From: Spirochaetes bacterium RBG_16_49_21
Lineage (GTDB): Bacteria; Spirochaetota; UBA4802; UBA5550
DNA length: 64,000 bases
Direction of reading: 5' to 3'
NCBI GenBank assembly: GCA_001829495.1
Contig: MIBJ01000022.1
Span: forward strand, 1-64,000
The stretch's first letter is position 1. Each line of letters begins with the position of its first letter. Shown piece after piece: positions 1-64,000 of this stretch. Made by a program: the position numbers and the translations under genes. The notes under the pieces were generated by a model. The model was not told the origin of the DNA. It did not search any database and was given only the letters and a program-made list of their open reading frames with translations.

Positions 1-7
1 ATATTTA

Positions 8-42
8 ATAAAGAGCCCTCGCTTGCGGCGAGGGCTCTTTAT
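8..42. terminator. Hairpin terminator-like inverted repeat downstream of ppdK
   Basis: ataaagagccctcgc-ttgcg-gcgagggctctttat: 15-bp perfect arms, 5-nt loop. Confidence 0.75.
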
Positions 43-64
43 AGATCATCCTGATAAAAAAGTA

Positions 65-2671
65 TTATTCTTCCTGCTTCTGCATATTGTTGATATTAAT
101 CTGCGCTATCCCGAGCTTTGCCAGGGGTATGGCGTAGGGTGAACAGGACACGTAGTTAAGCCCCGCCTCCATGCAGAATTGTATATTATCCGGATTCGCG
201 CCGTGCTCTCCGCACAGGCCCATCTTGATATCGGGCCGCGACAGCCTTCCCCGCAGGGCTGCCACGCCGATGAGCTCCTTCACCTCTTCGCCGAGATACT
301 TGAACAGATTGAACTTCATCAGATCGAACAGGGAATAGGTGGGGAAGAAGGAGTTCGAATCGTCACGCGAGAGCCCGTACGTTGTCTGGGTCAGGTCGTT
401 GGTGCCGAAGCTGAAGAACTCGGCGTATTGGGCGATCTCGCCGGCGCCCAGGGCGGCTGCGGGAAGCTCGATCATGGTCCCGACCTCATACTCAAGATCC
501 TCGATGCCGTACTCCTCCACGACCTCGTTCTTGATGTCGCGGATACCCTTGACCTCTTTGCCTTCGATCTTTTTGCCGTTTTTGATGAACTTTATCTCCT
601 CCTTGCTCATAACGATGGGTATCATGATCTCCGGCTTGACGCGAATACCCTCTTTCCGGAGCATGCACGCCGCCTCAAAGATCGCCCGGCACTGCATCTC
701 GTATATCTCAGGATAGGTCACGCCGACGCGGCAGCCGCGGTGGCCGAGCATCGGGTTCATCTCGCTCAGCTCATCGCAGCGCATCCTGATTTCTGTCGGT
801 CTGACGCTCTGGCTCCTGCTCTGCATGTACCTGATAAACAGCTCCATGCTCTCCTCGCTCCGCGGCAGGAACTCATGGAGGGGGGCATCCAGGAGCCGTA
901 TGGTGACCGGCAGCCCTTCCATGATCTTGAAGAGATCATAAAAATCCGACCTCTGCATCGGGAGGAGAACCTTAAGGGCCCTTCTCCGCTCCTCTTCAGT
1001 CTCTGAGATTATCATCTCCCTGAATTTCATGATCCTCTTCTCATTGAAGAACATGTGCTCGGTACGGCAGAGGCCGATTCCCTTCGCCTTGAAATCCTTG
1101 GCGACTAGGGCGTCGCGCGGCTGGTCGCCGTTCGCCCGCACGTTGAACTCGCCGATGTACTTTTCCACCAGGTCCAGAAACTCAAACAGGCCGTTGCTCT
1201 TAAAATCAGGCTGAATGAGCCCGACCTTGCCCATGAATATGATCGGCGCCTCGTAATAGGGAACGCTGATCGACACGTAGTCTCCCTCGCGCACGGTCTT
1301 CCCGCCGAGGGTGAAGCCGGTGCCGCGTATCTTCATATCGGGCTGGACCATGGCGACCTTCCCGAGGCTCCGCGCCACGACCGGGGCGTGAGATGAGAAT
1401 CCACCCTCGCAGGTGATGACTCCCTGGGCCACCTCAATGGCCTTGACGTCTTCGGCGAAGGAGGCCGGCATGACCAGAATCAGGTTGGTATCCTCTCCCT
1501 TCATGATGGCGCGACGGTACTCCTCCAGAAGCTTCGGTGTGGAGAAGAAGACCCTGCCGATGGCAGCGCCGGTGGATCCGGCAATGCCGCCTTTGATGTT
1601 TTTGATCCCTTTGATCGTACCGGGGTCTATGATCGGGTGGAGAAGCTCGTTCAGCTGGTTGGGCTTGATCCGCTCGATCGTATACGTCTCGGACACGACC
1701 TTCTTCTTAGTCAGGTCAAGGAGGGCCTTTATCTGGGCCTGGGTGGATTTCTCGTCCACCTCCTTCTGCTCGACAAGCCAGAAATCGCCTTCCTCGATGG
1801 TGAATTTAATATCGCGTATCTCCTTGAAATTGGCTTCAACCTTGCGGGCTATTTCGGTAAAGTGATCGTAATATTTCTTTTCTATGTTCCGGATATCCCG
1901 TGCCTTGCCGGTCTCGATATCGAATTCATTTTGCAAAAATTCGCCCTGAATCTCCGGATCGCCGGTCACAATATTTCTGGTCTGGTAATTGCCTGCGTAG
2001 GAATTACGGCCGAAGTTGCCGTAGACCATCGCCTGGACCATGAGCGACAGGGAATTATCAACATCGATAGGAGAATCGCAGTACCGGGAGGAAGCGCCTT
2101 TCAGGATCAGGCCGAGCTGATCATACACATCCTCGCTGAACTTGTCGCCGAACAGCTTCTGGTACATCTCAATGGCCTTCTGAATATCGCTGATCTGGGC
2201 CTTTTTCGGAAGCTTGCCCTCTATCTTTTTCATCTCCTTTTCATCGACGTCGAAAATCTTGGCGGCGAGATTCCGCAGCAGAAAAAGATATTCCCCGTAG
2301 GCGAATTCCTCTCCCGTGAATTTGCCGAACGCTTTGACCGTGACGCCGTTCATGCCGATATTGTGGATCGACGGGAAGTGCGGCACGTTGAGATCGGAGC
2401 TTAACACGACCTTCAGCATCAGCGGTTTTTCGCTGTCGCCGAATTTCTTTTTCGTCTCCTTTTCCAGCTCTCCGATATGCGTCTTTAATATCTCCTTCAG
2501 GTTGACTTGGGGCAGCTTCTGCGTTAGAATCGAATCAATGATGAATCCCGGCACTATCGGCAGGCCCATCATGGCCAGATCAACGGCCCTCCTCCCCCGT
2601 ATGCCGAGCCGCTGCCTGACTGCCTCGTCGAGATCGCGCAAATGTTTATTGAAATATATGATATTTTCCAT
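65..2671 (-). CDS. ppdK: Pyruvate, phosphate dikinase
   Basis: PEP-utilising motif TCEGGFSSHAPVVARSLGK and C-terminal FSFGTNDLTQTTYGLSRDD; start set at MENIIYFNK, preceded by AGGAG. Confidence 0.93.
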   Translation of the reverse strand: MENIIYFNKHLRDLDEAVRQRLGIRGRRAVDLAMMGLPIVPGFIIDSILTQKLPQVNLKEILKTHIGELEKETKKKFGDSEKPLMLKVVLSSDLNVPHFPSIHNIGMNGVTVKAFGKFTGEEFAYGEYLFLLRNLAAKIFDVDEKEMKKIEGKLPKKAQISDIQKAIEMYQKLFGDKFSEDVYDQLGLILKGASSRYCDSPIDVDNSLSLMVQAMVYGNFGRNSYAGNYQTRNIVTGDPEIQGEFLQNEFDIETGKARDIRNIEKKYYDHFTEIARKVEANFKEIRDIKFTIEEGDFWLVEQKEVDEKSTQAQIKALLDLTKKKVVSETYTIERIKPNQLNELLHPIIDPGTIKGIKNIKGGIAGSTGAAIGRVFFSTPKLLEEYRRAIMKGEDTNLILVMPASFAEDVKAIEVAQGVITCEGGFSSHAPVVARSLGKVAMVQPDMKIRGTGFTLGGKTVREGDYVSISVPYYEAPIIFMGKVGLIQPDFKSNGLFEFLDLVEKYIGEFNVRANGDQPRDALVAKDFKAKGIGLCRTEHMFFNEKRIMKFREMIISETEEERRRALKVLLPMQRSDFYDLFKIMEGLPVTIRLLDAPLHEFLPRSEESMELFIRYMQSRSQSVRPTEIRMRCDELSEMNPMLGHRGCRVGVTYPEIYEMQCRAIFEAACMLRKEGIRVKPEIMIPIVMSKEEIKFIKNGKKIEGKEVKGIRDIKNEVVEEYGIEDLEYEVGTMIELPAAALGAGEIAQYAEFFSFGTNDLTQTTYGLSRDDSNSFFPTYSLFDLMKFNLFKYLGEEVKELIGVAALRGRLSRPDIKMGLCGEHGANPDNIQFCMEAGLNYVSCSPYAIPLAKLGIAQININNMQKQEE

Positions 2672-2847
2672 CTTGTTTCTCCTGGTAACGAAATTAATGA
2701 AATAACGCAGGCTTTGCCCGCAACCCAAATCTGAGTCGCAGGGGAGGCCCTGCGGGGCTTTTAAGGGGCTTCGCCCCTTAGACCCCTGTAAGAAAATTTA
2801 CGCAAAAAGCGCAAAAAATACAGAGTAATACTATAATACAGCGCTCG

Positions 2848-3756
2848 TCAGAAGAGCCTCAGTATCTGGCCGACCGCGATTTTTAAGAACTGCTCAAACC
2901 GCGGGCTGGCACCCTCGTAAAGATATTTCTGAAGCTTGGATACGCCTTTGATGTCCTCCCCCGCCACCTGAAAGAATATTGAATCGCCGTGCTTGACCTT
3001 GCCCCACTTGAACAGGGAGTTTATGTCGTTGACCAGCTCTCCTCCATGGTATATGTACACCGCCAGGCTCGGATAGCTGGTCGTATAGCTTTCGATTATC
3101 TTCTTCCATGCCTCGACGTTCCCGTTATGGAAGAGCTCATTGGAAACCTCGATCGCGTACTTCGGCGTGATGTTCCCCTTCCCCTTCGCCGGCTCCTCGG
3201 CCTTTTTCTCCCGCTTCGCCGGTTTTTTATGAACGATAGAGCCGTCTATGAAGCTCTTGTTTAAAAAAACATCCTTCCCCGCCAGCATCTCCTCGAGGGC
3301 GTTGATGGCCGCCTTTTCGATTTTTCTATTCTCCTCTTTCAAATATTTTACATAGATGACCGCGAGCTGATCAGTGGCAAGCTCCCTGACGCGCTCCCAG
3401 TGGTCGATATTCTTCGGGTTGATGAGGCATATCTTGCCGCCCGGATTATAGTATACAACAACGATATCGAGGGCGCTCCATTTCGAGGCTTCGTCCGCGA
3501 TCTTCTGGAATTCAGTCACCGGCTCTACGATATTGTATGAATCATAGCTGTAATTATATTTATCGCGTATGATCGATCCGACGATCGGCAATATCTGATC
3601 CTCGGCTATCTCGTTGCTGTCCAGCTCGTCATTGACGATATCAGCGAGATTCCTGCTGGACTCCATATCGTCAACCACTCCGGAAACCTTGTAAAAATGC
3701 CTCAGAGCCTTGTTGAAATTGGATTTCGAGGCTAAGGCCAGATACGTGCTTTCCAT
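2848..3756 (-). CDS. Hypothetical protein between ppdK and cfpA-like gene
   Basis: Long ORF; start MESTYLALASKSN preceded by GAGGAG. No family recognised. Confidence 0.6.
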   Translation of the reverse strand: MESTYLALASKSNFNKALRHFYKVSGVVDDMESSRNLADIVNDELDSNEIAEDQILPIVGSIIRDKYNYSYDSYNIVEPVTEFQKIADEASKWSALDIVVVYYNPGGKICLINPKNIDHWERVRELATDQLAVIYVKYLKEENRKIEKAAINALEEMLAGKDVFLNKSFIDGSIVHKKPAKREKKAEEPAKGKGNITPKYAIEVSNELFHNGNVEAWKKIIESYTTSYPSLAVYIYHGGELVNDINSLFKWGKVKHGDSIFFQVAGEDIKGVSKLQKYLYEGASPRFEQFLKIAVGQILRLF

Positions 3757-3899
3757 ATTCACCACTCCTCTATCTTCATTTTCGACGGCTCGAAAAAATT
3801 CTTTCGCCGCCTCAAGTGTCGATATGATACAATCTGCTTGATTAATTGCAAGCATTTTGCAGCGAGAACGCGGAATAATTGTCTTGACCCCACAAAACA

Positions 3900-3965
3900 A
3901 CGAAGCCGCCCGCTTCTGTTAGGGAGGGGTTTAAACCCCTCCCTAACAGAAGCGGGCGGCTTCGT
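3900..3965. repeat. 66-bp perfect palindrome without loop (intergenic)
   Basis: cgaagccgcccgcttctgttagggaggggttt / aaacccctccctaacagaagcgggcggcttcg plus one flanking pair; 33-bp arms, no mismatch. Confidence 0.9.
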
Positions 3966-3990
3966 GACTTTCAATACTATGGAAACAGCC

Positions 3991-5934
3991 CTAAAGCTCT
4001 TTTAATCCGGATCTCCTGGCTGTTTTGCTCTTCGGCGTCAGGCTCACCGTGCCGGTAACCTCGCTCCCCTTGCTCGATCTATAGGCTTCCTCCATTATGG
4101 TTTCGCTGGTCTCCGCAGCCGCAAACGACTGCTCGAGATCCTCCCTCGTGGTGGAGCGGCGCCTGCTGTACGTGGCAAAGGCCGCATCCGAGAAGCCCTT
4201 GGATACTCCATAGAGGAACTCATTCAGAACATTAGCCATCCCTTTCAGCATGAATTGCTTTCGCTTGATGGTGGTGATATCGACATCAAGCACCAGACCC
4301 GGCTGAATATGGTGGGGGTTAACCTTGTAGGTGAACTCATTAAACCGTTTTATAAGAAAATTAATGCGCTCGTCCAGGATCACCCGCTCGATCGGATTCT
4401 GGAACCCGTGCATCTTCTGGAGCGCGTCTTTCAGATAGTTCGTCTTGTTTCTGAGGTTCACGATCCGGTATTCATAGGTCCTGTTGTTCTTCTCTACAAA
4501 GGTATCCTCCGGATACATCTCGCCGATCTCGTTCCAGAGAACGGTTTCCGGATCCTCGTCACGCTCCTTCTTGGCCCGCCTCCAATCCCGGGCCATGATC
4601 CTGGCCGCAAGGTCGTCGAAATCCTTGAGCGCCCTGAACCGCTTCTTCGATTCGTAATATCCGTGCACGACGTCCCAGAGCAGCTTGATCTCGGTTGAGA
4701 AGGCTTCCATCTGCTTGTCAAATTCCTTCTTCTCTTCCTTAAGCTGGTTCTGATCGTAGAACGCAAGCCTCATGGCGTAGCGCTCGTCCGGAAGAGACGC
4801 ATTATCGGTCTCCTCGTACTCGCGAATGTGGCAGATCCGGGCGTTTTTCAGGTTGTTGCATACCTGGTATCCCAGCTTACTGGTATCAAGTATGGAGGTG
4901 ATGGAGTTGATGGCCGTATTATAGCCCCTGTTCCGCACGTTTTCCTCATCAATGACGAACTTGATATTTTCCCTGATATTGAGCGGATCATAATCCTCCA
5001 CGTCAATCTCGGCCCGCAATCCCTCGATTTTATCAAGAAACTTCTTGGCCAGTATGGTATAGCGCTTTGATTTCTCATCCTCCTTTTCGTCGTCGGTGAA
5101 GTTTTCGACTCTCTTGATCTTCTCGAACATCTTCTCGCTGCCGGAAAGCTCGCGCTTGCCCTGATCTACCAGCTCGTCGTTGAAAGACTGAACCTGACGG
5201 TCTATCAGGTCCTGGATATGCTTCTGAATTGCGTCTTTCAGGAGCTTTTCAACGGTCACCTGGTAATGGTAGAGCGGGCTGATGAGCTCGCTGTCAAGAA
5301 CATTGACCGACAGCTTGACGTCATATACATATTTGGGACGGAGCTCGTTGTCCTTGAATACGCACTTTAATATTGCATAGGCGTTCTGGCCGCGTACAAA
5401 GGCGCCGATGTCGGTCTTCTGGCGCAGTATCGAGTTCGTCTCTGTTTCCAGGTCGTTCATTCCCCGCTGGATATGACCATGGAGGTGTCCGTACATGTTG
5501 ATTATGGACTTTTCGATTTCTCCGGTATTGAATTTATCCGGTCCCGCGATCTTATCCATAAGCTCCACTATCTCACGCGGCGTATACCGGGCCAGACCCC
5601 GTGTCTCTTCCTTATCCACGAAATCCCTGAGTTTTTTCAGAAACTCATCTTCCATGGTGATCGTGTATCTGTTGAACATGTTGACATACGTCTGGTTTAC
5701 ATAATTATACAATTTCTCCTTCAAGCCGCCCATGATATCCATTTTAACCAGAACATCGTGAGGCAATTTGGAATAGATATCCTTCGCAACTCTTTCGGCA
5801 GTTTCACTAACTATTAATTTTTGCTCGGCGATCTTATCCCTTCCTTCCTGCGCCAGTGATTCACGCGAACCAACTGCATTGGGGATGGTTGGGTGAAACT
5901 TATTCGGACTTTTTGGGAATTGTGTAAAAGCCAT
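3991..5934 (-). CDS. cfpA: Large helix-rich cytoplasmic protein, candidate cytoplasmic filament protein A (CfpA-like)
   Basis: 647 aa, highly charged and coiled-coil-like, no signal peptide; size and proximity to ppdK recall the Treponema ppdK/cfpA neighbourhood (from memory, not searched). Confidence 0.55.
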   Translation of the reverse strand: MAFTQFPKSPNKFHPTIPNAVGSRESLAQEGRDKIAEQKLIVSETAERVAKDIYSKLPHDVLVKMDIMGGLKEKLYNYVNQTYVNMFNRYTITMEDEFLKKLRDFVDKEETRGLARYTPREIVELMDKIAGPDKFNTGEIEKSIINMYGHLHGHIQRGMNDLETETNSILRQKTDIGAFVRGQNAYAILKCVFKDNELRPKYVYDVKLSVNVLDSELISPLYHYQVTVEKLLKDAIQKHIQDLIDRQVQSFNDELVDQGKRELSGSEKMFEKIKRVENFTDDEKEDEKSKRYTILAKKFLDKIEGLRAEIDVEDYDPLNIRENIKFVIDEENVRNRGYNTAINSITSILDTSKLGYQVCNNLKNARICHIREYEETDNASLPDERYAMRLAFYDQNQLKEEKKEFDKQMEAFSTEIKLLWDVVHGYYESKKRFRALKDFDDLAARIMARDWRRAKKERDEDPETVLWNEIGEMYPEDTFVEKNNRTYEYRIVNLRNKTNYLKDALQKMHGFQNPIERVILDERINFLIKRFNEFTYKVNPHHIQPGLVLDVDITTIKRKQFMLKGMANVLNEFLYGVSKGFSDAAFATYSRRRSTTREDLEQSFAAAETSETIMEEAYRSSKGSEVTGTVSLTPKSKTARRSGLKEL

Positions 5935-6068
5935 GAAATATTCCTCCTTATTTATTTCATTTCACTTTAAGAATCATGCTTTGTAGGCATATATTAGGGA
6001 AAAAATCTATTTTTGCAAATTGTAATATATTAATACCAAACTTTTTCTGTCAACAATATTTCTTCCGC

Positions 6069-7169
6069 TCATGATGGAAAATATTTAAAGGTGAAATTCC
6101 CTACTTTAAAAATATCCCCGTTTTGCAGAAGGCCGTCAGACTCCCTGTTCACCATCTCAATCTTCGCGCTCTTGTTTCCGGCAAGCTGCATCCGCACCGC
6201 ACCGCCCTGGCGTATCGCCCTGATGCTGAAGGGATTTTTGATATTTATGTCGCGGATATTAATAGCGCATTCAAACCCCTTGCCGATCTTCGCCTCCTTT
6301 GCAGACCTCCGCGACAGGTCAAAATGGTAAATGTACGGATCTACTATCTCATTATTCCAGTATTCCAGGCGTCCGGAAACCACAAGCCCGGATAACTTCT
6401 TGATGATGAAGATTATCGCCAAAACCAGAACAATGGAGCCCGCGGCTATCAGCAAGGGGATAAGGATGGGTCTGCTTGGGGATTCCTGTATCTTTTCGGC
6501 AGCGATCAACGCCTTCTTTCCTTTTTCCGGCTCACTGGTCTCAATGATCTTTACCTTGTCGGTTATCCGCGCCAGAGTTTTTCCCAGCTTTTTAGCTGCT
6601 TCGCTCCCTTTCATGTTGCTGAAACTGAGGACATACACCCAGAGGTTTGTTTTTTTGCCGTACCGGGCGGCAAAATCCTGGAGGTTGAACCGGTTCGCTT
6701 CTCCGGGAGGCGGATCGTCGATCGCATCCGTCATGATCACGATTTCGGTATTCCTGCCGTCTTCTTCTTTCTCAAGTTTTTCCGCCGCTTGAAAGACCTT
6801 GTATATCATTTTGTAGGTATAGGTCCATAGCCCGGCTGCTTCGGTCATGGTGATGTATTTTTTCAGAATATCGCGGTCATTGTCGTCGTCGACAAGCACC
6901 GTCGGGTATATTCTCGCGTCAGTGTCAAAGGTGACAAACGTCACACGGTCCCCGTCTTCGACGCTCTGATCAATATACTCCATGATGCTTTTCTTCACCT
7001 TGCCGAGGATGTCCCTTCCCCCCGCCTGACCGACCATGCTCATTGAGGTATCGAGCACGAGTACGATATTTTTGCTCTTGCGCGCAAAAAGGTATCCGGG
7101 GACAAACGCAAATTGTATAACCAGAATAGCGGATAATAAGAGTACGATAGGCATGAATTTAGTTCTCAA
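6069..7169 (-). CDS. VWA-domain protein with N-terminal signal/TM and C-terminal TM segment
   Basis: MIDAS-like VLDTSMSMVGQ motif; N-terminal hydrophobic segment; second TM IPLLIAAGSIVLVLAIIFII. Confidence 0.8.
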   Translation of the reverse strand: MRTKFMPIVLLLSAILVIQFAFVPGYLFARKSKNIVLVLDTSMSMVGQAGGRDILGKVKKSIMEYIDQSVEDGDRVTFVTFDTDARIYPTVLVDDDNDRDILKKYITMTEAAGLWTYTYKMIYKVFQAAEKLEKEEDGRNTEIVIMTDAIDDPPPGEANRFNLQDFAARYGKKTNLWVYVLSFSNMKGSEAAKKLGKTLARITDKVKIIETSEPEKGKKALIAAEKIQESPSRPILIPLLIAAGSIVLVLAIIFIIKKLSGLVVSGRLEYWNNEIVDPYIYHFDLSRRSAKEAKIGKGFECAINIRDINIKNPFSIRAIRQGGAVRMQLAGNKSAKIEMVNRESDGLLQNGDIFKVGNFTFKYFPS

Positions 7170-7399
7170 AATTTTTCTCCTCTTTATTAAAAGAGTATGC
7201 GTTCAGTCTGAGCAAAACTGAACATTATTATATTATATCTGAAAATACTCCTCCTCCGGTCCTGCACGCTCCGAAGTCATTTCACAAATTAAATTAATTG
7301 CCTAAATTTCCTTTAAGGCTAAAAAGGACACCATATAGATATATATAATTTTTTTATAAATGTCAAGAAGATTAATGAATTTATAAGAAATTAGTCGCC

Positions 7400-8122
7400 T
7401 TAATATTCATTATAAATAACATCTTTTTTCACGTATTTCCGAAAATCAATACTGATCATCCTCTCCATATCGAGATATTCGCTCATCAGTATGTAAAACC
7501 ACATGGCGGTGTCATCCATGGTTTCCAGGGCGATAAAACTCCTTTTTTCACGCCAGTTCTTCACTACAACCCCCTTTTGTAAAACCATGAGGATATCCAT
7601 TTCATACCGGTACTCAATATTCTTCGAAAGATAATATTCAATTATATCATTCTTCAGCTCATCAAATTTATATTTCGTATTAGCGGCGATCACAAACGAA
7701 GGCAGATGTATATTATTCGGCTCCTCGGCGTCGGTGAACATGTTGAGCTTTTTTGCCGTCGCAATTATATCCAGAATCCCGGTCAGGGAATCCCTGGTCA
7801 AATCCTGAACGATATGATATAATCCGTAAACGAGCTCGCAGGGAACATATCCTCCCATAAGGCTGATGAGATCGGGACAGTATTTCCGGTATACCACAAG
7901 GTCGACGCCCTCCGGGGAAAATCCGCCGGAATCAACCGGCCGGACGGTGTCTATCGCGAGATTGAAGGGAATTATCGGAGTAAGCGCGTCCTTCAACATC
8001 AGGGCATCGATTTTTCTTTTTGCTGCGCTCTTCTTGCCTCCTTTTTTTATTGAGGCCTTTGCAGCGGTTTTACCCTTTATCACTATACCTTTTTCAAAAT
8101 TCTTGAAATAGCTGTCTATCAT
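7400..8122 (-). CDS. Hypothetical protein
   Basis: Long ORF in the same strand context; the supplied ORF begins at a GTG, and ATGs at 8125/8122 follow a GAGGTG. Confidence 0.5.
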   Translation of the reverse strand: MIDSYFKNFEKGIVIKGKTAAKASIKKGGKKSAAKRKIDALMLKDALTPIIPFNLAIDTVRPVDSGGFSPEGVDLVVYRKYCPDLISLMGGYVPCELVYGLYHIVQDLTRDSLTGILDIIATAKKLNMFTDAEEPNNIHLPSFVIAANTKYKFDELKNDIIEYYLSKNIEYRYEMDILMVLQKGVVVKNWREKRSFIALETMDDTAMWFYILMSEYLDMERMISIDFRKYVKKDVIYNEY

Positions 8123-8190
8123 CATCAACACCTCATCTTTTTAATATGCCGGGGAAACTAATGCATAGATTCATATTGATGTCAAATAAT

Positions 8191-8254
8191 AAAATAAGGG
8201 CGCTTTCGTTAACGAGGGGTTTAAACCCCTCGTTAACGAAAGCGCCCTTATTTT
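8191..8254. repeat. 64-bp perfect palindrome without loop (intergenic)
   Basis: aaaataagggcgctttcgttaacgaggggttt / aaacccctcgttaacgaaagcgcccttatttt; 32-bp perfect arms. Confidence 0.9.
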
Positions 8255-8485
8255 TCACATTATCGGGAAAAAAAACTTGATAAATTACTTTATGGTAATT
8301 TCATGAGATCCGCCTGCGCTGTTGGTGATAGGAATGTATATTTTTTGAGCCTAAAGCTTTTTACGGGATCCCAATATTTGGCTGCAATGGTCACGCCCCT
8401 TACGGGGAAGACCTGATCATCCGTGCGGGAACCCACCTGGTAATCAGGTTCAAAAAGCTTTCCTACACGGCAGCGCGGACATTAT

Positions 8486-9760
8486 TTATTTGAACGGGTT
8501 CCCAAAAACCGACGACTTGCCGAGCTCGAATTCGATCTCCATCAGACGGTTGTATTTTGCGATACGCTCGCTCCGGCATGCAGACCCGGTCTTGATCTGC
8601 CCGCCGCCCATGGCCACGGCGAAGTCGGCCATAAAGGTGTCCTCGGTTTCGCCGGATCGATGGGAAATGACAAATCCCCACCCCGCTTTTCTGCAGAGAT
8701 TGATCGCCTCAATGGTCTCCGTGACCGTACCGATCTGGTTGAGCTTTATGAGCACCGCGTTGGATGATTTTTCCACAATCCCCCGGGCTATAAACCTGGT
8801 ATTAGTAACATATAAGTCATCGCCGACTATCTGAATTTTATCACCGAGGGCGGCAGTATGCTTCTTAAAGCCTTCCCAATCGTTTTCGGCGAGCCCGTCC
8901 TCTATCGATACGATATGATATTTCTCAACCCACCTTTTGTAGAGATCGGTCATCTCCGCGCTGTTCTTATTGCCCTGGCCGGACTTTGCGAGTGCGTATT
9001 TATTATTTTCATAAAAGGAGCTTGCTGCCGGATCGAGGGCGAGGGCCACGTCCCTGCCCGGTTCATAACCGGCGGATTTGATCGCCTCGATGATTACCTC
9101 GCATGCCTCGTCGTTGCTCTTGAGATTCGGCGCGAACCCGCCCTCGTCGCCGACCCCGGTGGAATATCCTTTTTTGCCGAGTATTTTCCTGAGTGCATGG
9201 AAGGTCTCGGCTCCATAACGGAGCGCTTCACGGAACGAAGGCGCGCCTATGGGCATAACCATGAACTCCTGAAAATCGACGCTGTTCTCCGCGTGCTTGC
9301 CGCCGTTAAGAATGTTCATCATGGGGACCGGAATGCGGCAGGAGCCGGGTCCTCCAAGATAGGCGTACAGGGGAACATCGGCCGTTATCGCCGCAGCCTT
9401 GGCCGCCGCCATGGACACGCCCAGGATGGCGTTGGCGCCGAGCTTCCCCTTGTTGGGAGTCCCGTCGAGATCGATGAGAAGGCGGTCTATGTCCGCCTGT
9501 TTCGACGGGTCCATACCGGCGACCTCCGGGGCTATGATCGTATTGACGTTCGAGACCGCCTTTAATACGCCCTTTCCCTCATAGCGTTTTTTGTCGCCGT
9601 CGCGGAGCTCCACCGCTTCGTTCTCGCCGGTGGACGCGCCTGAGGGGACCGATGCCGACACGCTGACCCCGTTATCAAGCGCCATGAACACCCGCACGGT
9701 CGGGTTGCCCCGGGAATCAAGAATCTCCATTGCATTGATCGATTTGATTCTGTTCTTCAT
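8486..9760 (-). CDS. eno: Enolase
   Basis: [21 protein letters not shown]-terminus; [34 protein letters not shown]. Confidence 0.97.
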
Positions 9761-10156
9761 CATACTCTCCTTATATCGATGATTATAGAGTATGTTTGAG
9801 CTACCGCTAAAGCCTGTCAAGAATAGTTTGAATCTCTTTGACGGTCATCTTTGAAGTATGAATTAAATTTCGGGTTGAGGAGTCTCCCCCCTTACGACTA
9901 ATCATCACATATATCTTTAAATCAAGCTCCTCGCCCCCTAAATCCCCCGGAGGGGGACTTAAAAATTTCTGTCAATTGAGCGTATAGCTGATAAACATAA
10001 ATCATTGTCTCTTTGGGGACATGGGGAGCCAATGGAAAGTGAACGTAAGCCTCCCTCTGGGGGGTTTGGGGGGCATGCTCATCTTTGACGAACGATCCGC
10101 TTAAAATCCCCCATGCCTCTTTCAACTCATCCAGCCGCGCCGGCAGCGCAGCGCTG

Positions 10157-11320
10157 CTATTCAACGCCCCTCCGTAAAAAAGCGGGAATATCCAGGTCCT
10201 CGGTCTGGCTGTCGCGGGACCTTTTGCGCTCATAGTCAAGTGAAAAGGTCTGGAGGCTTGCCGGGACCTTCTTCTCGGTTTTGTTCTTCCCCTCGATGAG
10301 CGTAAGGGAGGTCCCGTTGCGCAGATCAGCCTGCGCAACAATGCCGCGGCCGAGCATGTTCTTTCTCCGGTCAAAGCCGGTCGCGATGACGGTCACGCGC
10401 ACCCTGTCTGAAAGGGCCGGGTCTATCGTGGTGCCGAAGATGATGTTCGCATCGGGATCGACCTGGCGGGTGATGATGTCGGTGACCTCGTTCACCTCAT
10501 GGAGGGAGAGGTCGTTTCCTCCCGCGATGTTGATGAGCACCGCCTTGGCGCCCTCGATGCTGGTTTCCTCCAGAAGCGGGCTGTTGATCGCCTGCTGGGT
10601 CGCCTCCAGCGCCTTGTTCTCTCCCGTACCGATGCCGACTCCCATGAGCGCGTCCCCGGTCTCCCGCATTACCGTGCGCACGTCGGCGAAATCGACATTC
10701 ACCAGCCCGGTGACCATGATCAGGTCGGCTATGCCCTGAACGCCCTGGCGCAGAATGTCGTCGGCAAGCTTGAATGCGTCCTCGATCGGCGTGCGCCGGT
10801 CGATGATCTTGAGGAGAAGATCGTTGTGAATAGTGATGAGGGTGTCCACCTTCTCCTTGAGGTTCGCGATACCCTGTTCCGCCTGGCCGGCGCGCTTTTT
10901 CCCCTCCACCTTAAAAGGCTTTGTCACCACGCCCACGACCAGGGCCGAATACTCCTTCGCCACCTCAGCCACGATCGGAGCGGCGCCGGTACCGGTGCCG
11001 CCTCCCATGCCGGCGGTGATGAAGACCATGTCCGCGGCCTTCAAGGCCTTGTGTATCTTGTCCCGGTCCTCATTAGCCGCCTCTCTGCCGACCGTGGGGT
11101 CGGCGCCGGCGCCCAGGCCGCGGGTGAGCTTGGTACCAATCTGGATCTTCACCGATGCGAGGCTGTCCCTGAGCTGCTGGGCGTCGGTGTTCACCACGAT
11201 GAACTCAACGCCCTCCATGCCGGTGGCGATCATCCGGTTGACGGCGTTAGTGCCCGCTCCGCCGACCCCGACCACCTTGATGAGTGTTGATAAAGGCTTT
11301 TCTTCTTCTAGTTTAAACAT
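10157..11320 (-). CDS. ftsZ: Cell division protein FtsZ
   Basis: [11 protein letters not shown], tubulin signature [11 protein letters not shown]-terminal tail [10 protein letters not shown]. Confidence 0.98.
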
Positions 11321-11402
11321 GTCGCTCCCCCTCTCGTATTATGTCTCATTATAGTATATTTTTTCGCCGCAGCGTTTTAATATTGAATTAGCCACAGAGG
11401 CG

Positions 11403-12626
11403 CTACAGATACTCCTCGAGCCATTTCTTCATTCTGCTGAAAAACCCCTTCGTCTGCTGCGGCACGAACTTCCCCGTCCGGACCCGGCTCATCTTGAGCC
11501 CGTACTTCAAAAGCCCGGCGCCGCACGCAAACTGCGGGGTCGCCACCCGGTCGGCCAGGCCCGCGACGTCGCGCGGCACGCCTATCCTGACCGGCATGTT
11601 GAACACCCGCTCGGCGGCCTCGATCGACCCTTCAAGCATGCTTCCTCCGCCGACGAGCACAATGCCTGCCGCCAGCATGTCCCTTTTCCCCGAGAGCGCG
11701 AGCTCGCGGTCCACCATCTCCATCATCTCGGCGACGCGGGGCTCGATGATCTGGGTCAGCTCCTGGCGCAGAAGCTTGCGCGGAGGCCTTCCGCCGACCG
11801 AGGGAACCTCCACGATCTCCGAGGGATCGACCAGGCTCAACACCGCGCACCCGTACTTTTTCTTAATGAGCTCGGCCGACTCTATAGGCGTCCTGAGTCC
11901 AATGGATATGTCGTTGGTCACGTGTATCCCGCCGATCGAGAGTACCGAGGAATAGGCGACGCCCCCTTCAAGGTACACGATGATGTCGATAGTGCCGCCG
12001 CCGATGTCCAGAAGCGCCACGCCGAGCTCCATCTCGTCCCGCGACAGTACCGCATCCGCGGCCGCCAGGGTATTGAACACGATATCGCGGTATTGAAATC
12101 CGGCCTTCTCCACCACCTTGATCATATTCTGTATGTTGGAGCTCGCTCCGGTGACTATATGCACCTCTGCCTCCAGGCGCACGCCGCTCATGCCGATCGG
12201 ATCCTTGACGCCGATCTGATCATCCACCGAAAACTCCTTGGAGAGCACGTGCAGAATCTCCCGGTCAACGGGGATCACGATCGCCTGGGCCGCTTCAATG
12301 ACCCGCTTCACGTCATGGGTCGAGATCGTCCGGGTTCTGCTCGATACCGCGACGACGCCGCGCGAGTTCTGTCCCTTGACATGCTGGCCGCTTATCCCCA
12401 CGATCACGTCGGTCGCCTCGTATCCGGCCATGAGCTCGGCCTCGTCAATCGCCTTGATCACGGACGCCGCGGTATTATCGATGTTGACGATGACCCCGTT
12501 TTTCAGCCCCTTTGAGGCGGCGACGCCCGCGCCGACCACCTCCATCTGGCTGTTCTCGTTTATCGCTCCGATGACCGCGCAGGTCTTCGTGGTCCCTATG
12601 TCCAATCCGACTAATACCTCTTCCAT
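11403..12626 (-). CDS. ftsA: Cell division protein FtsA
   Basis: VGLDIGTTKTCAVIG actin-fold phosphate-1 motif; upstream of ftsZ; C-terminal amphipathic FFSRMKKWLEEYL. Confidence 0.96.
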   Translation of the reverse strand: MEEVLVGLDIGTTKTCAVIGAINENSQMEVVGAGVAASKGLKNGVIVNIDNTAASVIKAIDEAELMAGYEATDVIVGISGQHVKGQNSRGVVAVSSRTRTISTHDVKRVIEAAQAIVIPVDREILHVLSKEFSVDDQIGVKDPIGMSGVRLEAEVHIVTGASSNIQNMIKVVEKAGFQYRDIVFNTLAAADAVLSRDEMELGVALLDIGGGTIDIIVYLEGGVAYSSVLSIGGIHVTNDISIGLRTPIESAELIKKKYGCAVLSLVDPSEIVEVPSVGGRPPRKLLRQELTQIIEPRVAEMMEMVDRELALSGKRDMLAAGIVLVGGGSMLEGSIEAAERVFNMPVRIGVPRDVAGLADRVATPQFACGAGLLKYGLKMSRVRTGKFVPQQTKGFFSRMKKWLEEYL

Positions 12627-12642
12627 ACGCTTCTCCTGCGAA

Positions 12643-13338
12643 TCACCTGATAATGGCCGCATTACCGGCTATGATTATCCGATCCGGGTATTGTCTGCGC
12701 CGGTCACAATACCCCGTGATGCACCGCAATTTTATAAAATCGCTCTCATCAGGCCTCAGGATAAAATCGGTCTTTCTTCCGCGCAAAAGTATCCTTATTT
12801 TTTCTTCATCAAGATATATTTCGGACAGCTCCCGGTATATCGGGGCATTGTTCCTCTTCACCCGGTCCAGCACCGCAAAAAGCCTCCTGACCGCGCTCTG
12901 TTGCAGATCGTCCCGGGCGTCCCGCTCGCTTATATGCAGTATCGGCACCTTCACCGCGTGCACGTCATTTCTCGAGAGTATGCGATAGCCGGAATCGAGC
13001 TCATAGATCAGGGATGTTCCCCCTTTTTCAACCGCAACGATCAGATGGGGCTTTTTCTCCGCGATGGTAATGATAAGGCTTGGGCCGCGCTCCTCGATCC
13101 GGTAGGTTTCAATAAAATAATTCCCCGCCAGTGCCTCATTGAGCGAGTCCGCATCGATAATGATGCCGTTCCCGGAAGACTTCAATCTCACTCCCCTGAT
13201 GATATCGTATTTGGACAGAAGCTTGAGCCCCCTGAATTCCACCGCCTTCACCTTCAGTATCCGATCCGGCCAGGCCGGCGCCGAAGCCGGGAACAGGAAC
13301 AGGAGCGGAACAATGATATGCATGATGCGCATTTTCAT
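12643..13338 (-). CDS. ftsQ: FtsQ/DivIB-type division protein (POTRA)
   Basis: N-terminal signal/TM, POTRA-like VKAVEFRGLKLLSKYDIIRGV; positioned between murC and ftsA. Confidence 0.8.
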   Translation of the reverse strand: MKMRIMHIIVPLLFLFPASAPAWPDRILKVKAVEFRGLKLLSKYDIIRGVRLKSSGNGIIIDADSLNEALAGNYFIETYRIEERGPSLIITIAEKKPHLIVAVEKGGTSLIYELDSGYRILSRNDVHAVKVPILHISERDARDDLQQSAVRRLFAVLDRVKRNNAPIYRELSEIYLDEEKIRILLRGRKTDFILRPDESDFIKLRCITGYCDRRRQYPDRIIIAGNAAIIR

Positions 13339-14711
13339 TTCAAAACACTCCGTATCTCCTCCACGATCCGGGGGGCGACTTTATATACGTCCCCGGCCCC
13401 GAGGGTGAGAACGATATCGTCCCGGCGCACGCAGCGCGCCACGCGTCCGGGAATATCCTCAAATTTCGGGATGATCTCAATGTCGCGGCCCCGGTGCCGG
13501 GCGACCGCCTCCTGAATGAGGCGGGAGGACACCCCTTCAATCGGCTGCTCGCCCGCCGGGTATATCTCGGTCAGGAAAACCTCATCCGCATCGGCGAAGC
13601 TTTGGCCGAATTCGTCCCAGAGGAGCTGCGTCCGGGTGTAGCGGTGGGGCTGGAAAACGACCACGATCCGCCTTCCGAGTTTTTTAAGCGCTTCCAGGGT
13701 GACGCGTATTTCGGTCGGATGGTGGCCGTAGTCGTCGTACACGGCCACGTTCCCCGCCTCGCCCACGAGCTCAAGCCTGCGGCCGACGCCCCGGAACTCG
13801 GCCAGCCCCTGCCTCACCGCATCAAACGTAAGGCCGAGCTCCAGAGCAACGGCGATCACGGACAGGGAATTGACCACATTGTGGTTGCCGAGCTGCCGGA
13901 TGGTCACCCCGCCCAGAGCCTCGCTCCGGTACAGGCATTGGTACCGGGTCTCGCCGTTGAGCATGGAGATGTCCCGGGCCCTGAAATCAGCCTCCCCGGA
14001 CAGACCGTACGTGACGAAGGGGCGCTCGACCCGGGGGAGCATCTCCCGGAGCACGGTATCGTCGATGCAGAGCACCGAATATCCGTAGAAGGGGATATTA
14101 TTCATGTAGGATAAAAACGCGTCCTTGAGCCCCTCAAAGTATTTGTAGTGATCGAGATGATCCGCGTCGATGTTGGACACGATCCCGATGCAGGGCAGGA
14201 GCTTCAGGAATGAGCCGTCCGACTCGTCAGCCTCGAACACGATGTAGTCGCCCTCGCCCACCCGGGCGTTGGTGTTGAAGTTCAGCACCTTGCCGCCAAC
14301 CACCGCGGTCGGCTTGATGCCGCAGTGATAGAGCACATAGGAGAGCATCGAGGTGATGGTGGTCTTCCCGTGGGTTCCGGCGACGCCGATGCCGTACTTG
14401 AGCCGCACCAGCTCCGCGAGCATCTCCGAACGGTGTATGACGGGGATACGCCGCTTCCGCGCCTCTATGAGCTCGGGATTGGCGGACTTGATGGCGCTCG
14501 AGGTGACGACCACGTGGCAGTCCCTGATATTGGACGGATAATGGCCGATAAACACCTCGGCGCCCAGGGATTTGAGCCGCCGGGTCTGGTCCGATTCGAC
14601 CAGATCGGAGCCCGACACATCATACCCGAGGTTGATCAGGATCTCGGCTATCCCGCTCATCCCGATCCCGCCGATTCCGATAAAGTGCATTTTTTTCGAG
14701 TTTCGAAACAT
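13335..14711 (-). CDS. murC: UDP-N-acetylmuramate--L-alanine ligase
   Basis: HFIGIGGIGMSGIAEIL; GTHGKTTITSM; Mur ligase central and C-terminal domains. Confidence 0.97.
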   Translation of the reverse strand: MFRNSKKMHFIGIGGIGMSGIAEILINLGYDVSGSDLVESDQTRRLKSLGAEVFIGHYPSNIRDCHVVVTSSAIKSANPELIEARKRRIPVIHRSEMLAELVRLKYGIGVAGTHGKTTITSMLSYVLYHCGIKPTAVVGGKVLNFNTNARVGEGDYIVFEADESDGSFLKLLPCIGIVSNIDADHLDHYKYFEGLKDAFLSYMNNIPFYGYSVLCIDDTVLREMLPRVERPFVTYGLSGEADFRARDISMLNGETRYQCLYRSEALGGVTIRQLGNHNVVNSLSVIAVALELGLTFDAVRQGLAEFRGVGRRLELVGEAGNVAVYDDYGHHPTEIRVTLEALKKLGRRIVVVFQPHRYTRTQLLWDEFGQSFADADEVFLTEIYPAGEQPIEGVSSRLIQEAVARHRGRDIEIIPKFEDIPGRVARCVRRDDIVLTLGAGDVYKVAPRIVEEIRSVLK

Positions 14712-15817
14712 TATCCTATTTCTCCCAAAATATCCTCCACAATAACCTTCGACGCATCAACCTTCGCCAGGGACAATGCCCGTTCCGCCATCCGCTTAAG
14801 CGCGCGCGGATTGTTCAGCAGATCGAGCAGCAGGGGCATCACTTTCTCAGGCGCCGCCTCCGCGCTCCCCACCTTGACCGCGGCCCCCGCCCGGGCGAAT
14901 TCGTCCGCGTTTTTTTCCTGATGGTTGTCGGCTGCGTAGGGAAAGGGAATCTGTATCGACGGAAGGCCCATGGCAGCCAGCTCCATCATGACGCCGGCTC
15001 CGGACCTGCTTATGGCGACATCCGCTGCCCGGTACGCCAGGCCCACCTGATCGATAAAGGGCGAGAGATATACCGACCCGCCTTCAATTTCATTATGGAT
15101 CCTCTCCTTATAATTATGATACGACAATTCGCCGGTGCTCCAGATTATGCCCACGCTTTTGAGCTCCTCCGGATACGCTTTCTTAAGCCTGAACACGAGC
15201 TCGTTGATGCTCAGGGCTCCCTGGCTGCCGCCTATGACCAGAATCACCCGGCTTGCGTGTCCCAGATTGAACGCCTTTCTTGCCGCCTCCTTGCGCGCAT
15301 CGACCATTACCTTTTTTCTGATCGGGTTTCCGGCATGAAGATACTTGTCCTTTTGATTCAGATAGAGCGCGGCGGCAGCGAAGGTGCCGTATATCTTCCG
15401 CGCATGCTTTTCAAAAAATTTCGTGACCCTGCCCGGAACGGAATTCTGCTCGCACAGATACAGGGGAACCTTCATCATCCGCGCCGCGAACAGGGCGGGT
15501 GCGGACGCGTATCCGCCCATGCCGATAACCGCCGCCACATTATATTTTTTCATAAGCCCCCGCGCGAACAGGACCGCGCCGGCGAAGGCAAAGGGAAAAG
15601 TCAGAAGCCGCGCCGGGTTTTTCGAAAAGTGCGGCGCATGGTACAGGTTCAGATCATCACGGGCTATGTCGTTGAGCGAGGAAAAACGCGCGTCGCGCCT
15701 TCCCGCAAGGAAGAGAGCGCGGACTCCCGCATTCCTGAACTCTTCATACAGGGCCAGGCCGGGACTGATGTGGCCGCCCGTGCCTCCTGCGGCGATAAGT
15801 ACGCCTGCCTCATTCAT
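14711..15817 (-). CDS. murG: UDP-GlcNAc:lipid intermediate GlcNAc transferase
   Basis: AAGGTGGHISPGLAL; GGSQGALSINE; SRSGAGVMMELAAMGLPSIQIPFPYAADNHQ. Confidence 0.96.
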   Translation of the reverse strand: MNEAGVLIAAGGTGGHISPGLALYEEFRNAGVRALFLAGRRDARFSSLNDIARDDLNLYHAPHFSKNPARLLTFPFAFAGAVLFARGLMKKYNVAAVIGMGGYASAPALFAARMMKVPLYLCEQNSVPGRVTKFFEKHARKIYGTFAAAALYLNQKDKYLHAGNPIRKKVMVDARKEAARKAFNLGHASRVILVIGGSQGALSINELVFRLKKAYPEELKSVGIIWSTGELSYHNYKERIHNEIEGGSVYLSPFIDQVGLAYRAADVAISRSGAGVMMELAAMGLPSIQIPFPYAADNHQEKNADEFARAGAAVKVGSAEAAPEKVMPLLLDLLNNPRALKRMAERALSLAKVDASKVIVEDILGEIG

Positions 15818-16965
15818 TCCAGCACCCCTTCATGAAGATTCACCTCCTGGTGCATGGCCCCCCGATAGCGCGAGATGTTCAATAAAATGCCGGCAGCGAT
15901 CATGTTGGACAACAGCGACGACCCGCCGTAGCTTACAAAGGGAAGCGGTATACCCGCGGTGGGGAGCACGCCGGCCACCACCCCCATGTTGATGAAGGCC
16001 TGGACCGCAATCATGAGGCTCAAGCCCATCGCCAGGAGCCGGCCGAAATTGTCCTGCGCGCCCGAGGAGATGACGATCCCCCTCCAGAGGATGACCAGGA
16101 AGAGAAAAGCGATGATCACCGTGCCTGCAAGCCCCGCTTCCTCGGCAATGACCGCGTATATGAAATCGGTATGGGGCTCCGGGAGCCGGGAAAGCTTCTG
16201 GGCGCCGTTGCCGAGCCCCACGCCGAACAGCCCTCCCTTCTTAAAGGCAATGAACGACTGTATGATATGATAGCCGATTCCGTACCGGAACTCCCATGGA
16301 TCCAAAAAGGCGAGGATCCGCTCCCTCCGGTATTCCACCAGGTAAATGAGAAGGTAGAACATCGGAATGCTGATGATGGACAGGGAGATAATGTAGATAA
16401 ACGGGAATCCGGACACGAACAGGATGAACACTGAAACCGCCAGGATATCCATCGCAGTGCCGAAATCGGGCTGGAGCATTATCATTAAAAAGACGGCGGA
16501 CACGATGAGGACCGGGACGAGAATCTGGACAAAGCGGTCTCCCTTATCGGAGGAAAACACCTTGGCGAGGTAGATCACCATGAATAGCTTGACGAATTCG
16601 GACGGCTGCAGCGACAAGGCCCCGGCACCCACCCATCGCGCCGAGCCCTTGGCGCTGTGGCCGATCCCGGGAACGAACACGAGCGCCAGAAGCACGAAGG
16701 AGAAGACGAGCATGATTTTAGTCAGCTTCAGGTAGCCGCGGTAATCGATCTCCTTGAGGACGAGCATGAGCATAAACCCGGCGGCGAACCAGAGGCTCTG
16801 CTTTTTTAAAAAATAATAGGAATCCCCGAACTCCTTCATTGCAAAAACGGCGCTTGCCGAGTAGCTCATCGCGATCCCGATTCCCGCCAGGGTCAGTATC
16901 GCCAGGAAGAAGATCAGGTCCGGCTCTTTCGAGCGCCGCGTGTCGATGAAAAATTTCAGGTCCAT
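15814..16965 (-). CDS. ftsW: Lipid II polymerase/flippase family FtsW
   Basis: SEDS family: multi-TM; VGLGNGAQKLSRLPEPHTDFIYAVIAEEAGL; GIPLPFVSYGGSS. Confidence 0.95.
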   Translation of the reverse strand: MDLKFFIDTRRSKEPDLIFFLAILTLAGIGIAMSYSASAVFAMKEFGDSYYFLKKQSLWFAAGFMLMLVLKEIDYRGYLKLTKIMLVFSFVLLALVFVPGIGHSAKGSARWVGAGALSLQPSEFVKLFMVIYLAKVFSSDKGDRFVQILVPVLIVSAVFLMIMLQPDFGTAMDILAVSVFILFVSGFPFIYIISLSIISIPMFYLLIYLVEYRRERILAFLDPWEFRYGIGYHIIQSFIAFKKGGLFGVGLGNGAQKLSRLPEPHTDFIYAVIAEEAGLAGTVIIAFLFLVILWRGIVISSGAQDNFGRLLAMGLSLMIAVQAFINMGVVAGVLPTAGIPLPFVSYGGSSLLSNMIAAGILLNISRYRGAMHQEVNLHEGVLE

Positions 16966-18344
16966 GACAGCTCTCCGCTCTGAAGCCGGTGGAAAGATTT
17001 TTTGAACTCCTCCCCCCGCTCCTCATAATCCTTGAACATGTCAAAAGAGGCGCACGCCGGCGAAAGGAGGATCACGTCGCCCTCCCCGCTGGCCCGCATG
17101 GCCTTGACTACCGCGTCGTCCAGGGTTTCGGCCGGCACCTGGTCATGCCCCTTAAAGATCCGGGAAAAATAATCCTTTGATTCGCCGATGAGCACCAGGG
17201 TGCGTACCGTGCCGTCGAGCCCTGCCGCGAGCCGCGAATAGTCATCCCCCTTTGTTCTGCCGCCCAGAATGAGCACGCCCTTGCCGCGGAGGCTCCTGAG
17301 CGCGGTGAGCACCGCGCTCACCGTGGTGGCCTTGGAGTCGTTGATGAATTCCCTTCCCTTAAAACTGCCGATCCTCTCCAGGCGGTGCTCGAGCCCGGAA
17401 AAAGAATACACGGCTTCCGCGATCCTTTCATAGTCAGGGAGCATTTCTTTTTTACGCATGACCGACTGCACCGCCAGTACCGCTGCCATGGCGTTCTGTA
17501 CGTTGTGCATGCCCATGATCCGCAGCCTATCCGCCTCAAGGATTTTCCTATCACCTTCTTTTATATGCACGGCCCCGTTATGATAATAGATATCGCCTCT
17601 CCTTTCCTCAATGGAAAACGCGAGCGTCGACGCGTTGACCAGCGACGCGCCGCTCCGCGCAATCGGATCGTCCCTATTATAGATAAAGCAATCCCCGGCA
17701 TCCTGGTTCATGGAAATCCTCATCTTGGCCTGAAAATAGTCCTCCATGCTATTGTAACGGTCGAGGTGGTCGGGCGCCACGTTCAATAATACGGCCACAT
17801 CAGGCCTGAAAAGCGCAATGGTCTCCAGTTGGAACGAGGAGAGCTCGGCTACGATCACCGAATTATCCGACGTCTTCCCCGCAAAGCTGATGAGGGGCGT
17901 CCCGATGTTGCCGCCCACGAGTGTTTCCATCCCCATCCTGGTCAAGATATGGCCGGTTAAAGCGGTGGTGGTGGATTTACCGTCGGTGCCGGTTATGCCC
18001 ACGATCATCCCCCTCAGGTATCTGAAGGCGAGCTCCACCTCAGCCATGACCGGCATCTTCCTCCGGATCGCCTCAGCCACCAGCGGAACGGTTACGGGAA
18101 CGCCCGGGCTCACGATCAGGGCGTCGAATCCCTCATTGAGAAGCTCCGGCTTCTGTTCCCCGGTAACGACGCGCACCGAGGGATCCACCTTGGGAAGCAC
18201 ATCGCCAAGCTCCGCACTGCTCTTGCTGTCCGACGCCACCACGATCGCTCCCCTGCCGGCAAGGAAATTCGACACCGCGACCCCGGTGCGGTATCCTAAT
18301 CCGACAACCAGAGCTTTTTTTATGTTATTATCAGAACCAATCAT
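16956..18344 (-). CDS. murD: UDP-N-acetylmuramoylalanine--D-glutamate ligase
   Basis: GITGTDGKSTTTALTGHIL; NDSKATT; start set at MIGSDNNIKKALVVGLG because the longer ORF runs through a repeat tract. Confidence 0.95.
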   Translation of the reverse strand: MIGSDNNIKKALVVGLGYRTGVAVSNFLAGRGAIVVASDSKSSAELGDVLPKVDPSVRVVTGEQKPELLNEGFDALIVSPGVPVTVPLVAEAIRRKMPVMAEVELAFRYLRGMIVGITGTDGKSTTTALTGHILTRMGMETLVGGNIGTPLISFAGKTSDNSVIVAELSSFQLETIALFRPDVAVLLNVAPDHLDRYNSMEDYFQAKMRISMNQDAGDCFIYNRDDPIARSGASLVNASTLAFSIEERRGDIYYHNGAVHIKEGDRKILEADRLRIMGMHNVQNAMAAVLAVQSVMRKKEMLPDYERIAEAVYSFSGLEHRLERIGSFKGREFINDSKATTVSAVLTALRSLRGKGVLILGGRTKGDDYSRLAAGLDGTVRTLVLIGESKDYFSRIFKGHDQVPAETLDDAVVKAMRASGEGDVILLSPACASFDMFKDYEERGEEFKKSFHRLQSGELSWT

Positions 18345-18480
18345 TCTTTTATCATTAGTCCAAATTGAATCTTTTTCCCCCTCCCTCGATGGGAGGGGCC
18401 AGGGGAGGGTGATTCGAAACTGGTCTTGCTGATCAAGCTTAATCACCCCCACCCCGACCCTCGACCCTTATTATTACATA

Positions 18481-19566
18481 TTACAATATCTTCAACGAGC
18501 TCAACCCCAGAATCGCGAGTATTATCCCCAGTATCCACATCCGGACCACCACCTTCTGCTCCGGCCATCCGGAAAGCTCGAAATGGTGATGGAGCGGCGA
18601 CATCTTGAACACCCTCCTGCCCCTGAGCTTGAATGAGGCCACCTGTATGATCACCGACATCACCTCCATGACAAAAACCCCGCCGACGATGAAGAGAAAA
18701 ATCTCTTTTTTGATCATAACCGCGACGATGCCGATGATGCCGCCGAGGGCGAGCGACCCGGTGTCGCCCATGAAAACAGCGGCGGGATTGCTGTTGAACC
18801 AGAGAAACCCGAGGGAGGCTCCCACCAGCGCCGCAAGATACACGGTTATCTCCGCCGCTTCAGGGATATAGGGTATCCTCAAATAGGCGGCGATTCTGTT
18901 GTGCCCGGTCAGATACGCCATAATACCGAGGCTTACGCCCACGGTGACGACCGAGCCGATCGCAAGGCCGTCAAGGCCGTCCGTGAGATTGACCGCGTTG
19001 GTGGCGGCCACGATTACAACCACCGCGAAGATGATCCAGAATATCCTCATGTCCGCCAGTTCTTCATTGATGAAGGGAACATAAAAGTTCGACACCTCTT
19101 CCTTGTTTGAGGGGAAATAATAGATGATCAGCACAGCCGCAAGGGCGATGAGAATCTGAAACAGGAGCTTCAGCCTCGCCGGTATCCCCTCCTTTTTCTT
19201 TAATACGGACTTGATATAGTCGTCGACAAAGCCGAGCGCGCCCAGGAGCACGGTGGCGCTGATGAGGATCATCAGATACAGGCTCTTGAAGTTTCCCCAT
19301 AGTATAATGGAAGCAAGAACCGAACCTATTATGATGATCCCGCCCATCGTGGGAGTGCCCGCCTTCCGCTTATGCGTTTCCGGTCCGAGCGCCCTGATCT
19401 CCTCCCCCAGGTTAAGCGCCGCCAGACGCCGTATTGCCAGGTTGCCCAGGATGAGCACCAGGAGGAGGGCGGTAAGCGCGGCATACGCAGACCGGAACGT
19501 GATATACTGAAACAGCCGTAAGAATGACAGGTATTCCTTGAGCGGCAGTATAAAATGATATAACAT
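18481..19566 (-). CDS. mraY: Phospho-N-acetylmuramoyl-pentapeptide transferase
   Basis: KAGTPTMGGIIII; NAVNLTDGLDGLA; FMGDTGSLALGG; SPLHHHFEL. Confidence 0.97.
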   Translation of the reverse strand: MLYHFILPLKEYLSFLRLFQYITFRSAYAALTALLLVLILGNLAIRRLAALNLGEEIRALGPETHKRKAGTPTMGGIIIIGSVLASIILWGNFKSLYLMILISATVLLGALGFVDDYIKSVLKKKEGIPARLKLLFQILIALAAVLIIYYFPSNKEEVSNFYVPFINEELADMRIFWIIFAVVVIVAATNAVNLTDGLDGLAIGSVVTVGVSLGIMAYLTGHNRIAAYLRIPYIPEAAEITVYLAALVGASLGFLWFNSNPAAVFMGDTGSLALGGIIGIVAVMIKKEIFLFIVGGVFVMEVMSVIIQVASFKLRGRRVFKMSPLHHHFELSGWPEQKVVVRMWILGIILAILGLSSLKIL

Positions 19567-19578
19567 CTGAATCTTCTC

Positions 19579-20967
19579 CTAGGTTATTCCGAGCACTACG
19601 TCTTCCATTTTCATTGAGCGCGACCCTTTGACGAGAATCACGTCATGGACATCGATGATCTTCTTCAAGACAGCGGCCAGATCCTCTTTGGTTTCAAACT
19701 GCTTTATATTACTGCGGTCGAGTCCGGCCCCGGCCGCGCCTTCCGCGTAGAACCGGGCCATATCGCCCCACACCAGGAGCATTTCGAAATCGTTCTCGGC
19801 CACGGCCCTGCCGCTTTCTCTATGATAGAGCGGAGCCGCATCCCCGAGCTCCTTCATGTCGGAGAGCACCGCTATCTTCCGCTTTTCCGGAAAAACCTCC
19901 CGTGCGGAGCGAAGCGCGTACGCGAGCGAAAGCGGATTGGAGTTATAGCTGTCGTTGATCACCAGATAACCCCGGTCGATGATCTGGCTCCTCCCCTCCA
20001 CGCTTCCGAGGCGCTCCAGCGCTTCGCGCATATTCGCCGGGGACACGCCATATTCACCGGCCACGGCAACGGCGGCGACCGCATTATACACGTTATGAAT
20101 CCCATACAGGGGCGGCCGGAGCTCTTCGCCGCCGAAAACAACCGAAACGCTGTCCCGGTAAAGGGCGTAGGAATCAGGATAAATATCAGCCGTATCGGAC
20201 AGCCCGAAGGTCTTGACCGCAAGCCCCAGCCCGGCCGCCTTCCGCGCGATGAGATCCAGGCAGTTCATGTCGCGGTTCAGGAGCAGCGTTGATCCCTTTT
20301 TCATGCCGTGCAGGATCTCCGATTTCGCCAGAGCGACATTCTCCAGGGTGCCCAGGAATTCGAGGTGTCCCTCGCCCACGTTCGTGATGAGAGCCGTGTC
20401 CGGCCGCGCGATCCGGGAAAGCCGGTCCAGCTCCCCGGAATGATTCATCCCCATCTCGATTACCGCCATTTCATGTGAATCTTTCAGCCCGAGCAGGGTT
20501 ACGGGCACGCCGATCTCATTGTTATAGTTCTTTTCATTCTTCAGGCAGTTCCCGGCCGTACTGAGCAGCGCATACACGAGCTCCTTGGTCGTGGTCTTGC
20601 CGCTCGTGCCGGTGATGCCGATCACCGCCGGGGCCATCCGCTCCCGGTGATGCGCGGCGATCGCGCCCAGGGCCTTCAGGGTGTCGTCGCACCGGATCTC
20701 CGCGATATCGTTTCCGGCGGCCACGTCCGTATATCCGTCCCTCATGGCGAGAAAGGAGCTGATCCTTCTTTTTTCCGAAAGAGGCCTGATGAAATCGTGG
20801 CCGTCGAACTTTCCGCCGACAAGCGAAATGAACAGATTGTTTCTCCCGAGCTCGCGGGAGTCGGTGGTAATGGTTTCTATGACCATGGCGGAGTCCCCGC
20901 TTCTGATCTTCCCCCCGCACCGCTGTGCTATTTCCCCTACCGTCGATGTATGATCTACTATCACCAT
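19579..20967 (-). CDS. murF: UDP-N-acetylmuramoyl-tripeptide--D-alanyl-D-alanine ligase
   Basis: GITGTSGKTTTKELVYALL; INDSYNSNPLSL. Confidence 0.96.
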   Translation of the reverse strand: MVIVDHTSTVGEIAQRCGGKIRSGDSAMVIETITTDSRELGRNNLFISLVGGKFDGHDFIRPLSEKRRISSFLAMRDGYTDVAAGNDIAEIRCDDTLKALGAIAAHHRERMAPAVIGITGTSGKTTTKELVYALLSTAGNCLKNEKNYNNEIGVPVTLLGLKDSHEMAVIEMGMNHSGELDRLSRIARPDTALITNVGEGHLEFLGTLENVALAKSEILHGMKKGSTLLLNRDMNCLDLIARKAAGLGLAVKTFGLSDTADIYPDSYALYRDSVSVVFGGEELRPPLYGIHNVYNAVAAVAVAGEYGVSPANMREALERLGSVEGRSQIIDRGYLVINDSYNSNPLSLAYALRSAREVFPEKRKIAVLSDMKELGDAAPLYHRESGRAVAENDFEMLLVWGDMARFYAEGAAGAGLDRSNIKQFETKEDLAAVLKKIIDVHDVILVKGSRSMKMEDVVLGIT

Positions 20968-20972
20968 AGCAC

Positions 20973-22496
20973 CTATAGATACCGCGCCGCGACTTCCTTG
21001 TCGTCGAAGTGTATTTTTTCAGTACCGATGATCTGATAATCCTCGTGCCCCTTGCCCGCTATGACGACGATATCGTCCCTTTCAGCCGAAGAAAGGGCGC
21101 GGGCGATCGCCTCCTCCCGGTCCGGCAGTATCTCATGGTTTTCGCCGGTGATGCCCGCGGCTATGTCCCTGATGATCCGATCCGGATCCTCGGTGCGGGG
21201 ATTGTCGCTCGTGACGATAACCAGGTCGGAATTTTCCTCGGCGGCCCTGCCCATGAGCGGCCGCTTGCTCCGGTCCCGGTCGCCGCCGCAGCCGAACACG
21301 GTGATGATGCGCCGGTGATCCAGCTCATTCACGGATTTAAGGAGCTTGGAGAGCGCGTCAGCCGTATGCGCATAGTCCACGATCACGGTAAAGCCTTTTG
21401 CCGCCGTGAGCACGTCGAACCTGCCGGGCACGGACGAGAGCTCTTCGAGCCCGGCTGTGATCTCGTCGCCGGCTGCGCCCATCTGATGCGCGGCGGCAAA
21501 AGCGGCGATCGCATTATAGAGCTGGAACCTTCCCGGAAGCTTCAGATTGATCGGCAGGCCGGGAAACGGCCGTTCGAGCCTGAAGCTTAATCCCCTGATG
21601 GAGTTGTTCACGCTCCCTTTTTCAGGCATATAATCGGACTCCGCGTCGACGCCGAAAGATTTCAGCGGATAGGCGTACTGGTTTTTTATCAGATAAATCT
21701 CCTTGCCGTAACGGTCGTCGGCGTTCACGATCCCGCATCTCCCCTTTTTGCGGCTCGCATTGAGAAGATCGAACAGCCTCTTCTTTGCGTAAAAATAGCT
21801 CTCAAAATCGTGATGGAAGTCGAGATGATCCCCGGTCAGGTTGGTGAACACCGCTGCGTCGAAATCGATATCGTTCGCCCGGCTGAGCTCCAGCGCATGG
21901 GACGAAGCCTCCATGATGACGACCGCGATTCCGTCCTGTTTCATCCGGTACAGCGTCTCCTGGAGATCCTTCGACTCCGGGGTCGTGTTCAGGGCGGGAT
22001 AGCTTCGGTTCCCCCAGCGGTAATTGATCGTCCCGATCACGCCGGTATTGAGGCCATGACGCCTCATAATCGATTCAAGCATGTAGGTGACCGACGTCTT
22101 GCCATTGGTGCCGGTGACACCGATCACCATCATGGATCGGGAAGGGAATCCGTAGAAGGCCGCCGATAGCCGCGACAAGGCCTTTCGCGGATCCTGCGCG
22201 GCCAGCACACCGGCTCCCGCGGCGCTCAGGCCGGAAAAATCGTGCGTCCTTTCCCGCGCAATAAGAACCGCCGCTGCGCCCTTTTCGACAGCGGCACCGA
22301 TATACGCGTGCCCGTCGCTTTTGAATCCTTCAACCGCTACAAAAAGGCTCCCCTTTCTGACGCTGCGGGAGTCGTACTCTATCGAGCAGATCTCCGCTGT
22401 GCCGCTTCCGGCGTACAGATCGGCAATGCCGCCGGCCTCCCGTAGGAGCGCAGCCAAAGGCATCCTGATTTTATTGCTGAGCATTATTTTCATCAA
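20973..22496 (-). CDS. murE: UDP-N-acetylmuramoyl-tripeptide synthetase MurE
   Basis: GVTGTNGKTSVTYMLESI; VDYAHTADALSKLL; TSDNPRTEDPDRII (DNPR resembles the meso-Dap-type specificity motif). Confidence 0.95.
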   Translation of the reverse strand: MMKIMLSNKIRMPLAALLREAGGIADLYAGSGTAEICSIEYDSRSVRKGSLFVAVEGFKSDGHAYIGAAVEKGAAAVLIARERTHDFSGLSAAGAGVLAAQDPRKALSRLSAAFYGFPSRSMMVIGVTGTNGKTSVTYMLESIMRRHGLNTGVIGTINYRWGNRSYPALNTTPESKDLQETLYRMKQDGIAVVIMEASSHALELSRANDIDFDAAVFTNLTGDHLDFHHDFESYFYAKKRLFDLLNASRKKGRCGIVNADDRYGKEIYLIKNQYAYPLKSFGVDAESDYMPEKGSVNNSIRGLSFRLERPFPGLPINLKLPGRFQLYNAIAAFAAAHQMGAAGDEITAGLEELSSVPGRFDVLTAAKGFTVIVDYAHTADALSKLLKSVNELDHRRIITVFGCGGDRDRSKRPLMGRAAEENSDLVIVTSDNPRTEDPDRIIRDIAAGITGENHEILPDREEAIARALSSAERDDIVVIAGKGHEDYQIIGTEKIHFDDKEVAARYL

Positions 22497-22716
22497 CTGC
22501 CATTACGTCGAAATCTTCCGGAAGAACCGGCTTAAAGCCCCTTCTCCGGGCATAATCCTGGACCACCTCCATTCTCCGGTACAGCTCGATCTCATACCGG
22601 AGATGGTCGTTGTCCTTAACGATCTGCTCTTCAATGTCCGACAACTTTTGATACTGGAGCCCTATCTTCATGATCTCGATGTTCTGCCATACGTACAGGG
22701 TCACGAACAGACTCAT
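22471..22716 (-). CDS. ftsL: FtsL-like small division protein (single TM plus coiled coil)
   Basis: Position between rsmH and murE; TM followed by a heptad-rich segment. Translation may begin further upstream, around 22743 (see findings). Confidence 0.6.
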   Translation of the reverse strand: MSLFVTLYVWQNIEIMKIGLQYQKLSDIEEQIVKDNDHLRYEIELYRRMEVVQDYARRRGFKPVLPEDFDVMAVDENNAQQ

Positions 22717-22754
22717 GAATAATATGATAATGATATATTTGATGACGAACCTCT

Positions 22755-23690
22755 CTACAGCTTCTCACAAACCCGCAATCGCGCGCTCCGGGCCCTGCTG
22801 TTCGATTCAACCTCTTCAACGTGAGGACGCAGGGGCTTTTTCGTCAATATTTTTACCAGCCCCTCTCCGGCGCACCGGCAATCCCGCTCCCCTTCCGCGC
22901 ACTCGCAACCGCGCGAGAGCCTTCTGAACTTCTCCTTGACGATCCGGTCTTCCAGGGAGTGAAACGATATGGCCATGATCCTCCCGCCCGAAGCCAGAAG
23001 CCGGTACGCCTGGCCCAGGCTTTTTTCTATGCATGCAAGCTCGTCGTTCACAAATATTCTGACGGCCTGGAATACCCTCGTTGCCGGGTGTATATTCCTT
23101 ACGTGAAATTTCTTCGGGATTGCGCGAAGAACTATGCGGGCGAGCTCTCCGGTCGTCCCGACCGGCCCGTCCACCCGCGCCCTGCGGATCGCGGCTGCGA
23201 TCCTCCGCGCCCACCGCTCCTGCCCGAGCCGGAAAAAAATATCGGCCAGACGCTTCTCATCAAAGGTATTTACGACATGATACGCGCTCACCCCGCTCCC
23301 GTCCAGCCTCATGTCCAGTTTTTCGTCTCTGGCAAAAGTAAACCCTCGTCCGCTTCTCTCAAGATGGAACGAAGATACGCCGAAATCATATAAAAAATAG
23401 TGTATCTTCCCTCTCAACGTATCGAGATGCCGAGAAATATAAGAAAAATTATCATTAATGTAATCAATTCTAGCTGCATACGGCTTAAGCCTCCGCCTTG
23501 CTGCCTCAAGAATGTCTGCGTCCCTGTCCATGGCGATGATCCTTAGACGCGCAAACCTCGATAATAATAGCTCTGAATGACCTCCTTCACCGACCGTACA
23601 ATCAACCAGAATGCCTGCGCCCCGGCTGGCCGAGCTCTCAATGAAATGGAGCAGCTCGTTGGTCATCACCGGGATGTGCGCGTATTCCAA
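22755..23690 (-). CDS. rsmH: 16S rRNA (cytosine1402-N4)-methyltransferase
   Basis: HIPVMTNELLHFI; DCTVGEGGHSELLL; YDFGVSSFHLE; AISFHSLEDRIVK. Confidence 0.97.
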   Translation of the reverse strand: MEYAHIPVMTNELLHFIESSASRGAGILVDCTVGEGGHSELLLSRFARLRIIAMDRDADILEAARRRLKPYAARIDYINDNFSYISRHLDTLRGKIHYFLYDFGVSSFHLERSGRGFTFARDEKLDMRLDGSGVSAYHVVNTFDEKRLADIFFRLGQERWARRIAAAIRRARVDGPVGTTGELARIVLRAIPKKFHVRNIHPATRVFQAVRIFVNDELACIEKSLGQAYRLLASGGRIMAISFHSLEDRIVKEKFRRLSRGCECAEGERDCRCAGEGLVKILTKKPLRPHVEEVESNSRARSARLRVCEKL

Positions 23691-23752
23691 ATATGACCTC
23701 GTAAATTATGTCGCATTATGCAGGGGCAGGCCTCAAGCCTGGCCCCCTACGG

Positions 23753-24190
23753 TTATATGCCGAGATCACCGGCCAGGGCGTTCAGGGAATCCTGGTCAGG
23801 CCGGTACTGGTTGTATATCTCGGTCGCCCAGATCTCGATCCTGTCGTTCAGTCCCAGGATGGTAATGTCGTTTTTTATCCGGGCGTATTCCAGGTGGCTG
23901 CCGGGGATCAGTATCCTCCCCTGCCGGTCCAGCTCCTGGTCCCTGGCGCCTCCCATAAGGTGGCGGATCCAATTCCTGTTGGTGGGATTCGATTGAGGCA
24001 GCGGCACCAGCTTCTCCCTGACGAAGCGCGTCCAATCCTCTTCCCTGAAAGCCATGATGCATTGGTCAAATCCATACGTGAGCACGAGCGTGTTAAGAAT
24101 GTAATCTTCGCCAAAAGCCTTGCGCAAGGTGATCGGGATCGACACCCTTCCTTTTTCATCAAGAGTCGGATGATATTCACCCATGAACAT
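23753..24190 (-). CDS. mraZ: Transcriptional regulator MraZ
   Basis: MFMGEYHPTLDEKGRVSIPITLRKAFGED; duplicated SpoVT/AbrB-like motif (LDRQGRILIP). Confidence 0.96.
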   Translation of the reverse strand: MFMGEYHPTLDEKGRVSIPITLRKAFGEDYILNTLVLTYGFDQCIMAFREEDWTRFVREKLVPLPQSNPTNRNWIRHLMGGARDQELDRQGRILIPGSHLEYARIKNDITILGLNDRIEIWATEIYNQYRPDQDSLNALAGDLGI

Positions 24191-24226
24191 TGTCGTGCCT
24201 TCACCCCAAGGATTAGATCAACAAAA

Positions 24227-24273
24227 ATCCCCACTTTTCCCCATTAATTACCAAATGAGACATAATTTGTCAA
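24227..24273 (-). promoter_or_regulatory. dcw promoter with MraZ-type operator
   Basis: On minus strand TTGACA-N17-TAATTA, immediately followed by TGGGGAAAAGTGGGG (two TGGG at 10-nt period); a further TGGGG lies nearer mraZ. Confidence 0.6.
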
Positions 24274-24481
24274 GACTAAAATGAAATTTTTATAACTTTT
24301 GTCTATAAATAATATTGTAGCAAATTTTCCTTGACGAGATTACGGTAACTCCTGAAAAATGGGCTGCCTTCGAGGGGGTCAGAGCAACTGTTGTTCGCGA
24401 GTAACGGTTTGTTTGTGTTTTGGGGGTCAGAGCAACCCGATATTATGGGAAGGGTCAGAGCCCTAGCACAATTTAATATAT

Positions 24482-24552
24482 GCGGGTGTAGTTCAGTGGT
24501 AGAACTTCAGCCTTCCAAGCTGGCCACGTGGGTTCGATTCCCATCACCCGCT
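24482..24552 (+). tRNA. tRNA-Gly(TCC)
   Basis: Cloverleaf GCGGGTG...CTTCCAA anticodon loop...GGTTCGATTCC...CACCCGC; no encoded CCA. Confidence 0.95.
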
Positions 24553-24781
24553 CATGGAATGCCGCGAAAAACGGCCGGCATCCTTCACCGCTTTTTTAAT
24601 CGCCTTCCAGATATCAGTTCCCTGTGATTGTTTCAGGGTGCGGGGACAAATACGGCCCGGCGAAAATGAATCAGGGGAATATATTCCCTTCAAAAATTAC
24701 AGCAATCCCTTTTTTAGTCAAATTGACGACATCATCCTGAGCTCCGGCCGGGAACGGTCGGGCTCGGTCCTCGCGCCGCAT

Positions 24782-25558
24782 CTAATTCAATATTGTAAAA
24801 TATCTCCCATTGAGCCTTGTAACGCTTATCTTTCTTTTGTACAGGGAGCTTAAAATTTCGTCGTTGATGGCGTCATCGATATCACCGCAGAAATAACATT
24901 CCCCGTTTTCTATGATCAGAATCCTGCTAAAAAGCGGTGTTATCTCCTCAATATGATGGGTGACAAATATAATTGATGTTTTTTTAAATCTACTGATTTT
25001 ATCAATCGACAATAATAAATCCTCTCTTGCTGAAAGGTCTAATCCCATGGTCGGCTCGTCGAACAAGAGGAGTTCCGGTTGATTTATGGAGGCCCTCAGC
25101 ATGAGAATCTTTTGCTTTTCGCCATCAGAGAGGACATTAAATTTATCATTGGCCCGTCCGTTCATGTTAATGGTATCCAATAATTCGTGTGCATAAGAAA
25201 TATCAACGCCTGATGGCTCAACATACAAACCGATCGATGCATAAAGACCGCTCAATATAACATCAATGGTGCTTTCATTTTTTGAAATCATATCCTTAAG
25301 CGAGATACTAATATATCCTATTCTTTTTCTGATATCCCGTATATCATTCCCAAATGTTTTGCTCGCGAAGCGTATAACCTCGCCCATGCTTGGATAAAGA
25401 TATCCCGCGATGATCTCGAGGAGTTTTGTTTTACCGGAACCATTTTTCCCATAAAGAATCCAGTTTTCGTTCTCTTGAATATGCCAGGATATATTTTTTA
25501 GAATATGTTTTTCTGTTTTATCAAAAAAATATAATGAGATGTTTTTCAGCTCAATCAT
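24782..25558 (-). CDS. ABC transporter ATP-binding protein (no adjacent permease)
   Basis: Walker A GKNGSGKTKLL, signature LSDGEKQKILM, Walker B LLLFDEPTMGLD. Confidence 0.9.
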   Translation of the reverse strand: MIELKNISLYFFDKTEKHILKNISWHIQENENWILYGKNGSGKTKLLEIIAGYLYPSMGEVIRFASKTFGNDIRDIRKRIGYISISLKDMISKNESTIDVILSGLYASIGLYVEPSGVDISYAHELLDTINMNGRANDKFNVLSDGEKQKILMLRASINQPELLLFDEPTMGLDLSAREDLLLSIDKISRFKKTSIIFVTHHIEEITPLFSRILIIENGECYFCGDIDDAINDEILSSLYKRKISVTRLNGRYFTILN

Positions 25559-25794
25559 AGCGGGAAATTTATTATTGGATAATAATTATTCAAGTACTTA
25601 TTTTTAATGCGATGGGCTGTTTACGGGTAACATCTCCAAAAATGCGGCGATTCCAATAATTATTATCGACGATTGTCCTTATTTTGCTTGACTAATGCAA
25701 TTTTATATCATCCAGCATATGGATGACCGGCAGGCAAGAGTACCAATGGTAAAAATTATTTCATGCATCAATACTATTATTAGGAGGGAACCAT

Positions 25795-26964
25795 ATGGCT
25801 GGTGAAAACGGAGATTCCTATACCGAAACCACATCACAATCCTGGGGATCGCGCCTCATGGAATCCATCAAGGGTGTTCTCGTTGGCCTTGTTTTGTTTA
25901 TCGCGGCCTTCCCCGTTCTCTGGATGAATGAAGGCTGCGCAGTCAAAACCGCAAAGGGGCTGGACGAGGGAGCAAAGATCGTCACATCGGTTAAGGCCGA
26001 AACGGTTGATCCCGCCAATAACGGCAAGGAGGTGCACCTGTCCGCATTGGCGACAACGGACGAAGTCCTTGCAGACAAGAACTTTGGAATCAACCAGAAG
26101 TGCATCAAGCTCATACGCAACGTCGAGATGTACCAATGGAAAGAGGAGTCACATTCGGAAAAAAAGAAAAAACTGGGCGGCGGCGAAGAAACGGTGACGA
26201 CCTATACGTACAAAAAGGAATGGTCCTCAAACCCGATAGATTCAAGCAAATTCAAAAAGCCCGGATACAAAAACCCGGCTATGCCTTACAAGGGAGAAAC
26301 CTTTACCGCGAATTTGGTCAAACTTGGCGCTTTCAGGCTCAGCCCCTCACTCATAAGCCAGATCACCAAGAGCGAACCCATGGCACTGCAGCAGGAAAAC
26401 ATATCGAAACTCTCTGCCGAGATCAGGGGGAAAGCCAGGATTCTTGACGGCGGGATATTTGTCGGCAAAAATTCCCCGGAACCGAACATCGGGGATTTCA
26501 AGATCAATTATTCGATCGTAAAGCCCCAAACGGTATCCGTAGTCGCTAAGCAGATAAACGATACATTCGAGGCCTATGCGACTAAACAAGGTACCGAGAT
26601 AAACCGTCTCGAACATGGCGAGCGATCGGCTGAATCCATGTTCCAACAGATGCAGAAGGAAAACACCGTTCAGACCTGGATACTGCGACTTGTCGGGCTG
26701 ATCCTAATGGCATCGGGCATTGGATTAATATTCAGGCCGCTGTCGACTTTCGGCGACGTTATTCCCCTTATCGGCAGCGTTTTGAACATGGGCATTGGAA
26801 TTTTCGCGTTCATCATGGGGCTTGTCCTCTCGCTGATAACCATTGCCATCGCCTGGATCGCCCACCGGCCGATTCTCGGAATAGCCATCCTGGTCATCGG
26901 CGCAGGCATATTTGTCGCGATATGGTTGATAGGCAAACAAAAGAAAGCAAAGGCGGCCGTTTGA
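25795..26964 (+). CDS. TMEM43/LUMA-family membrane protein
   Basis: N-terminal TM, ~260-aa soluble domain (VKTAKGLDEGAKIV..., NVEMYQWKEES..., YKKEWSSNPIDSSKF), C-terminal multi-TM bundle. Confidence 0.75.
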   Translation: MAGENGDSYTETTSQSWGSRLMESIKGVLVGLVLFIAAFPVLWMNEGCAVKTAKGLDEGAKIVTSVKAETVDPANNGKEVHLSALATTDEVLADKNFGINQKCIKLIRNVEMYQWKEESHSEKKKKLGGGEETVTTYTYKKEWSSNPIDSSKFKKPGYKNPAMPYKGETFTANLVKLGAFRLSPSLISQITKSEPMALQQENISKLSAEIRGKARILDGGIFVGKNSPEPNIGDFKINYSIVKPQTVSVVAKQINDTFEAYATKQGTEINRLEHGERSAESMFQQMQKENTVQTWILRLVGLILMASGIGLIFRPLSTFGDVIPLIGSVLNMGIGIFAFIMGLVLSLITIAIAWIAHRPILGIAILVIGAGIFVAIWLIGKQKKAKAAV

Positions 26965-26980
26965 TGCCGGAGCGACGCTG

Positions 26981-27019
26981 CATGATAAAACTCCCTTCAA
27001 AAAAGGGAGTTTTATCATG
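26981..27019. terminator. Hairpin terminator
   Basis: catgataaaactccctt-caaaa-aagggagttttatcatg; 17-bp perfect arms. Confidence 0.8.
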
Positions 27020-27027
27020 GGCTATAC

Positions 27028-27240
27028 TCAACTTGACGGATGTTCAACTATTGGAGTCCCTTTTTTAATCAAATTATCGATAACAGAATAATCCCGAATA
27101 GGATTGCCGATCAGATTTACATATTCCAGCTCTTCAAGATTCTCAAGCACGCTGATGTCGGAAATATATTAAAGCTGATATCCAGCTCTTTCAAATGCGC
27201 CAGGTTTTCAAGGCGTTTTACCGGATACCGCCTAATTTTT
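27028..27240 (-). pseudogene. C-terminal remnant of a leucine-rich-repeat protein (frameshifted)
   Basis: Minus strand reads ...RLENLAHLKELDISFN (frame shift) ISDISVLENLEELEYVNLIGNPIRDYSVIDNLIKKGTPIVEHPSS*. Confidence 0.6.
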
Positions 27241-27579
27241 AAGAAAAAGACTGTCAATAGGCCCGGACAGGCCGATAAGGTGATAGAATTCATCGATCCC
27301 AATTCGGAGTTGGCGAAAACCATAGATAAGGAGTATTGGGTAAAGAAGGAAGTCGAGAGACCTAAGTACTTGGCAACCCAAGTAGTTGAAGAGGTCAAAA
27401 AGGCCGGGTTCTCCAAGTTTCGGAGACAACCTAAGCACCTACGCATGTGGAAAGCAGAGGATGCCAAGAATCCGGCGAGGGGGTATGGCACCCTGGTAGC
27501 CGGCACCTGGTACTGGTACGAGTCTTGGGTAAACCGATGTCTCGAACTATGCCAACTAGCCGGTGACAGGTACAAATGA
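27241..27579 (+). pseudogene. C-terminal fragment of unidentified protein
   Basis: Protein-like sequence (...IDPNSELAKTIDKEYWVKKEVERPKYLATQVVEEVKKAGFSKFRRQPKHLRMWKAEDAKNPARGYGTLVAGTWYWYESWVNRCLELCQ) whose in-frame upstream part is antisense to the LRR remnant. Confidence 0.45.
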
Positions 27580-27786
27580 CTCATTGACCCGATAAGTGAA
27601 TCGATTTGCTCCAGAAATTAGAATCCTTATGCCCACCGTGTTAGATAATATTTGGCTACAAATAACCATAAAAAGTATAAATAATGTATAAACGTGCTTT
27701 ACCCTTTGCCCTTTGCGAGAATATAACACAGTTTATTGATGGCTCCCTATTCACCCTCTGCAAAAAACGCTGAATAAAAAATACTT

Positions 27787-27838
27787 GTTTATTCTATAGT
27801 TAATAGGCAATTTTTTTTGACATATTGATAAAGCTCTT
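27787..27838 (+). promoter_or_regulatory. 52-nt promoter-like element, copy A
   Basis: gtttattctatagttaataggcaattttttttgacatattgataaagctctt; contains TTGACA; ungapped alignment to copies B and C. Confidence 0.7.
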
Positions 27839-27848
27839 CGGATTAGAA

Positions 27849-28256
27849 ATGATAAAAGGCCTTAATCACATTACCTTTGCGGTAAACAATCTTGAAAAGT
27901 CCTTTGCATTCTACAAGGACATATTAGGCCTAAAACCCATCGCAAAATGGCAAAACGGCGCCTATTTCACCACAGGCAATACCTGGATCGCCCTAAATCA
28001 AGATTCAAAAGTATCAGAAGCCAGACGCCCCGATTATTCTCATATTGCATTCACCTGCACTGCCTCTGATTTCCAAGCCTTAAAAGCCAAACTTGTAGAT
28101 CATGGATGTAAAAAATGGTCCGAGAATAAATCCGAAGGCGATTCTTTCTATTTTCTGGACCCTGACGGACACAAACTTGAAATACATGTCGGTGACCTGC
28201 AATCACGACTAAAAGAAATGCAGGACAATCCCTGGGATATGTTCGAGTACTACTGA
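27849..28256 (+). CDS. FosA-like VOC metalloenzyme (thiol transferase/glyoxalase superfamily), copy 1
   Basis: GLNHITFAV, PDYSHIAF and HKLEIHVGDL correspond to FosA metal-ligand regions. Confidence 0.8.
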   Translation: MIKGLNHITFAVNNLEKSFAFYKDILGLKPIAKWQNGAYFTTGNTWIALNQDSKVSEARRPDYSHIAFTCTASDFQALKAKLVDHGCKKWSENKSEGDSFYFLDPDGHKLEIHVGDLQSRLKEMQDNPWDMFEYY

Positions 28257-28490
28257 ATAGTGTCACATAATAGGGCGATTTTATCTGGCAAAGAACGGAT
28301 TTAATAAAAGACTTTCAAATTTCCTGCCTGCTTCGATAAGATCCATACACTAAATAGCTTTTTTGTTAATTTCTTATTGACAAGTTTACAAGTTTTAACG
28401 ATATTATTTTTATCATCCCTGTAAGACGTGAGTGTCTTATAGGCCCCGGGTAGCTGGTGCTCCCGGGTTTTATATTTATAGGGGATATTA

Positions 28491-29099
28491 TTGACACGTA
28501 TCGCCTTTTTTATTGACGGGTTCAATTTATATCATTCTCTTGACGATAACAAGTCATACCATAAATATAAATGGCTCAATCTTGCCCGGCTATCCAATAA
28601 CTTAATAAAGAAATCCGATACAATTACAAAAATTTATTACTTCACCGCCCTGGCTCATTGGGATCAAAAAAAAGTCGCTAAACATAAATTGCTTATTCGC
28701 GCACTCGAACTTCAGGGTGTGGAAATAGTATATGGCAAGTTTAAGATGCGAGATAAAACGTGCTTTAAATGCGGCCATACATACAGGAGTCATGAAGAAA
28801 AACAAACTGACGTCAATATAGCCATTACATTGTTTTCAAGCGCTATAAATGATGTCTATGATAAAGCAATAATACTATCAGGTGACAGCGACCTTATCCC
28901 GGCGATCAAAGCAGTTAAAAACACTTTCCCGGCAAAAAACATAGGCGTCGCCATACCCATAGGGAGGACAGCCCAGGAATTAATTAATGTTACTGATTTT
29001 CATATCCGCATCAAAGAAAAACATCTTCGAACCAGCTTGTTTCCACAGGAGATTGATATTGACGGGAAAAAACTATTGTGCCCTGCTACATGGAAATAA
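28491..29099 (+). CDS. NYN/LabA-like PIN-fold putative ribonuclease (TTG start)
   Basis: RIAFFIDGFNLYHSL; conserved QTDVNIAI, ILSGDSDLIPAI; Cys pair CFKCGHTYRSHEEKQTD. Confidence 0.85.
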   Translation: MTRIAFFIDGFNLYHSLDDNKSYHKYKWLNLARLSNNLIKKSDTITKIYYFTALAHWDQKKVAKHKLLIRALELQGVEIVYGKFKMRDKTCFKCGHTYRSHEEKQTDVNIAITLFSSAINDVYDKAIILSGDSDLIPAIKAVKNTFPAKNIGVAIPIGRTAQELINVTDFHIRIKEKHLRTSLFPQEIDIDGKKLLCPATWK

Positions 29100-29120
29100 T
29101 TGTCATGTGCCGGATTAAAA

Positions 29121-29261
29121 ATGATAAAAGGAATTAATCACATTATGTTTGCAGTAGAGAATCTTGAGAAGTCCTTTGAATTCCATAAGGCCCTATTGGG
29201 ATTAAAACCTGTCGCAAAATGGAAAAACGGAGGCTATTTTACCACAGGCGAGACTTGGTGA
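29121..29261 (+). pseudogene. Truncated FosA-like VOC gene, copy 2
   Basis: MIKGINHIMFAVENLEKSFEFHKALLGLKPVAKWKNGGYFTTGETW* matches the first third of copies 1 and 3, then stops. Confidence 0.85.
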
Positions 29262-29536
29262 TGGACACGCCAAAATCTTCACGCCTTAAAAGACCCCGCT
29301 ATCCAATGCCCGCCTTTGTTAAAGAAGCTCTTCTTCAGAGCGGTCTGATGGAGGCATATCGCAGCCGCCCGCCATATCAGCAAAACGATTACATCGGCTG
29401 GATAAGCCGCGCAAAGCGGGAAGAAACAAAGGATAAGCGGCTGGCCCAGATGCTGGACGAGCTTGCGCAAGGCGATAAATACATGAACATGACATATCGT
29501 CCGAAGAAGCTTACCGAGAAAAAAAGCCTGCATTGA
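29261..29536 (+). CDS. YdeI/OmpD-associated (OmdA)-type C-terminal domain protein
   Basis: YQQNDYIGWISRAKREETKDKRLAQMLDELAQGDKYMNM. Confidence 0.6.
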   Translation: MDTPKSSRLKRPRYPMPAFVKEALLQSGLMEAYRSRPPYQQNDYIGWISRAKREETKDKRLAQMLDELAQGDKYMNMTYRPKKLTEKKSLH

Positions 29537-29567
29537 ATGATCATGATTTATTTATAGGAAGATAAAT

Positions 29568-30278
29568 ATGAAATTACATATTTATACCGTTAAAGTTGCC
29601 GCGCTGGGAATTACAGCATCACTCCTGCTGGCCGGCTGTGCTCTTTCAGCGGCACAAAAAGAAATCCTGTGCTTAAATACTCTTGGCTCTCCAATCCCTG
29701 AATTCTGCGAGGTGAAACCGAATGTGCTCTGGCGCGGGTCCAAGCCTGACAGGAATACCGCCGCATGGCTTATCAATAAAGGCGTTAGCACGATCGTAAA
29801 TCTTGAATTGCTGCATGATGATATGGATACGATTACTCAGGAGACGATCACCGGCACGGGTACATATAAAATTGATTACTTTCGGGTAAAGACCTGGGAG
29901 CCCCTGTACGCAGTTACCAAATCGAATGCGGATGAGGATGTCATTCACTTCCTTGCAGTTGTGAGCCGGGCCAAACAGCCGGTTTATGTCCATTGCCGCG
30001 CCGGTGAGAACCGGACCGGGGTCATGGTTGCCGCGTATAAAATAATTCTCAATGGTCAAACGAGTAAGGCAGAGATGGCCAAAATACTGGATGAAATGCA
30101 GAGCTATAAAGGCGCCTGGTCTGAATCCACCACTAAGTATATCAAAGGCTTATTTCTCAGGCGTGACGAAATTATCAAGAAGGTCAGGGCATTTAAGGTG
30201 GAAGACCCCATTCAAATTATTTGCAATAAGGGGAAGTGCGTGAGCAATCCTCGACAATTTCGAGACGTTTTGTATTAA
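29568..30278 (+). CDS. Tyrosine/dual-specificity phosphatase-like lipoprotein
   Basis: Lipobox LLLAGC; catalytic loop HCRAGENRTG (CX5R). Confidence 0.85.
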   Translation: MKLHIYTVKVAALGITASLLLAGCALSAAQKEILCLNTLGSPIPEFCEVKPNVLWRGSKPDRNTAAWLINKGVSTIVNLELLHDDMDTITQETITGTGTYKIDYFRVKTWEPLYAVTKSNADEDVIHFLAVVSRAKQPVYVHCRAGENRTGVMVAAYKIILNGQTSKAEMAKILDEMQSYKGAWSESTTKYIKGLFLRRDEIIKKVRAFKVEDPIQIICNKGKCVSNPRQFRDVLY

Positions 30279-30306
30279 TTGATTAAAACAATATGGGTTA
30301 GCAAAG

Positions 30307-30371
30307 GCATAATAAGCGGCTCCACCAGATCACCGGGAAGCCCGGCTCCCGTAGAGCCGCAGCGTTATGTG
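30307..30371 (+). other. attC-like integron cassette recombination site (candidate)
   Basis: CATAA-taa-GCGGCTC ... GAGCCGC-agcg-TTATG two-step inverted repeat with inner CCGGG-aag-CCCGG; R'-like GTTATGT at 30364-30370. Confidence 0.4.
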
Positions 30372-30397
30372 TCTTAATGAGGAATGCGGAGGAAATC

Positions 30398-31180
30398 ATG
30401 GATGAATTAATAGAAACGACACAACACGAGAATATTGTTGAAGTTGCTTTGAACCGGCCCAAAGCATTTAACGCATTCAACCTTGAAATGATTTCAGAGT
30501 TAGCGAACGTTTTAATAAGGCTATCTACGGACAGTTCCGTGAAAGGTATAGCCCTTACGGGAAGAGGAAAGGCCTTTTGCGCCGGAGGAGATCTTAAATG
30601 GGCTGTGCATTTTTCCGAGAAGCCCGGTTCTTCATTCCACAGGCTGGCGTCACAATTAAATCTAGCTGTTGTTGAAATCCGGCGAATGAATAAACCCGTT
30701 GTGGCGGCCATTAATGGTCCGGCAGCCGGAGCAGGTTTTGCCCTGGCATTGGCCTGCGACTTTCGTATCATGGAAGAATCGGCGGTTCTCATGCAGGCAT
30801 ACACCTCAAATGGTCTTAGCATTGACGGAGGCGGTACATTCACATTGCCGAGAATTGTCGGTTTTGCCCGCGCTTTGGAAATTGCCGCATTTGACAAACC
30901 TATATCGGCGAAACAAGCATTGGAATTGGGGTTGGCGACCAGGGTAGTTGAAGATGGGACGGCTTTGAAGGGAGCAATCGATATGTTGAATGAATTGGCA
31001 AAGGGCTCACTTCATTCTTTTGGCTGGTCAAAAAAACTGCTTAATGATTCTTTCAGCAGTTCATTTGAATCGCATATAGAATTAGAAAGAGAGGGACTTT
31101 CTGACTGCGCAAACCATCCTGACGGAAAGGAAGGGCTGAATGCTTTCATTGAAAAGCGTAAACCTCTCTTTAACCGCTAA
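30398..31180 (+). CDS. Enoyl-CoA hydratase/isomerase family protein
   Basis: NRPKAFNAFNLEM; ALTGRGKAFCAGGDLKW; AAINGPAAGAGFALALACDFRI. Confidence 0.93.
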   Translation: MDELIETTQHENIVEVALNRPKAFNAFNLEMISELANVLIRLSTDSSVKGIALTGRGKAFCAGGDLKWAVHFSEKPGSSFHRLASQLNLAVVEIRRMNKPVVAAINGPAAGAGFALALACDFRIMEESAVLMQAYTSNGLSIDGGGTFTLPRIVGFARALEIAAFDKPISAKQALELGLATRVVEDGTALKGAIDMLNELAKGSLHSFGWSKKLLNDSFSSSFESHIELEREGLSDCANHPDGKEGLNAFIEKRKPLFNR

Positions 31181-31402
31181 AAGGTGAAACAGAAATGTAT
31201 CACACATAACCGGTCGCTGAATCAGGACAATGGAATCGCGCTCACCCGCTGGCTATGGATCGGCCAAATCGAGATAAGGATTTTTTTTGCTTCGCTGAAA
31301 AGCCAATGGGTAAATATCGGCTTTACTGTCAAGAACGCAGATCGTGTGGAGGCGATCTTCAGAGAGAAATATCTCATAAGGTAAAGAGTAACACCCGACA
31401 AA

Positions 31403-31439
31403 CGAATCAGCCGGAAGGCTAATCGCCGCCGCTGATTCG
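31403..31439. repeat. Hairpin upstream of methyltransferase gene
   Basis: cgaatcagc ... gctgattcg, 9-bp perfect arms around a GC-rich 19-nt centre. Confidence 0.6.
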
Positions 31440-31452
31440 CAGCATTGCACAC

Positions 31453-32106
31453 ATGAATACCATGAACGAGCTTGATAATCAAAAAGCATACTGGGATGGC
31501 GTCACCGTTGAAAAAAAATTCACGCATCCGATCCGGCTGGACCTCTTTCGGGAATTGGTACCGCTCGGAAGCAATATATTGGACTACGGGTGCGGGTACG
31601 GCAGAACGTGCGCTGAACTGGTGAAATCCGGCTATAAAGACATTGTCGGAGTTGATATTTCATCTGAAATGATCAAGCATGGGCTGTTATTGTACCCTAG
31701 CCTGAATTTACAGTATATTGAGGGCAGCATATTACCCTTTTCTGATAATACCTTTGCCGCTTGTACGCTGCTTGCGGTCTTGACCTGCATACCAACCGAT
31801 GCCGGGCAAAAGGAACTTATCAATGAGCTGCACAGAGTATTGCATCCGAATGGAATTCTCTACCTTAGCGACTACCCTTTGCAGAAAGACGCCAGAAACA
31901 ATGAGAGATACAACCAATTTAAAGATGCGTATAAAAAATTTGGGGTCTTCCGGCTCTCTGACGGAGGCGTAGTCCGGCATCACGACATGCCGTGGATATA
32001 CGCGCTCTTATCGCGGTTCGATATCATAAAGGAAGACAACATTGAAGTCACTACGATGAACGGGAACGCGGCGGAAGCGTTCCAGATAATCGCGAAGAAA
32101 AGATAG
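31453..32106 (+). CDS. Class I SAM-dependent methyltransferase
   Basis: SNILDYGCGYGRTCAELVKSGY; VGVDISSEMIKHG; ELHRVLHPNGILYLSDYP. Confidence 0.88.
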   Translation: MNTMNELDNQKAYWDGVTVEKKFTHPIRLDLFRELVPLGSNILDYGCGYGRTCAELVKSGYKDIVGVDISSEMIKHGLLLYPSLNLQYIEGSILPFSDNTFAACTLLAVLTCIPTDAGQKELINELHRVLHPNGILYLSDYPLQKDARNNERYNQFKDAYKKFGVFRLSDGGVVRHHDMPWIYALLSRFDIIKEDNIEVTTMNGNAAEAFQIIAKKR

Positions 32107-32438
32107 CGCGGCCGACAAGGACGCGCGCCTGATCCCAAAAGCCCGGCGATTTTTTGTCCAGGCGATGCACCCTCCCCCAATTGCCAGAATGGCAAGGTGC
32201 GGATGCTTGCGAGGACATAAGGAAAAGCATCTGCCATCGAAAGGATGCAATATTTATAATTGACAGAAATATAAAATTGACTTGTTATTATATTTAGATA
32301 AATAATTACCGCCACACTATCAACAGTAGCAGAAGTGAAAATACAAACCTATAAGCAGTTAAGCAACATGTCTCTTAAATGTTATTAGAGGCAGATTTAT
32401 TTAAAAAAACTTTAGCAGATAATTGTAAGGAGCAAATC

Positions 32439-32873
32439 ATGAACACAAAAATTCTTGCATCATTCATTTTATTAGCACAATGTGCATTAATATCCTCCTG
32501 TCTTACACATTATCAAACCAACACGTGGCTTAATACACAGAAAGGTGTTCCAACTATTAATATCACCGGAGGGTGGGATGCCGGTTCTGTATTCGGCGGA
32601 GGATGGGGCGGAGCCAGTATTGTTCAAAACGGCAACGAGATTATTGGGACAATAGGCTTGTATAATATCAAAGGCGTGATTAATGGTGACAATATTTATC
32701 TGATATTCACATCAGGTGCAAAAATATATTATACCGGCCATCTCAAGCCCTCTCAAGATGGTAGTCTGGTAGGAATTACGGTTGAAAATGCAATAGTAGA
32801 TACCAATGGGGCTCAAAATGCCATGAAGCATCCGATTATCATGAAAAAATATGGTCAAATCGAAAAAAAATAG
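32439..32873 (+). CDS. Small putative lipoprotein
   Basis: Signal peptide with ISSC; SD AAGGAG upstream; GGWDAGSVFGGGWGGASIVQNGNEIIG. Confidence 0.65.
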   Translation: MNTKILASFILLAQCALISSCLTHYQTNTWLNTQKGVPTINITGGWDAGSVFGGGWGGASIVQNGNEIIGTIGLYNIKGVINGDNIYLIFTSGAKIYYTGHLKPSQDGSLVGITVENAIVDTNGAQNAMKHPIIMKKYGQIEKK

Positions 32874-32984
32874 GGTCTGGAAATCCTATTGGACTGAAAC
32901 TTAGTGGTGTTAAATGAAAAATTTTTTCTCAGTGCTTGCCACCCTTCAGACCGCTCATTGTGAGCGTTATATGCCGGATTAAAA

Positions 32985-33389
32985 ATGATAAAAGGCCTTA
33001 ACCACATTACGTTTGCAGTAAAGAATCTTGAAAAGTCCTTTGAATTCTATAAGGACATATTAGGCTTAAAGCCCGTCGTAAAATGGAAAAACGGAGCGTA
33101 TTTTACCACAGGCGATACCTGGATTGCTCTTAATCAGGATTCAAAAGTACCAGAAGTTACGCGACCCGATTATTCTCATATTGCATTCAGCTGCGCCGCC
33201 TCTGATTTCCAAGCTTTAAAAGCCAAACTTGTAAAGTATGGATGTGTAGAATGGTCAGAGAATAAATCTGAGGGAGATTCATATTATTTTTTGGATCCCG
33301 ACGGGCACAAACTTGAAATACACGTCGGGGACTTGCAGTCACGACTAAAAGAAATGCGGGAAAATCCCTGGGATACGTTCGAGTACTAG
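32985..33389 (+). CDS. FosA-like VOC metalloenzyme, copy 3
   Basis: About 19 amino-acid differences from copy 1 over ~134 residues by eye; same metal-ligand motifs. Confidence 0.8.
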   Translation: MIKGLNHITFAVKNLEKSFEFYKDILGLKPVVKWKNGAYFTTGDTWIALNQDSKVPEVTRPDYSHIAFSCAASDFQALKAKLVKYGCVEWSENKSEGDSYYFLDPDGHKLEIHVGDLQSRLKEMRENPWDTFEY

Positions 33390-33476
33390 GGCAAGTTAGT
33401 CTTAAAATGCAAGCCCGACTAGACGGTGAAGCCGGAGCGTCCGCGCGGCTGAGCTCGACCATTCTGGGGAGGAAAA

Positions 33477-33944
33477 ATGAAAAAACTAATTCTATTTATT
33501 GCACTATCGGTCTTAAGTATTACCATTGGCGCCGCTGCGCAAGAAAATTGTTCCAAGGAAAAAACAGAAGCCATAATTGAATACTTACGGGTTAATTCAA
33601 TCGATGATCTTATGGACCAGATGCTTATCGAAATACAAAAACAAATACCGCCTGAACATCGCGAGGTTTTTGCTAAAATATGGAAATCTGCATTCGATAC
33701 AAAGGAGCTAAAAGAAATGATATTAAAGTCGATGTGTAAAATTTTCACTATAGAGGAGATCCAAGCATTAACAAAATTTTATAACAGCCCCGAAGGCAGA
33801 TCAGTAATGAAAAAAATTCCACAATATATGACTGAATTAATGCCCTATTTGCAAGTGATAAATCAACGAGCAATGCAGAAAGCCATAGAAGAAATCAATA
33901 AAACGCAAAATAAGGAAAAATTAAAACCGGAGAAATCTTTATAA
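33477..33944 (+). CDS. DUF2059-domain exported protein
   Basis: Signal peptide; ALTKFYNSPEGRSVMKKIPQYM. Confidence 0.75.
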   Translation: MKKLILFIALSVLSITIGAAAQENCSKEKTEAIIEYLRVNSIDDLMDQMLIEIQKQIPPEHREVFAKIWKSAFDTKELKEMILKSMCKIFTIEEIQALTKFYNSPEGRSVMKKIPQYMTELMPYLQVINQRAMQKAIEEINKTQNKEKLKPEKSL

Positions 33945-34068
33945 CCTCCTCATTTCAGAATGTATTTCCCGATCCTCCGTGAGGGCGTCGGCGATGCTTC
34001 CCGGGAGATTCCATGCATAATGCCTTATGTTCTGATATCCCGAAGCAGGACGTCGGTAGAGGTATTTG

Positions 34069-34230
34069 CTTGCAATTGCCAACGGCAAAGGCAGCGAAAT
34101 CATTTTTACGCTTATTCGCCAGCCGGAAATGTCCGATGAGAAGTTCGCGGAAGATGCCAAGTGGGTGGAGAAAGGATCGATCAAAAAAAGATTGATTAAT
34201 AAAACAAAGACACGCCTGCTTATTTTATAG
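34069..34230 (+). pseudogene. C-terminal remnant of SRPBCC/polyketide-cyclase-like protein
   Basis: LAIANGKGSEIIFTLIRQPEMSDEKFAEDAKWVEKGS... open frame without start or N-terminal domain. Confidence 0.5.
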
Positions 34231-34269
34231 CTAATAAACTATTTTTATTGACATTTTTATAAAACTCTT
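34218..34269 (+). promoter_or_regulatory. 52-nt promoter-like element, copy B
   Basis: gcttattttatagctaataaactatttttattgacatttttataaaactctt; 48/52 identical to copy C. Confidence 0.75.
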
Positions 34270-34344
34270 CTTTAAATTTAAATAAGTAAAAAATTATAAA
34301 ATTTCTATATAATAATTGTTTAGGCTCACAAAAGGAGGAGAAAC

Positions 34345-34701
34345 ATGTTCATAGCCGCCAATATCGTCGTTGCTCTCGTCGCGCTACTGCACGTCTGCTT
34401 CCTGGTGCTCGAAATGTTCCTGTGGGACAAACCAATAGGTCTGCGGGTTTTCGGCCAAACAAAAGAGGCGGCTGCGGCCACCAAGCTCCTGGCCGCCAAT
34501 CAGGGTCTTTACAATGGCTTTCTCGCCGCCGGCTTGGTCTGGGGTCTGAGCCTTGGCCCGGATGGCACCGGCATCAAGGTCTTCTTTCTTTGTTGCGTGC
34601 TTATTGCAGGCCTGTTCGGGGGAGCTACCGCCGGCCGGAAAATTCTCATTGTTCAAGCGATTCCCGCAGCCGTCGGATTGGCGCTGGTGTTGCTTTCCTA
34701 A
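34345..34701 (+). CDS. DUF1304 family membrane protein
   Basis: Four TM; LHVCFLVLEMFLWDKPIGLRVFG; AANQGLYNGFLAAGL. Confidence 0.85.
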   Translation: MFIAANIVVALVALLHVCFLVLEMFLWDKPIGLRVFGQTKEAAAATKLLAANQGLYNGFLAAGLVWGLSLGPDGTGIKVFFLCCVLIAGLFGGATAGRKILIVQAIPAAVGLALVLLS

Positions 34702-34897
34702 GCTGCGGGTTGCACAAGCCTTAATAAGGCATTGCACGCTTTTAACCTGACCTGATTCGAGGGTCTTTCCTGAAAGATATTTTTGTCCTGAACATTGGTT
34801 GAGTAATCTGATTCGAGAGAGCCGTTGCAAAAAATATTTTGCAAAGTCCTCCCCGTGCTCGTATATTTAAAAAATATTAATATTTAAGAGGTAAGCT

Positions 34898-35305
34898 ATG
34901 GCAGATTTAAAGTCATTCGTTGCGAAATGGTCCCCTGTTGTGCACAGTATCATGAGGATCATGATTGCGCTTCTTTTCATGGAGCACGGGGCGCAGAAGC
35001 TTTTCGGACTCCCGGTTGCCATGGAAGGCTTCACGTTGTCGTTATTCTCGCTCCTTGGTCTTGCGGCTATTCTTGAATTTTTCGGAGGGTTATTCGTCCT
35101 TGTCGGTCTCTTCACCAGACCTGTCGCGTTCATCCTGTCAGGTCAAATGGCGACTGCCTATTTCATGGCGCACGCGCCGAAAAGCTTCTGGCCGGTCGTG
35201 AATCAAGGAGAGCTTGCGATCATCTATTGCTTTGTGTTTCTCTACCTTGCATTCGCCGGAGGCGGCTCATGGAGCCTTGACCGTGCATTGCGTAAAATAG
35301 ATTAG
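34898..35305 (+). CDS. DoxX family protein
   Basis: MRIMIALLFMEHGAQKLFG; FFGGLFVLVGLFTRPVAFILSGQMATAYFMAHAPKSFWP. Confidence 0.92.
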   Translation: MADLKSFVAKWSPVVHSIMRIMIALLFMEHGAQKLFGLPVAMEGFTLSLFSLLGLAAILEFFGGLFVLVGLFTRPVAFILSGQMATAYFMAHAPKSFWPVVNQGELAIIYCFVFLYLAFAGGGSWSLDRALRKID

Positions 35306-35571
35306 CGATCAGATGCAAATTCCGCCGCGCTCCATTCGCACCGGTTATTTGCGGCGTTAGACGTTTATTGCGCCGATGGGCATGCCGACTGTCTCAAGGC
35401 TATGAACCCCTTATGCTTCATGAAGTTGGACATCACTGACATTGCCGACATGGCGCTGCACCGGTTGCACCACCCGCTGTGCGGGCTTTACGCCGGCGAG
35501 CAGGGGCGTTATACTTCAAATCCACGATCAAGGGTGCTGAAAGCAGGTAATTTCTCCGGCAGGGATTTTAG

Positions 35572-35757
35572 TTAAATACCATTATCTGTTGTTTTATCTT
35601 CATTTTCAGCATTTTTTACATCTTCACCGGTAATTTCTGAATTTTTTTCGCCCGTGCCGGAAGTTTTATTTAACTTTCTCCGGCGCTTTTCATCCTGCTT
35701 TTTCTTCTTTGCTATATCTCTCTGACGTTTTTCATACTGATAGTTATTTCTGGCCAA
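35572..35757 (-). CDS. Small Lys/Arg-rich protein
   Basis: 61 aa, RDIAKKKKQDEKRRRKLNK; same strand as and downstream of the RRM gene. Confidence 0.5.
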   Translation of the reverse strand: MARNNYQYEKRQRDIAKKKKQDEKRRRKLNKTSGTGEKNSEITGEDVKNAENEDKTTDNGI

Positions 35758-35859
35758 TTTTTCATCCTTACTGTGTTAATTTTACAGAATTAAAGATACC
35801 GTTCCGGAAAACAGTTTAATTTTCCGGAACGGAAATAATAAGAGCAAGAATTCAGTTTA

Positions 35860-36132
35860 TTAATATCGCTGACTTCTCCGTGGTCTATCTTCCTTAGGTT
35901 TAGCAACGTTTACTTTAATGTTTCTCCCATCGATCTCTTTACCATCGAGCTGTTTGATTGCCTCATCGCCTTCTGCCTGATTTGGCATTTCAACAAATCC
36001 AAATCCTTTTGAACGTCCGGTTTCTCTGTCGATAACAATTTTGCTTTCCGACACTGAACCGAAAGTCTTGAACAATTTTTCCAGATCTTCATCCGTCATC
36101 TTATAAGACAGATTGCCTACATAAATATTCAT
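35860..36132 (-). CDS. RRM-domain RNA-binding protein
   Basis: RNP2 IYVGNLSY and RNP1 KGFGFVEM; start MNIYVGN. Confidence 0.95.
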   Translation of the reverse strand: MNIYVGNLSYKMTDEDLEKLFKTFGSVSESKIVIDRETGRSKGFGFVEMPNQAEGDEAIKQLDGKEIDGRNIKVNVAKPKEDRPRRSQRY

Positions 36133-36256
36133 CTTTGCTTTTCTCCTTAAATGCACATGGCTTAATAATTGATATATGCAAGATTTTGGATTACTGATTA
36201 CACAGAGCGGTCTTTTTGTCAAGGATGAATTCTCTCTCTGGCGAGTATTTACAACT

Positions 36257-36308
36257 GCTTATCCTATAGTTAATAAACGATTTTTATTGACATTTTTATA
36301 AAACTCTT
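36257..36308 (+). promoter_or_regulatory. 52-nt promoter-like element, copy C
   Basis: gcttatcctatagttaataaacgatttttattgacatttttataaaactctt followed by a TGTAAT -10 at 17-nt spacing from TTGACA. Confidence 0.75.
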
Positions 36309-36378
36309 TTGTAATTAATGGGAAATTATGGAATTCCTGTATAGTAATTGTTATGTGCAGCATAAAAAGGAGCGAAAA

Positions 36379-36795
36379 ATGAAAAGACTACTCTGGGCTC
36401 TATGGTTTGCATTATTGTTGTCAAGTACCGTTCAAGCCGATGATCCCGCCGGCATCGGCGTTGTGGTGTTGGCAAAGACGGGCTCAAGCTGGGACGGAAC
36501 TTCCCTGCCGGCATATCCGTCCGGCAAGCCTGAAATAACGATTTTGCGAATAACAATTCCGGCAGGAACCGCCTTGCCGCTGCATCAGCATCCGGTGATA
36601 AATGCAGGTGTATTGCTGAGCGGAGAGCTGACGGTCATAACCGAAGATAACAGAACACTGCATCTCAAGGCCGGAGATCCAATCGTTGAGGTTGTGAATA
36701 AATGGCACTACGGAAAGAACACGGGAAATGGCCCCGCAGTGATCCTGGTTTTCTATGCCGGCGCTCTGGACACGCCGATAACCATCAAGAAATAG
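36379..36795 (+). CDS. Exported cupin-domain protein
   Basis: Signal peptide MKRLLWALWFALLLSSTVQA; IPAGTALPLHQHPVINAGVLLSGELTV. Confidence 0.85.
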   Translation: MKRLLWALWFALLLSSTVQADDPAGIGVVVLAKTGSSWDGTSLPAYPSGKPEITILRITIPAGTALPLHQHPVINAGVLLSGELTVITEDNRTLHLKAGDPIVEVVNKWHYGKNTGNGPAVILVFYAGALDTPITIKK

Positions 36796-36802
36796 GCGCC
36801 CC

Positions 36803-39800
36803 ATGCTCAACGTATCCATTCTTGTCGCTGCACACGATCGGGAAACCGTGCAGCACATAGCAACCTTACTCCAAGACGCGGGTTATCCGGCGCCGGCAAC
36901 GGCATCATCGGCGTCCGACGCGGTCAGAAAGATAAAAGATCTCTATCCCGGACTGGTGATCATTGAAACCACGCTTCGCAAAAAAAATGACGGCGTCGAG
37001 GCAATCAAGAAAATCAAAAAATCGCTCGAGGTGCCGGTGATCTACCTCGCCTCGCAGGACACCCCGGAGCCGTTCCGGCTGGCCCGCGGGTCCGATCCGC
37101 TCGGATACTTGCCCCTGCCGGTAACCCAGGGTGAATTGTGCATCGCTGTGGAAGCGGCGCTCCGCTGCGTCGCTGCGGAAAAAAAGCTTCGCGAAGTGGA
37201 AAAACTGCGCAAGAGCCGAGAGGACCTCAACCGCGCCCAAGCCGTGGCTCATACCGGAAACTGGCGGCTGGACGTACGGAAAAATGAATTGCTCTGGTCC
37301 GACGAGGTATACCGGATATTCGGCATTTCGGTCGGGACGCCGCTCACGTATGAGTCGTTTCTGGCCGCCGTACACCCGGAGGACCGGGAGTTCGTGGATA
37401 GATCATGGCAAGCCGCCTTAAGCGGCACGCCGTACGACATCGAACACCGCATTGTCACGGGACCGGAAGTAAAATGGGTCCGCGAGCTGGCGGAGCTGGA
37501 ATTGGATAAGGACGGCTCGCTGCGCGGCGGTTTCGGCATCGTTCAGGACATCAGCGAGCGCAAGCGGATGGAAGAGGCGCTGCGCGAAAAAACCAACGAG
37601 ATCGAAAATTTCTTTTCGATCTCGTTGAACCTGATGTGCGTAGCCGATACCGCCGGATATTTCCGTCGTCTCAACCAGTCATGGGTGACGCTCCTCGGCT
37701 ATTCCCTGGAAGAGCTGATGGAGCGCCGTTTTCTCGACTTCATCCATCCCGACGACGTACCGTCCACCCTTGACGCCATCGACCGGCTGGCTTGCCAGGA
37801 AGCGGTCGTCAATTTCGTGAACCGGTACCGCAGCAAGGACGGAGCATACCGCTGGCTCGAGTGGTACGCGCAGCCATCGGGCGACATCATCTACGCGGCT
37901 GCCCTGGACATCACTGATCGGAAAAAAGCTGAGACCGCCCTCTTGAGCAGCGAGGAAAATCTGAAAAGAGAGCTCTCAACCAGCAGGACGCTGGCGGATC
38001 TGTCACAAACCCTCATCAGCTCCGATCTGACCATTCAGCAGATATCCGTGGAAGTATTCAACCACGCCAGAAATCTCACCGGCAGCCGGCACGGGTACGC
38101 GGCGTACATCGACCCGGAAACGCGCGAAAGCGTGGCCTACCATCTCACCGAGATGATGGGCGGCGAATGCGAAATCGCGGCACCCGACCGCAGGGTTGCC
38201 TTTCCGTCCGGGCCCGACGGCCGCTATCCCGGACTATGGGGGCACGCTCTCAACACGCGCGCGCTTTTTTACGACAACGACGCCCGGCGGCATCCATCCG
38301 CCAAAGGCACCCCGCCGGGCCACGTCCCGATCGAGCGGTTCCTCTGCGTACCGGCGCTTATCGGCGACACCCTGCTCGGCAACATCGCGCTGGCAAACCC
38401 GTCGCGCGACTTCAACGACCATGACCTGGAAATCGTAAAGCGCATCGCCGACCTGTACGCCCTGGCGATCCAGCGGGTCCATTACGAAATCGCCCTGGAA
38501 GAGGCGAACGAAACCCTGGAGCAGAAGGCGCGGGAGCGCTCCCAGCAGTTGTACCAGACGAACGACAAGCTGATCAGGGAGATCGAGGAGCGCAAAAAGG
38601 CGGAAGAGGCGCTCCGGCGGAGCGAATTCAAGTTCCGCACCGTGGCTGACTTCACCTACGCGGGCGAGTACTGGGTGGATGCGCTGGGCAATTATATTTA
38701 CGTTTCGCCGTCGGTCGAGCGCATCACCGGATACCGGCCCGACGAGTTCATGGCGGACCGGGATCTGCTGACGAACATAGTCCATCGCGACGATCGCGAG
38801 AAATTCATCAACCACATACACGATGAATATAACGCCCGGGAGCCGCGGGAGATCGATTTCAGGATCATCCGGAAGGACGGCGCGGTACGCAACATCGCGC
38901 ACGTGTGCAACCCCGTGTACGGTGAAGCCGGGGAATTCATCGGCCGGCGGGCCAGCAACCGGGACGTGACCGTGCAACGGCAGGCGGAGATCAGGCTGCG
39001 CGAGGGTGAAGAGGTGGCCAATGCCCTTATCAACACCCCGACGGAGCCGGTACTCCTGACTGGCACGGACGGCACCATCATCGACGCCAACGATGAACTG
39101 GTGAAACGGCTCGGCCGGAAGAGGAAGGATATAATCGGGACTTCCATGTACGATATAATCAGCGAGGACATGGTGCTGCCGAGGCGGAACAAGATCGACG
39201 CCGTGCTGAAGGCCGGGAATGCCCTGCGGTTCGAGGAAGGCTCCGGCGAGAACTGGTTCGACACTATCATATACCCGGTATGCGACCACCAGGGCATGAT
39301 AACCAAGCTGGCCATCTTCTCCCATGACATAACCGAGATGCGGCGGATGCAGAAGGACATCATGGCGATCAGCGAGCTTGAGCGGCGGCGCATCGGCCAG
39401 GAGCTCCACGATTCCCTGGGGCAGAAGCTGACCGGCATCGGCTTCCTCGCGGAGGCGCTCAAACAGACCATGCAGGAGAAATCATACCCTGAGGTAGCCG
39501 ATATCGAGGAAATCATTTATAACGTCACGGATTCCATCGATCATGCACGGAAAATATCAAGCGGCCTCTGGAGCGAGCGCTTCGAATCATACGACGCGGT
39601 CCAGGCGCTGGAGGAGCTGGCCGCTGACACCCGGAATCTCTTCAAAATAGCCTGCCTGTTTAATTACGAAATCGCCAAGCCGATCAAGAACAAGACGGTG
39701 GTGACCAACCTGTACTACATTGCGCGGGAATCGGTCAATAACGCCATCAAGCACGGCAAGGCCGATCTGATCGAATTGACTCTCAAGGAGGATGATGAAC

Positions 39801-39994
39801 AGATTTACCTGAAAATAGAAAACAACGCCAGGAGTGCGGCCGGAGAATTCGAAAAAAAGAAAGGGATCGGCTTGCGCATCATGCGGTGCCGGGCCGCCAT
39901 CATCGGCGGCACCGTGGACGCGGGATCCGACAAGAAGGGGTTTGCGGTCTTTGTCGCCATAAAAAAGGAATTCATCAGGAATTACCTTGATTGA
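36803..39994 (+). CDS. Sensor histidine kinase: degenerate receiver, PAS domains, GAF, HisKA_3/HATPase
   Basis: N-terminal receiver-like fold; repeated PAS/PAC segments; ERRRIGQELHDSLGQKLTGIGF (NarX-type H box) and GIGLRIMRCRA. Confidence 0.9.
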   Translation: MLNVSILVAAHDRETVQHIATLLQDAGYPAPATASSASDAVRKIKDLYPGLVIIETTLRKKNDGVEAIKKIKKSLEVPVIYLASQDTPEPFRLARGSDPLGYLPLPVTQGELCIAVEAALRCVAAEKKLREVEKLRKSREDLNRAQAVAHTGNWRLDVRKNELLWSDEVYRIFGISVGTPLTYESFLAAVHPEDREFVDRSWQAALSGTPYDIEHRIVTGPEVKWVRELAELELDKDGSLRGGFGIVQDISERKRMEEALREKTNEIENFFSISLNLMCVADTAGYFRRLNQSWVTLLGYSLEELMERRFLDFIHPDDVPSTLDAIDRLACQEAVVNFVNRYRSKDGAYRWLEWYAQPSGDIIYAAALDITDRKKAETALLSSEENLKRELSTSRTLADLSQTLISSDLTIQQISVEVFNHARNLTGSRHGYAAYIDPETRESVAYHLTEMMGGECEIAAPDRRVAFPSGPDGRYPGLWGHALNTRALFYDNDARRHPSAKGTPPGHVPIERFLCVPALIGDTLLGNIALANPSRDFNDHDLEIVKRIADLYALAIQRVHYEIALEEANETLEQKARERSQQLYQTNDKLIREIEERKKAEEALRRSEFKFRTVADFTYAGEYWVDALGNYIYVSPSVERITGYRPDEFMADRDLLTNIVHRDDREKFINHIHDEYNAREPREIDFRIIRKDGAVRNIAHVCNPVYGEAGEFIGRRASNRDVTVQRQAEIRLREGEEVANALINTPTEPVLLTGTDGTIIDANDELVKRLGRKRKDIIGTSMYDIISEDMVLPRRNKIDAVLKAGNALRFEEGSGENWFDTIIYPVCDHQGMITKLAIFSHDITEMRRMQKDIMAISELERRRIGQELHDSLGQKLTGIGFLAEALKQTMQEKSYPEVADIEEIIYNVTDSIDHARKISSGLWSERFESYDAVQALEELAADTRNLFKIACLFNYEIAKPIKNKTVVTNLYYIARESVNNAIKHGKADLIELTLKEDDEQIYLKIENNARSAAGEFEKKKGIGLRIMRCRAAIIGGTVDAGSDKKGFAVFVAIKKEFIRNYLD

Positions 39995-40013
39995 ACCGCA
40001 GAAGAATTAAAAA

Positions 40014-40086
40014 AGCCAGCAGCCGGAATCGAACCGGCGACAGGTCGATTACGAATCGACTCCTCTACCAACTGAGGTATGCTGGC
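40014..40086 (-). tRNA. tRNA-Thr(CGT)
   Basis: Minus strand GCCAGCATACCTCAGTTGGTAGAGGAGTCGATTCGTAATCGACCTGTCGCCGGTTCGATTCCGGCTGCTGGC; anticodon loop TTCGTAA. Confidence 0.93.
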
Positions 40087-40174
40087 GGATGAATGCTTTT
40101 CAAAATGGAAGATACCGATAGCCTGTCAAGTTATTAAGGGCTCCGGCGGTGGTTTTTTTATTCATCTAAAAAAA

Positions 40175-40687
40175 TTATTGTGCCTGGGCTTCCTGGAATC
40201 CGGCAAACCAGTACATCTCGGATTCGGTGAAATTATTGACTATCCCCACATTTTCATAATAATCCATTAAAATCCTGAGATGGATTATCTCTTCCTCATC
40301 CGGGGTGAAGTCAGCCTCTTTGTGGTTCATGATGGTCATGTACGTCAGCTCAACCCACTCAAAAAATGATCTGTCCTTTTCAGAAAAAATAGTATAGCTT
40401 GCGATAATATCAAACTTCAGGGTATCAACGGCCCGGTCAAATTCATCATCCGAAAGCACATGCAAGGTGGTGGCCATCTGAGTCTGGAAATAGTCACCCC
40501 AGGTGATAATATTCGGACGCACGCCGTATTTCTTTTCCAAATTCATGACCGCTTCTTTATCGATAAATTTTTTTGAAGCCACCCTATCAATAAAACTTTT
40601 GATGAATATGAGATTGTTTATGCCTCTCATGCTCAGTATTCCGTCATTCACCATCTCAATAATTGAATCATTCAGTAATTCTTCCAT
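40175..40687 (-). CDS. Hypothetical protein
   Basis: 170-aa ORF, acidic; no family recognised. Confidence 0.6.
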   Translation of the reverse strand: MEELLNDSIIEMVNDGILSMRGINNLIFIKSFIDRVASKKFIDKEAVMNLEKKYGVRPNIITWGDYFQTQMATTLHVLSDDEFDRAVDTLKFDIIASYTIFSEKDRSFFEWVELTYMTIMNHKEADFTPDEEEIIHLRILMDYYENVGIVNNFTESEMYWFAGFQEAQAQ

Positions 40688-40883
40688 GATTTTTCTCCGC
40701 GGATATTTAATGAATTCACTACTATAATCGGCAAATTGCTGAATTTAACCTTAGTAATAAAATGATTTTTGCCGCAAGTCTGGTAATTATACGACAAGTC
40801 TGATATATTATAATTGACTAATAACAAACAATTTATACTCTGAGATAGCTGCGGAGACAATCTGCTGGAATGTCAGATTTACT

Positions 40884-43691
40884 ATGGAAGCAAATCCCGA
40901 TATCATACATAATATTAGAATATACCAGGAAAAATTCAAAAAATATAACGATATACGGCTGGCAAATCTTTTCAGGGTATTGTCCGAACAACAGATCATC
41001 ATCCTGGCGGAATTCATACCCTATCTGCTGAACGTGAACGTGCCGCAATTGCCCGGTTATATACAATCAGATAAAATCCCCCATGGCGTATTCGATTACA
41101 TCCCTTCCCCGAAAATCATTGATTTCGTCTCAAAAAGATTCCCCGATGCCGGAATCCTCCGGGAAAGAATAAAAAATCCCTTCATCCAGATGACGGCCCT
41201 CATAGGCAGTTGCGGCACCATCGCGTATACAAAACAATCCGACTTCGACTACTGGATCTGTTACCTGGAAAGCGGGTACGACCGGGAAGCCATCACGCAG
41301 TTCAAGGCAAAGCTGCGGAACATCGAGAGCTGGATGTACGACAAGTTTAACATAGAGATACATTTCTACCTGAACGAGATCAACCGGGCGAGGAATAATA
41401 TCTTTGCCGACGACAAGGAAGAGCTCTCGGGCTCATCCATCGGCGAGCTTCTCAAAGAAGAATTCCTCAGGAGCTCGATCATCTTAAACGGCAAAATACC
41501 CTTCTGGTGGATGACCCCCTCCGACTCGGATAATCCGACTTACGACAAATGGCTCGCGGCAATAAAAGAATCGGATCTGGTTGATAAATTCATAGACCTG
41601 GGAAATATTTACAGTATCAAGCCGGAAGATTTTCTTGCGGGCGGCTTATTCCAGATTCTCAAGTCGCTGGGCAATCCCTTCAAATCCATCATTAAGCTCG
41701 GCCTGCTGGTGCGGTACATCAACAATTTCATGGACAATCCCTTTATCTGCAATATAATTAAAAAGAACATCCACCATGACAAGCTCAACTACAATGAAAT
41801 CGACGCCTATGTAATCATGTTCGATTACGTGTACGACTACTACAGCACTATCGTGAAGGACATGGATGCCCTGGAGGTGCTCAAGACCGCGTTCTACCTC
41901 AAGGTTGAGCCGCAGCTGTCAAGGCTTCTTACGAATAAAGCCGAGGAGGGATACGATCCTGAAAAGGGTCGTATCATGATCGAATATGTTAAAAAATGGA
42001 ATTGGACGGGAACGAAGATCCGGGAGATGGACGATTTCCACAACTGGAACATCGAACCGGTCAGCAAGCTCTTAAATAACGCAAAAAAATTCGTGCTTCA
42101 GGAATACCGGAGGATACAGGGCAATATAGAGACCCATAAGATCAAACACAAGTTCACCGATGAGGAGATCAAGAGCATTAGTAGAAAAATCTACTCCCAC
42201 TTCTCGATCACCGAAAATAAGATCGACAATACCCTTTCCTTTAAAAGTTACCCTCCTGAAAAGCTTCTCAAGATTGAATACCTGAGAGACCAGAAGGGCA
42301 ACGAAACCTGGCTTCTATCGAAGCGGCTGATAATCGACAATTACCCGGACAAGGTGATTATACACAAAGACAGGACGCTGCTCGGCCTGTCGGTATGGAT
42401 CAGTCTGAACGGTCTTTTCAAGAAGGATTATACCCGGCTTGAGATTGACGCAGGTCTTCATAACCTGGAAACGAATTTCCTCCGTGAGCTCATCGCCGAT
42501 ATTTCATCCAACTTCATGTTCAAAAAGATCATTGCCTTCCAGGAGGAATTTCTCAAAGATCCCTACCCGGTCATGAGCTTCATAATCTTCAATCTCTATT
42601 CCAAGTATTCACGGAAAATCGACGATACGTTCTTCCTGTATCATGACAGCTGGGGATCGACGATGTTCGAAAACTTCAGCAACGAAATGGACCTCGTCAA
42701 TATCCTGGTAAGGATCCTGAATGGAAGCCTTATCACCAAGGCTGACTTCGACAGCGTGGTCAACATTATATCCTCATCCCCGTTTAATTCAACCAAGGAG
42801 TTCCTCAGACTGAAATCCTTCATCAAGGACCTCTTCACCTTTTTCATCAACAGCAGTCCCGCTGCCAAAAAAAGCTATGCGACCATGATGGGCAACCAGT
42901 ACCTTATTTTTTATACGAAAAAGTCAGGCGCAGCAACGACCGTCAGCACGATACTCTGCGAAACCGAGGCGAAGATGCTCTACAGCCTTTCATTCAATTA
43001 CGGATTGAATAACATTATTGAAGCCGATCCGACCATCAAGGAGATGAACCTCCTGAAGACGATCATCGATAATGCGGAGCGGAACTGCATACAAATATAC
43101 TTTGACAGCGATAAAAAATACTGTCACTTTTACGTGATAGACGAAAGCGGTTCCCTGTTCTATTACCGCAAGCCGGCGGAGATTCTCATTGATTATCTCA
43201 CCCGTTTGTATATATTCGCACGGAATGTCTCCTCACAGGTGATCAGGCAAAATCCGGAATCTCTCCTTGCCTATACCCGGCCTGAAAAGCTCATCGAGTT
43301 GTTTCAGGTAAAAAAAGACCAGTACCAGAACTATTCCGTGCATAAAATCGACCCCGAACATTCCATCAGAATCGAGGATGTACAGAATAAGATAATCTCC
43401 TGCGAGCTGGAGGTCTCAATGGACGCCAACAAGGAGATCAATTACCGGATAACCCTCCCCGGCGACAGGCACTCTGAAAAATTCTCCAAAAAGAATATCA
43501 ATGAATTCGTTAAAAAGCTCCTGCCGATACTCCGGGGCTCAAAAGACTACCGGCCGGTGATTACCGGAACGGATCTCTCAAATCTGCAGCATAAGTATTT
43601 CAGATACTACTCCTCATATTCCTTCTCTGAAAAAATCCGCGTTGAGCTTATGCTCGAAAACGGGTTGAAATTGCACTTAAAATCTTTATGA
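40884..43691 (+). CDS. Class I (CyaA-type) adenylate cyclase-like protein
   Basis: IGSCGTIAYTKQSDFDYWICYLE and SWMYDKFNIEIHFYLNEINRARNN...LLKEEFLRSSIILNGKIPFWWMTP resemble the E. coli CyaA catalytic domain. Confidence 0.75.
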   Translation: MEANPDIIHNIRIYQEKFKKYNDIRLANLFRVLSEQQIIILAEFIPYLLNVNVPQLPGYIQSDKIPHGVFDYIPSPKIIDFVSKRFPDAGILRERIKNPFIQMTALIGSCGTIAYTKQSDFDYWICYLESGYDREAITQFKAKLRNIESWMYDKFNIEIHFYLNEINRARNNIFADDKEELSGSSIGELLKEEFLRSSIILNGKIPFWWMTPSDSDNPTYDKWLAAIKESDLVDKFIDLGNIYSIKPEDFLAGGLFQILKSLGNPFKSIIKLGLLVRYINNFMDNPFICNIIKKNIHHDKLNYNEIDAYVIMFDYVYDYYSTIVKDMDALEVLKTAFYLKVEPQLSRLLTNKAEEGYDPEKGRIMIEYVKKWNWTGTKIREMDDFHNWNIEPVSKLLNNAKKFVLQEYRRIQGNIETHKIKHKFTDEEIKSISRKIYSHFSITENKIDNTLSFKSYPPEKLLKIEYLRDQKGNETWLLSKRLIIDNYPDKVIIHKDRTLLGLSVWISLNGLFKKDYTRLEIDAGLHNLETNFLRELIADISSNFMFKKIIAFQEEFLKDPYPVMSFIIFNLYSKYSRKIDDTFFLYHDSWGSTMFENFSNEMDLVNILVRILNGSLITKADFDSVVNIISSSPFNSTKEFLRLKSFIKDLFTFFINSSPAAKKSYATMMGNQYLIFYTKKSGAATTVSTILCETEAKMLYSLSFNYGLNNIIEADPTIKEMNLLKTIIDNAERNCIQIYFDSDKKYCHFYVIDESGSLFYYRKPAEILIDYLTRLYIFARNVSSQVIRQNPESLLAYTRPEKLIELFQVKKDQYQNYSVHKIDPEHSIRIEDVQNKIISCELEVSMDANKEINYRITLPGDRHSEKFSKKNINEFVKKLLPILRGSKDYRPVITGTDLSNLQHKYFRYYSSYSFSEKIRVELMLENGLKLHLKSL

Positions 43692-43704
43692 TCAATGATC
43701 CGCC

Positions 43705-44190
43705 GTGAAAAATGCCCGAGCCATGAAAAACAATTTCATTAAAATATATTCCACGCTTAACGCGACAGAAGCCTATATCGTCAAGTTCCTGTTCGAGAAC
43801 AACGGGATTGAAACGATCATGGACAATGATGAAATTAATTTCTTTTTCGGCATTGTTTCGGCAAAGGATGCGATGGCCGAGCTCTGGGTCCCGGCCGACA
43901 AATACAAACAGGCGGCCGACCTCCTGATCCAAAAATCTTCTATTGATTTGTCGTCATACGAACAGGTACGGTGCGCCCATTGCGGCGAAAAAAATTGCGG
44001 GTTATTTGACTATTGCTGGAACTGCCTGACCAATTTGAAAACCGGCGAATTGTACCGGTACGATCAGCCTGAAATCAGTGACGCGCCTCGTAAAGCCGCA
44101 AAACGTCCGCGGACATTATATCTTTTGATCATACTTATCGCCATGGTTGTTTTCGGTTATTTAACCTGTTTTTATTTCGGCATCCGCTGA
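43705..44190 (+). CDS. DUF2007-type protein with zinc-ribbon-like Cys cluster and C-terminal TM
   Basis: FIKIYSTLNATEAYIVKFLFENNGIETIMDND; CAHCGEKNCGLFDYCWNC; TM near C-terminus. Confidence 0.65.
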   Translation: MKNARAMKNNFIKIYSTLNATEAYIVKFLFENNGIETIMDNDEINFFFGIVSAKDAMAELWVPADKYKQAADLLIQKSSIDLSSYEQVRCAHCGEKNCGLFDYCWNCLTNLKTGELYRYDQPEISDAPRKAAKRPRTLYLLIILIAMVVFGYLTCFYFGIR

Positions 44191-44201
44191 TTGCCGTATG
44201 A

Positions 44202-44272
44202 AACGATCGCTCGTAGGAACGATCGCTCGTAGGAACGATCGCTCGTAGGGAACGGTCGCGACCGTTCCCTAC
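44202..44272. repeat. Three tandem 16-mers followed by a 28-bp perfect palindrome
   Basis: aacgatcgctcgtagg x3 (44202-44249), then gtagggaacggtcgcgaccgttccctac (44245-44272). Confidence 0.9.
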
Positions 44273-44358
44273 AGGCAATCAATAAAAAACGTCCTGTATA
44301 AGTATTGACAAAAAAAGTAACCGTATAAACGTCGACATTAATGCACGGGTGATCTTTA

Positions 44359-45936
44359 TTGCAGACTCAGGTACTCATAATCGGCGGCGGCGCCACCGGA
44401 ACAGCCCTTTCCCGGGATCTGGCTTTGCGCGGCGTCAAAAGCATTCTGGTTGAGAAAGGCGATCTGAACGCAGGCGCTTCAGGCGGCAATCATGGACTGC
44501 TCCACAGCGGCGGCCGCTATGTCTCAAACGACCGGGAAGCGGCGCGGGAATGCAAGCTGGAGGGAGACATCATAAAAAAACTGATGCCGCAGTGCGTGGA
44601 AAACACCGGAGGGCTCTTCGTGGCTGTGCAGGGAGATGATGAGGCGTACATAGCCGATTTCCCGTCATACTGCGCCCCGTGCGGGGTCCCCTGCGAACGG
44701 ATCACGCCCCGGGAAGCGCGGCAGCTTGAGCCGACCCTCTCGGACAAGGTCATAGCGGCATATATTGTCGAGGATGCCTCCATAGACCCCTTTAAGCTCT
44801 CTCTTCTCAATATGAGCCAGGCTATTTCCCTCGGCTCCCGGCTTATGAGAAGAACAAAAGCGATCGGCTTCGACATCCACAATAAGAAGATAAATCGGGT
44901 CCGGGTGCGGAGTAAGGACACGGGCGAGGAATTTTACATACAAGCGGACCAGGTCGTAAACTGCGCCGGCGCCTGGGCGAACCAGGTGTGCGGACTGGCG
45001 GGGATAGAGATAGACATTTTGTATTCAAAGGGTACGCTTCTGGTGACCAATGACCGGATCAACCACCGGATAATTAACCGGCTCAGGCGGCCTTCCGACG
45101 CCGATATCCTGGTCCCCGGCGGCACCGTTTCCATAATCGGCACAACCTCAATCCGGGTCGACAGCCTTGATGACATCCATCCGACGATCGAGGAGACGGA
45201 CCTGATAGTTCGGGAGGGGGCCGCCATGGTGCCTGCGCTGGAGCGGACCAGGTATGTCCGGGCCTACTGCGGCGTCCGGCCCCTCTTCCGCACCAGCGGC
45301 AGCGGACACGAAGCAGACGCACGGGCGGTGAGCCGCGGCATCGCCATCCTTGACCACTCTCATGAAGGTGTCGAGAATCTCACTACCGTAACCGGAGGGA
45401 AGCTGACCACCTTCAGGCTTATGGCCGAAAGGACGGCGGGCATGGTTTGCGGCAAAATAGGAGTGTCCGAGCCGTGCCGGACAAGAACCGAACCGCTTCC
45501 CGCGGCTGAAGAATGCCAGTGGACCGAGCCGGGCCTGTCCCCGAAAAAATGGATGAGGTCGCATACCACCGACGATATCATGATATGTGAATGCGAGATG
45601 GTAACTAAAACCGCGATGGATGAAACGATAGCGTCGCTTAAAAATAACAATGAAAAACCGAGCCTGGTGGACCTGTGCATGAGAACCCGTCTCGGCAGGG
45701 GCGCCTGCCAGGGAGCCTTCTGCGGCACCAGGGCCCTGGCGTATCTGTATGAGTGCGGGGAGGAGAAAACCCGACACGGGCTGGCCGACATCGGGAATTT
45801 TTTTCAGGAGCGGTGGAAAGGGATTCGATCCATTCTCTGGGGGGATCAGCTTATCCAGGCGGAGCTGACGGAATCGATTCATTGCGGCCTTTTCGACGAA
45901 GAGCTGTATACACCATCGGAAGGGGAGGCGGATTAG
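44359..45936 (+). CDS. glpA: Anaerobic glycerol-3-phosphate dehydrogenase subunit A
   Basis: IIGGGATGTALSRDLALRGV; LDHSHEGVENLTTVTGGKLTTFRLMAE; C-terminal BFD-like CECEMV...ACQGAFCG. Confidence 0.92.
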   Translation: MQTQVLIIGGGATGTALSRDLALRGVKSILVEKGDLNAGASGGNHGLLHSGGRYVSNDREAARECKLEGDIIKKLMPQCVENTGGLFVAVQGDDEAYIADFPSYCAPCGVPCERITPREARQLEPTLSDKVIAAYIVEDASIDPFKLSLLNMSQAISLGSRLMRRTKAIGFDIHNKKINRVRVRSKDTGEEFYIQADQVVNCAGAWANQVCGLAGIEIDILYSKGTLLVTNDRINHRIINRLRRPSDADILVPGGTVSIIGTTSIRVDSLDDIHPTIEETDLIVREGAAMVPALERTRYVRAYCGVRPLFRTSGSGHEADARAVSRGIAILDHSHEGVENLTTVTGGKLTTFRLMAERTAGMVCGKIGVSEPCRTRTEPLPAAEECQWTEPGLSPKKWMRSHTTDDIMICECEMVTKTAMDETIASLKNNNEKPSLVDLCMRTRLGRGACQGAFCGTRALAYLYECGEEKTRHGLADIGNFFQERWKGIRSILWGDQLIQAELTESIHCGLFDEELYTPSEGEAD

Positions 45937-45942
45937 TCTGCC

Positions 45943-47271
45943 ATGGCGCTGCCCAAATCACATAATTACGATCCGAAGCACGTTTTTGACATCATGGTCA
46001 TCGGATCCGGCATTGCGGGCATGGCCGCTTCACTCTTCTCGGTAAACCGCAAGCTCTCCACGGTTCAGGCAGGAAGCGTCGGCGGCACCCTTTTCGCCAG
46101 CGGACTATTCGATTTGATGGCGATTCATCCCGTTGAAGAAAAGAGGGTGTGGGCCGATCCGTGGGAGGCGATCGCCGCTCTGCGTAAACAGGGCTCGCTG
46201 CATCCATACGCGCGCATCAGCGATGACGCCATTCAGAGCGCATTTGAAGAGATAGCCTCATTTCTAAGTTCTGCAGGAATGGCCTACCGGTTTGAAAAGA
46301 ACCGAAATCTCCCGGTGATAACATCCATGGGCACCATAAAGCACACCTACTGCGTGCCGGAATCGATGTGGCACGGCGTCGAGGCCTATAACGAGAAGGC
46401 CCCGTGCCTCATCATCGATTTTAACGGGCTCAGGGAGTTCAGCGGCCGCCAGATATCATCAACGTTGCGGGAAGAGTGGCCCGGCCTGCGCGCGGTGCGC
46501 ATCTCCTTCCCCGACACCGAGGGGCTGAATGAGGTGCACCCGGTTCACCTTGCCCAGGCGCTGGAATTATCGGCAGTGCGGGAGTCTCTGGCCGCTCGTA
46601 TCCAACCGGAAATACGGGAGGCCCGCTACGCAGGTTTCCCCGCGGTGCTGGGGATAAAAAAGACCGCGGCGATTTGCGCTCATCTGGAAAAGCTGCTCGG
46701 GATTCCGGTGTTCGAGATTCCGATGATGCCCGCGTCCGTTCCCGGATTCAGGCTGAAGGAGATTTTCGATTCCGTGCTTCCCCCAAAAGGCCTCCTCAGG
46801 CTCATCGACAAAAGGGTGGAATCCGTGGCCCGCTTGGACAACGGAAATTTCATTTTAAATATCGGGGGACCGGATCAGGAGCAATTCATCCAGGCCCGGG
46901 GCGTGATACTGGCGACCGGAAGGTTCATGGGAAAGGGGCTGCTATCGGACCGGAAGGGCATTTACGAGCCCCTTTTTCACCTTCCGCTCCATCAGCCTGA
47001 AAGCAGGATCTCATGGCACCATGAGCGGTTTCTCGATCCGTCAGGCCACCCCATCAACAGCGCCGGGGTTGAGGTGGATGATTCATTCCGCGCCGTTGAC
47101 GGCACGGGAAAGACCATTTACGACAATCTATTCATCGCCGGCTCGATACTGGCCCACCAGGATTGGATGAGGATGAAGTGCGGCTCCGGCCTGGCGATTG
47201 CAACAGCCTATGCAGCGGTCAACGCCTTCATAAACAATTTTATGAATAAATCGGACAGGATTACCGCATAA
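45943..47271 (+). CDS. glpB: Anaerobic glycerol-3-phosphate dehydrogenase subunit B
   Basis: FDIMVIGSGIAGMAASLFS; AGSVGGTLFASGLFDLMAIHP; C-terminal LFIAGSILAHQDWMRMKCGSGLAIATAYAA. Confidence 0.88.
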   Translation: MALPKSHNYDPKHVFDIMVIGSGIAGMAASLFSVNRKLSTVQAGSVGGTLFASGLFDLMAIHPVEEKRVWADPWEAIAALRKQGSLHPYARISDDAIQSAFEEIASFLSSAGMAYRFEKNRNLPVITSMGTIKHTYCVPESMWHGVEAYNEKAPCLIIDFNGLREFSGRQISSTLREEWPGLRAVRISFPDTEGLNEVHPVHLAQALELSAVRESLAARIQPEIREARYAGFPAVLGIKKTAAICAHLEKLLGIPVFEIPMMPASVPGFRLKEIFDSVLPPKGLLRLIDKRVESVARLDNGNFILNIGGPDQEQFIQARGVILATGRFMGKGLLSDRKGIYEPLFHLPLHQPESRISWHHERFLDPSGHPINSAGVEVDDSFRAVDGTGKTIYDNLFIAGSILAHQDWMRMKCGSGLAIATAYAAVNAFINNFMNKSDRITA

Positions 47272-48998
47272 TGGAGAGGACGTTACTCGGCTCGACATTT
47301 CTTTTCACGTTTCTTTTCGTTTCACTCGGCATATGCCTGGCGGGAATTATCTTCCGCATTGCGCGGTGGTTTGCCGTGGATACCGGTCCCGAGGCCGGGT
47401 TTATCCCGGTAAAAAAAAGAGTCTCTGCCGTACTGAAGGGCACGGCTGCGGCCCTTTTCAGCCTTAAATTTCTAAAAATCTTCAAGGTTCTTTTTTTCGA
47501 TCTGCTCCTCCAGTCCCGGATACTCAAGACGAGTCTTTCCCGATGGATAATGCATTTCAGCATATTTTTCGGTTTTATGATGCTCCTCTTGATGCACGCG
47601 CTGGACGAAATCATTACGAAACGGCTGTTCCCCGGCTATTTCCCGACCCTTGATCCGTTTCAATTCCTGAGAAATCTGTTCGGCGTCATGGTCATTGTCG
47701 GCGTGGGTATCGCCGTATACCGTCGCCTGCGATACCGCGGACCGATGCTGATTACCCGGTACACGGATCGTTACGCGGTGGCCCTTCTGGCCGTGATAAT
47801 CGTATCCGGCTTTCTGGAAGAGAGCTCGAAAATGATTTCTGAAAGCTCGTTTAACCGGATGATGAGCGGATACTTTTCTGCCTGCGAACCGCACGATGAA
47901 ACCGCGCTGAAGGCATTCTGGTCTCGTGAGTACGGATCGGTGTTTCCCACCATGAAATTCAGGATAACCCCTGAGCTTCTTGCCAGGGGAAAAAAGCTGA
48001 GCGAGGAGTCCTGCGCCTCCTGTCATGCTGATACGAGAACCGCCTTTATATCATACCCTGCAGCCGGGTTCATGAAGCCATTTGCTCTTAGTTTGAGCAA
48101 GTCCCGTGCGGAAGTCTGGCTCTATTACATTCACGTGCTGGCATGTTTCATCGGCCTGGCGTATCTTCCCTTCAGCAAGTTCTTTCATCTGATCACCGAC
48201 CCCCTCACCCTGCTGGTGAACGGCATATCCGATAAAAAGAAGGTCAATCCGCTTACGGCAATGCCCCGGAGGGCGATGGAGCTCGATGCGTGCACCGAAT
48301 GCGGCACGTGCAGCAGATATTGCTCGGTAGCGCCTGTTTTCAGGATGCTGCAAAATACGGAGATACTTCCGATGCACAAGCTCCGCACCGTAAAAAGGCT
48401 CGCATCCGGAAAAGATATGGATAGCGCGGAATTGCAGATAATCTCCGAAGGGGCGTTCATCTGCACCACCTGCTTCAAATGCACCGAGGTCTGCCCCGCA
48501 GGCATCAATCTCCAGGACCAGTGGCTTGCTTCACGGGAGCTCCTCTCTGAGACGGGGCATCCCCTCCCGCACGTGTGGCTTAAAAAATTCAACGCCTCCG
48601 AATGGTCCGACCGGATGCGCTATTTTGAAGCATCCTGGAAGGAAGCCGATGCCGGTAAAGAGCGCTATTATAATCTTACCGATGATTCGAATGTGTTCGC
48701 ACCCTGCATCCAGTGCCAGACCTGCACCAACGTGTGCCCGGTCGTGGCGGCCAGAACAGACCCGAAAGACGCGGTCGACATCACGCCGCATAAGATCATG
48801 AACCTTCTTCGGCTGGGGCTGCACGATCTCGCGCTGGGATCGCGGATGGTCTGGGATTGTACGACCTGTTACCAGTGCCAGGAAAACTGCCCGCAGGGCA
48901 TAAAGGTCACTGATATCATTTATGAGTTGAAAAACAGGGCTTATGAGCATTTTAAGAAAATCGACCGCACCGCTGAAATTAATGAGGATCCCTGCTGA
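47271..48998 (+). CDS. Membrane cytochrome b-like / heme c motif / multi-[4Fe-4S] fusion (Hdr/GlpC-like electron transfer subunit)
   Basis: N-terminal multi-TM; CASCH; ferredoxin-type motifs CTECGTCSRYC, CTTCFKCTEVCP, CIQCQTCTNVCP, CTTCYQCQENCP. Confidence 0.82.
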   Translation: MERTLLGSTFLFTFLFVSLGICLAGIIFRIARWFAVDTGPEAGFIPVKKRVSAVLKGTAAALFSLKFLKIFKVLFFDLLLQSRILKTSLSRWIMHFSIFFGFMMLLLMHALDEIITKRLFPGYFPTLDPFQFLRNLFGVMVIVGVGIAVYRRLRYRGPMLITRYTDRYAVALLAVIIVSGFLEESSKMISESSFNRMMSGYFSACEPHDETALKAFWSREYGSVFPTMKFRITPELLARGKKLSEESCASCHADTRTAFISYPAAGFMKPFALSLSKSRAEVWLYYIHVLACFIGLAYLPFSKFFHLITDPLTLLVNGISDKKKVNPLTAMPRRAMELDACTECGTCSRYCSVAPVFRMLQNTEILPMHKLRTVKRLASGKDMDSAELQIISEGAFICTTCFKCTEVCPAGINLQDQWLASRELLSETGHPLPHVWLKKFNASEWSDRMRYFEASWKEADAGKERYYNLTDDSNVFAPCIQCQTCTNVCPVVAARTDPKDAVDITPHKIMNLLRLGLHDLALGSRMVWDCTTCYQCQENCPQGIKVTDIIYELKNRAYEHFKKIDRTAEINEDPC

Positions 48999-49043
48999 TA
49001 TAAGCTGAGAATACCGGAGTATACAAATTCAGGAACAGGCTTT

Positions 49044-49904
49044 ATGAAATTCGCTTTTTTTAAAGGATGCAAGATTCCTTACTATCTTGAACAATACGGG
49101 AGCTCAACGAGGGCCGTGCTCAAGACCTTCGGCGTCCGTCTTTTGGAGCTCGACTTTTGTTGCTGCGGTTATCCGAACCGGGACCTGCATTTTGAATCAT
49201 TCGTCCTTTCAGCAGCGAGGAATATGGCCCTCGCCGAGAAAAAAAACCTCGATATCCTTACCCCGTGCAAATGCTGCTACGGCAGCCTGAAGCATGCCTT
49301 CCATTTTTTACATGAAAACGAGAGGCTGCGGAGGGATATCAACGCAGAGCTCGCGAAAGAGGGCCTTGTCTGGAAAGGAAAGAGCACGGTCAAGCATCTG
49401 TTGACCGTGCTCTGCGACGATATCGGCCTGCCGGCGATATACGCAAGCATCGTTAAGCCGCTGGGAGGACTCAGCGTTGCCGCCCACTACGGGTGCCATG
49501 CGCTGCGGCCCAGCAATATCGTCCATTTCGACGATCCCCTGGCGCCCTCCATATTCGAGGATCTCATATCAGCTACCGGGGCAAAGCCGGTTGGCTGGCC
49601 CCGCCGGCTTGACTGCTGCGGTAACCCGCTCTGGGGCAAAAATAACGCCATCTCGCTCGCGCTGATGCGCACCAAAATCGCGGATGCATACGAATCGGGC
49701 GCTGACTGCATCTGTACGGCCTGCACCTATTGTCAGCTCCAGTTCGACGCGATCCAGAGCTCCGTAAAGACGGATAACGCCGCTTCGCCGGAACTGCCCT
49801 CGATCCTTTATACCCAGCTTCTCGGTCTGAGCATGGGCCTGCCGGAGAGGCTCCTCGGGATAAAGCGGAATATCATTCCGGTAGAGAAGCTGAAAATAGT
49901 ATGA
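49044..49904 (+). CDS. CCG-domain protein, heterodisulfide reductase subunit B-like
   Basis: FKGCKIPYYLEQYG; LDFCCCGYPNRD; HYGCHALRP...RLDCCGNPLWG; CTACTYCQLQFD. Confidence 0.88.
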   Translation: MKFAFFKGCKIPYYLEQYGSSTRAVLKTFGVRLLELDFCCCGYPNRDLHFESFVLSAARNMALAEKKNLDILTPCKCCYGSLKHAFHFLHENERLRRDINAELAKEGLVWKGKSTVKHLLTVLCDDIGLPAIYASIVKPLGGLSVAAHYGCHALRPSNIVHFDDPLAPSIFEDLISATGAKPVGWPRRLDCCGNPLWGKNNAISLALMRTKIADAYESGADCICTACTYCQLQFDAIQSSVKTDNAASPELPSILYTQLLGLSMGLPERLLGIKRNIIPVEKLKIV

Positions 49905-50040
49905 AAATCAACCGGCTGCATTTTTTCGTGAGTCTCCCAAATTTTGTATTGACCATAAAAGCCTGTATTGCTATGGTATATTCTATCTTTCTCAGATAAA
50001 ATAAATAAACATAAGACTTGTTTCTTAACTAAACTATTTA

Positions 50041-50080
50041 ATATTTTCCTCCCGCCGCTTCGGCGGCGGGAGGAAAATAT
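50041..50080. terminator. Hairpin terminator with TTCG tetraloop
   Basis: atattttcctcccgccgc-ttcg-gcggcgggaggaaaatat; 18-bp perfect arms. Confidence 0.85.
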
Positions 50081-50121
50081 ATAAAATTATAATTTTTTAC
50101 AATTTATCTAATGGAGGATTC

Positions 50122-50391
50122 ATGAAGAAGAAATTAGCATTACTCTTATCGATCTTTATGCTACTTACGGTAAGCGCCGTTCTGCTGGCAAATGTAAAAA
50201 TCATGAATAAAGAGGTCGGCGGTAAAAAAGTGCATGATGCAACGAAGAACGGCCAAAAGGTGAATACCTGCAACTACTGCCATGTTACGGCAAAACTTGA
50301 GAAAAAGAAGCTGGGATATTTGAAAGGTCAGCCGAAGTTCGCGACACTGAAAAGTATAGCCCAGTGCGCGGGACCAACGTGCCATCATTAA
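50122..50391 (+). CDS. Small exported c-type cytochrome-like protein
   Basis: Signal peptide; CNYCH (CXXCH) and C-terminal CAGPTCHH (CX4CH). Confidence 0.75.
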   Translation: MKKKLALLLSIFMLLTVSAVLLANVKIMNKEVGGKKVHDATKNGQKVNTCNYCHVTAKLEKKKLGYLKGQPKFATLKSIAQCAGPTCHH

Positions 50392-50419
50392 ACTTGTTGC
50401 ATAGCTACTGATAATTATT

Positions 50420-50455
50420 TATTTTTACCCCCGCCGAAGGCGGCGGGGGTAAAAA
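50420..50455. terminator. Hairpin terminator
   Basis: atttttacccccgccg-aagg-cggcgggggtaaaaat. Confidence 0.8.
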
Positions 50456-50570
50456 TGATTGATTAGATATACTCGTTCACCCGCTTCTCAAAAACATCCG
50501 CAGGCCTCAAAGCTTTTTGCAGAGGCTCCTTTAACGTACGCGATAAGCAATAATACAAAAGGAGAAAACC

Positions 50571-51356
50571 ATGCATCTCAACGATCTCTTCAGCCTTAAA
50601 AAAAAGGTGGCGCTGGTCACGGGCGGAGGCAGGGGTATAGGGAAATTCATTGCAACGGGGCTTGCGGAGGCCGGAGCTGATATTATAATCGCCTCCCGCA
50701 AGATGGAAAATTTGCAAAAGACCGCCCAGGAAATACAAAAACTCGGCGTCAAGTGCCTGCCGGTACAGTGCGATATCGGGGTCAAAGAGGATATACACAA
50801 GCTGGTGAACACCGCCAAGAAGGAATTCGGCGGCGTCGATATTCTGGTAAACAACGCCGGAGTCACCTGGGGCGCACCGACGCTCGATTTTCCCCTGGAT
50901 AAATGGGAAAAGGTGTTCGACGTCAACGTCAAGGGGGTATGGATCATCACCCAGGAGATTGCCAAAATCATGAAAGAAAAAGGGGGCGGGAAGATCATCA
51001 ACATATCGTCCATAATGGGATTCAGGGGATCCCCTGAAGAGGCGCATCCGGCAGTGCCCTACAACTCATCAAAGGCGGCCATTAACCTCCTTACCATGAA
51101 CCTCGCCATCAAGCTTGCGCGCTACAAGATATACGTGAACGCCATTGCTCCCGGCTTCTTCCACACTGATATGATGGGCTATCTTGACAAGCCGGAGATG
51201 AAGCAGCTCAAGGATGTCATGATCATGTCCATACCGATACCCAAGATCGGGGAAGAAGACGACGTCAAGGGTCTGGCGGTATTCCTCGCATCAAAGGCTT
51301 CTGATTACGTTACCGGCGTTGTCATACCGGTCGACGGGGGAATGCTGGCGAAATAA
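50571..51356 (+). CDS. SDR family oxidoreductase
   Basis: ALVTGGGRGIGKFIATGLA; NNAGVTWG; YNSSKAAINLL; IPVDGGMLAK. Confidence 0.92.
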   Translation: MHLNDLFSLKKKVALVTGGGRGIGKFIATGLAEAGADIIIASRKMENLQKTAQEIQKLGVKCLPVQCDIGVKEDIHKLVNTAKKEFGGVDILVNNAGVTWGAPTLDFPLDKWEKVFDVNVKGVWIITQEIAKIMKEKGGGKIINISSIMGFRGSPEEAHPAVPYNSSKAAINLLTMNLAIKLARYKIYVNAIAPGFFHTDMMGYLDKPEMKQLKDVMIMSIPIPKIGEEDDVKGLAVFLASKASDYVTGVVIPVDGGMLAK

Positions 51357-51477
51357 GCCCGGTGCCTCATGGCCATTGACCGTGAGTACTTTGTTGCGGC
51401 GGCCGGGGAAAGAATAAGATTACAGATTTTAAAAACAAGGGCGGCCGGAGATCCGGTATGCGATACGCTGTACACGC

Positions 51478-53025
51478 TTACAGGAACATCTCAATAAGGT
51501 GCGGCCCATCCTCCGCGAGCGCCTTTTGCAGCTCAACCGCCAGCTCCTGCGCGGTGCGTACTCTCGTCGAAGGCACCCCTAAACCCTGACCGATGCTTAC
51601 CCAGTCTATACCGGATAGATCCAGGAGATTTGCGGTATTTCCCCCCTTATAGGACACGCCGGCGCGCGCCAGCTCGACCTTGAGTATATTATAGCTGCGA
51701 TTCGCGCAGATCAATGTAGTGACATTGAGCCCCTCCCGGGCCTGCGTCCATAGTGCCTGGACGGTGTACATGCAGCTGCCGTCCGCCTCCAGATTGATCA
51801 CCGGCCGGTCAGGGCAGGCCACCGCAGCCCCGACCGCACAGGACGGCCCCAGTCCGAGGGAGCCGCCCGTAAGGGTCAGGAGGCTGAACTGCGGCGCGCC
51901 CCCGCTCTGGGGATAATAGTGGGCGCCGCTCGTGATCGACTCGTCAACGATGATGGCGCCCTCAGGCTGGAGAGCGGCGAGGAGCGTGCAGATAATAGCC
52001 CCTGACAGAGGACCCTCCGGCAGGCCGGGGCGCTTCAGCCGGGCAAGAATGCTCCGGTCAGGAGACGCGGGAGCGCCGAGCGCGTCCGCGAGGTCTTTCA
52101 ATCCCTTTTGCATGTCCCTGCCGTCGCCCAGATAAATGCATCTCTGGTCATCGCGCAGGAGGGGGCTTTCCATCCCCTTATAGCCGAAAAAGGCCACCGG
52201 CTTTTGCGCACCGGCCAGAATGACGCATTGATAAGCTGCCAGCATGGTGATCGCCATCTCCGGGAAGTACGGAATGCGCTGCAGATCCGGCAGGCCCGCG
52301 CCCCTCTCCATGTGAGCGGGGAAACATTCAGCAAGAAGGTCGCATCCGGCGACTGCCCTGATTCGCGCAGCCTGGACGAGCCCCTCCCTTTGCAATCCCC
52401 TGCCTCCAATAATGAGCGCCGTCTTCTTTCCGCTCCGGAGAACTCTTACCGCATCTTCAAGGGGAAACTCCCTTGTTTGCATAGGATACTCCGGCATCGG
52501 TGAAATACCATCGTCTTCGCACTCGCTCCATTGATGGTCCTGGGGAACGATGAGCGTGGCTATCTGCCCCTTGAGGGAGGCGGCAACCGCCTCGGCCGCG
52601 TCCCGGCCGAGGCTCTCGGCTGACGTGCTCGTACGCCGCCACCCGGATACGGCCGCGGCCATTGACTCGATATCCATGGCAAGAGGCGGGTCAGCCGGGC
52701 GGTGCCAGGTTACATGCTCGCCGATGACATTGAATACGGGCGTGCCCGCCCTCCGGGCGTTATGGAGATTCGAAATTCCGTTGGCGAGTCCGGGACCCAG
52801 ATGAAGAAGGGTCATAGCAGGCTTGCCGAGCATACGGCCGTATCCGTCAGCCGCTCCGGTGCACACCCCTTCAAACAGACCCAGGTAGGCGCGCATGCCG
52901 GGGACCGAATCCAAAGCGGCAACCAGCGGCAGCTCCGTGGTTCCGGGATTGGAAAAACAGACCTCAACTCCGGATGCAACGGCGGACCGGACGAGCAGAT
53001 CCGCTCCCTTTACGGCATTTCCCAT
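51478..53025 (-). CDS. ThDP-dependent enzyme, acetolactate synthase large subunit-like
   Basis: SGVEVCFSNPGTTELPLVAALD; GLANGISNLHNARRAGTPVFNVIGEH; GDG-N-like EADGSCMYTVQALWTQAREGLNVTTLICANRSYNIL; start MGNAVKG after GGAGG. Confidence 0.85.
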   Translation of the reverse strand: MGNAVKGADLLVRSAVASGVEVCFSNPGTTELPLVAALDSVPGMRAYLGLFEGVCTGAADGYGRMLGKPAMTLLHLGPGLANGISNLHNARRAGTPVFNVIGEHVTWHRPADPPLAMDIESMAAAVSGWRRTSTSAESLGRDAAEAVAASLKGQIATLIVPQDHQWSECEDDGISPMPEYPMQTREFPLEDAVRVLRSGKKTALIIGGRGLQREGLVQAARIRAVAGCDLLAECFPAHMERGAGLPDLQRIPYFPEMAITMLAAYQCVILAGAQKPVAFFGYKGMESPLLRDDQRCIYLGDGRDMQKGLKDLADALGAPASPDRSILARLKRPGLPEGPLSGAIICTLLAALQPEGAIIVDESITSGAHYYPQSGGAPQFSLLTLTGGSLGLGPSCAVGAAVACPDRPVINLEADGSCMYTVQALWTQAREGLNVTTLICANRSYNILKVELARAGVSYKGGNTANLLDLSGIDWVSIGQGLGVPSTRVRTAQELAVELQKALAEDGPHLIEMFL

Positions 53026-53072
53026 GGTTCCTCCGGAAAGCGGCGAATTAAGAATTAATCCTGATGCCGATC

Positions 53073-53885
53073 TCACCCCTCCTCTGCCTTGAGCATTGAA
53101 GCCAGGAGCACGCCGCCGTCGATGACGATCTCCGCGCCGGTGGTATAGTCGGAGGCGTCCGAAGCAAGATAAACCGCTGCGCCGGCAATATCGTCCGGGT
53201 CGCCGATGCGTCCCGCCGGAATGAGTTTCCCGGTCAAATCTTTCGCCTTTTTGGCTTCTTCGGGACTGAGGTGAAACCAATGCGAGTTCATCATTTTAGT
53301 GTCGACCGCTCCTGGTGCGATTGTATTAACCTGTATGTTGAACTGAGCAAGCTCAGATGCAAAGGCATGGGTAATCATGCGGACGCCGGCCTTTGAGATG
53401 GAGTAGACGCTCACGCCCTGCTCCGGTTTGAAGCCGTCGATCGAGGCTATGTTTATAATCTTGCCCTTACCCTGTTTTTTCATGATACGGGCGGCGGCCT
53501 GGCTGGTGAAGTAAACTCCCTTCAAGTTAAGGTTCATAATGGTCTCCCAGAGCCGCTCCTCGGCGTCAAGCACCGAGGCCATGGCCGGGCTGGCCCCGGC
53601 ATTGTTCACCAGGATGTCGATCCTGCCGAATTTATTCATCACCGCTTCGACCATCTTTTGTATCTCTTCGATCTTACCCAGGTGAGACTGGATCGGCACT
53701 GCTTCCCCGCCGAAGGATTTTATCTCCGCTGCAACGGCATTAAGATCATCAATTTTGCGGCTGGTGACCGCCACACGGGCGCCCGCTTTTGCGAGGCCCT
53801 GGGCTATCGCCTTCCCTATGCCGCGGCTCCCCCCGGTAACCACAGCCACCTTCCCTTTTAATGAAAATTTTGAAAGATCAAACAT
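53073..53885 (-). CDS. SDR family oxidoreductase
   Basis: VAVVTGGSRGIGKAIAQGLAKAG; NNAGASPA; YSISKAGVRM; IVIDGGVLL. Confidence 0.92.
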   Translation of the reverse strand: MFDLSKFSLKGKVAVVTGGSRGIGKAIAQGLAKAGARVAVTSRKIDDLNAVAAEIKSFGGEAVPIQSHLGKIEEIQKMVEAVMNKFGRIDILVNNAGASPAMASVLDAEERLWETIMNLNLKGVYFTSQAAARIMKKQGKGKIINIASIDGFKPEQGVSVYSISKAGVRMITHAFASELAQFNIQVNTIAPGAVDTKMMNSHWFHLSPEEAKKAKDLTGKLIPAGRIGDPDDIAGAAVYLASDASDYTTGAEIVIDGGVLLASMLKAEEG

Positions 53886-53922
53886 CGGACACTCCTCCTG
53901 AAATAGTAACAATATATTTCCC

Positions 53923-53966
53923 CGAACCATGAAGGCGGGGATGATCATCCCCGCTTTCATGGTTCG
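53923..53966. terminator. Inverted repeat between Rieske and SDR genes
   Basis: cgaaccatgaa-g-gcggggatga / tcatccccgc-t-ttcatggttcg; one mismatch, no loop. Confidence 0.75.
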
Positions 53967-53973
53967 CCTCGGC

Positions 53974-54285
53974 TCAAATTAAAAAAATATCCTGGTTATC
54001 GTCAATCTTGAGCTTCAAACCGGTTAGATTGTCCATCTTGTCGAAAACCGAGCTGAATTTATATACGGAACCATCGTCAACATTAAAAATTGAAAGATGG
54101 CATTCACACAGCAATTTATTCAGTGCCCCGTCCCATACAATTTCCCCCCCTTCGTGGGGGCAGACCGAATTATACGCCACAATCCTGCCGTTGTTTGTTT
54201 TCACCAGAATATAGCTTTTCCCCTCATGTTCAAAATTAATAGATGCGCCCCGCTTCAGGTCCTTGACATCAGTGATCTTTTTCAT
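53974..54285 (-). CDS. Rieske [2Fe-2S] ferredoxin-type protein
   Basis: CPHEGGEIVWDGALNKLLCECHLSIFN (CXH...CXXH). Confidence 0.9.
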   Translation of the reverse strand: MKKITDVKDLKRGASINFEHEGKSYILVKTNNGRIVAYNSVCPHEGGEIVWDGALNKLLCECHLSIFNVDDGSVYKFSSVFDKMDNLTGLKLKIDDNQDIFLI

Positions 54286-54393
54286 AGTATATCTCCTGCC
54301 GAGCCGGAAAAAATTAATTAGATTAAAATACAATTGATTGTTAAAAGCGTCAATCTATTTTGCAACGGTAAATTTGACTTATTGCAAAACTAA

Positions 54394-54521
54394 CTGTCAT
54401 TGCGAGGAGCGCCAGCGACGAAGCAATCCGCATCAGAAAAGAAAAAAGGCCTTATTAAATATTAACAACAGGCGTTTTTTTGTAGCATTAGCAGATTGCT
54501 TCGCTACGCTCGCAATGACAG
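54394..54521. repeat. REP/BIME-like dispersed palindromic repeat (~128 bp)
   Basis: Termini ctgtcattgcgaggagc...gacgaagcaatc and gattgcttcgctacgctcgcaatgacag are inverted repeats. Confidence 0.85.
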
Positions 54522-54586
54522 GGTAGATACGTTTAATCAGTACACTATCGAAGGAACAAAAAACATTCTTTGACAGGATTACCAGA

Positions 54587-55153
54587 ATGAACCCCAAAGA
54601 ACTCATCGAAACATTGAACGCGCAAATCGAGGATACCTTCAGTCTTCTTGAACTCTGGTTTTCCAAGGATATACGTTTACGAAAATTCCGCTCCGGCGAT
54701 GAGGAGATGACTATTGACCTGATTCTCGAGCACATTTCCCTTGCTAACCGTTATCTCTTGATCTTAATAAGAAAAGGGACGAAAAAGGCATTGCGCAAGG
54801 CGAGCCGGGCCGATCTCGAAAAAGAGCTGAAAGACTACAGGCTGTCCAGTCAAGGGCTTGAGCAGATCGGGATTAACAATTCCTTCATCTGGAAAAGTCC
54901 GAAACATATGATCCCCTCCGGGGAAAGATCTTTATCTGAAATACGGAGGGAGCTTGCAAAACAACAAGGCCTGCTTCTTGAAAATCTTTCACTGCTTAAA
55001 AACGGAGAAGGAGTATTGCATAAAACCTCGATGTCGGTCAATTCATTGGGCAGGCTGGACGTGTATCAGTACATCTATTTTCTGCTCAAGCATGCGCGGC
55101 GGCACCTGCAACAGATGGAACAGATCGAAAATGAATACAACAGCAGGCGCTAG
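54587..55153 (+). CDS. DinB/YfiT-like four-helix protein
   Basis: Histidine pattern DLILEHISLANRYLLILI ... KHARRHLQQMEQIE. Confidence 0.65.
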   Translation: MNPKELIETLNAQIEDTFSLLELWFSKDIRLRKFRSGDEEMTIDLILEHISLANRYLLILIRKGTKKALRKASRADLEKELKDYRLSSQGLEQIGINNSFIWKSPKHMIPSGERSLSEIRRELAKQQGLLLENLSLLKNGEGVLHKTSMSVNSLGRLDVYQYIYFLLKHARRHLQQMEQIENEYNSRR

Positions 55154-55183
55154 TGCCGCTCCCGCATGATTATTCCAGTGATT

Positions 55184-56551
55184 TTATCGACCCTCCTTTC
55201 TGATCCGGTTCTTCACATATTTTCGTATGGCTTCATGGTACGCCCGGGCGACAAGCTTCACCCTTTCGGGTACCTTTCCCTCGGTGATCGAAGAAAGCTC
55301 GACCGCCTCTCTCATATTGTTCTGCTGAAGCGGCTCGCCCAGGCAGAGGACGCCCCGCACCAGGCGGGTCATCCTGAAATTGCGGGCGTACAACCCCTTC
55401 GAACAAAAGTCAGCCGGCAGGGCGTTCGGAAACGACTCATGCGCCGGCGGCACATCCAGTAATTTTTCGAAATTCTCAAGCACATATTTCGCATAGAGTA
55501 TCGAATTCTCGAGATCTGGTGATATGATAAGCCTGAGAAATTCGATCCGCGACTCGACTGCATCGAGCTCTCCCCGGAGAAAGCCGCCGGGCACATACAC
55601 CGAACAAAAATCCCTGCCGGTCTCCGATATCGATTTCACGACATCTTCGATCTCTTTAAGCCTTTGTGTCGCTGTGGCTGATTTGTTGCCGAGGATATTC
55701 TTGATCCGGAGATACTTGCTGCGGTACGCCGGATCATCGTCCATTGCGTCATAGTGCACGAGAACCGTGATGTGGGGGTGGAAGGCGTTGATGAGCCTCG
55801 CCCGGTACGGCATCTCGATCTCGCTGTTGAAAAACTTCAGCTTCTCCTCTTCCCGGGCACGGTTAAGCAGGCTGGCGGCCGTCTCGGCGCTGATATGCCT
55901 ATCGCGCAATTTTTCATATACGGCCTGACGGAAGTTCCCCCGGAGCCAGGAGCCATACGGCACCGGATAAACCTGCCTGCCGGAATTCCTGGTGAGCATC
56001 ACCCGTGCCCCGTCTTTTTCCAGCATATCTTTCAGAGTCCGGGCTGTGGCTAAATTAAGCGCTGCCTCGTAAAATTTAATTGATGATCCTTGGGAATTGA
56101 TGAGCCACATAAACTTTCCCTCGCGGATCGCCTCATCAAACGAACCGGCGCTGTGTCCGGGATCGACGGCCACACGGATCCCCTCCAGAGGCATTGACGG
56201 ATTTTCGCCGGTATGCGTAATCCTCTTGTCCTGAGATTCGATTTTTTTAATGAAATCACCGGTGAACCTTGACGATCCCTTGCTCCGGTAAGCCCTATTG
56301 ATAGAGGAATCATCAAGCACGCCGAGCATTTTGAGAAACACCTGATATTCATCCTCATAAATTCTGCACTCTATCCTCCCGGTTTTTTTATCTTCAGGAG
56401 ATGCATACATGGTGACGGAATCCCGCTCAAGCGAAACGAAGCCTTCAAGAGAGGGATCGCCGACAAGCAGGGCAAGGCGGCGGCTCCGCCGGTCACATCC
56501 GACTGAAAGGACGACTAAGAATATCCAGATAAAAACATATTTTTTTTTCAT
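55184..56551 (-). CDS. N-acetylmuramoyl-L-alanine amidase (Amidase_3), putative lipoprotein
   Basis: VLSVGC lipobox; IRVAVDPGHSAGSFDEA; ALNLATARTLKDMLEKDGARVMLTR. Confidence 0.85.
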   Translation of the reverse strand: MKKKYVFIWIFLVVLSVGCDRRSRRLALLVGDPSLEGFVSLERDSVTMYASPEDKKTGRIECRIYEDEYQVFLKMLGVLDDSSINRAYRSKGSSRFTGDFIKKIESQDKRITHTGENPSMPLEGIRVAVDPGHSAGSFDEAIREGKFMWLINSQGSSIKFYEAALNLATARTLKDMLEKDGARVMLTRNSGRQVYPVPYGSWLRGNFRQAVYEKLRDRHISAETAASLLNRAREEEKLKFFNSEIEMPYRARLINAFHPHITVLVHYDAMDDDPAYRSKYLRIKNILGNKSATATQRLKEIEDVVKSISETGRDFCSVYVPGGFLRGELDAVESRIEFLRLIISPDLENSILYAKYVLENFEKLLDVPPAHESFPNALPADFCSKGLYARNFRMTRLVRGVLCLGEPLQQNNMREAVELSSITEGKVPERVKLVARAYHEAIRKYVKNRIRKEGR

Positions 56552-56630
56552 GACTTATGACTCTTCAGATATCTGATAATTTCTCGCAAAGGCGCGGCAA
56601 ACTCACTCCCCGACCTCCCCCCCCCCCGCC

Positions 56631-56731
56631 CCCTCTCCCATTAAGAAATGAAAAAAGGAGAGGGGGGGTCTAAGGATGAAGCTTGGTATTTCGAAAACCC
56701 TCTCCTTTCTTCCGAGATTAATGGGAGAGGG
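56631..56731. repeat. Palindromic repeat (~101 bp) with nested inverted arms
   Basis: ccctctcccattaa...aaaaaaggagaggg ... ccctctcctttctt...ttaatgggagaggg. Confidence 0.75.
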
Positions 56732-56751
56732 TGCGCGGAGCGCGGGTGAGG

Positions 56752-57762
56752 TCAAGGACTCGCCGCTTTGCCGAATAACCGTCCGATCCTTGCTCTTAAA
56801 TCCGGTACAACGACCGCTTTATGGATCGAGCAAAATTCATGGATGACCTCAGACACCGCGGGCGCGCGGAGATATCCATACACCTTATGAGCGTCTTTTT
56901 TCCCTTTATACTCGTAATTATTGCAGATTATCATATCCTCCGGCCCGACCCCCCGGGAATTCTTTTGAAAATCATCCGCGAGATTATAATTCAATGCGAT
57001 CGGATCGTCCAGATCGGAAAAATTATACCATTTATTCCTGATATTTTCCGGAGACGGAGTCAATTTATCCTTCTGGAAATCCCTTCCCTGTTCATGAAAT
57101 ATCTTCTTGCGTATTACCGGAAATCCGAGGGGAGAGCCCATGGTGATTAAAGTATGGATAGGGATATAGGGAACCGCCTGGGTCAGTACATCGTAGGCTA
57201 TAATCGTCCCCATGGAATGGGCTATAAGAAGTATGTCCCTGTTCCGGTATTTCTCAAGCACATCAGAAAGCCTCGCGCGAATAGCGTCCCGGGCGCGCAA
57301 GCCTTTGCATTTCGGCACGGCGCAGACATGATGATAATAGAGATTCAAGTCCTTGAAAAGGCCCCGAATCACCAGATCCGCGATCTTATCGTAGTTGATG
57401 AAACTCTTCTCCTGGAAAAAAATTGTATCGATCCCTTTTTCAAGCTTATCCAGGAGCTTTTTTTTGATCCAGTTTGGAGAAAAACCATCGTAGCTTCCCT
57501 GTTTCCCCGGAATATAGCGATCATTCAGATATAGATCGCTCTTCTTATTGGTTACATCCGGATCCAGCGGCGATGCATGAACGAGATCCGCCCAGTACAC
57601 CAGCTCAAAACTGAACGGTGTCCGTTTATAGCCCAGGTTTGCCAGCCCCTCCCCGAGGGAGGTCTTCCACCATTTTTCCAGCAATTCCTTGGGCGGCTTA
57701 TTGCCAAGGCCGTGGATACCAATGACAACCCCTCTTTTCAATATTTTATCAATGAGATGCAT
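56752..57762 (-). CDS. Alpha/beta-hydrolase (lipase-like)
   Basis: VVIGIHGLGNKPP; nucleophile elbow IAHSMGTIIAYDVL. Confidence 0.8.
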   Translation of the reverse strand: MHLIDKILKRGVVIGIHGLGNKPPKELLEKWWKTSLGEGLANLGYKRTPFSFELVYWADLVHASPLDPDVTNKKSDLYLNDRYIPGKQGSYDGFSPNWIKKKLLDKLEKGIDTIFFQEKSFINYDKIADLVIRGLFKDLNLYYHHVCAVPKCKGLRARDAIRARLSDVLEKYRNRDILLIAHSMGTIIAYDVLTQAVPYIPIHTLITMGSPLGFPVIRKKIFHEQGRDFQKDKLTPSPENIRNKWYNFSDLDDPIALNYNLADDFQKNSRGVGPEDMIICNNYEYKGKKDAHKVYGYLRAPAVSEVIHEFCSIHKAVVVPDLRARIGRLFGKAASP

Positions 57763-58015
57763 CCGGAATACGCTTTGTTTATTTAACCTTTGAGCTGTTT
57801 AAAAATTAACACCGGATAAATTCAAGTTAAATTCATTAAATGATAGAGAAAATGTCCATTCAAGCCTCACGGCCCACTAAATACTCTTCGACGGGCTCAG
57901 TGCGTGAAATGAGTTTAGGAATTAATTCAGTAATAAGTTTAGAAGCTAATCTGAATAAAATTTGATTATCCAAGCTTTATTGAGTATTTTTATTCATTCC
58001 AGAGGGAGGTGTAGT

Positions 58016-58162
58016 ATGAGCGTAGATCCTGTATGCAAAATGTCGATCGATGACAAAGAAACATCATTACAACACGATTTTAAGGGTAAAACATATTACT
58101 TCTGCTCTGACGGGTGTTTGGAGAGATTCCGGTCAAGCCCGGATAAATTTATCGTCGCGTAA
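58016..58162 (+). CDS. YHS-domain protein
   Basis: DPVCKMSIDDKETSLQHDFKGKTYYFCSDGCLERFRSSPDKF; SD GGGAGGTG. Confidence 0.92.
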   Translation: MSVDPVCKMSIDDKETSLQHDFKGKTYYFCSDGCLERFRSSPDKFIVA

Positions 58163-58184
58163 TTTCCCCGCGGTCAGAGCAATA

Positions 58185-58233
58185 CGGTAACATTGCAGGG
58201 GCGGGGTTGAACCCCGCCCCTGCAATGTTACCG
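58185..58233. repeat. 49-bp near-loopless palindrome
   Basis: cggtaacattgcaggggcggggtt-g-aaccccgcccctgcaatgttaccg; 24-bp perfect arms, overlaps the flgJ 3' end. Confidence 0.9.
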
Positions 58234-58656
58234 GCTTCTTCCCTTGAGTTGATCATACAGCATATTTGCAAGCCCCAGATTTGAATTTTTCGACAAGGAA
58301 AGGGCATATTCGTCATAGAGCATATCCTCAAATATGCTTTCTGCAAAGCCGCCGTCAATCCATCCGGTCTTATGAACGGTAGTGCGCATCTCTTTGAGCA
58401 TCTTTGCAACGAGAAGAGATTCCATCTGGATACAGGTATCCATGAGCTTTTTATCTTTCCCGGCTCCTTTCTCCTTTTCGATAATTCCGCTGCCGTGCTC
58501 CTTTCCTAAAACCTTGTTCACGGCATCATCAAATGAAGACCCGCCGGCTTTTGCGCCGGTCTGAGTCCGGTCCGGGATTCTAATAAGCTTCGCTGCATAG
58601 TCGATCCCGTCAAAGTTTGCATCTGAAATTACAACATCCTTACCGAGCATGATCAC
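58228..58656 (-). CDS. flgJ: Flagellar rod-binding protein FlgJ (N-terminal domain only)
   Basis: CIQMESLLVAKMLKEMRTTVHKTGWIDGGFAESIFEDMLYDEYALSLSKN; follows flgI. Confidence 0.85.
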   Translation of the reverse strand: MIMLGKDVVISDANFDGIDYAAKLIRIPDRTQTGAKAGGSSFDDAVNKVLGKEHGSGIIEKEKGAGKDKKLMDTCIQMESLLVAKMLKEMRTTVHKTGWIDGGFAESIFEDMLYDEYALSLSKNSNLGLANMLYDQLKGRSR

Positions 58657-59654
58657 CTCACTATGAGTTCAGCATGGAGGGCGCCGGACGCCTTAAGCGC
58701 CTTGAGAATAGAAATTATATCCGCGGTGGTTGCACCTGTGGCGTTCAGGGAGTCGACAAGCTCCTTGACCGTGGCGGAATCTTTTACATATGACGCGGAC
58801 GCCTTCCCCGCACTCCCCTTGATCTCAACCGTGAGCCCCTCCCTGCTCACCAGCGCTTCGGAAATTTTTACCTCACCGCCGGTTACTATGGTGCCGTCCC
58901 GCTCATTCACGACAACCTTCGCCTTGTAGGCGGGCGTAACCTCGATATTTTCGATCGAGGAAACGAACTCGGGCAGGCTTATATTCGAAGGAAGATGGAT
59001 CTGTATCTTCCCCGCGTTGGTCATTTCCGGTTTCGAGTCCGGATATTTTCCCGCAACGGCCTTGATGATGCTGTTGGCGAGGGAATAATCCCACTCCTTG
59101 AGCACGATATAGATATTGTTATCGGTCACGATGTCCGCACCGATCTCCCGCTCAACAAGCGCGCCGCCTGAAATCTGGGCGACGGTCCGGACCGACCTCC
59201 GGTTCCCGGCTGCCCGTGAAACCGACAGGGGGCCCTGCGCTACCGCGTAGATCGCGTTATCCGCGCCGCGCAGCGGCGACTGAACCAGTATTCCCCCCTC
59301 AAGCGATTTCGCATCCCCGATCGAGGATACCGTCACGTCAATCCGGTCTCCCACGCGGACAAAGACCGGCAGCCGGGCGGTCAACAGCACGGCCGCAGTG
59401 TTGGCGGAGACTATCTCCTCGCCTTCCATGCCGAGATTCTTAAGCAGGTTCTTGAGCGACGACCGGGCGAGCGGCGATTTTCCCGTGTCGCCGGTGCCCT
59501 GGAGCCCCACAACAAGGCCGTAACCGAATATCTGATTTTCTTTCAGTCCGTCGATAGAAGAGATATCTTTAATCTTAACCGAAACCTCCGAGAAAAGAGA
59601 GGCGCTGAAAATAAGAATTAGTGCGCCGAAAATGCCTGAAATTATTCTTTTCAT
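58653..59654 (-). CDS. flgI: Flagellar P-ring protein FlgI
   Basis: IKDISSIDGLKENQIFGYGLVVGLQGTGDTGKS; VVNERDGTIVTGGEVKIS. Confidence 0.96.
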   Translation of the reverse strand: MKRIISGIFGALILIFSASLFSEVSVKIKDISSIDGLKENQIFGYGLVVGLQGTGDTGKSPLARSSLKNLLKNLGMEGEEIVSANTAAVLLTARLPVFVRVGDRIDVTVSSIGDAKSLEGGILVQSPLRGADNAIYAVAQGPLSVSRAAGNRRSVRTVAQISGGALVEREIGADIVTDNNIYIVLKEWDYSLANSIIKAVAGKYPDSKPEMTNAGKIQIHLPSNISLPEFVSSIENIEVTPAYKAKVVVNERDGTIVTGGEVKISEALVSREGLTVEIKGSAGKASASYVKDSATVKELVDSLNATGATTADIISILKALKASGALHAELIVR

Positions 59655-59658
59655 ACAA

Positions 59659-60288
59659 TCACCGCGTAAGCTCTCCGAGCATTTTCCTCAAATAGTCCAG
59701 AATGATCTGCCGCTTCTCCTCCTCGGTGAGGTTTGCATTCGCAGCTTCGTCCTTCTTGAGCGGCGGTCTTTGTAAATTTATACCCTGCTTCACTCCCCTG
59801 ATCTCAAGAGCAAAGTCCACCACGCTGTTGGAATCGATCGCCCTCCCCCTGACCAGAGCGGGGTCTATAAGCCCGGTCACGGTGATGATGTTTGTTGCGC
59901 CGCTGAAGGTATACGTGCGGCTTCCGGCCACGGCCAGAAGCGTGCCGCCGGGAACCCTGTTGATAACCCGAACGGCGATGGAAAAGCTTATTTTCCCTCT
60001 CCCGGAAAACTGGGTGCTGTCGTCGCTCCCTATCCTTTTATCGGCCGATACCTTGGGCAAAAAACCGGTGATGGTCACGTCAGGATTCGAAGATACGCTT
60101 GAGTTGCTCCTGTTGTTCACCGAATAGGTAAACCGCATGTCTGAGATGTCATTTATGGCAACGAGTATGACGGATCCGACCTTGACATCCCCTTCCGAGG
60201 TGTACGGATTTTTATCCTGCCAAATCGATTTCGCGCTCAGATTCAAGCTCAGCGCGAGAACGATTGCCGCTGTAAATAAATTCCTCAT
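59659..60288 (-). CDS. flgH: Flagellar L-ring protein FlgH
   Basis: VGSVILVAINDIS; GRGKISFSIAVRVINRVPGGTLLAVAGSRTY; position between flgA and flgI. Confidence 0.88.
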   Translation of the reverse strand: MRNLFTAAIVLALSLNLSAKSIWQDKNPYTSEGDVKVGSVILVAINDISDMRFTYSVNNRSNSSVSSNPDVTITGFLPKVSADKRIGSDDSTQFSGRGKISFSIAVRVINRVPGGTLLAVAGSRTYTFSGATNIITVTGLIDPALVRGRAIDSNSVVDFALEIRGVKQGINLQRPPLKKDEAANANLTEEEKRQIILDYLRKMLGELTR

Positions 60289-60785
60289 AGCTCGAGCTCG
60301 ACCGTTCTTTCATTCAATACTTTGCCGTTTGCCGTCTTCGCTCCTTTAAGCTTCACCGGAATGACGTCGCCGACAGCGCCGTCCTTCATCGCCGTTCCCC
60401 GGAGCTCTATCACGATGAAGGAGCTTGCTACCTGGAACCTGACCGTGTCGCCCTTCTTTACGGTTGCCTGCCGCCGGGGGATATCGGAATCCCCCTCTGT
60501 TATCCGCACGCCGCTGCCGACAATATGTATCTTCCCGGCTTTTTTTTCCGCGAGCATATCCATGAGCTCTTTCCGGTCAAGATAACCGTCTGCAAAAAAA
60601 CGCCCTTCAATGCGCAGATCCCTGATCCTCGCAACGCTTTCCGGATCTCCCTCAATGCTCGCGACATCTGAAAGCTGAATCTCAGTCGCATGATTAACCC
60701 GCGGATACAGGTACAGGGTGATATCCGCAAAACAGCTCCCGGACAAAAAAAGGAGGAAGATGAAGATAAACAAAATCCTCTGCAT
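60285..60785 (-). CDS. flgA: Flagella basal body P-ring formation protein FlgA
   Basis: SAF-like ATVKKGDTVRFQVASSFIVIELRGTAMKDGAVGDVIPVKLKGAKT. Confidence 0.88.
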   Translation of the reverse strand: MQRILFIFIFLLFLSGSCFADITLYLYPRVNHATEIQLSDVASIEGDPESVARIRDLRIEGRFFADGYLDRKELMDMLAEKKAGKIHIVGSGVRITEGDSDIPRRQATVKKGDTVRFQVASSFIVIELRGTAMKDGAVGDVIPVKLKGAKTANGKVLNERTVELEL

Positions 60786-61579
60786 TACCGCTTCAGTCCT
60801 ATCGCGGTTCCCAGCATTGAATCGGACGTCTGGATGGCTTTTGAGTTCACTTCATAGGCCCGCTGAGCCACGATCATATTGACCATCTCCTCAACGATCC
60901 TGACGTTGGACATCTCAAGAAACCCCTGGTGCGTCTTTGCCATGCCGTCGATACCCGGCCTTCCCGGAATCTCCTCGCCTGATGCGGGGGTCGTCTTATA
61001 CAGGTTGCCGCCTATGCTCTGCAAGCCCGCAGGATTGATGAAGCGGTATATCTCAAGCTGGCCCACCTCGATCGGATCATCCTCCCCCACGACTTTCACG
61101 GTTACCCTGCCGTCCTGGCTTATCCCGAGCGTATCCATGATAAAGTTTTCAGGCAGGACTATGGGGGGCTCAAGCAGATAGCCGTTTGAGGTGACGACCT
61201 GCCGGCTGGAATCGACCTTGAATGAGCCGTCGCGGGTATAGGCGAAGGTTCCGTCATAGAGCTGGATTTTGAAAAAACCTTCCCCTTCCAGGGCCAGGTC
61301 AAGCTTGTTTTCAGTGCTCTGTAAAGAGCCCTGTGCGAACATCTTCTGCGTGGCGGCCACCTTGACCCCATGGCCCACCTGTATCCCCGTGGGCACCTCC
61401 GAAACCTCGGTTGCCGGCGTGCCTGCCATGAGCAGGGTCTGGTAGATCAAGTCCTCGAACTCCCCTCTCATTTTTTTAAACCCGGTCGTGTTCACGTTCG
61501 CAAGGTTGTTGGATATGGTATCAATATTAAACTGCTGTCCCACCATGCCCGAAGCCGCAGTCCACAATGATCTCATCAT
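60785..61579 (-). CDS. flgG: Flagellar distal rod protein FlgG
   Basis: MMRSLWTAASGMVGQQFNIDTISNNLANVNTTGFKK; C-terminal VRIVEEMVNMIVAQRAYEVNSKAIQTSDSML. Confidence 0.97.
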   Translation of the reverse strand: MMRSLWTAASGMVGQQFNIDTISNNLANVNTTGFKKMRGEFEDLIYQTLLMAGTPATEVSEVPTGIQVGHGVKVAATQKMFAQGSLQSTENKLDLALEGEGFFKIQLYDGTFAYTRDGSFKVDSSRQVVTSNGYLLEPPIVLPENFIMDTLGISQDGRVTVKVVGEDDPIEVGQLEIYRFINPAGLQSIGGNLYKTTPASGEEIPGRPGIDGMAKTHQGFLEMSNVRIVEEMVNMIVAQRAYEVNSKAIQTSDSMLGTAIGLKR

Positions 61580-61696
61580 AGTTGTTCACCCCTTCGTCGA
61601 TCAGTATCTTTAATTTAAAAAATTATTGACTTATGGTCAATGTTTCAAAATGATTGCGAATTCGTTTCAGTTTTAATTCCTTAAAATTTAATTTAA

Positions 61697-61735
61697 TAAA
61701 TTCCCCCCGCCGCCTTCGGCGGCGGGGGGAATTTA
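61697..61735. terminator. Hairpin terminator
   Basis: taaattccccccgccgcc-ttc-ggcggcggggggaattta. Confidence 0.8.
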
Positions 61736-61870
61736 AATATTATTACAGTTCTGCAATTAGTTCATTTTAATATTCCCTCATTATATTTTCGGATAAAAAT
61801 AATGAGGAAAGTAGTATTTTTATATAATCCCCTCTGAGATCGGGAAAAGTCAAGTCAGGAGTAAACGACC

Positions 61871-62572
61871 ATGCGAAAATCAAAAATTGTCCTATTACCC
61901 TTAAGTATCGTGATATTTTTTTCATGCATGGGGGGTAATATGAAAGATGTTGCCGCTGACCTTTCCCGGGACATCAAAATCACCGGACCGGCAAATGCCG
62001 GCCTCTATAAAACGTACTGGCCCGACAGATCTTTGATGGCCGAGGGGCCGGTGATATCCAATAAAAAAACCGGGCTCTGGAAAATATACTATGAGGGAAC
62101 AGACGGCAAAAAAATCATGGCCGAGATCAATTTCAAGGAAGACGTTACTGATGGAGAAATGAAAGAATACTATCCGTCCGGCAGGCTCATGCGGAAGACA
62201 ACTTATAAAAACGGCATTCTGAACGGAGCCAGAACCGTATTTTATGAAACCGGATTCGGCAAATTGGAAGAACATTATAGAGACGGAAAAAAATGGGGCA
62301 AATCGTTTGAATACTATGAAAACGGAAATACCAGAGAAAACTCATATTTCCAGGACGGCCTGAGGCACGGCATGTCAACCGCCTTTCACCCTAACGGAAA
62401 AAGAAAATCGTTCGGCAGATACCTCATGGAAAAAAAGAACGGTATGTGGGAATTTTATTCCGAACAGGGCGTGATCGAGTCACGCGGGAATTACAAAGAC
62501 GACGAAAGGACCGGGGTATGGAGCTTTTATGATACGAAAGGGGTTAAAGTCGGGGAGAAGAAATACGATTAA
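61871..62572 (+). CDS. MORN/YwqK-like repeat lipoprotein
   Basis: IFFSCMGG lipobox; repeats such as GEMKEYYPSGRLMRKTTYKNGILNGARTVFYETG. Confidence 0.85.
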   Translation: MRKSKIVLLPLSIVIFFSCMGGNMKDVAADLSRDIKITGPANAGLYKTYWPDRSLMAEGPVISNKKTGLWKIYYEGTDGKKIMAEINFKEDVTDGEMKEYYPSGRLMRKTTYKNGILNGARTVFYETGFGKLEEHYRDGKKWGKSFEYYENGNTRENSYFQDGLRHGMSTAFHPNGKRKSFGRYLMEKKNGMWEFYSEQGVIESRGNYKDDERTGVWSFYDTKGVKVGEKKYD

Positions 62573-63601
62573 TCATAAGAACTCCGCCAGCTCCAGAATC
62601 AGCTTCTCCGAATCCTCCCACCCGAGGCAGGGATCGGTGATCGACTTCCCGAACTCCTCGCCTGACGGGTCCTGCGCTCCCTCAAGGAGAAAGCTCTCGA
62701 TCATGAATCCCTTTACCAGCTTCCTGAGAATATCGGAATGCTTCAGACTCCTCATCACCTCCATTACGATGCGCGGCTGTTCGCCGAATTTTTTTCCTGA
62801 ATTTGAATGGTTGGTATCCACAATGATCGAAGGGTTCTGCAGCGACCGCTTCAGGTACATCTCCGCAAGGAGGATCAGATCCTCATAATGGTAGTTCGGG
62901 AAATGATTTCCGTACCGGTCCATGGCCCCGCGCAGCACGCCGTGGGCCAACGGGTTGCCGCTGGTTTCCACTTCCCAGCCGTTATATACGAACACATGGG
63001 AACTCTGGGCTGCATAGATCGAGTCGATCATGACGCGCAGGTCGCCCGACGTTGGATTTTTCATGCCCACCGGCACGTCAAGGCCGCTCACCGTAAGGCG
63101 GTGCTCCTGGTTCTCCACCGAGCGGGCGCCGATGGCTACATAGGAGAGAAGATCGGCAAGATACGGATAGTTCCCCGGATACAGCATCTCATCCGCGGCC
63201 GGCAGATGCGACAGCGACAGGGCGGTGATATGCATCTCCCGGATCGCCTGAAGGCCCTTGCTCATGTCGGGCTTATCCCGGTGATTGGGCTGATGCAGCA
63301 TTCCCTTGTATCCCTTGCCCGTGGTGCGCGGCTTGTTGGTGTAGATCCTCGGTACCAGCACCATCTTATCCTGTACCTGCTCCTGAAGCCGCGAAAGCCT
63401 GGTTGCGTATTCATATACCGCCTCCGCATGGTGTGCGGAGCAAGGGCCGATGAGCACGACAAGCCGCTGGTCGGCGCCGCTCAAGATATTCCTGATTTCC
63501 ACATCCCGCTTGTTCTTGATTTCCTGCAGATCCGCGGCAAGGGGCTGGCTCTCAAGAATGTCCCCCAGTGAGGGGTATTTTCGTATATACGTGAGATTCA
63601 T
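62573..63601 (-). CDS. 3-deoxy-7-phosphoheptulonate synthase (class I DAHP synthase)
   Basis: VVLIGPCSAHHAEAVYEYA; PRTTGKGYKGMLHQPNH; GMKNPTSGDLRVMIDSI; DTNHSNSGKKF. Confidence 0.95.
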   Translation of the reverse strand: MNLTYIRKYPSLGDILESQPLAADLQEIKNKRDVEIRNILSGADQRLVVLIGPCSAHHAEAVYEYATRLSRLQEQVQDKMVLVPRIYTNKPRTTGKGYKGMLHQPNHRDKPDMSKGLQAIREMHITALSLSHLPAADEMLYPGNYPYLADLLSYVAIGARSVENQEHRLTVSGLDVPVGMKNPTSGDLRVMIDSIYAAQSSHVFVYNGWEVETSGNPLAHGVLRGAMDRYGNHFPNYHYEDLILLAEMYLKRSLQNPSIIVDTNHSNSGKKFGEQPRIVMEVMRSLKHSDILRKLVKGFMIESFLLEGAQDPSGEEFGKSITDPCLGWEDSEKLILELAEFL

Positions 63602-63614
63602 AGGATCACCCTTT

Positions 63615-64000
63615 TTATTTAAAATACCCTACGGCATTCTTAAATATTTTGAATCCGTCAGCCTCTTCAGGTATATCCCCGCCTTCCCGGACAAGCTTTT
63701 CTTTTAAATAGGTCCAATCATCGCGCTGGTAGAAGAACATGCCGCGCTCCGGATGCGGCATCATGCCCATGATCCTGCCGCTCCGGTCGCACACTGCCGC
63801 GATATCGTTTACGGAGCCGTTGGGATTATACGGAAATTCTTTGCGCGCCCGTGATCCGTCCGGTTTTATATACCGGATACAGACGAGATTGTTCTTTTCC
63901 ATATCGTCAAGAACATGCTGCTCGGCAAAAAAATTCCCCTCACCGTGGGCCACCGGAATGTGAAGCCGATCCATGCCCTTGGTAAACACCGAAGGAGAAC
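63615..64000 (-). CDS. purQ: Phosphoribosylformylglycinamidine synthase glutaminase subunit/domain, C-terminal part (truncated by window)
   Basis: IPVAHGEGNFFAEQHVLDDM; GSVNDIAAVCDRSGRIMGMMPHPERGMFFYQ. Confidence 0.85.
   Translation of the reverse strand, partial: SPSVFTKGMDRLHIPVAHGEGNFFAEQHVLDDMEKNNLVCIRYIKPDGSRARKEFPYNPNGSVNDIAAVCDRSGRIMGMMPHPERGMFFYQRDDWTYLKEKLVREGGDIPEEADGFKIFKNAVGYFK

Follow-up and report, generated by a model that had tools for sequence, protein, structure and literature searches.

The region between 27.0 and 36.8 kb of the window (the whole 64,000-nt stretch of DNA analysed, bases 1-64000 of contig C22 in a 3.8-Mb genome of 83 contigs, 94.7% complete as assembled) is probably a decayed, composite, and integrase-less relic of integron cassette capture behind orphan attI-like sites of the deltaattI type. 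A sequence-only reading of the same DNA had proposed a decayed or integrase-less cassette array, or another capture mechanism. A capture relic is still the best explanation, but a run of attC sites is not what bounds the genes: only one such site is supported by a model, and what recurs at the boundaries is an attI-like element ending at GTT.

A recurring element with a fixed right end

This element, which is absent from the sequence-only reading, is a repeat of about 100 nt with three copies in the region (C22a, C22b, and C22c in Table 1), first detected in a repeat search as a 60-nt family at 27785, 34216, and 36255. When the region was searched by BLAST against 39 relatives, the element was also found elsewhere in the same genome, on contigs C26, C41, and C4 (three times), and once in a sister species (G122). 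A sequence-only model of the element (R1), run over 46 genomes of the order, matched 11 sites in this genome, one in G122, and, as a weaker full-length match, one in G139, which belongs to another genus of the same family. A twelfth copy in this genome, on C61, is partial and weak. The 12 copies are distributed over five contigs, with four on C4, three on C61, and three on C22, and have gene-sized spacing in these clusters. The earlier reading had proposed searching the whole genome for the same spacers; the element is present on four other contigs, and the refuting picture, a gene order common to relatives with no recurring spacer, is not what we found: the spacer recurs, and the cargo of the region has no syntenic copy in the relatives, which are rather distant.

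The right end of the element is pinned at AATAATTGTT, with the aligned copies ending in GAAATTATGGAATTTCTGTATAATAATTGTT; similarity stops after GTT, and unrelated genes begin beyond it, often with AGGC or AGGT. The left ends are staggered, from -182 to -25 as measured against the G122 copy, while the GTT right end is fixed in most copies, its exact form being lost in four of the 12 in this genome (one of the three on C22, plus C4a, C61b, and C61c). The element does not fit a MITE or other short transposable element, which would have two sharp ends with terminal inverted repeats, as here only the right end is fixed. In the nine full copies, GTT is followed by AGGC (three times), AGGT, ATGT, TAGG, AACC, CGGC, or GCCC, so that AGGY occurs in four of nine where 1/128 would be expected for each (~5e-7 by our own estimate, assuming equal base frequencies). 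In integrons, the recombination cut falls after the G of GTTRRRY, ahead of TT (PMC12901181), and because the right end is pinned at GTT with AGGC or AGGT often next, we read the element boundary as the integron crossover G/TTRRRY.

The cargo behind the element differs between species. On C26 and in G122, the element stands behind the same gene (gene end 75% identical), which we take, from reading its sequence, to be P-type-ATPase-like; identity is 91% over the 183 nt that lead up to GTT, and beyond it the two sequences have nothing in common. Downstream of the element, attC candidates are present on the same strand on C26 (24.7 bits with model R2, E 0.001) and on C41 (scanner score 29.4, only 13 bits with R2), and in G139 the element leads into GTTAGGC, then a gene, and then a same-strand attC (27.4 bits with model R3, from whose training set this site was absent).

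The element is called attI for its behaviour, never having been seen beside intI, and we infer an orphan attI that carries a cassette promoter. Its TTGACA box is nearly invariant and a co-oriented ORF always lies a few tens of bases downstream, which would also suit a regulon whose promoter or regulatory leader was copied around by ordinary duplication or gene conversion, with the region then being generic horizontally acquired DNA. We consider this unlikely, as a leader does not account for about 100 nt of identity stopping at GTT behind staggered left ends, for AGGY after GTT far above chance, for the switch of cargo at GTT between two species, or for the attC sites downstream on C26, on C41, and in G139; further, the copies have weak -10 boxes, and none of them passes a promoter scan. 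A hairpin over the -35 box of the element showed no covariation beyond shuffles. At the tested intI loci of other genomes there was no credible model match, and a possible homology to DNA 3' of intI in G170, scoring 36 where shuffled sequences reached at most 32, failed with the model and was dropped.

attC sites and integrase

We searched for attC sites using a scanner and two covariance models calibrated on arrays of IntI-bearing genomes (52 of 393 in the phylum are over the IntI cut-off). The first scanners missed sites of this genome or gave no excess over shuffles; one that rewards the extrahelical base separated real arrays from chance, with a chance rate of ~0.1 per 10 kb at score 28. 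Model R2 was trained solely on attC sites of other genomes, and R3, built after R2 had failed in the window, also draws on four attC sites of this genome, none of them from the window.

Elsewhere in this genome, attC sites flanking cassettes are present on C67, C40, and C26. R2 detects attC on C67 at 43.5 bits (E 5e-7) and on C40 at 37.1 bits (E 2.5e-5); two more on C67 and three on C40, the latter alike and ~127 nt long, come from the scanner. C40, with four sites by the scanner, and C67, with three, fit well with CALIN, i.e., integrase-less cassette remnants with, by default, at least two attC sites, whereas the region in the window has one model-supported attC and several attI-like sites. 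That attC, at 30307-30370, scores 24.4 bits with R3 (E 3.8e-4; the best elsewhere in the window is 14.7 bits) and 11.3 bits with R2 (E 0.8). Its bottom strand folds into one hairpin (z -4.4), there is no clear extrahelical base in L'', and it ends with the GTTATGT that had been seen earlier before the enoyl-CoA hydratase gene. We regard it as a putative attC-like site with moderate support from R3, graded so because R3 was built after R2 failed there. A spacer at 31393-31450 gave p 0.017 in the spacer test, uncorrected for 13 spacers, and was found by neither R2 nor R3. Running attC covariance models, as had been proposed, yields one site in the window with R3 and nothing significant there with R2. 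The palindromic spacers attributed to an attC array are likewise reduced to this one supported site, the others being weakly palindromic at best, and an attC array is weakly supported as a picture of this region.

Taking the TIGR02249 cut-off of 265 bits as the criterion for IntI, no protein of this genome exceeds it (best 111.9 and 96.6 bits, both on C47), nor does any in the family. The window is without an integrase, as the earlier reading stated, the wider search for intI in the genome that it recommended returned none over the cut-off, and no intI is near any element copy. Two features of a complete integron, an integrase over this cut-off and an attI beside intI, were both not found in this genome. 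The best tyrosine recombinases of the genome, on C47 and C3, have an alignment gap over approximately profile positions 180-232, where we would expect the IntI-specific insertion. The absence of IntI is provisional, because the assembly lacks roughly 5% of the genome and the attC-bearing contig C67 is only 7.5 kb long.

With such enzymes encoded in the genome and no IntI found, genes might be moved at the GTT site by a different tyrosine recombinase, either XerC/D or one of the IntI-like enzymes on C47, C3, and C79 without profile positions 180-232. The chances of this appear slim: none of them is near an element copy, the attC sites that are present are not known to work without an IntI, and GTTAGGC is the integron core site.

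Make-up of the region

According to the ORF list and Pfam, the region contains about 13 short ORFs, which belong to unrelated families and lie almost without exception on the plus strand (Table 1), in agreement with the short co-oriented genes of unrelated function reported earlier. They include three VOC glyoxalases and NYN, OmdA, PTP-like phosphatase, enoyl-CoA hydratase, methyltransferase, DUF2059, DUF1304, DoxX, and cupin genes. The GTTATGT-like heptamers noticed in gene leaders were also recovered (GTTATGT at 30364 and 36350, GTTATAT at 32966, GTCATGT at 29102). The region is AT-richer than the dcw block, as described (G+C 38-47% vs. 54-60% at 9-24 kb), but so are stretches at 7-8, 24-26, 40-44, and 54-55 kb, which are equally AT-rich. 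Other parts of the sequence-only reading were not confirmed: promoter-like sites, which were to give the genes promoters of their own, are not in excess (23 vs. 21.1 in shuffled DNA); neither the LRR tail nor the unknown C-terminus listed as gene fragments has a Pfam match; and a single simple array is contradicted by a minus-strand gene pair conserved in relatives. This pair is kept in G042 and G180 (83-88% identity for the RRM protein, 58-71% for the 61-aa protein) and represents resident genes, not cassette cargo. Because of its conservation the region is called composite, consisting of accessory genes and a resident minus-strand pair. In the same-genus synteny comparison, divergence was too great to reveal single-gene indels.

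The three glyoxalase copies are 82-87% alike, and the genes next to them differ from copy to copy. For copies 2 and 3, the first base is precisely the G of a heptamer (GTCATGT and GTTATAT, respectively), and copy 1 is fused with element copy C22a through a deletion. Before copy 2 is AAATAATTGTC, which is similar to the final 11 nt of the element, as in the very short deltaattI1-11 sites of PMC12901181. The nearest homologue of copy 3 found in the species-genome collection (81%) is in a Thermodesulfobacteriota MAG, i.e., in another phylum, where it starts 218 nt behind a same-strand attC (23 bits with R2, E 9e-4).

Table 1. Features of the 27.0-36.8 kb region, in window coordinates.
Feature	Position	Strand	Remarks
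attI-like element copy C22a	27785..27838	+	27.5 bits; 3' part lost; deletion removed the GTT junction and fused the copy to glyoxalase copy 1
Glyoxalase copy 1	27839..28256	+	joined to element copy C22a
NYN-domain nuclease-like gene (cargo)	28491..29099	+	Pfam NYN
Glyoxalase copy 2, truncated	29102..29261	+	Pfam Glyoxalase; unit start at G of GTCATGT; preceded by AAATAATTGTC
OmdA/YdeI-like gene (cargo)	29219..29536	+	Pfam OmdA; start overlaps end of glyoxalase fragment
Tyrosine/dual-specificity phosphatase-like lipoprotein gene (cargo)	29568..30278	+	Pfam PTP-NADK and related
attC-like site (putative)	30307..30370	+	R'' GCATAAT, L'' GCGGCTC, L' GAGCCGC, R' GTTATGT; upstream of enoyl-CoA hydratase gene
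Enoyl-CoA hydratase/isomerase gene (cargo)	30377..31180	+	Pfam ECH_1; behind attC-like site
Possible decayed attC, weak	31393..31450	+	R'' ACCCGAC, R' ATTGCAC; just before methyltransferase gene
Methyltransferase gene (cargo)	31453..32106	+	Pfam Methyltransf_11
Small lipoprotein-like gene	32379..32873	+	no Pfam family; 60% identical homologue elsewhere in G042
Glyoxalase copy 3, intact	32966..33389	+	unit start at G of GTTATAT
DUF2059 gene (cargo)	33477..33944	+	Pfam
attI-like element copy C22b	34215..34320	+	67.5 bits; ends ATAATAATTGTT, followed by TAGGC; directly before DUF1304 gene
DUF1304 gene	34345..34701	+	25 nt behind element copy C22b
DoxX gene (cargo)	34898..35305	+	Pfam
Conserved pair, 61-aa protein and RRM protein	35572..36222	-	resident, kept in G042/G180
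attI-like element copy C22c	36255..36352	+	88.1 bits; ends TAGTAATTGTT, followed by ATGTGC; directly before cupin gene
Cupin gene	36328..36795	+	behind element copy C22c; ATG at 36380 is the likelier start

The region is flanked by genes for tRNA-Gly (24482-24553) and tRNA-Thr (40014-40086), the 3' ends of which both face inward; Rfam returned both tRNAs in the window, plus a sub-threshold match lying over the tRNA-Thr gene. Insertion of a genomic island at either tRNA gene, as their orientation and the low G+C might suggest, is very improbable and was rejected, since neither tRNA 3' end is repeated at the far border or anywhere else in the window, the window has no integrase, and a conserved gene pair lies inside the region.

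Comparison with known integron structures

Unusual deltaattI-type cassettes are known from class 1 and class 2 mobile integrons (PMC12901181, citing Partridge et al. 2009); they recombine with IntI1 in vivo (PMC12901181). The loci found here are similar in having a shortened attI-like site in place of attC with a gene directly behind it, and in sharing a common right end at the crossover G/TT with left ends of differing length, apart from the copies without an exact GTT end. Unlike those of mobile integrons, they are chromosomal, with about a dozen copies at five loci, a promoter-like box, and no intI seen, and their attI identity and recombination are putative. Cassettes outside an intI-linked array are also a feature of attG, the non-classical genomic insertion sites mentioned in PMC12901181 and PMC12444791 and described as diverse and scattered, whereas here one 100-183-nt sequence family recurs. 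Within the same phylum, a study that describes the chromosomal integrons of Treponema only gives each integron a single attI (PMC3607928); attI there is located 3' of intI, and its cassettes begin with GTTAGGT. The present genome, in contrast, is of another class, and two integron genomes of the phylum carry an extra intI-less attI.

The latter two emerged from a control search of six intI-bearing genomes of the phylum, with the intI-adjacent attI of G031 as the query. Both G126 and G031 contain a second attI copy that is not next to intI; it lies beside a sequence that we take, from reading the protein, to be recF-like, and is followed by genes with canonical attC sites. The attI of G292 occurs once in G292 and once in G334. 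Genuine integron genomes can thus contain an attI that was copied to a place away from intI and there heads cassettes of its own, once in each, as opposed to about a dozen times here.

For the proposed relic of cassette capture, IntI, active earlier or in trans, would have inserted circular cassettes at the G/TT of the element. Copies of attI, either full or left-shortened as in deltaattI, would have ended up between genes, taking the place of attC and leaving several captured genes directly behind an attI copy of their own; they may have multiplied by IntI-mediated exchange or by homologous recombination between copies. Loss of IntI would then have frozen the array, and deletions would have eroded attC sites and genes. 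The IntI acting on the element may have been lost, may be missing from the assembly, or may act in trans. A further step, possible but doubtful at present, is that the promoter-bearing attI itself became the recurring cassette boundary in this lineage, i.e., a natural chromosomal deltaattI-cassette system in which every captured gene would have a promoter of its own directly in front, rather than expression being confined to the first genes of an attC array.

Integrons are described with one attI and one promoter serving the nearest cassettes, and a literature search of incomplete coverage found no description of many chromosomal attI copies. Software based on attC overlooks such loci, as here a single boundary would score as attC. 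The dozen dispersed attI-like copies, together with the two genomes of the phylum that have one extra intI-less attI, suggest that attI can multiply, which would change our understanding of cassette expression and array growth.

attC arrays of the genome

The attC arrays (cassette recombination sites) on contigs C67 and C40 of this genome are genuine, and their cargo includes RibD-like, exo-endonuclease, HNH, SnoaL-like and PIN genes, with transposase-like genes also lying within the C40 array. The C40 sites, a homogeneous family resembling those of sedentary integrons, received low scores from a model whose training sites were shorter. One isolated copy of the attI-like element on C4 comprises the upstream half only and lacks the GTT end.

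Coordinates of features (C, contig; L, DNA stretch read)
Feature	Position	Remark
attC array	L128 (C67)	
attC array	L129:1-9030 (C40)	
attC sites	L129:1366-1491, 2158-2286, 4994-5120 (C40)	~127 nt, one homogeneous family
Element, isolated copy	L075:15507-15560 (C4)	upstream half of 183-nt element
tRNA-Gly	window 24482-24553	3' end toward AT-rich stretch
tRNA-Thr	window 40014-40086	3' end toward AT-rich stretch
IntI-related tyrosine recombinase	L120:244-1377 (C47)	
IntI-related tyrosine recombinase	L002:1234-2325 (C3)	
IntI-related tyrosine recombinase	L005:1384-2106 (C79)	
Second attI copy, G031	L157:2104-2159 (G031:C1:327104)	without intI
Second attI copy, G126	L158:6443-6538 (G126:C1:147443)	without intI

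The AT-rich stretch and related recombinases

The AT-rich stretch is flanked by two tRNA genes, both with their 3' ends inward; a search of the window for att-type repeats of these genes gave none. The leader of the NYN cargo gene (window 28420-28475) matches no Rfam family and carries two consecutive GC-rich inverted repeats, GTAAGACGTGAGTGTCTTAT and CCCGGGTAGCTGGTGCTCCCGGG. Aligned to the IntI profile, all three related recombinases show a gap at about positions 180-232, and no element copies occur near their genes.

attI copies away from intI

In the intI-bearing genomes G031 and G126 of the phylum, the second attI copy adjoins recF-like sequence and is followed by genes that it heads and that carry canonical attC sites. 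It seems to represent a second platform without integrase at a locus common to both.
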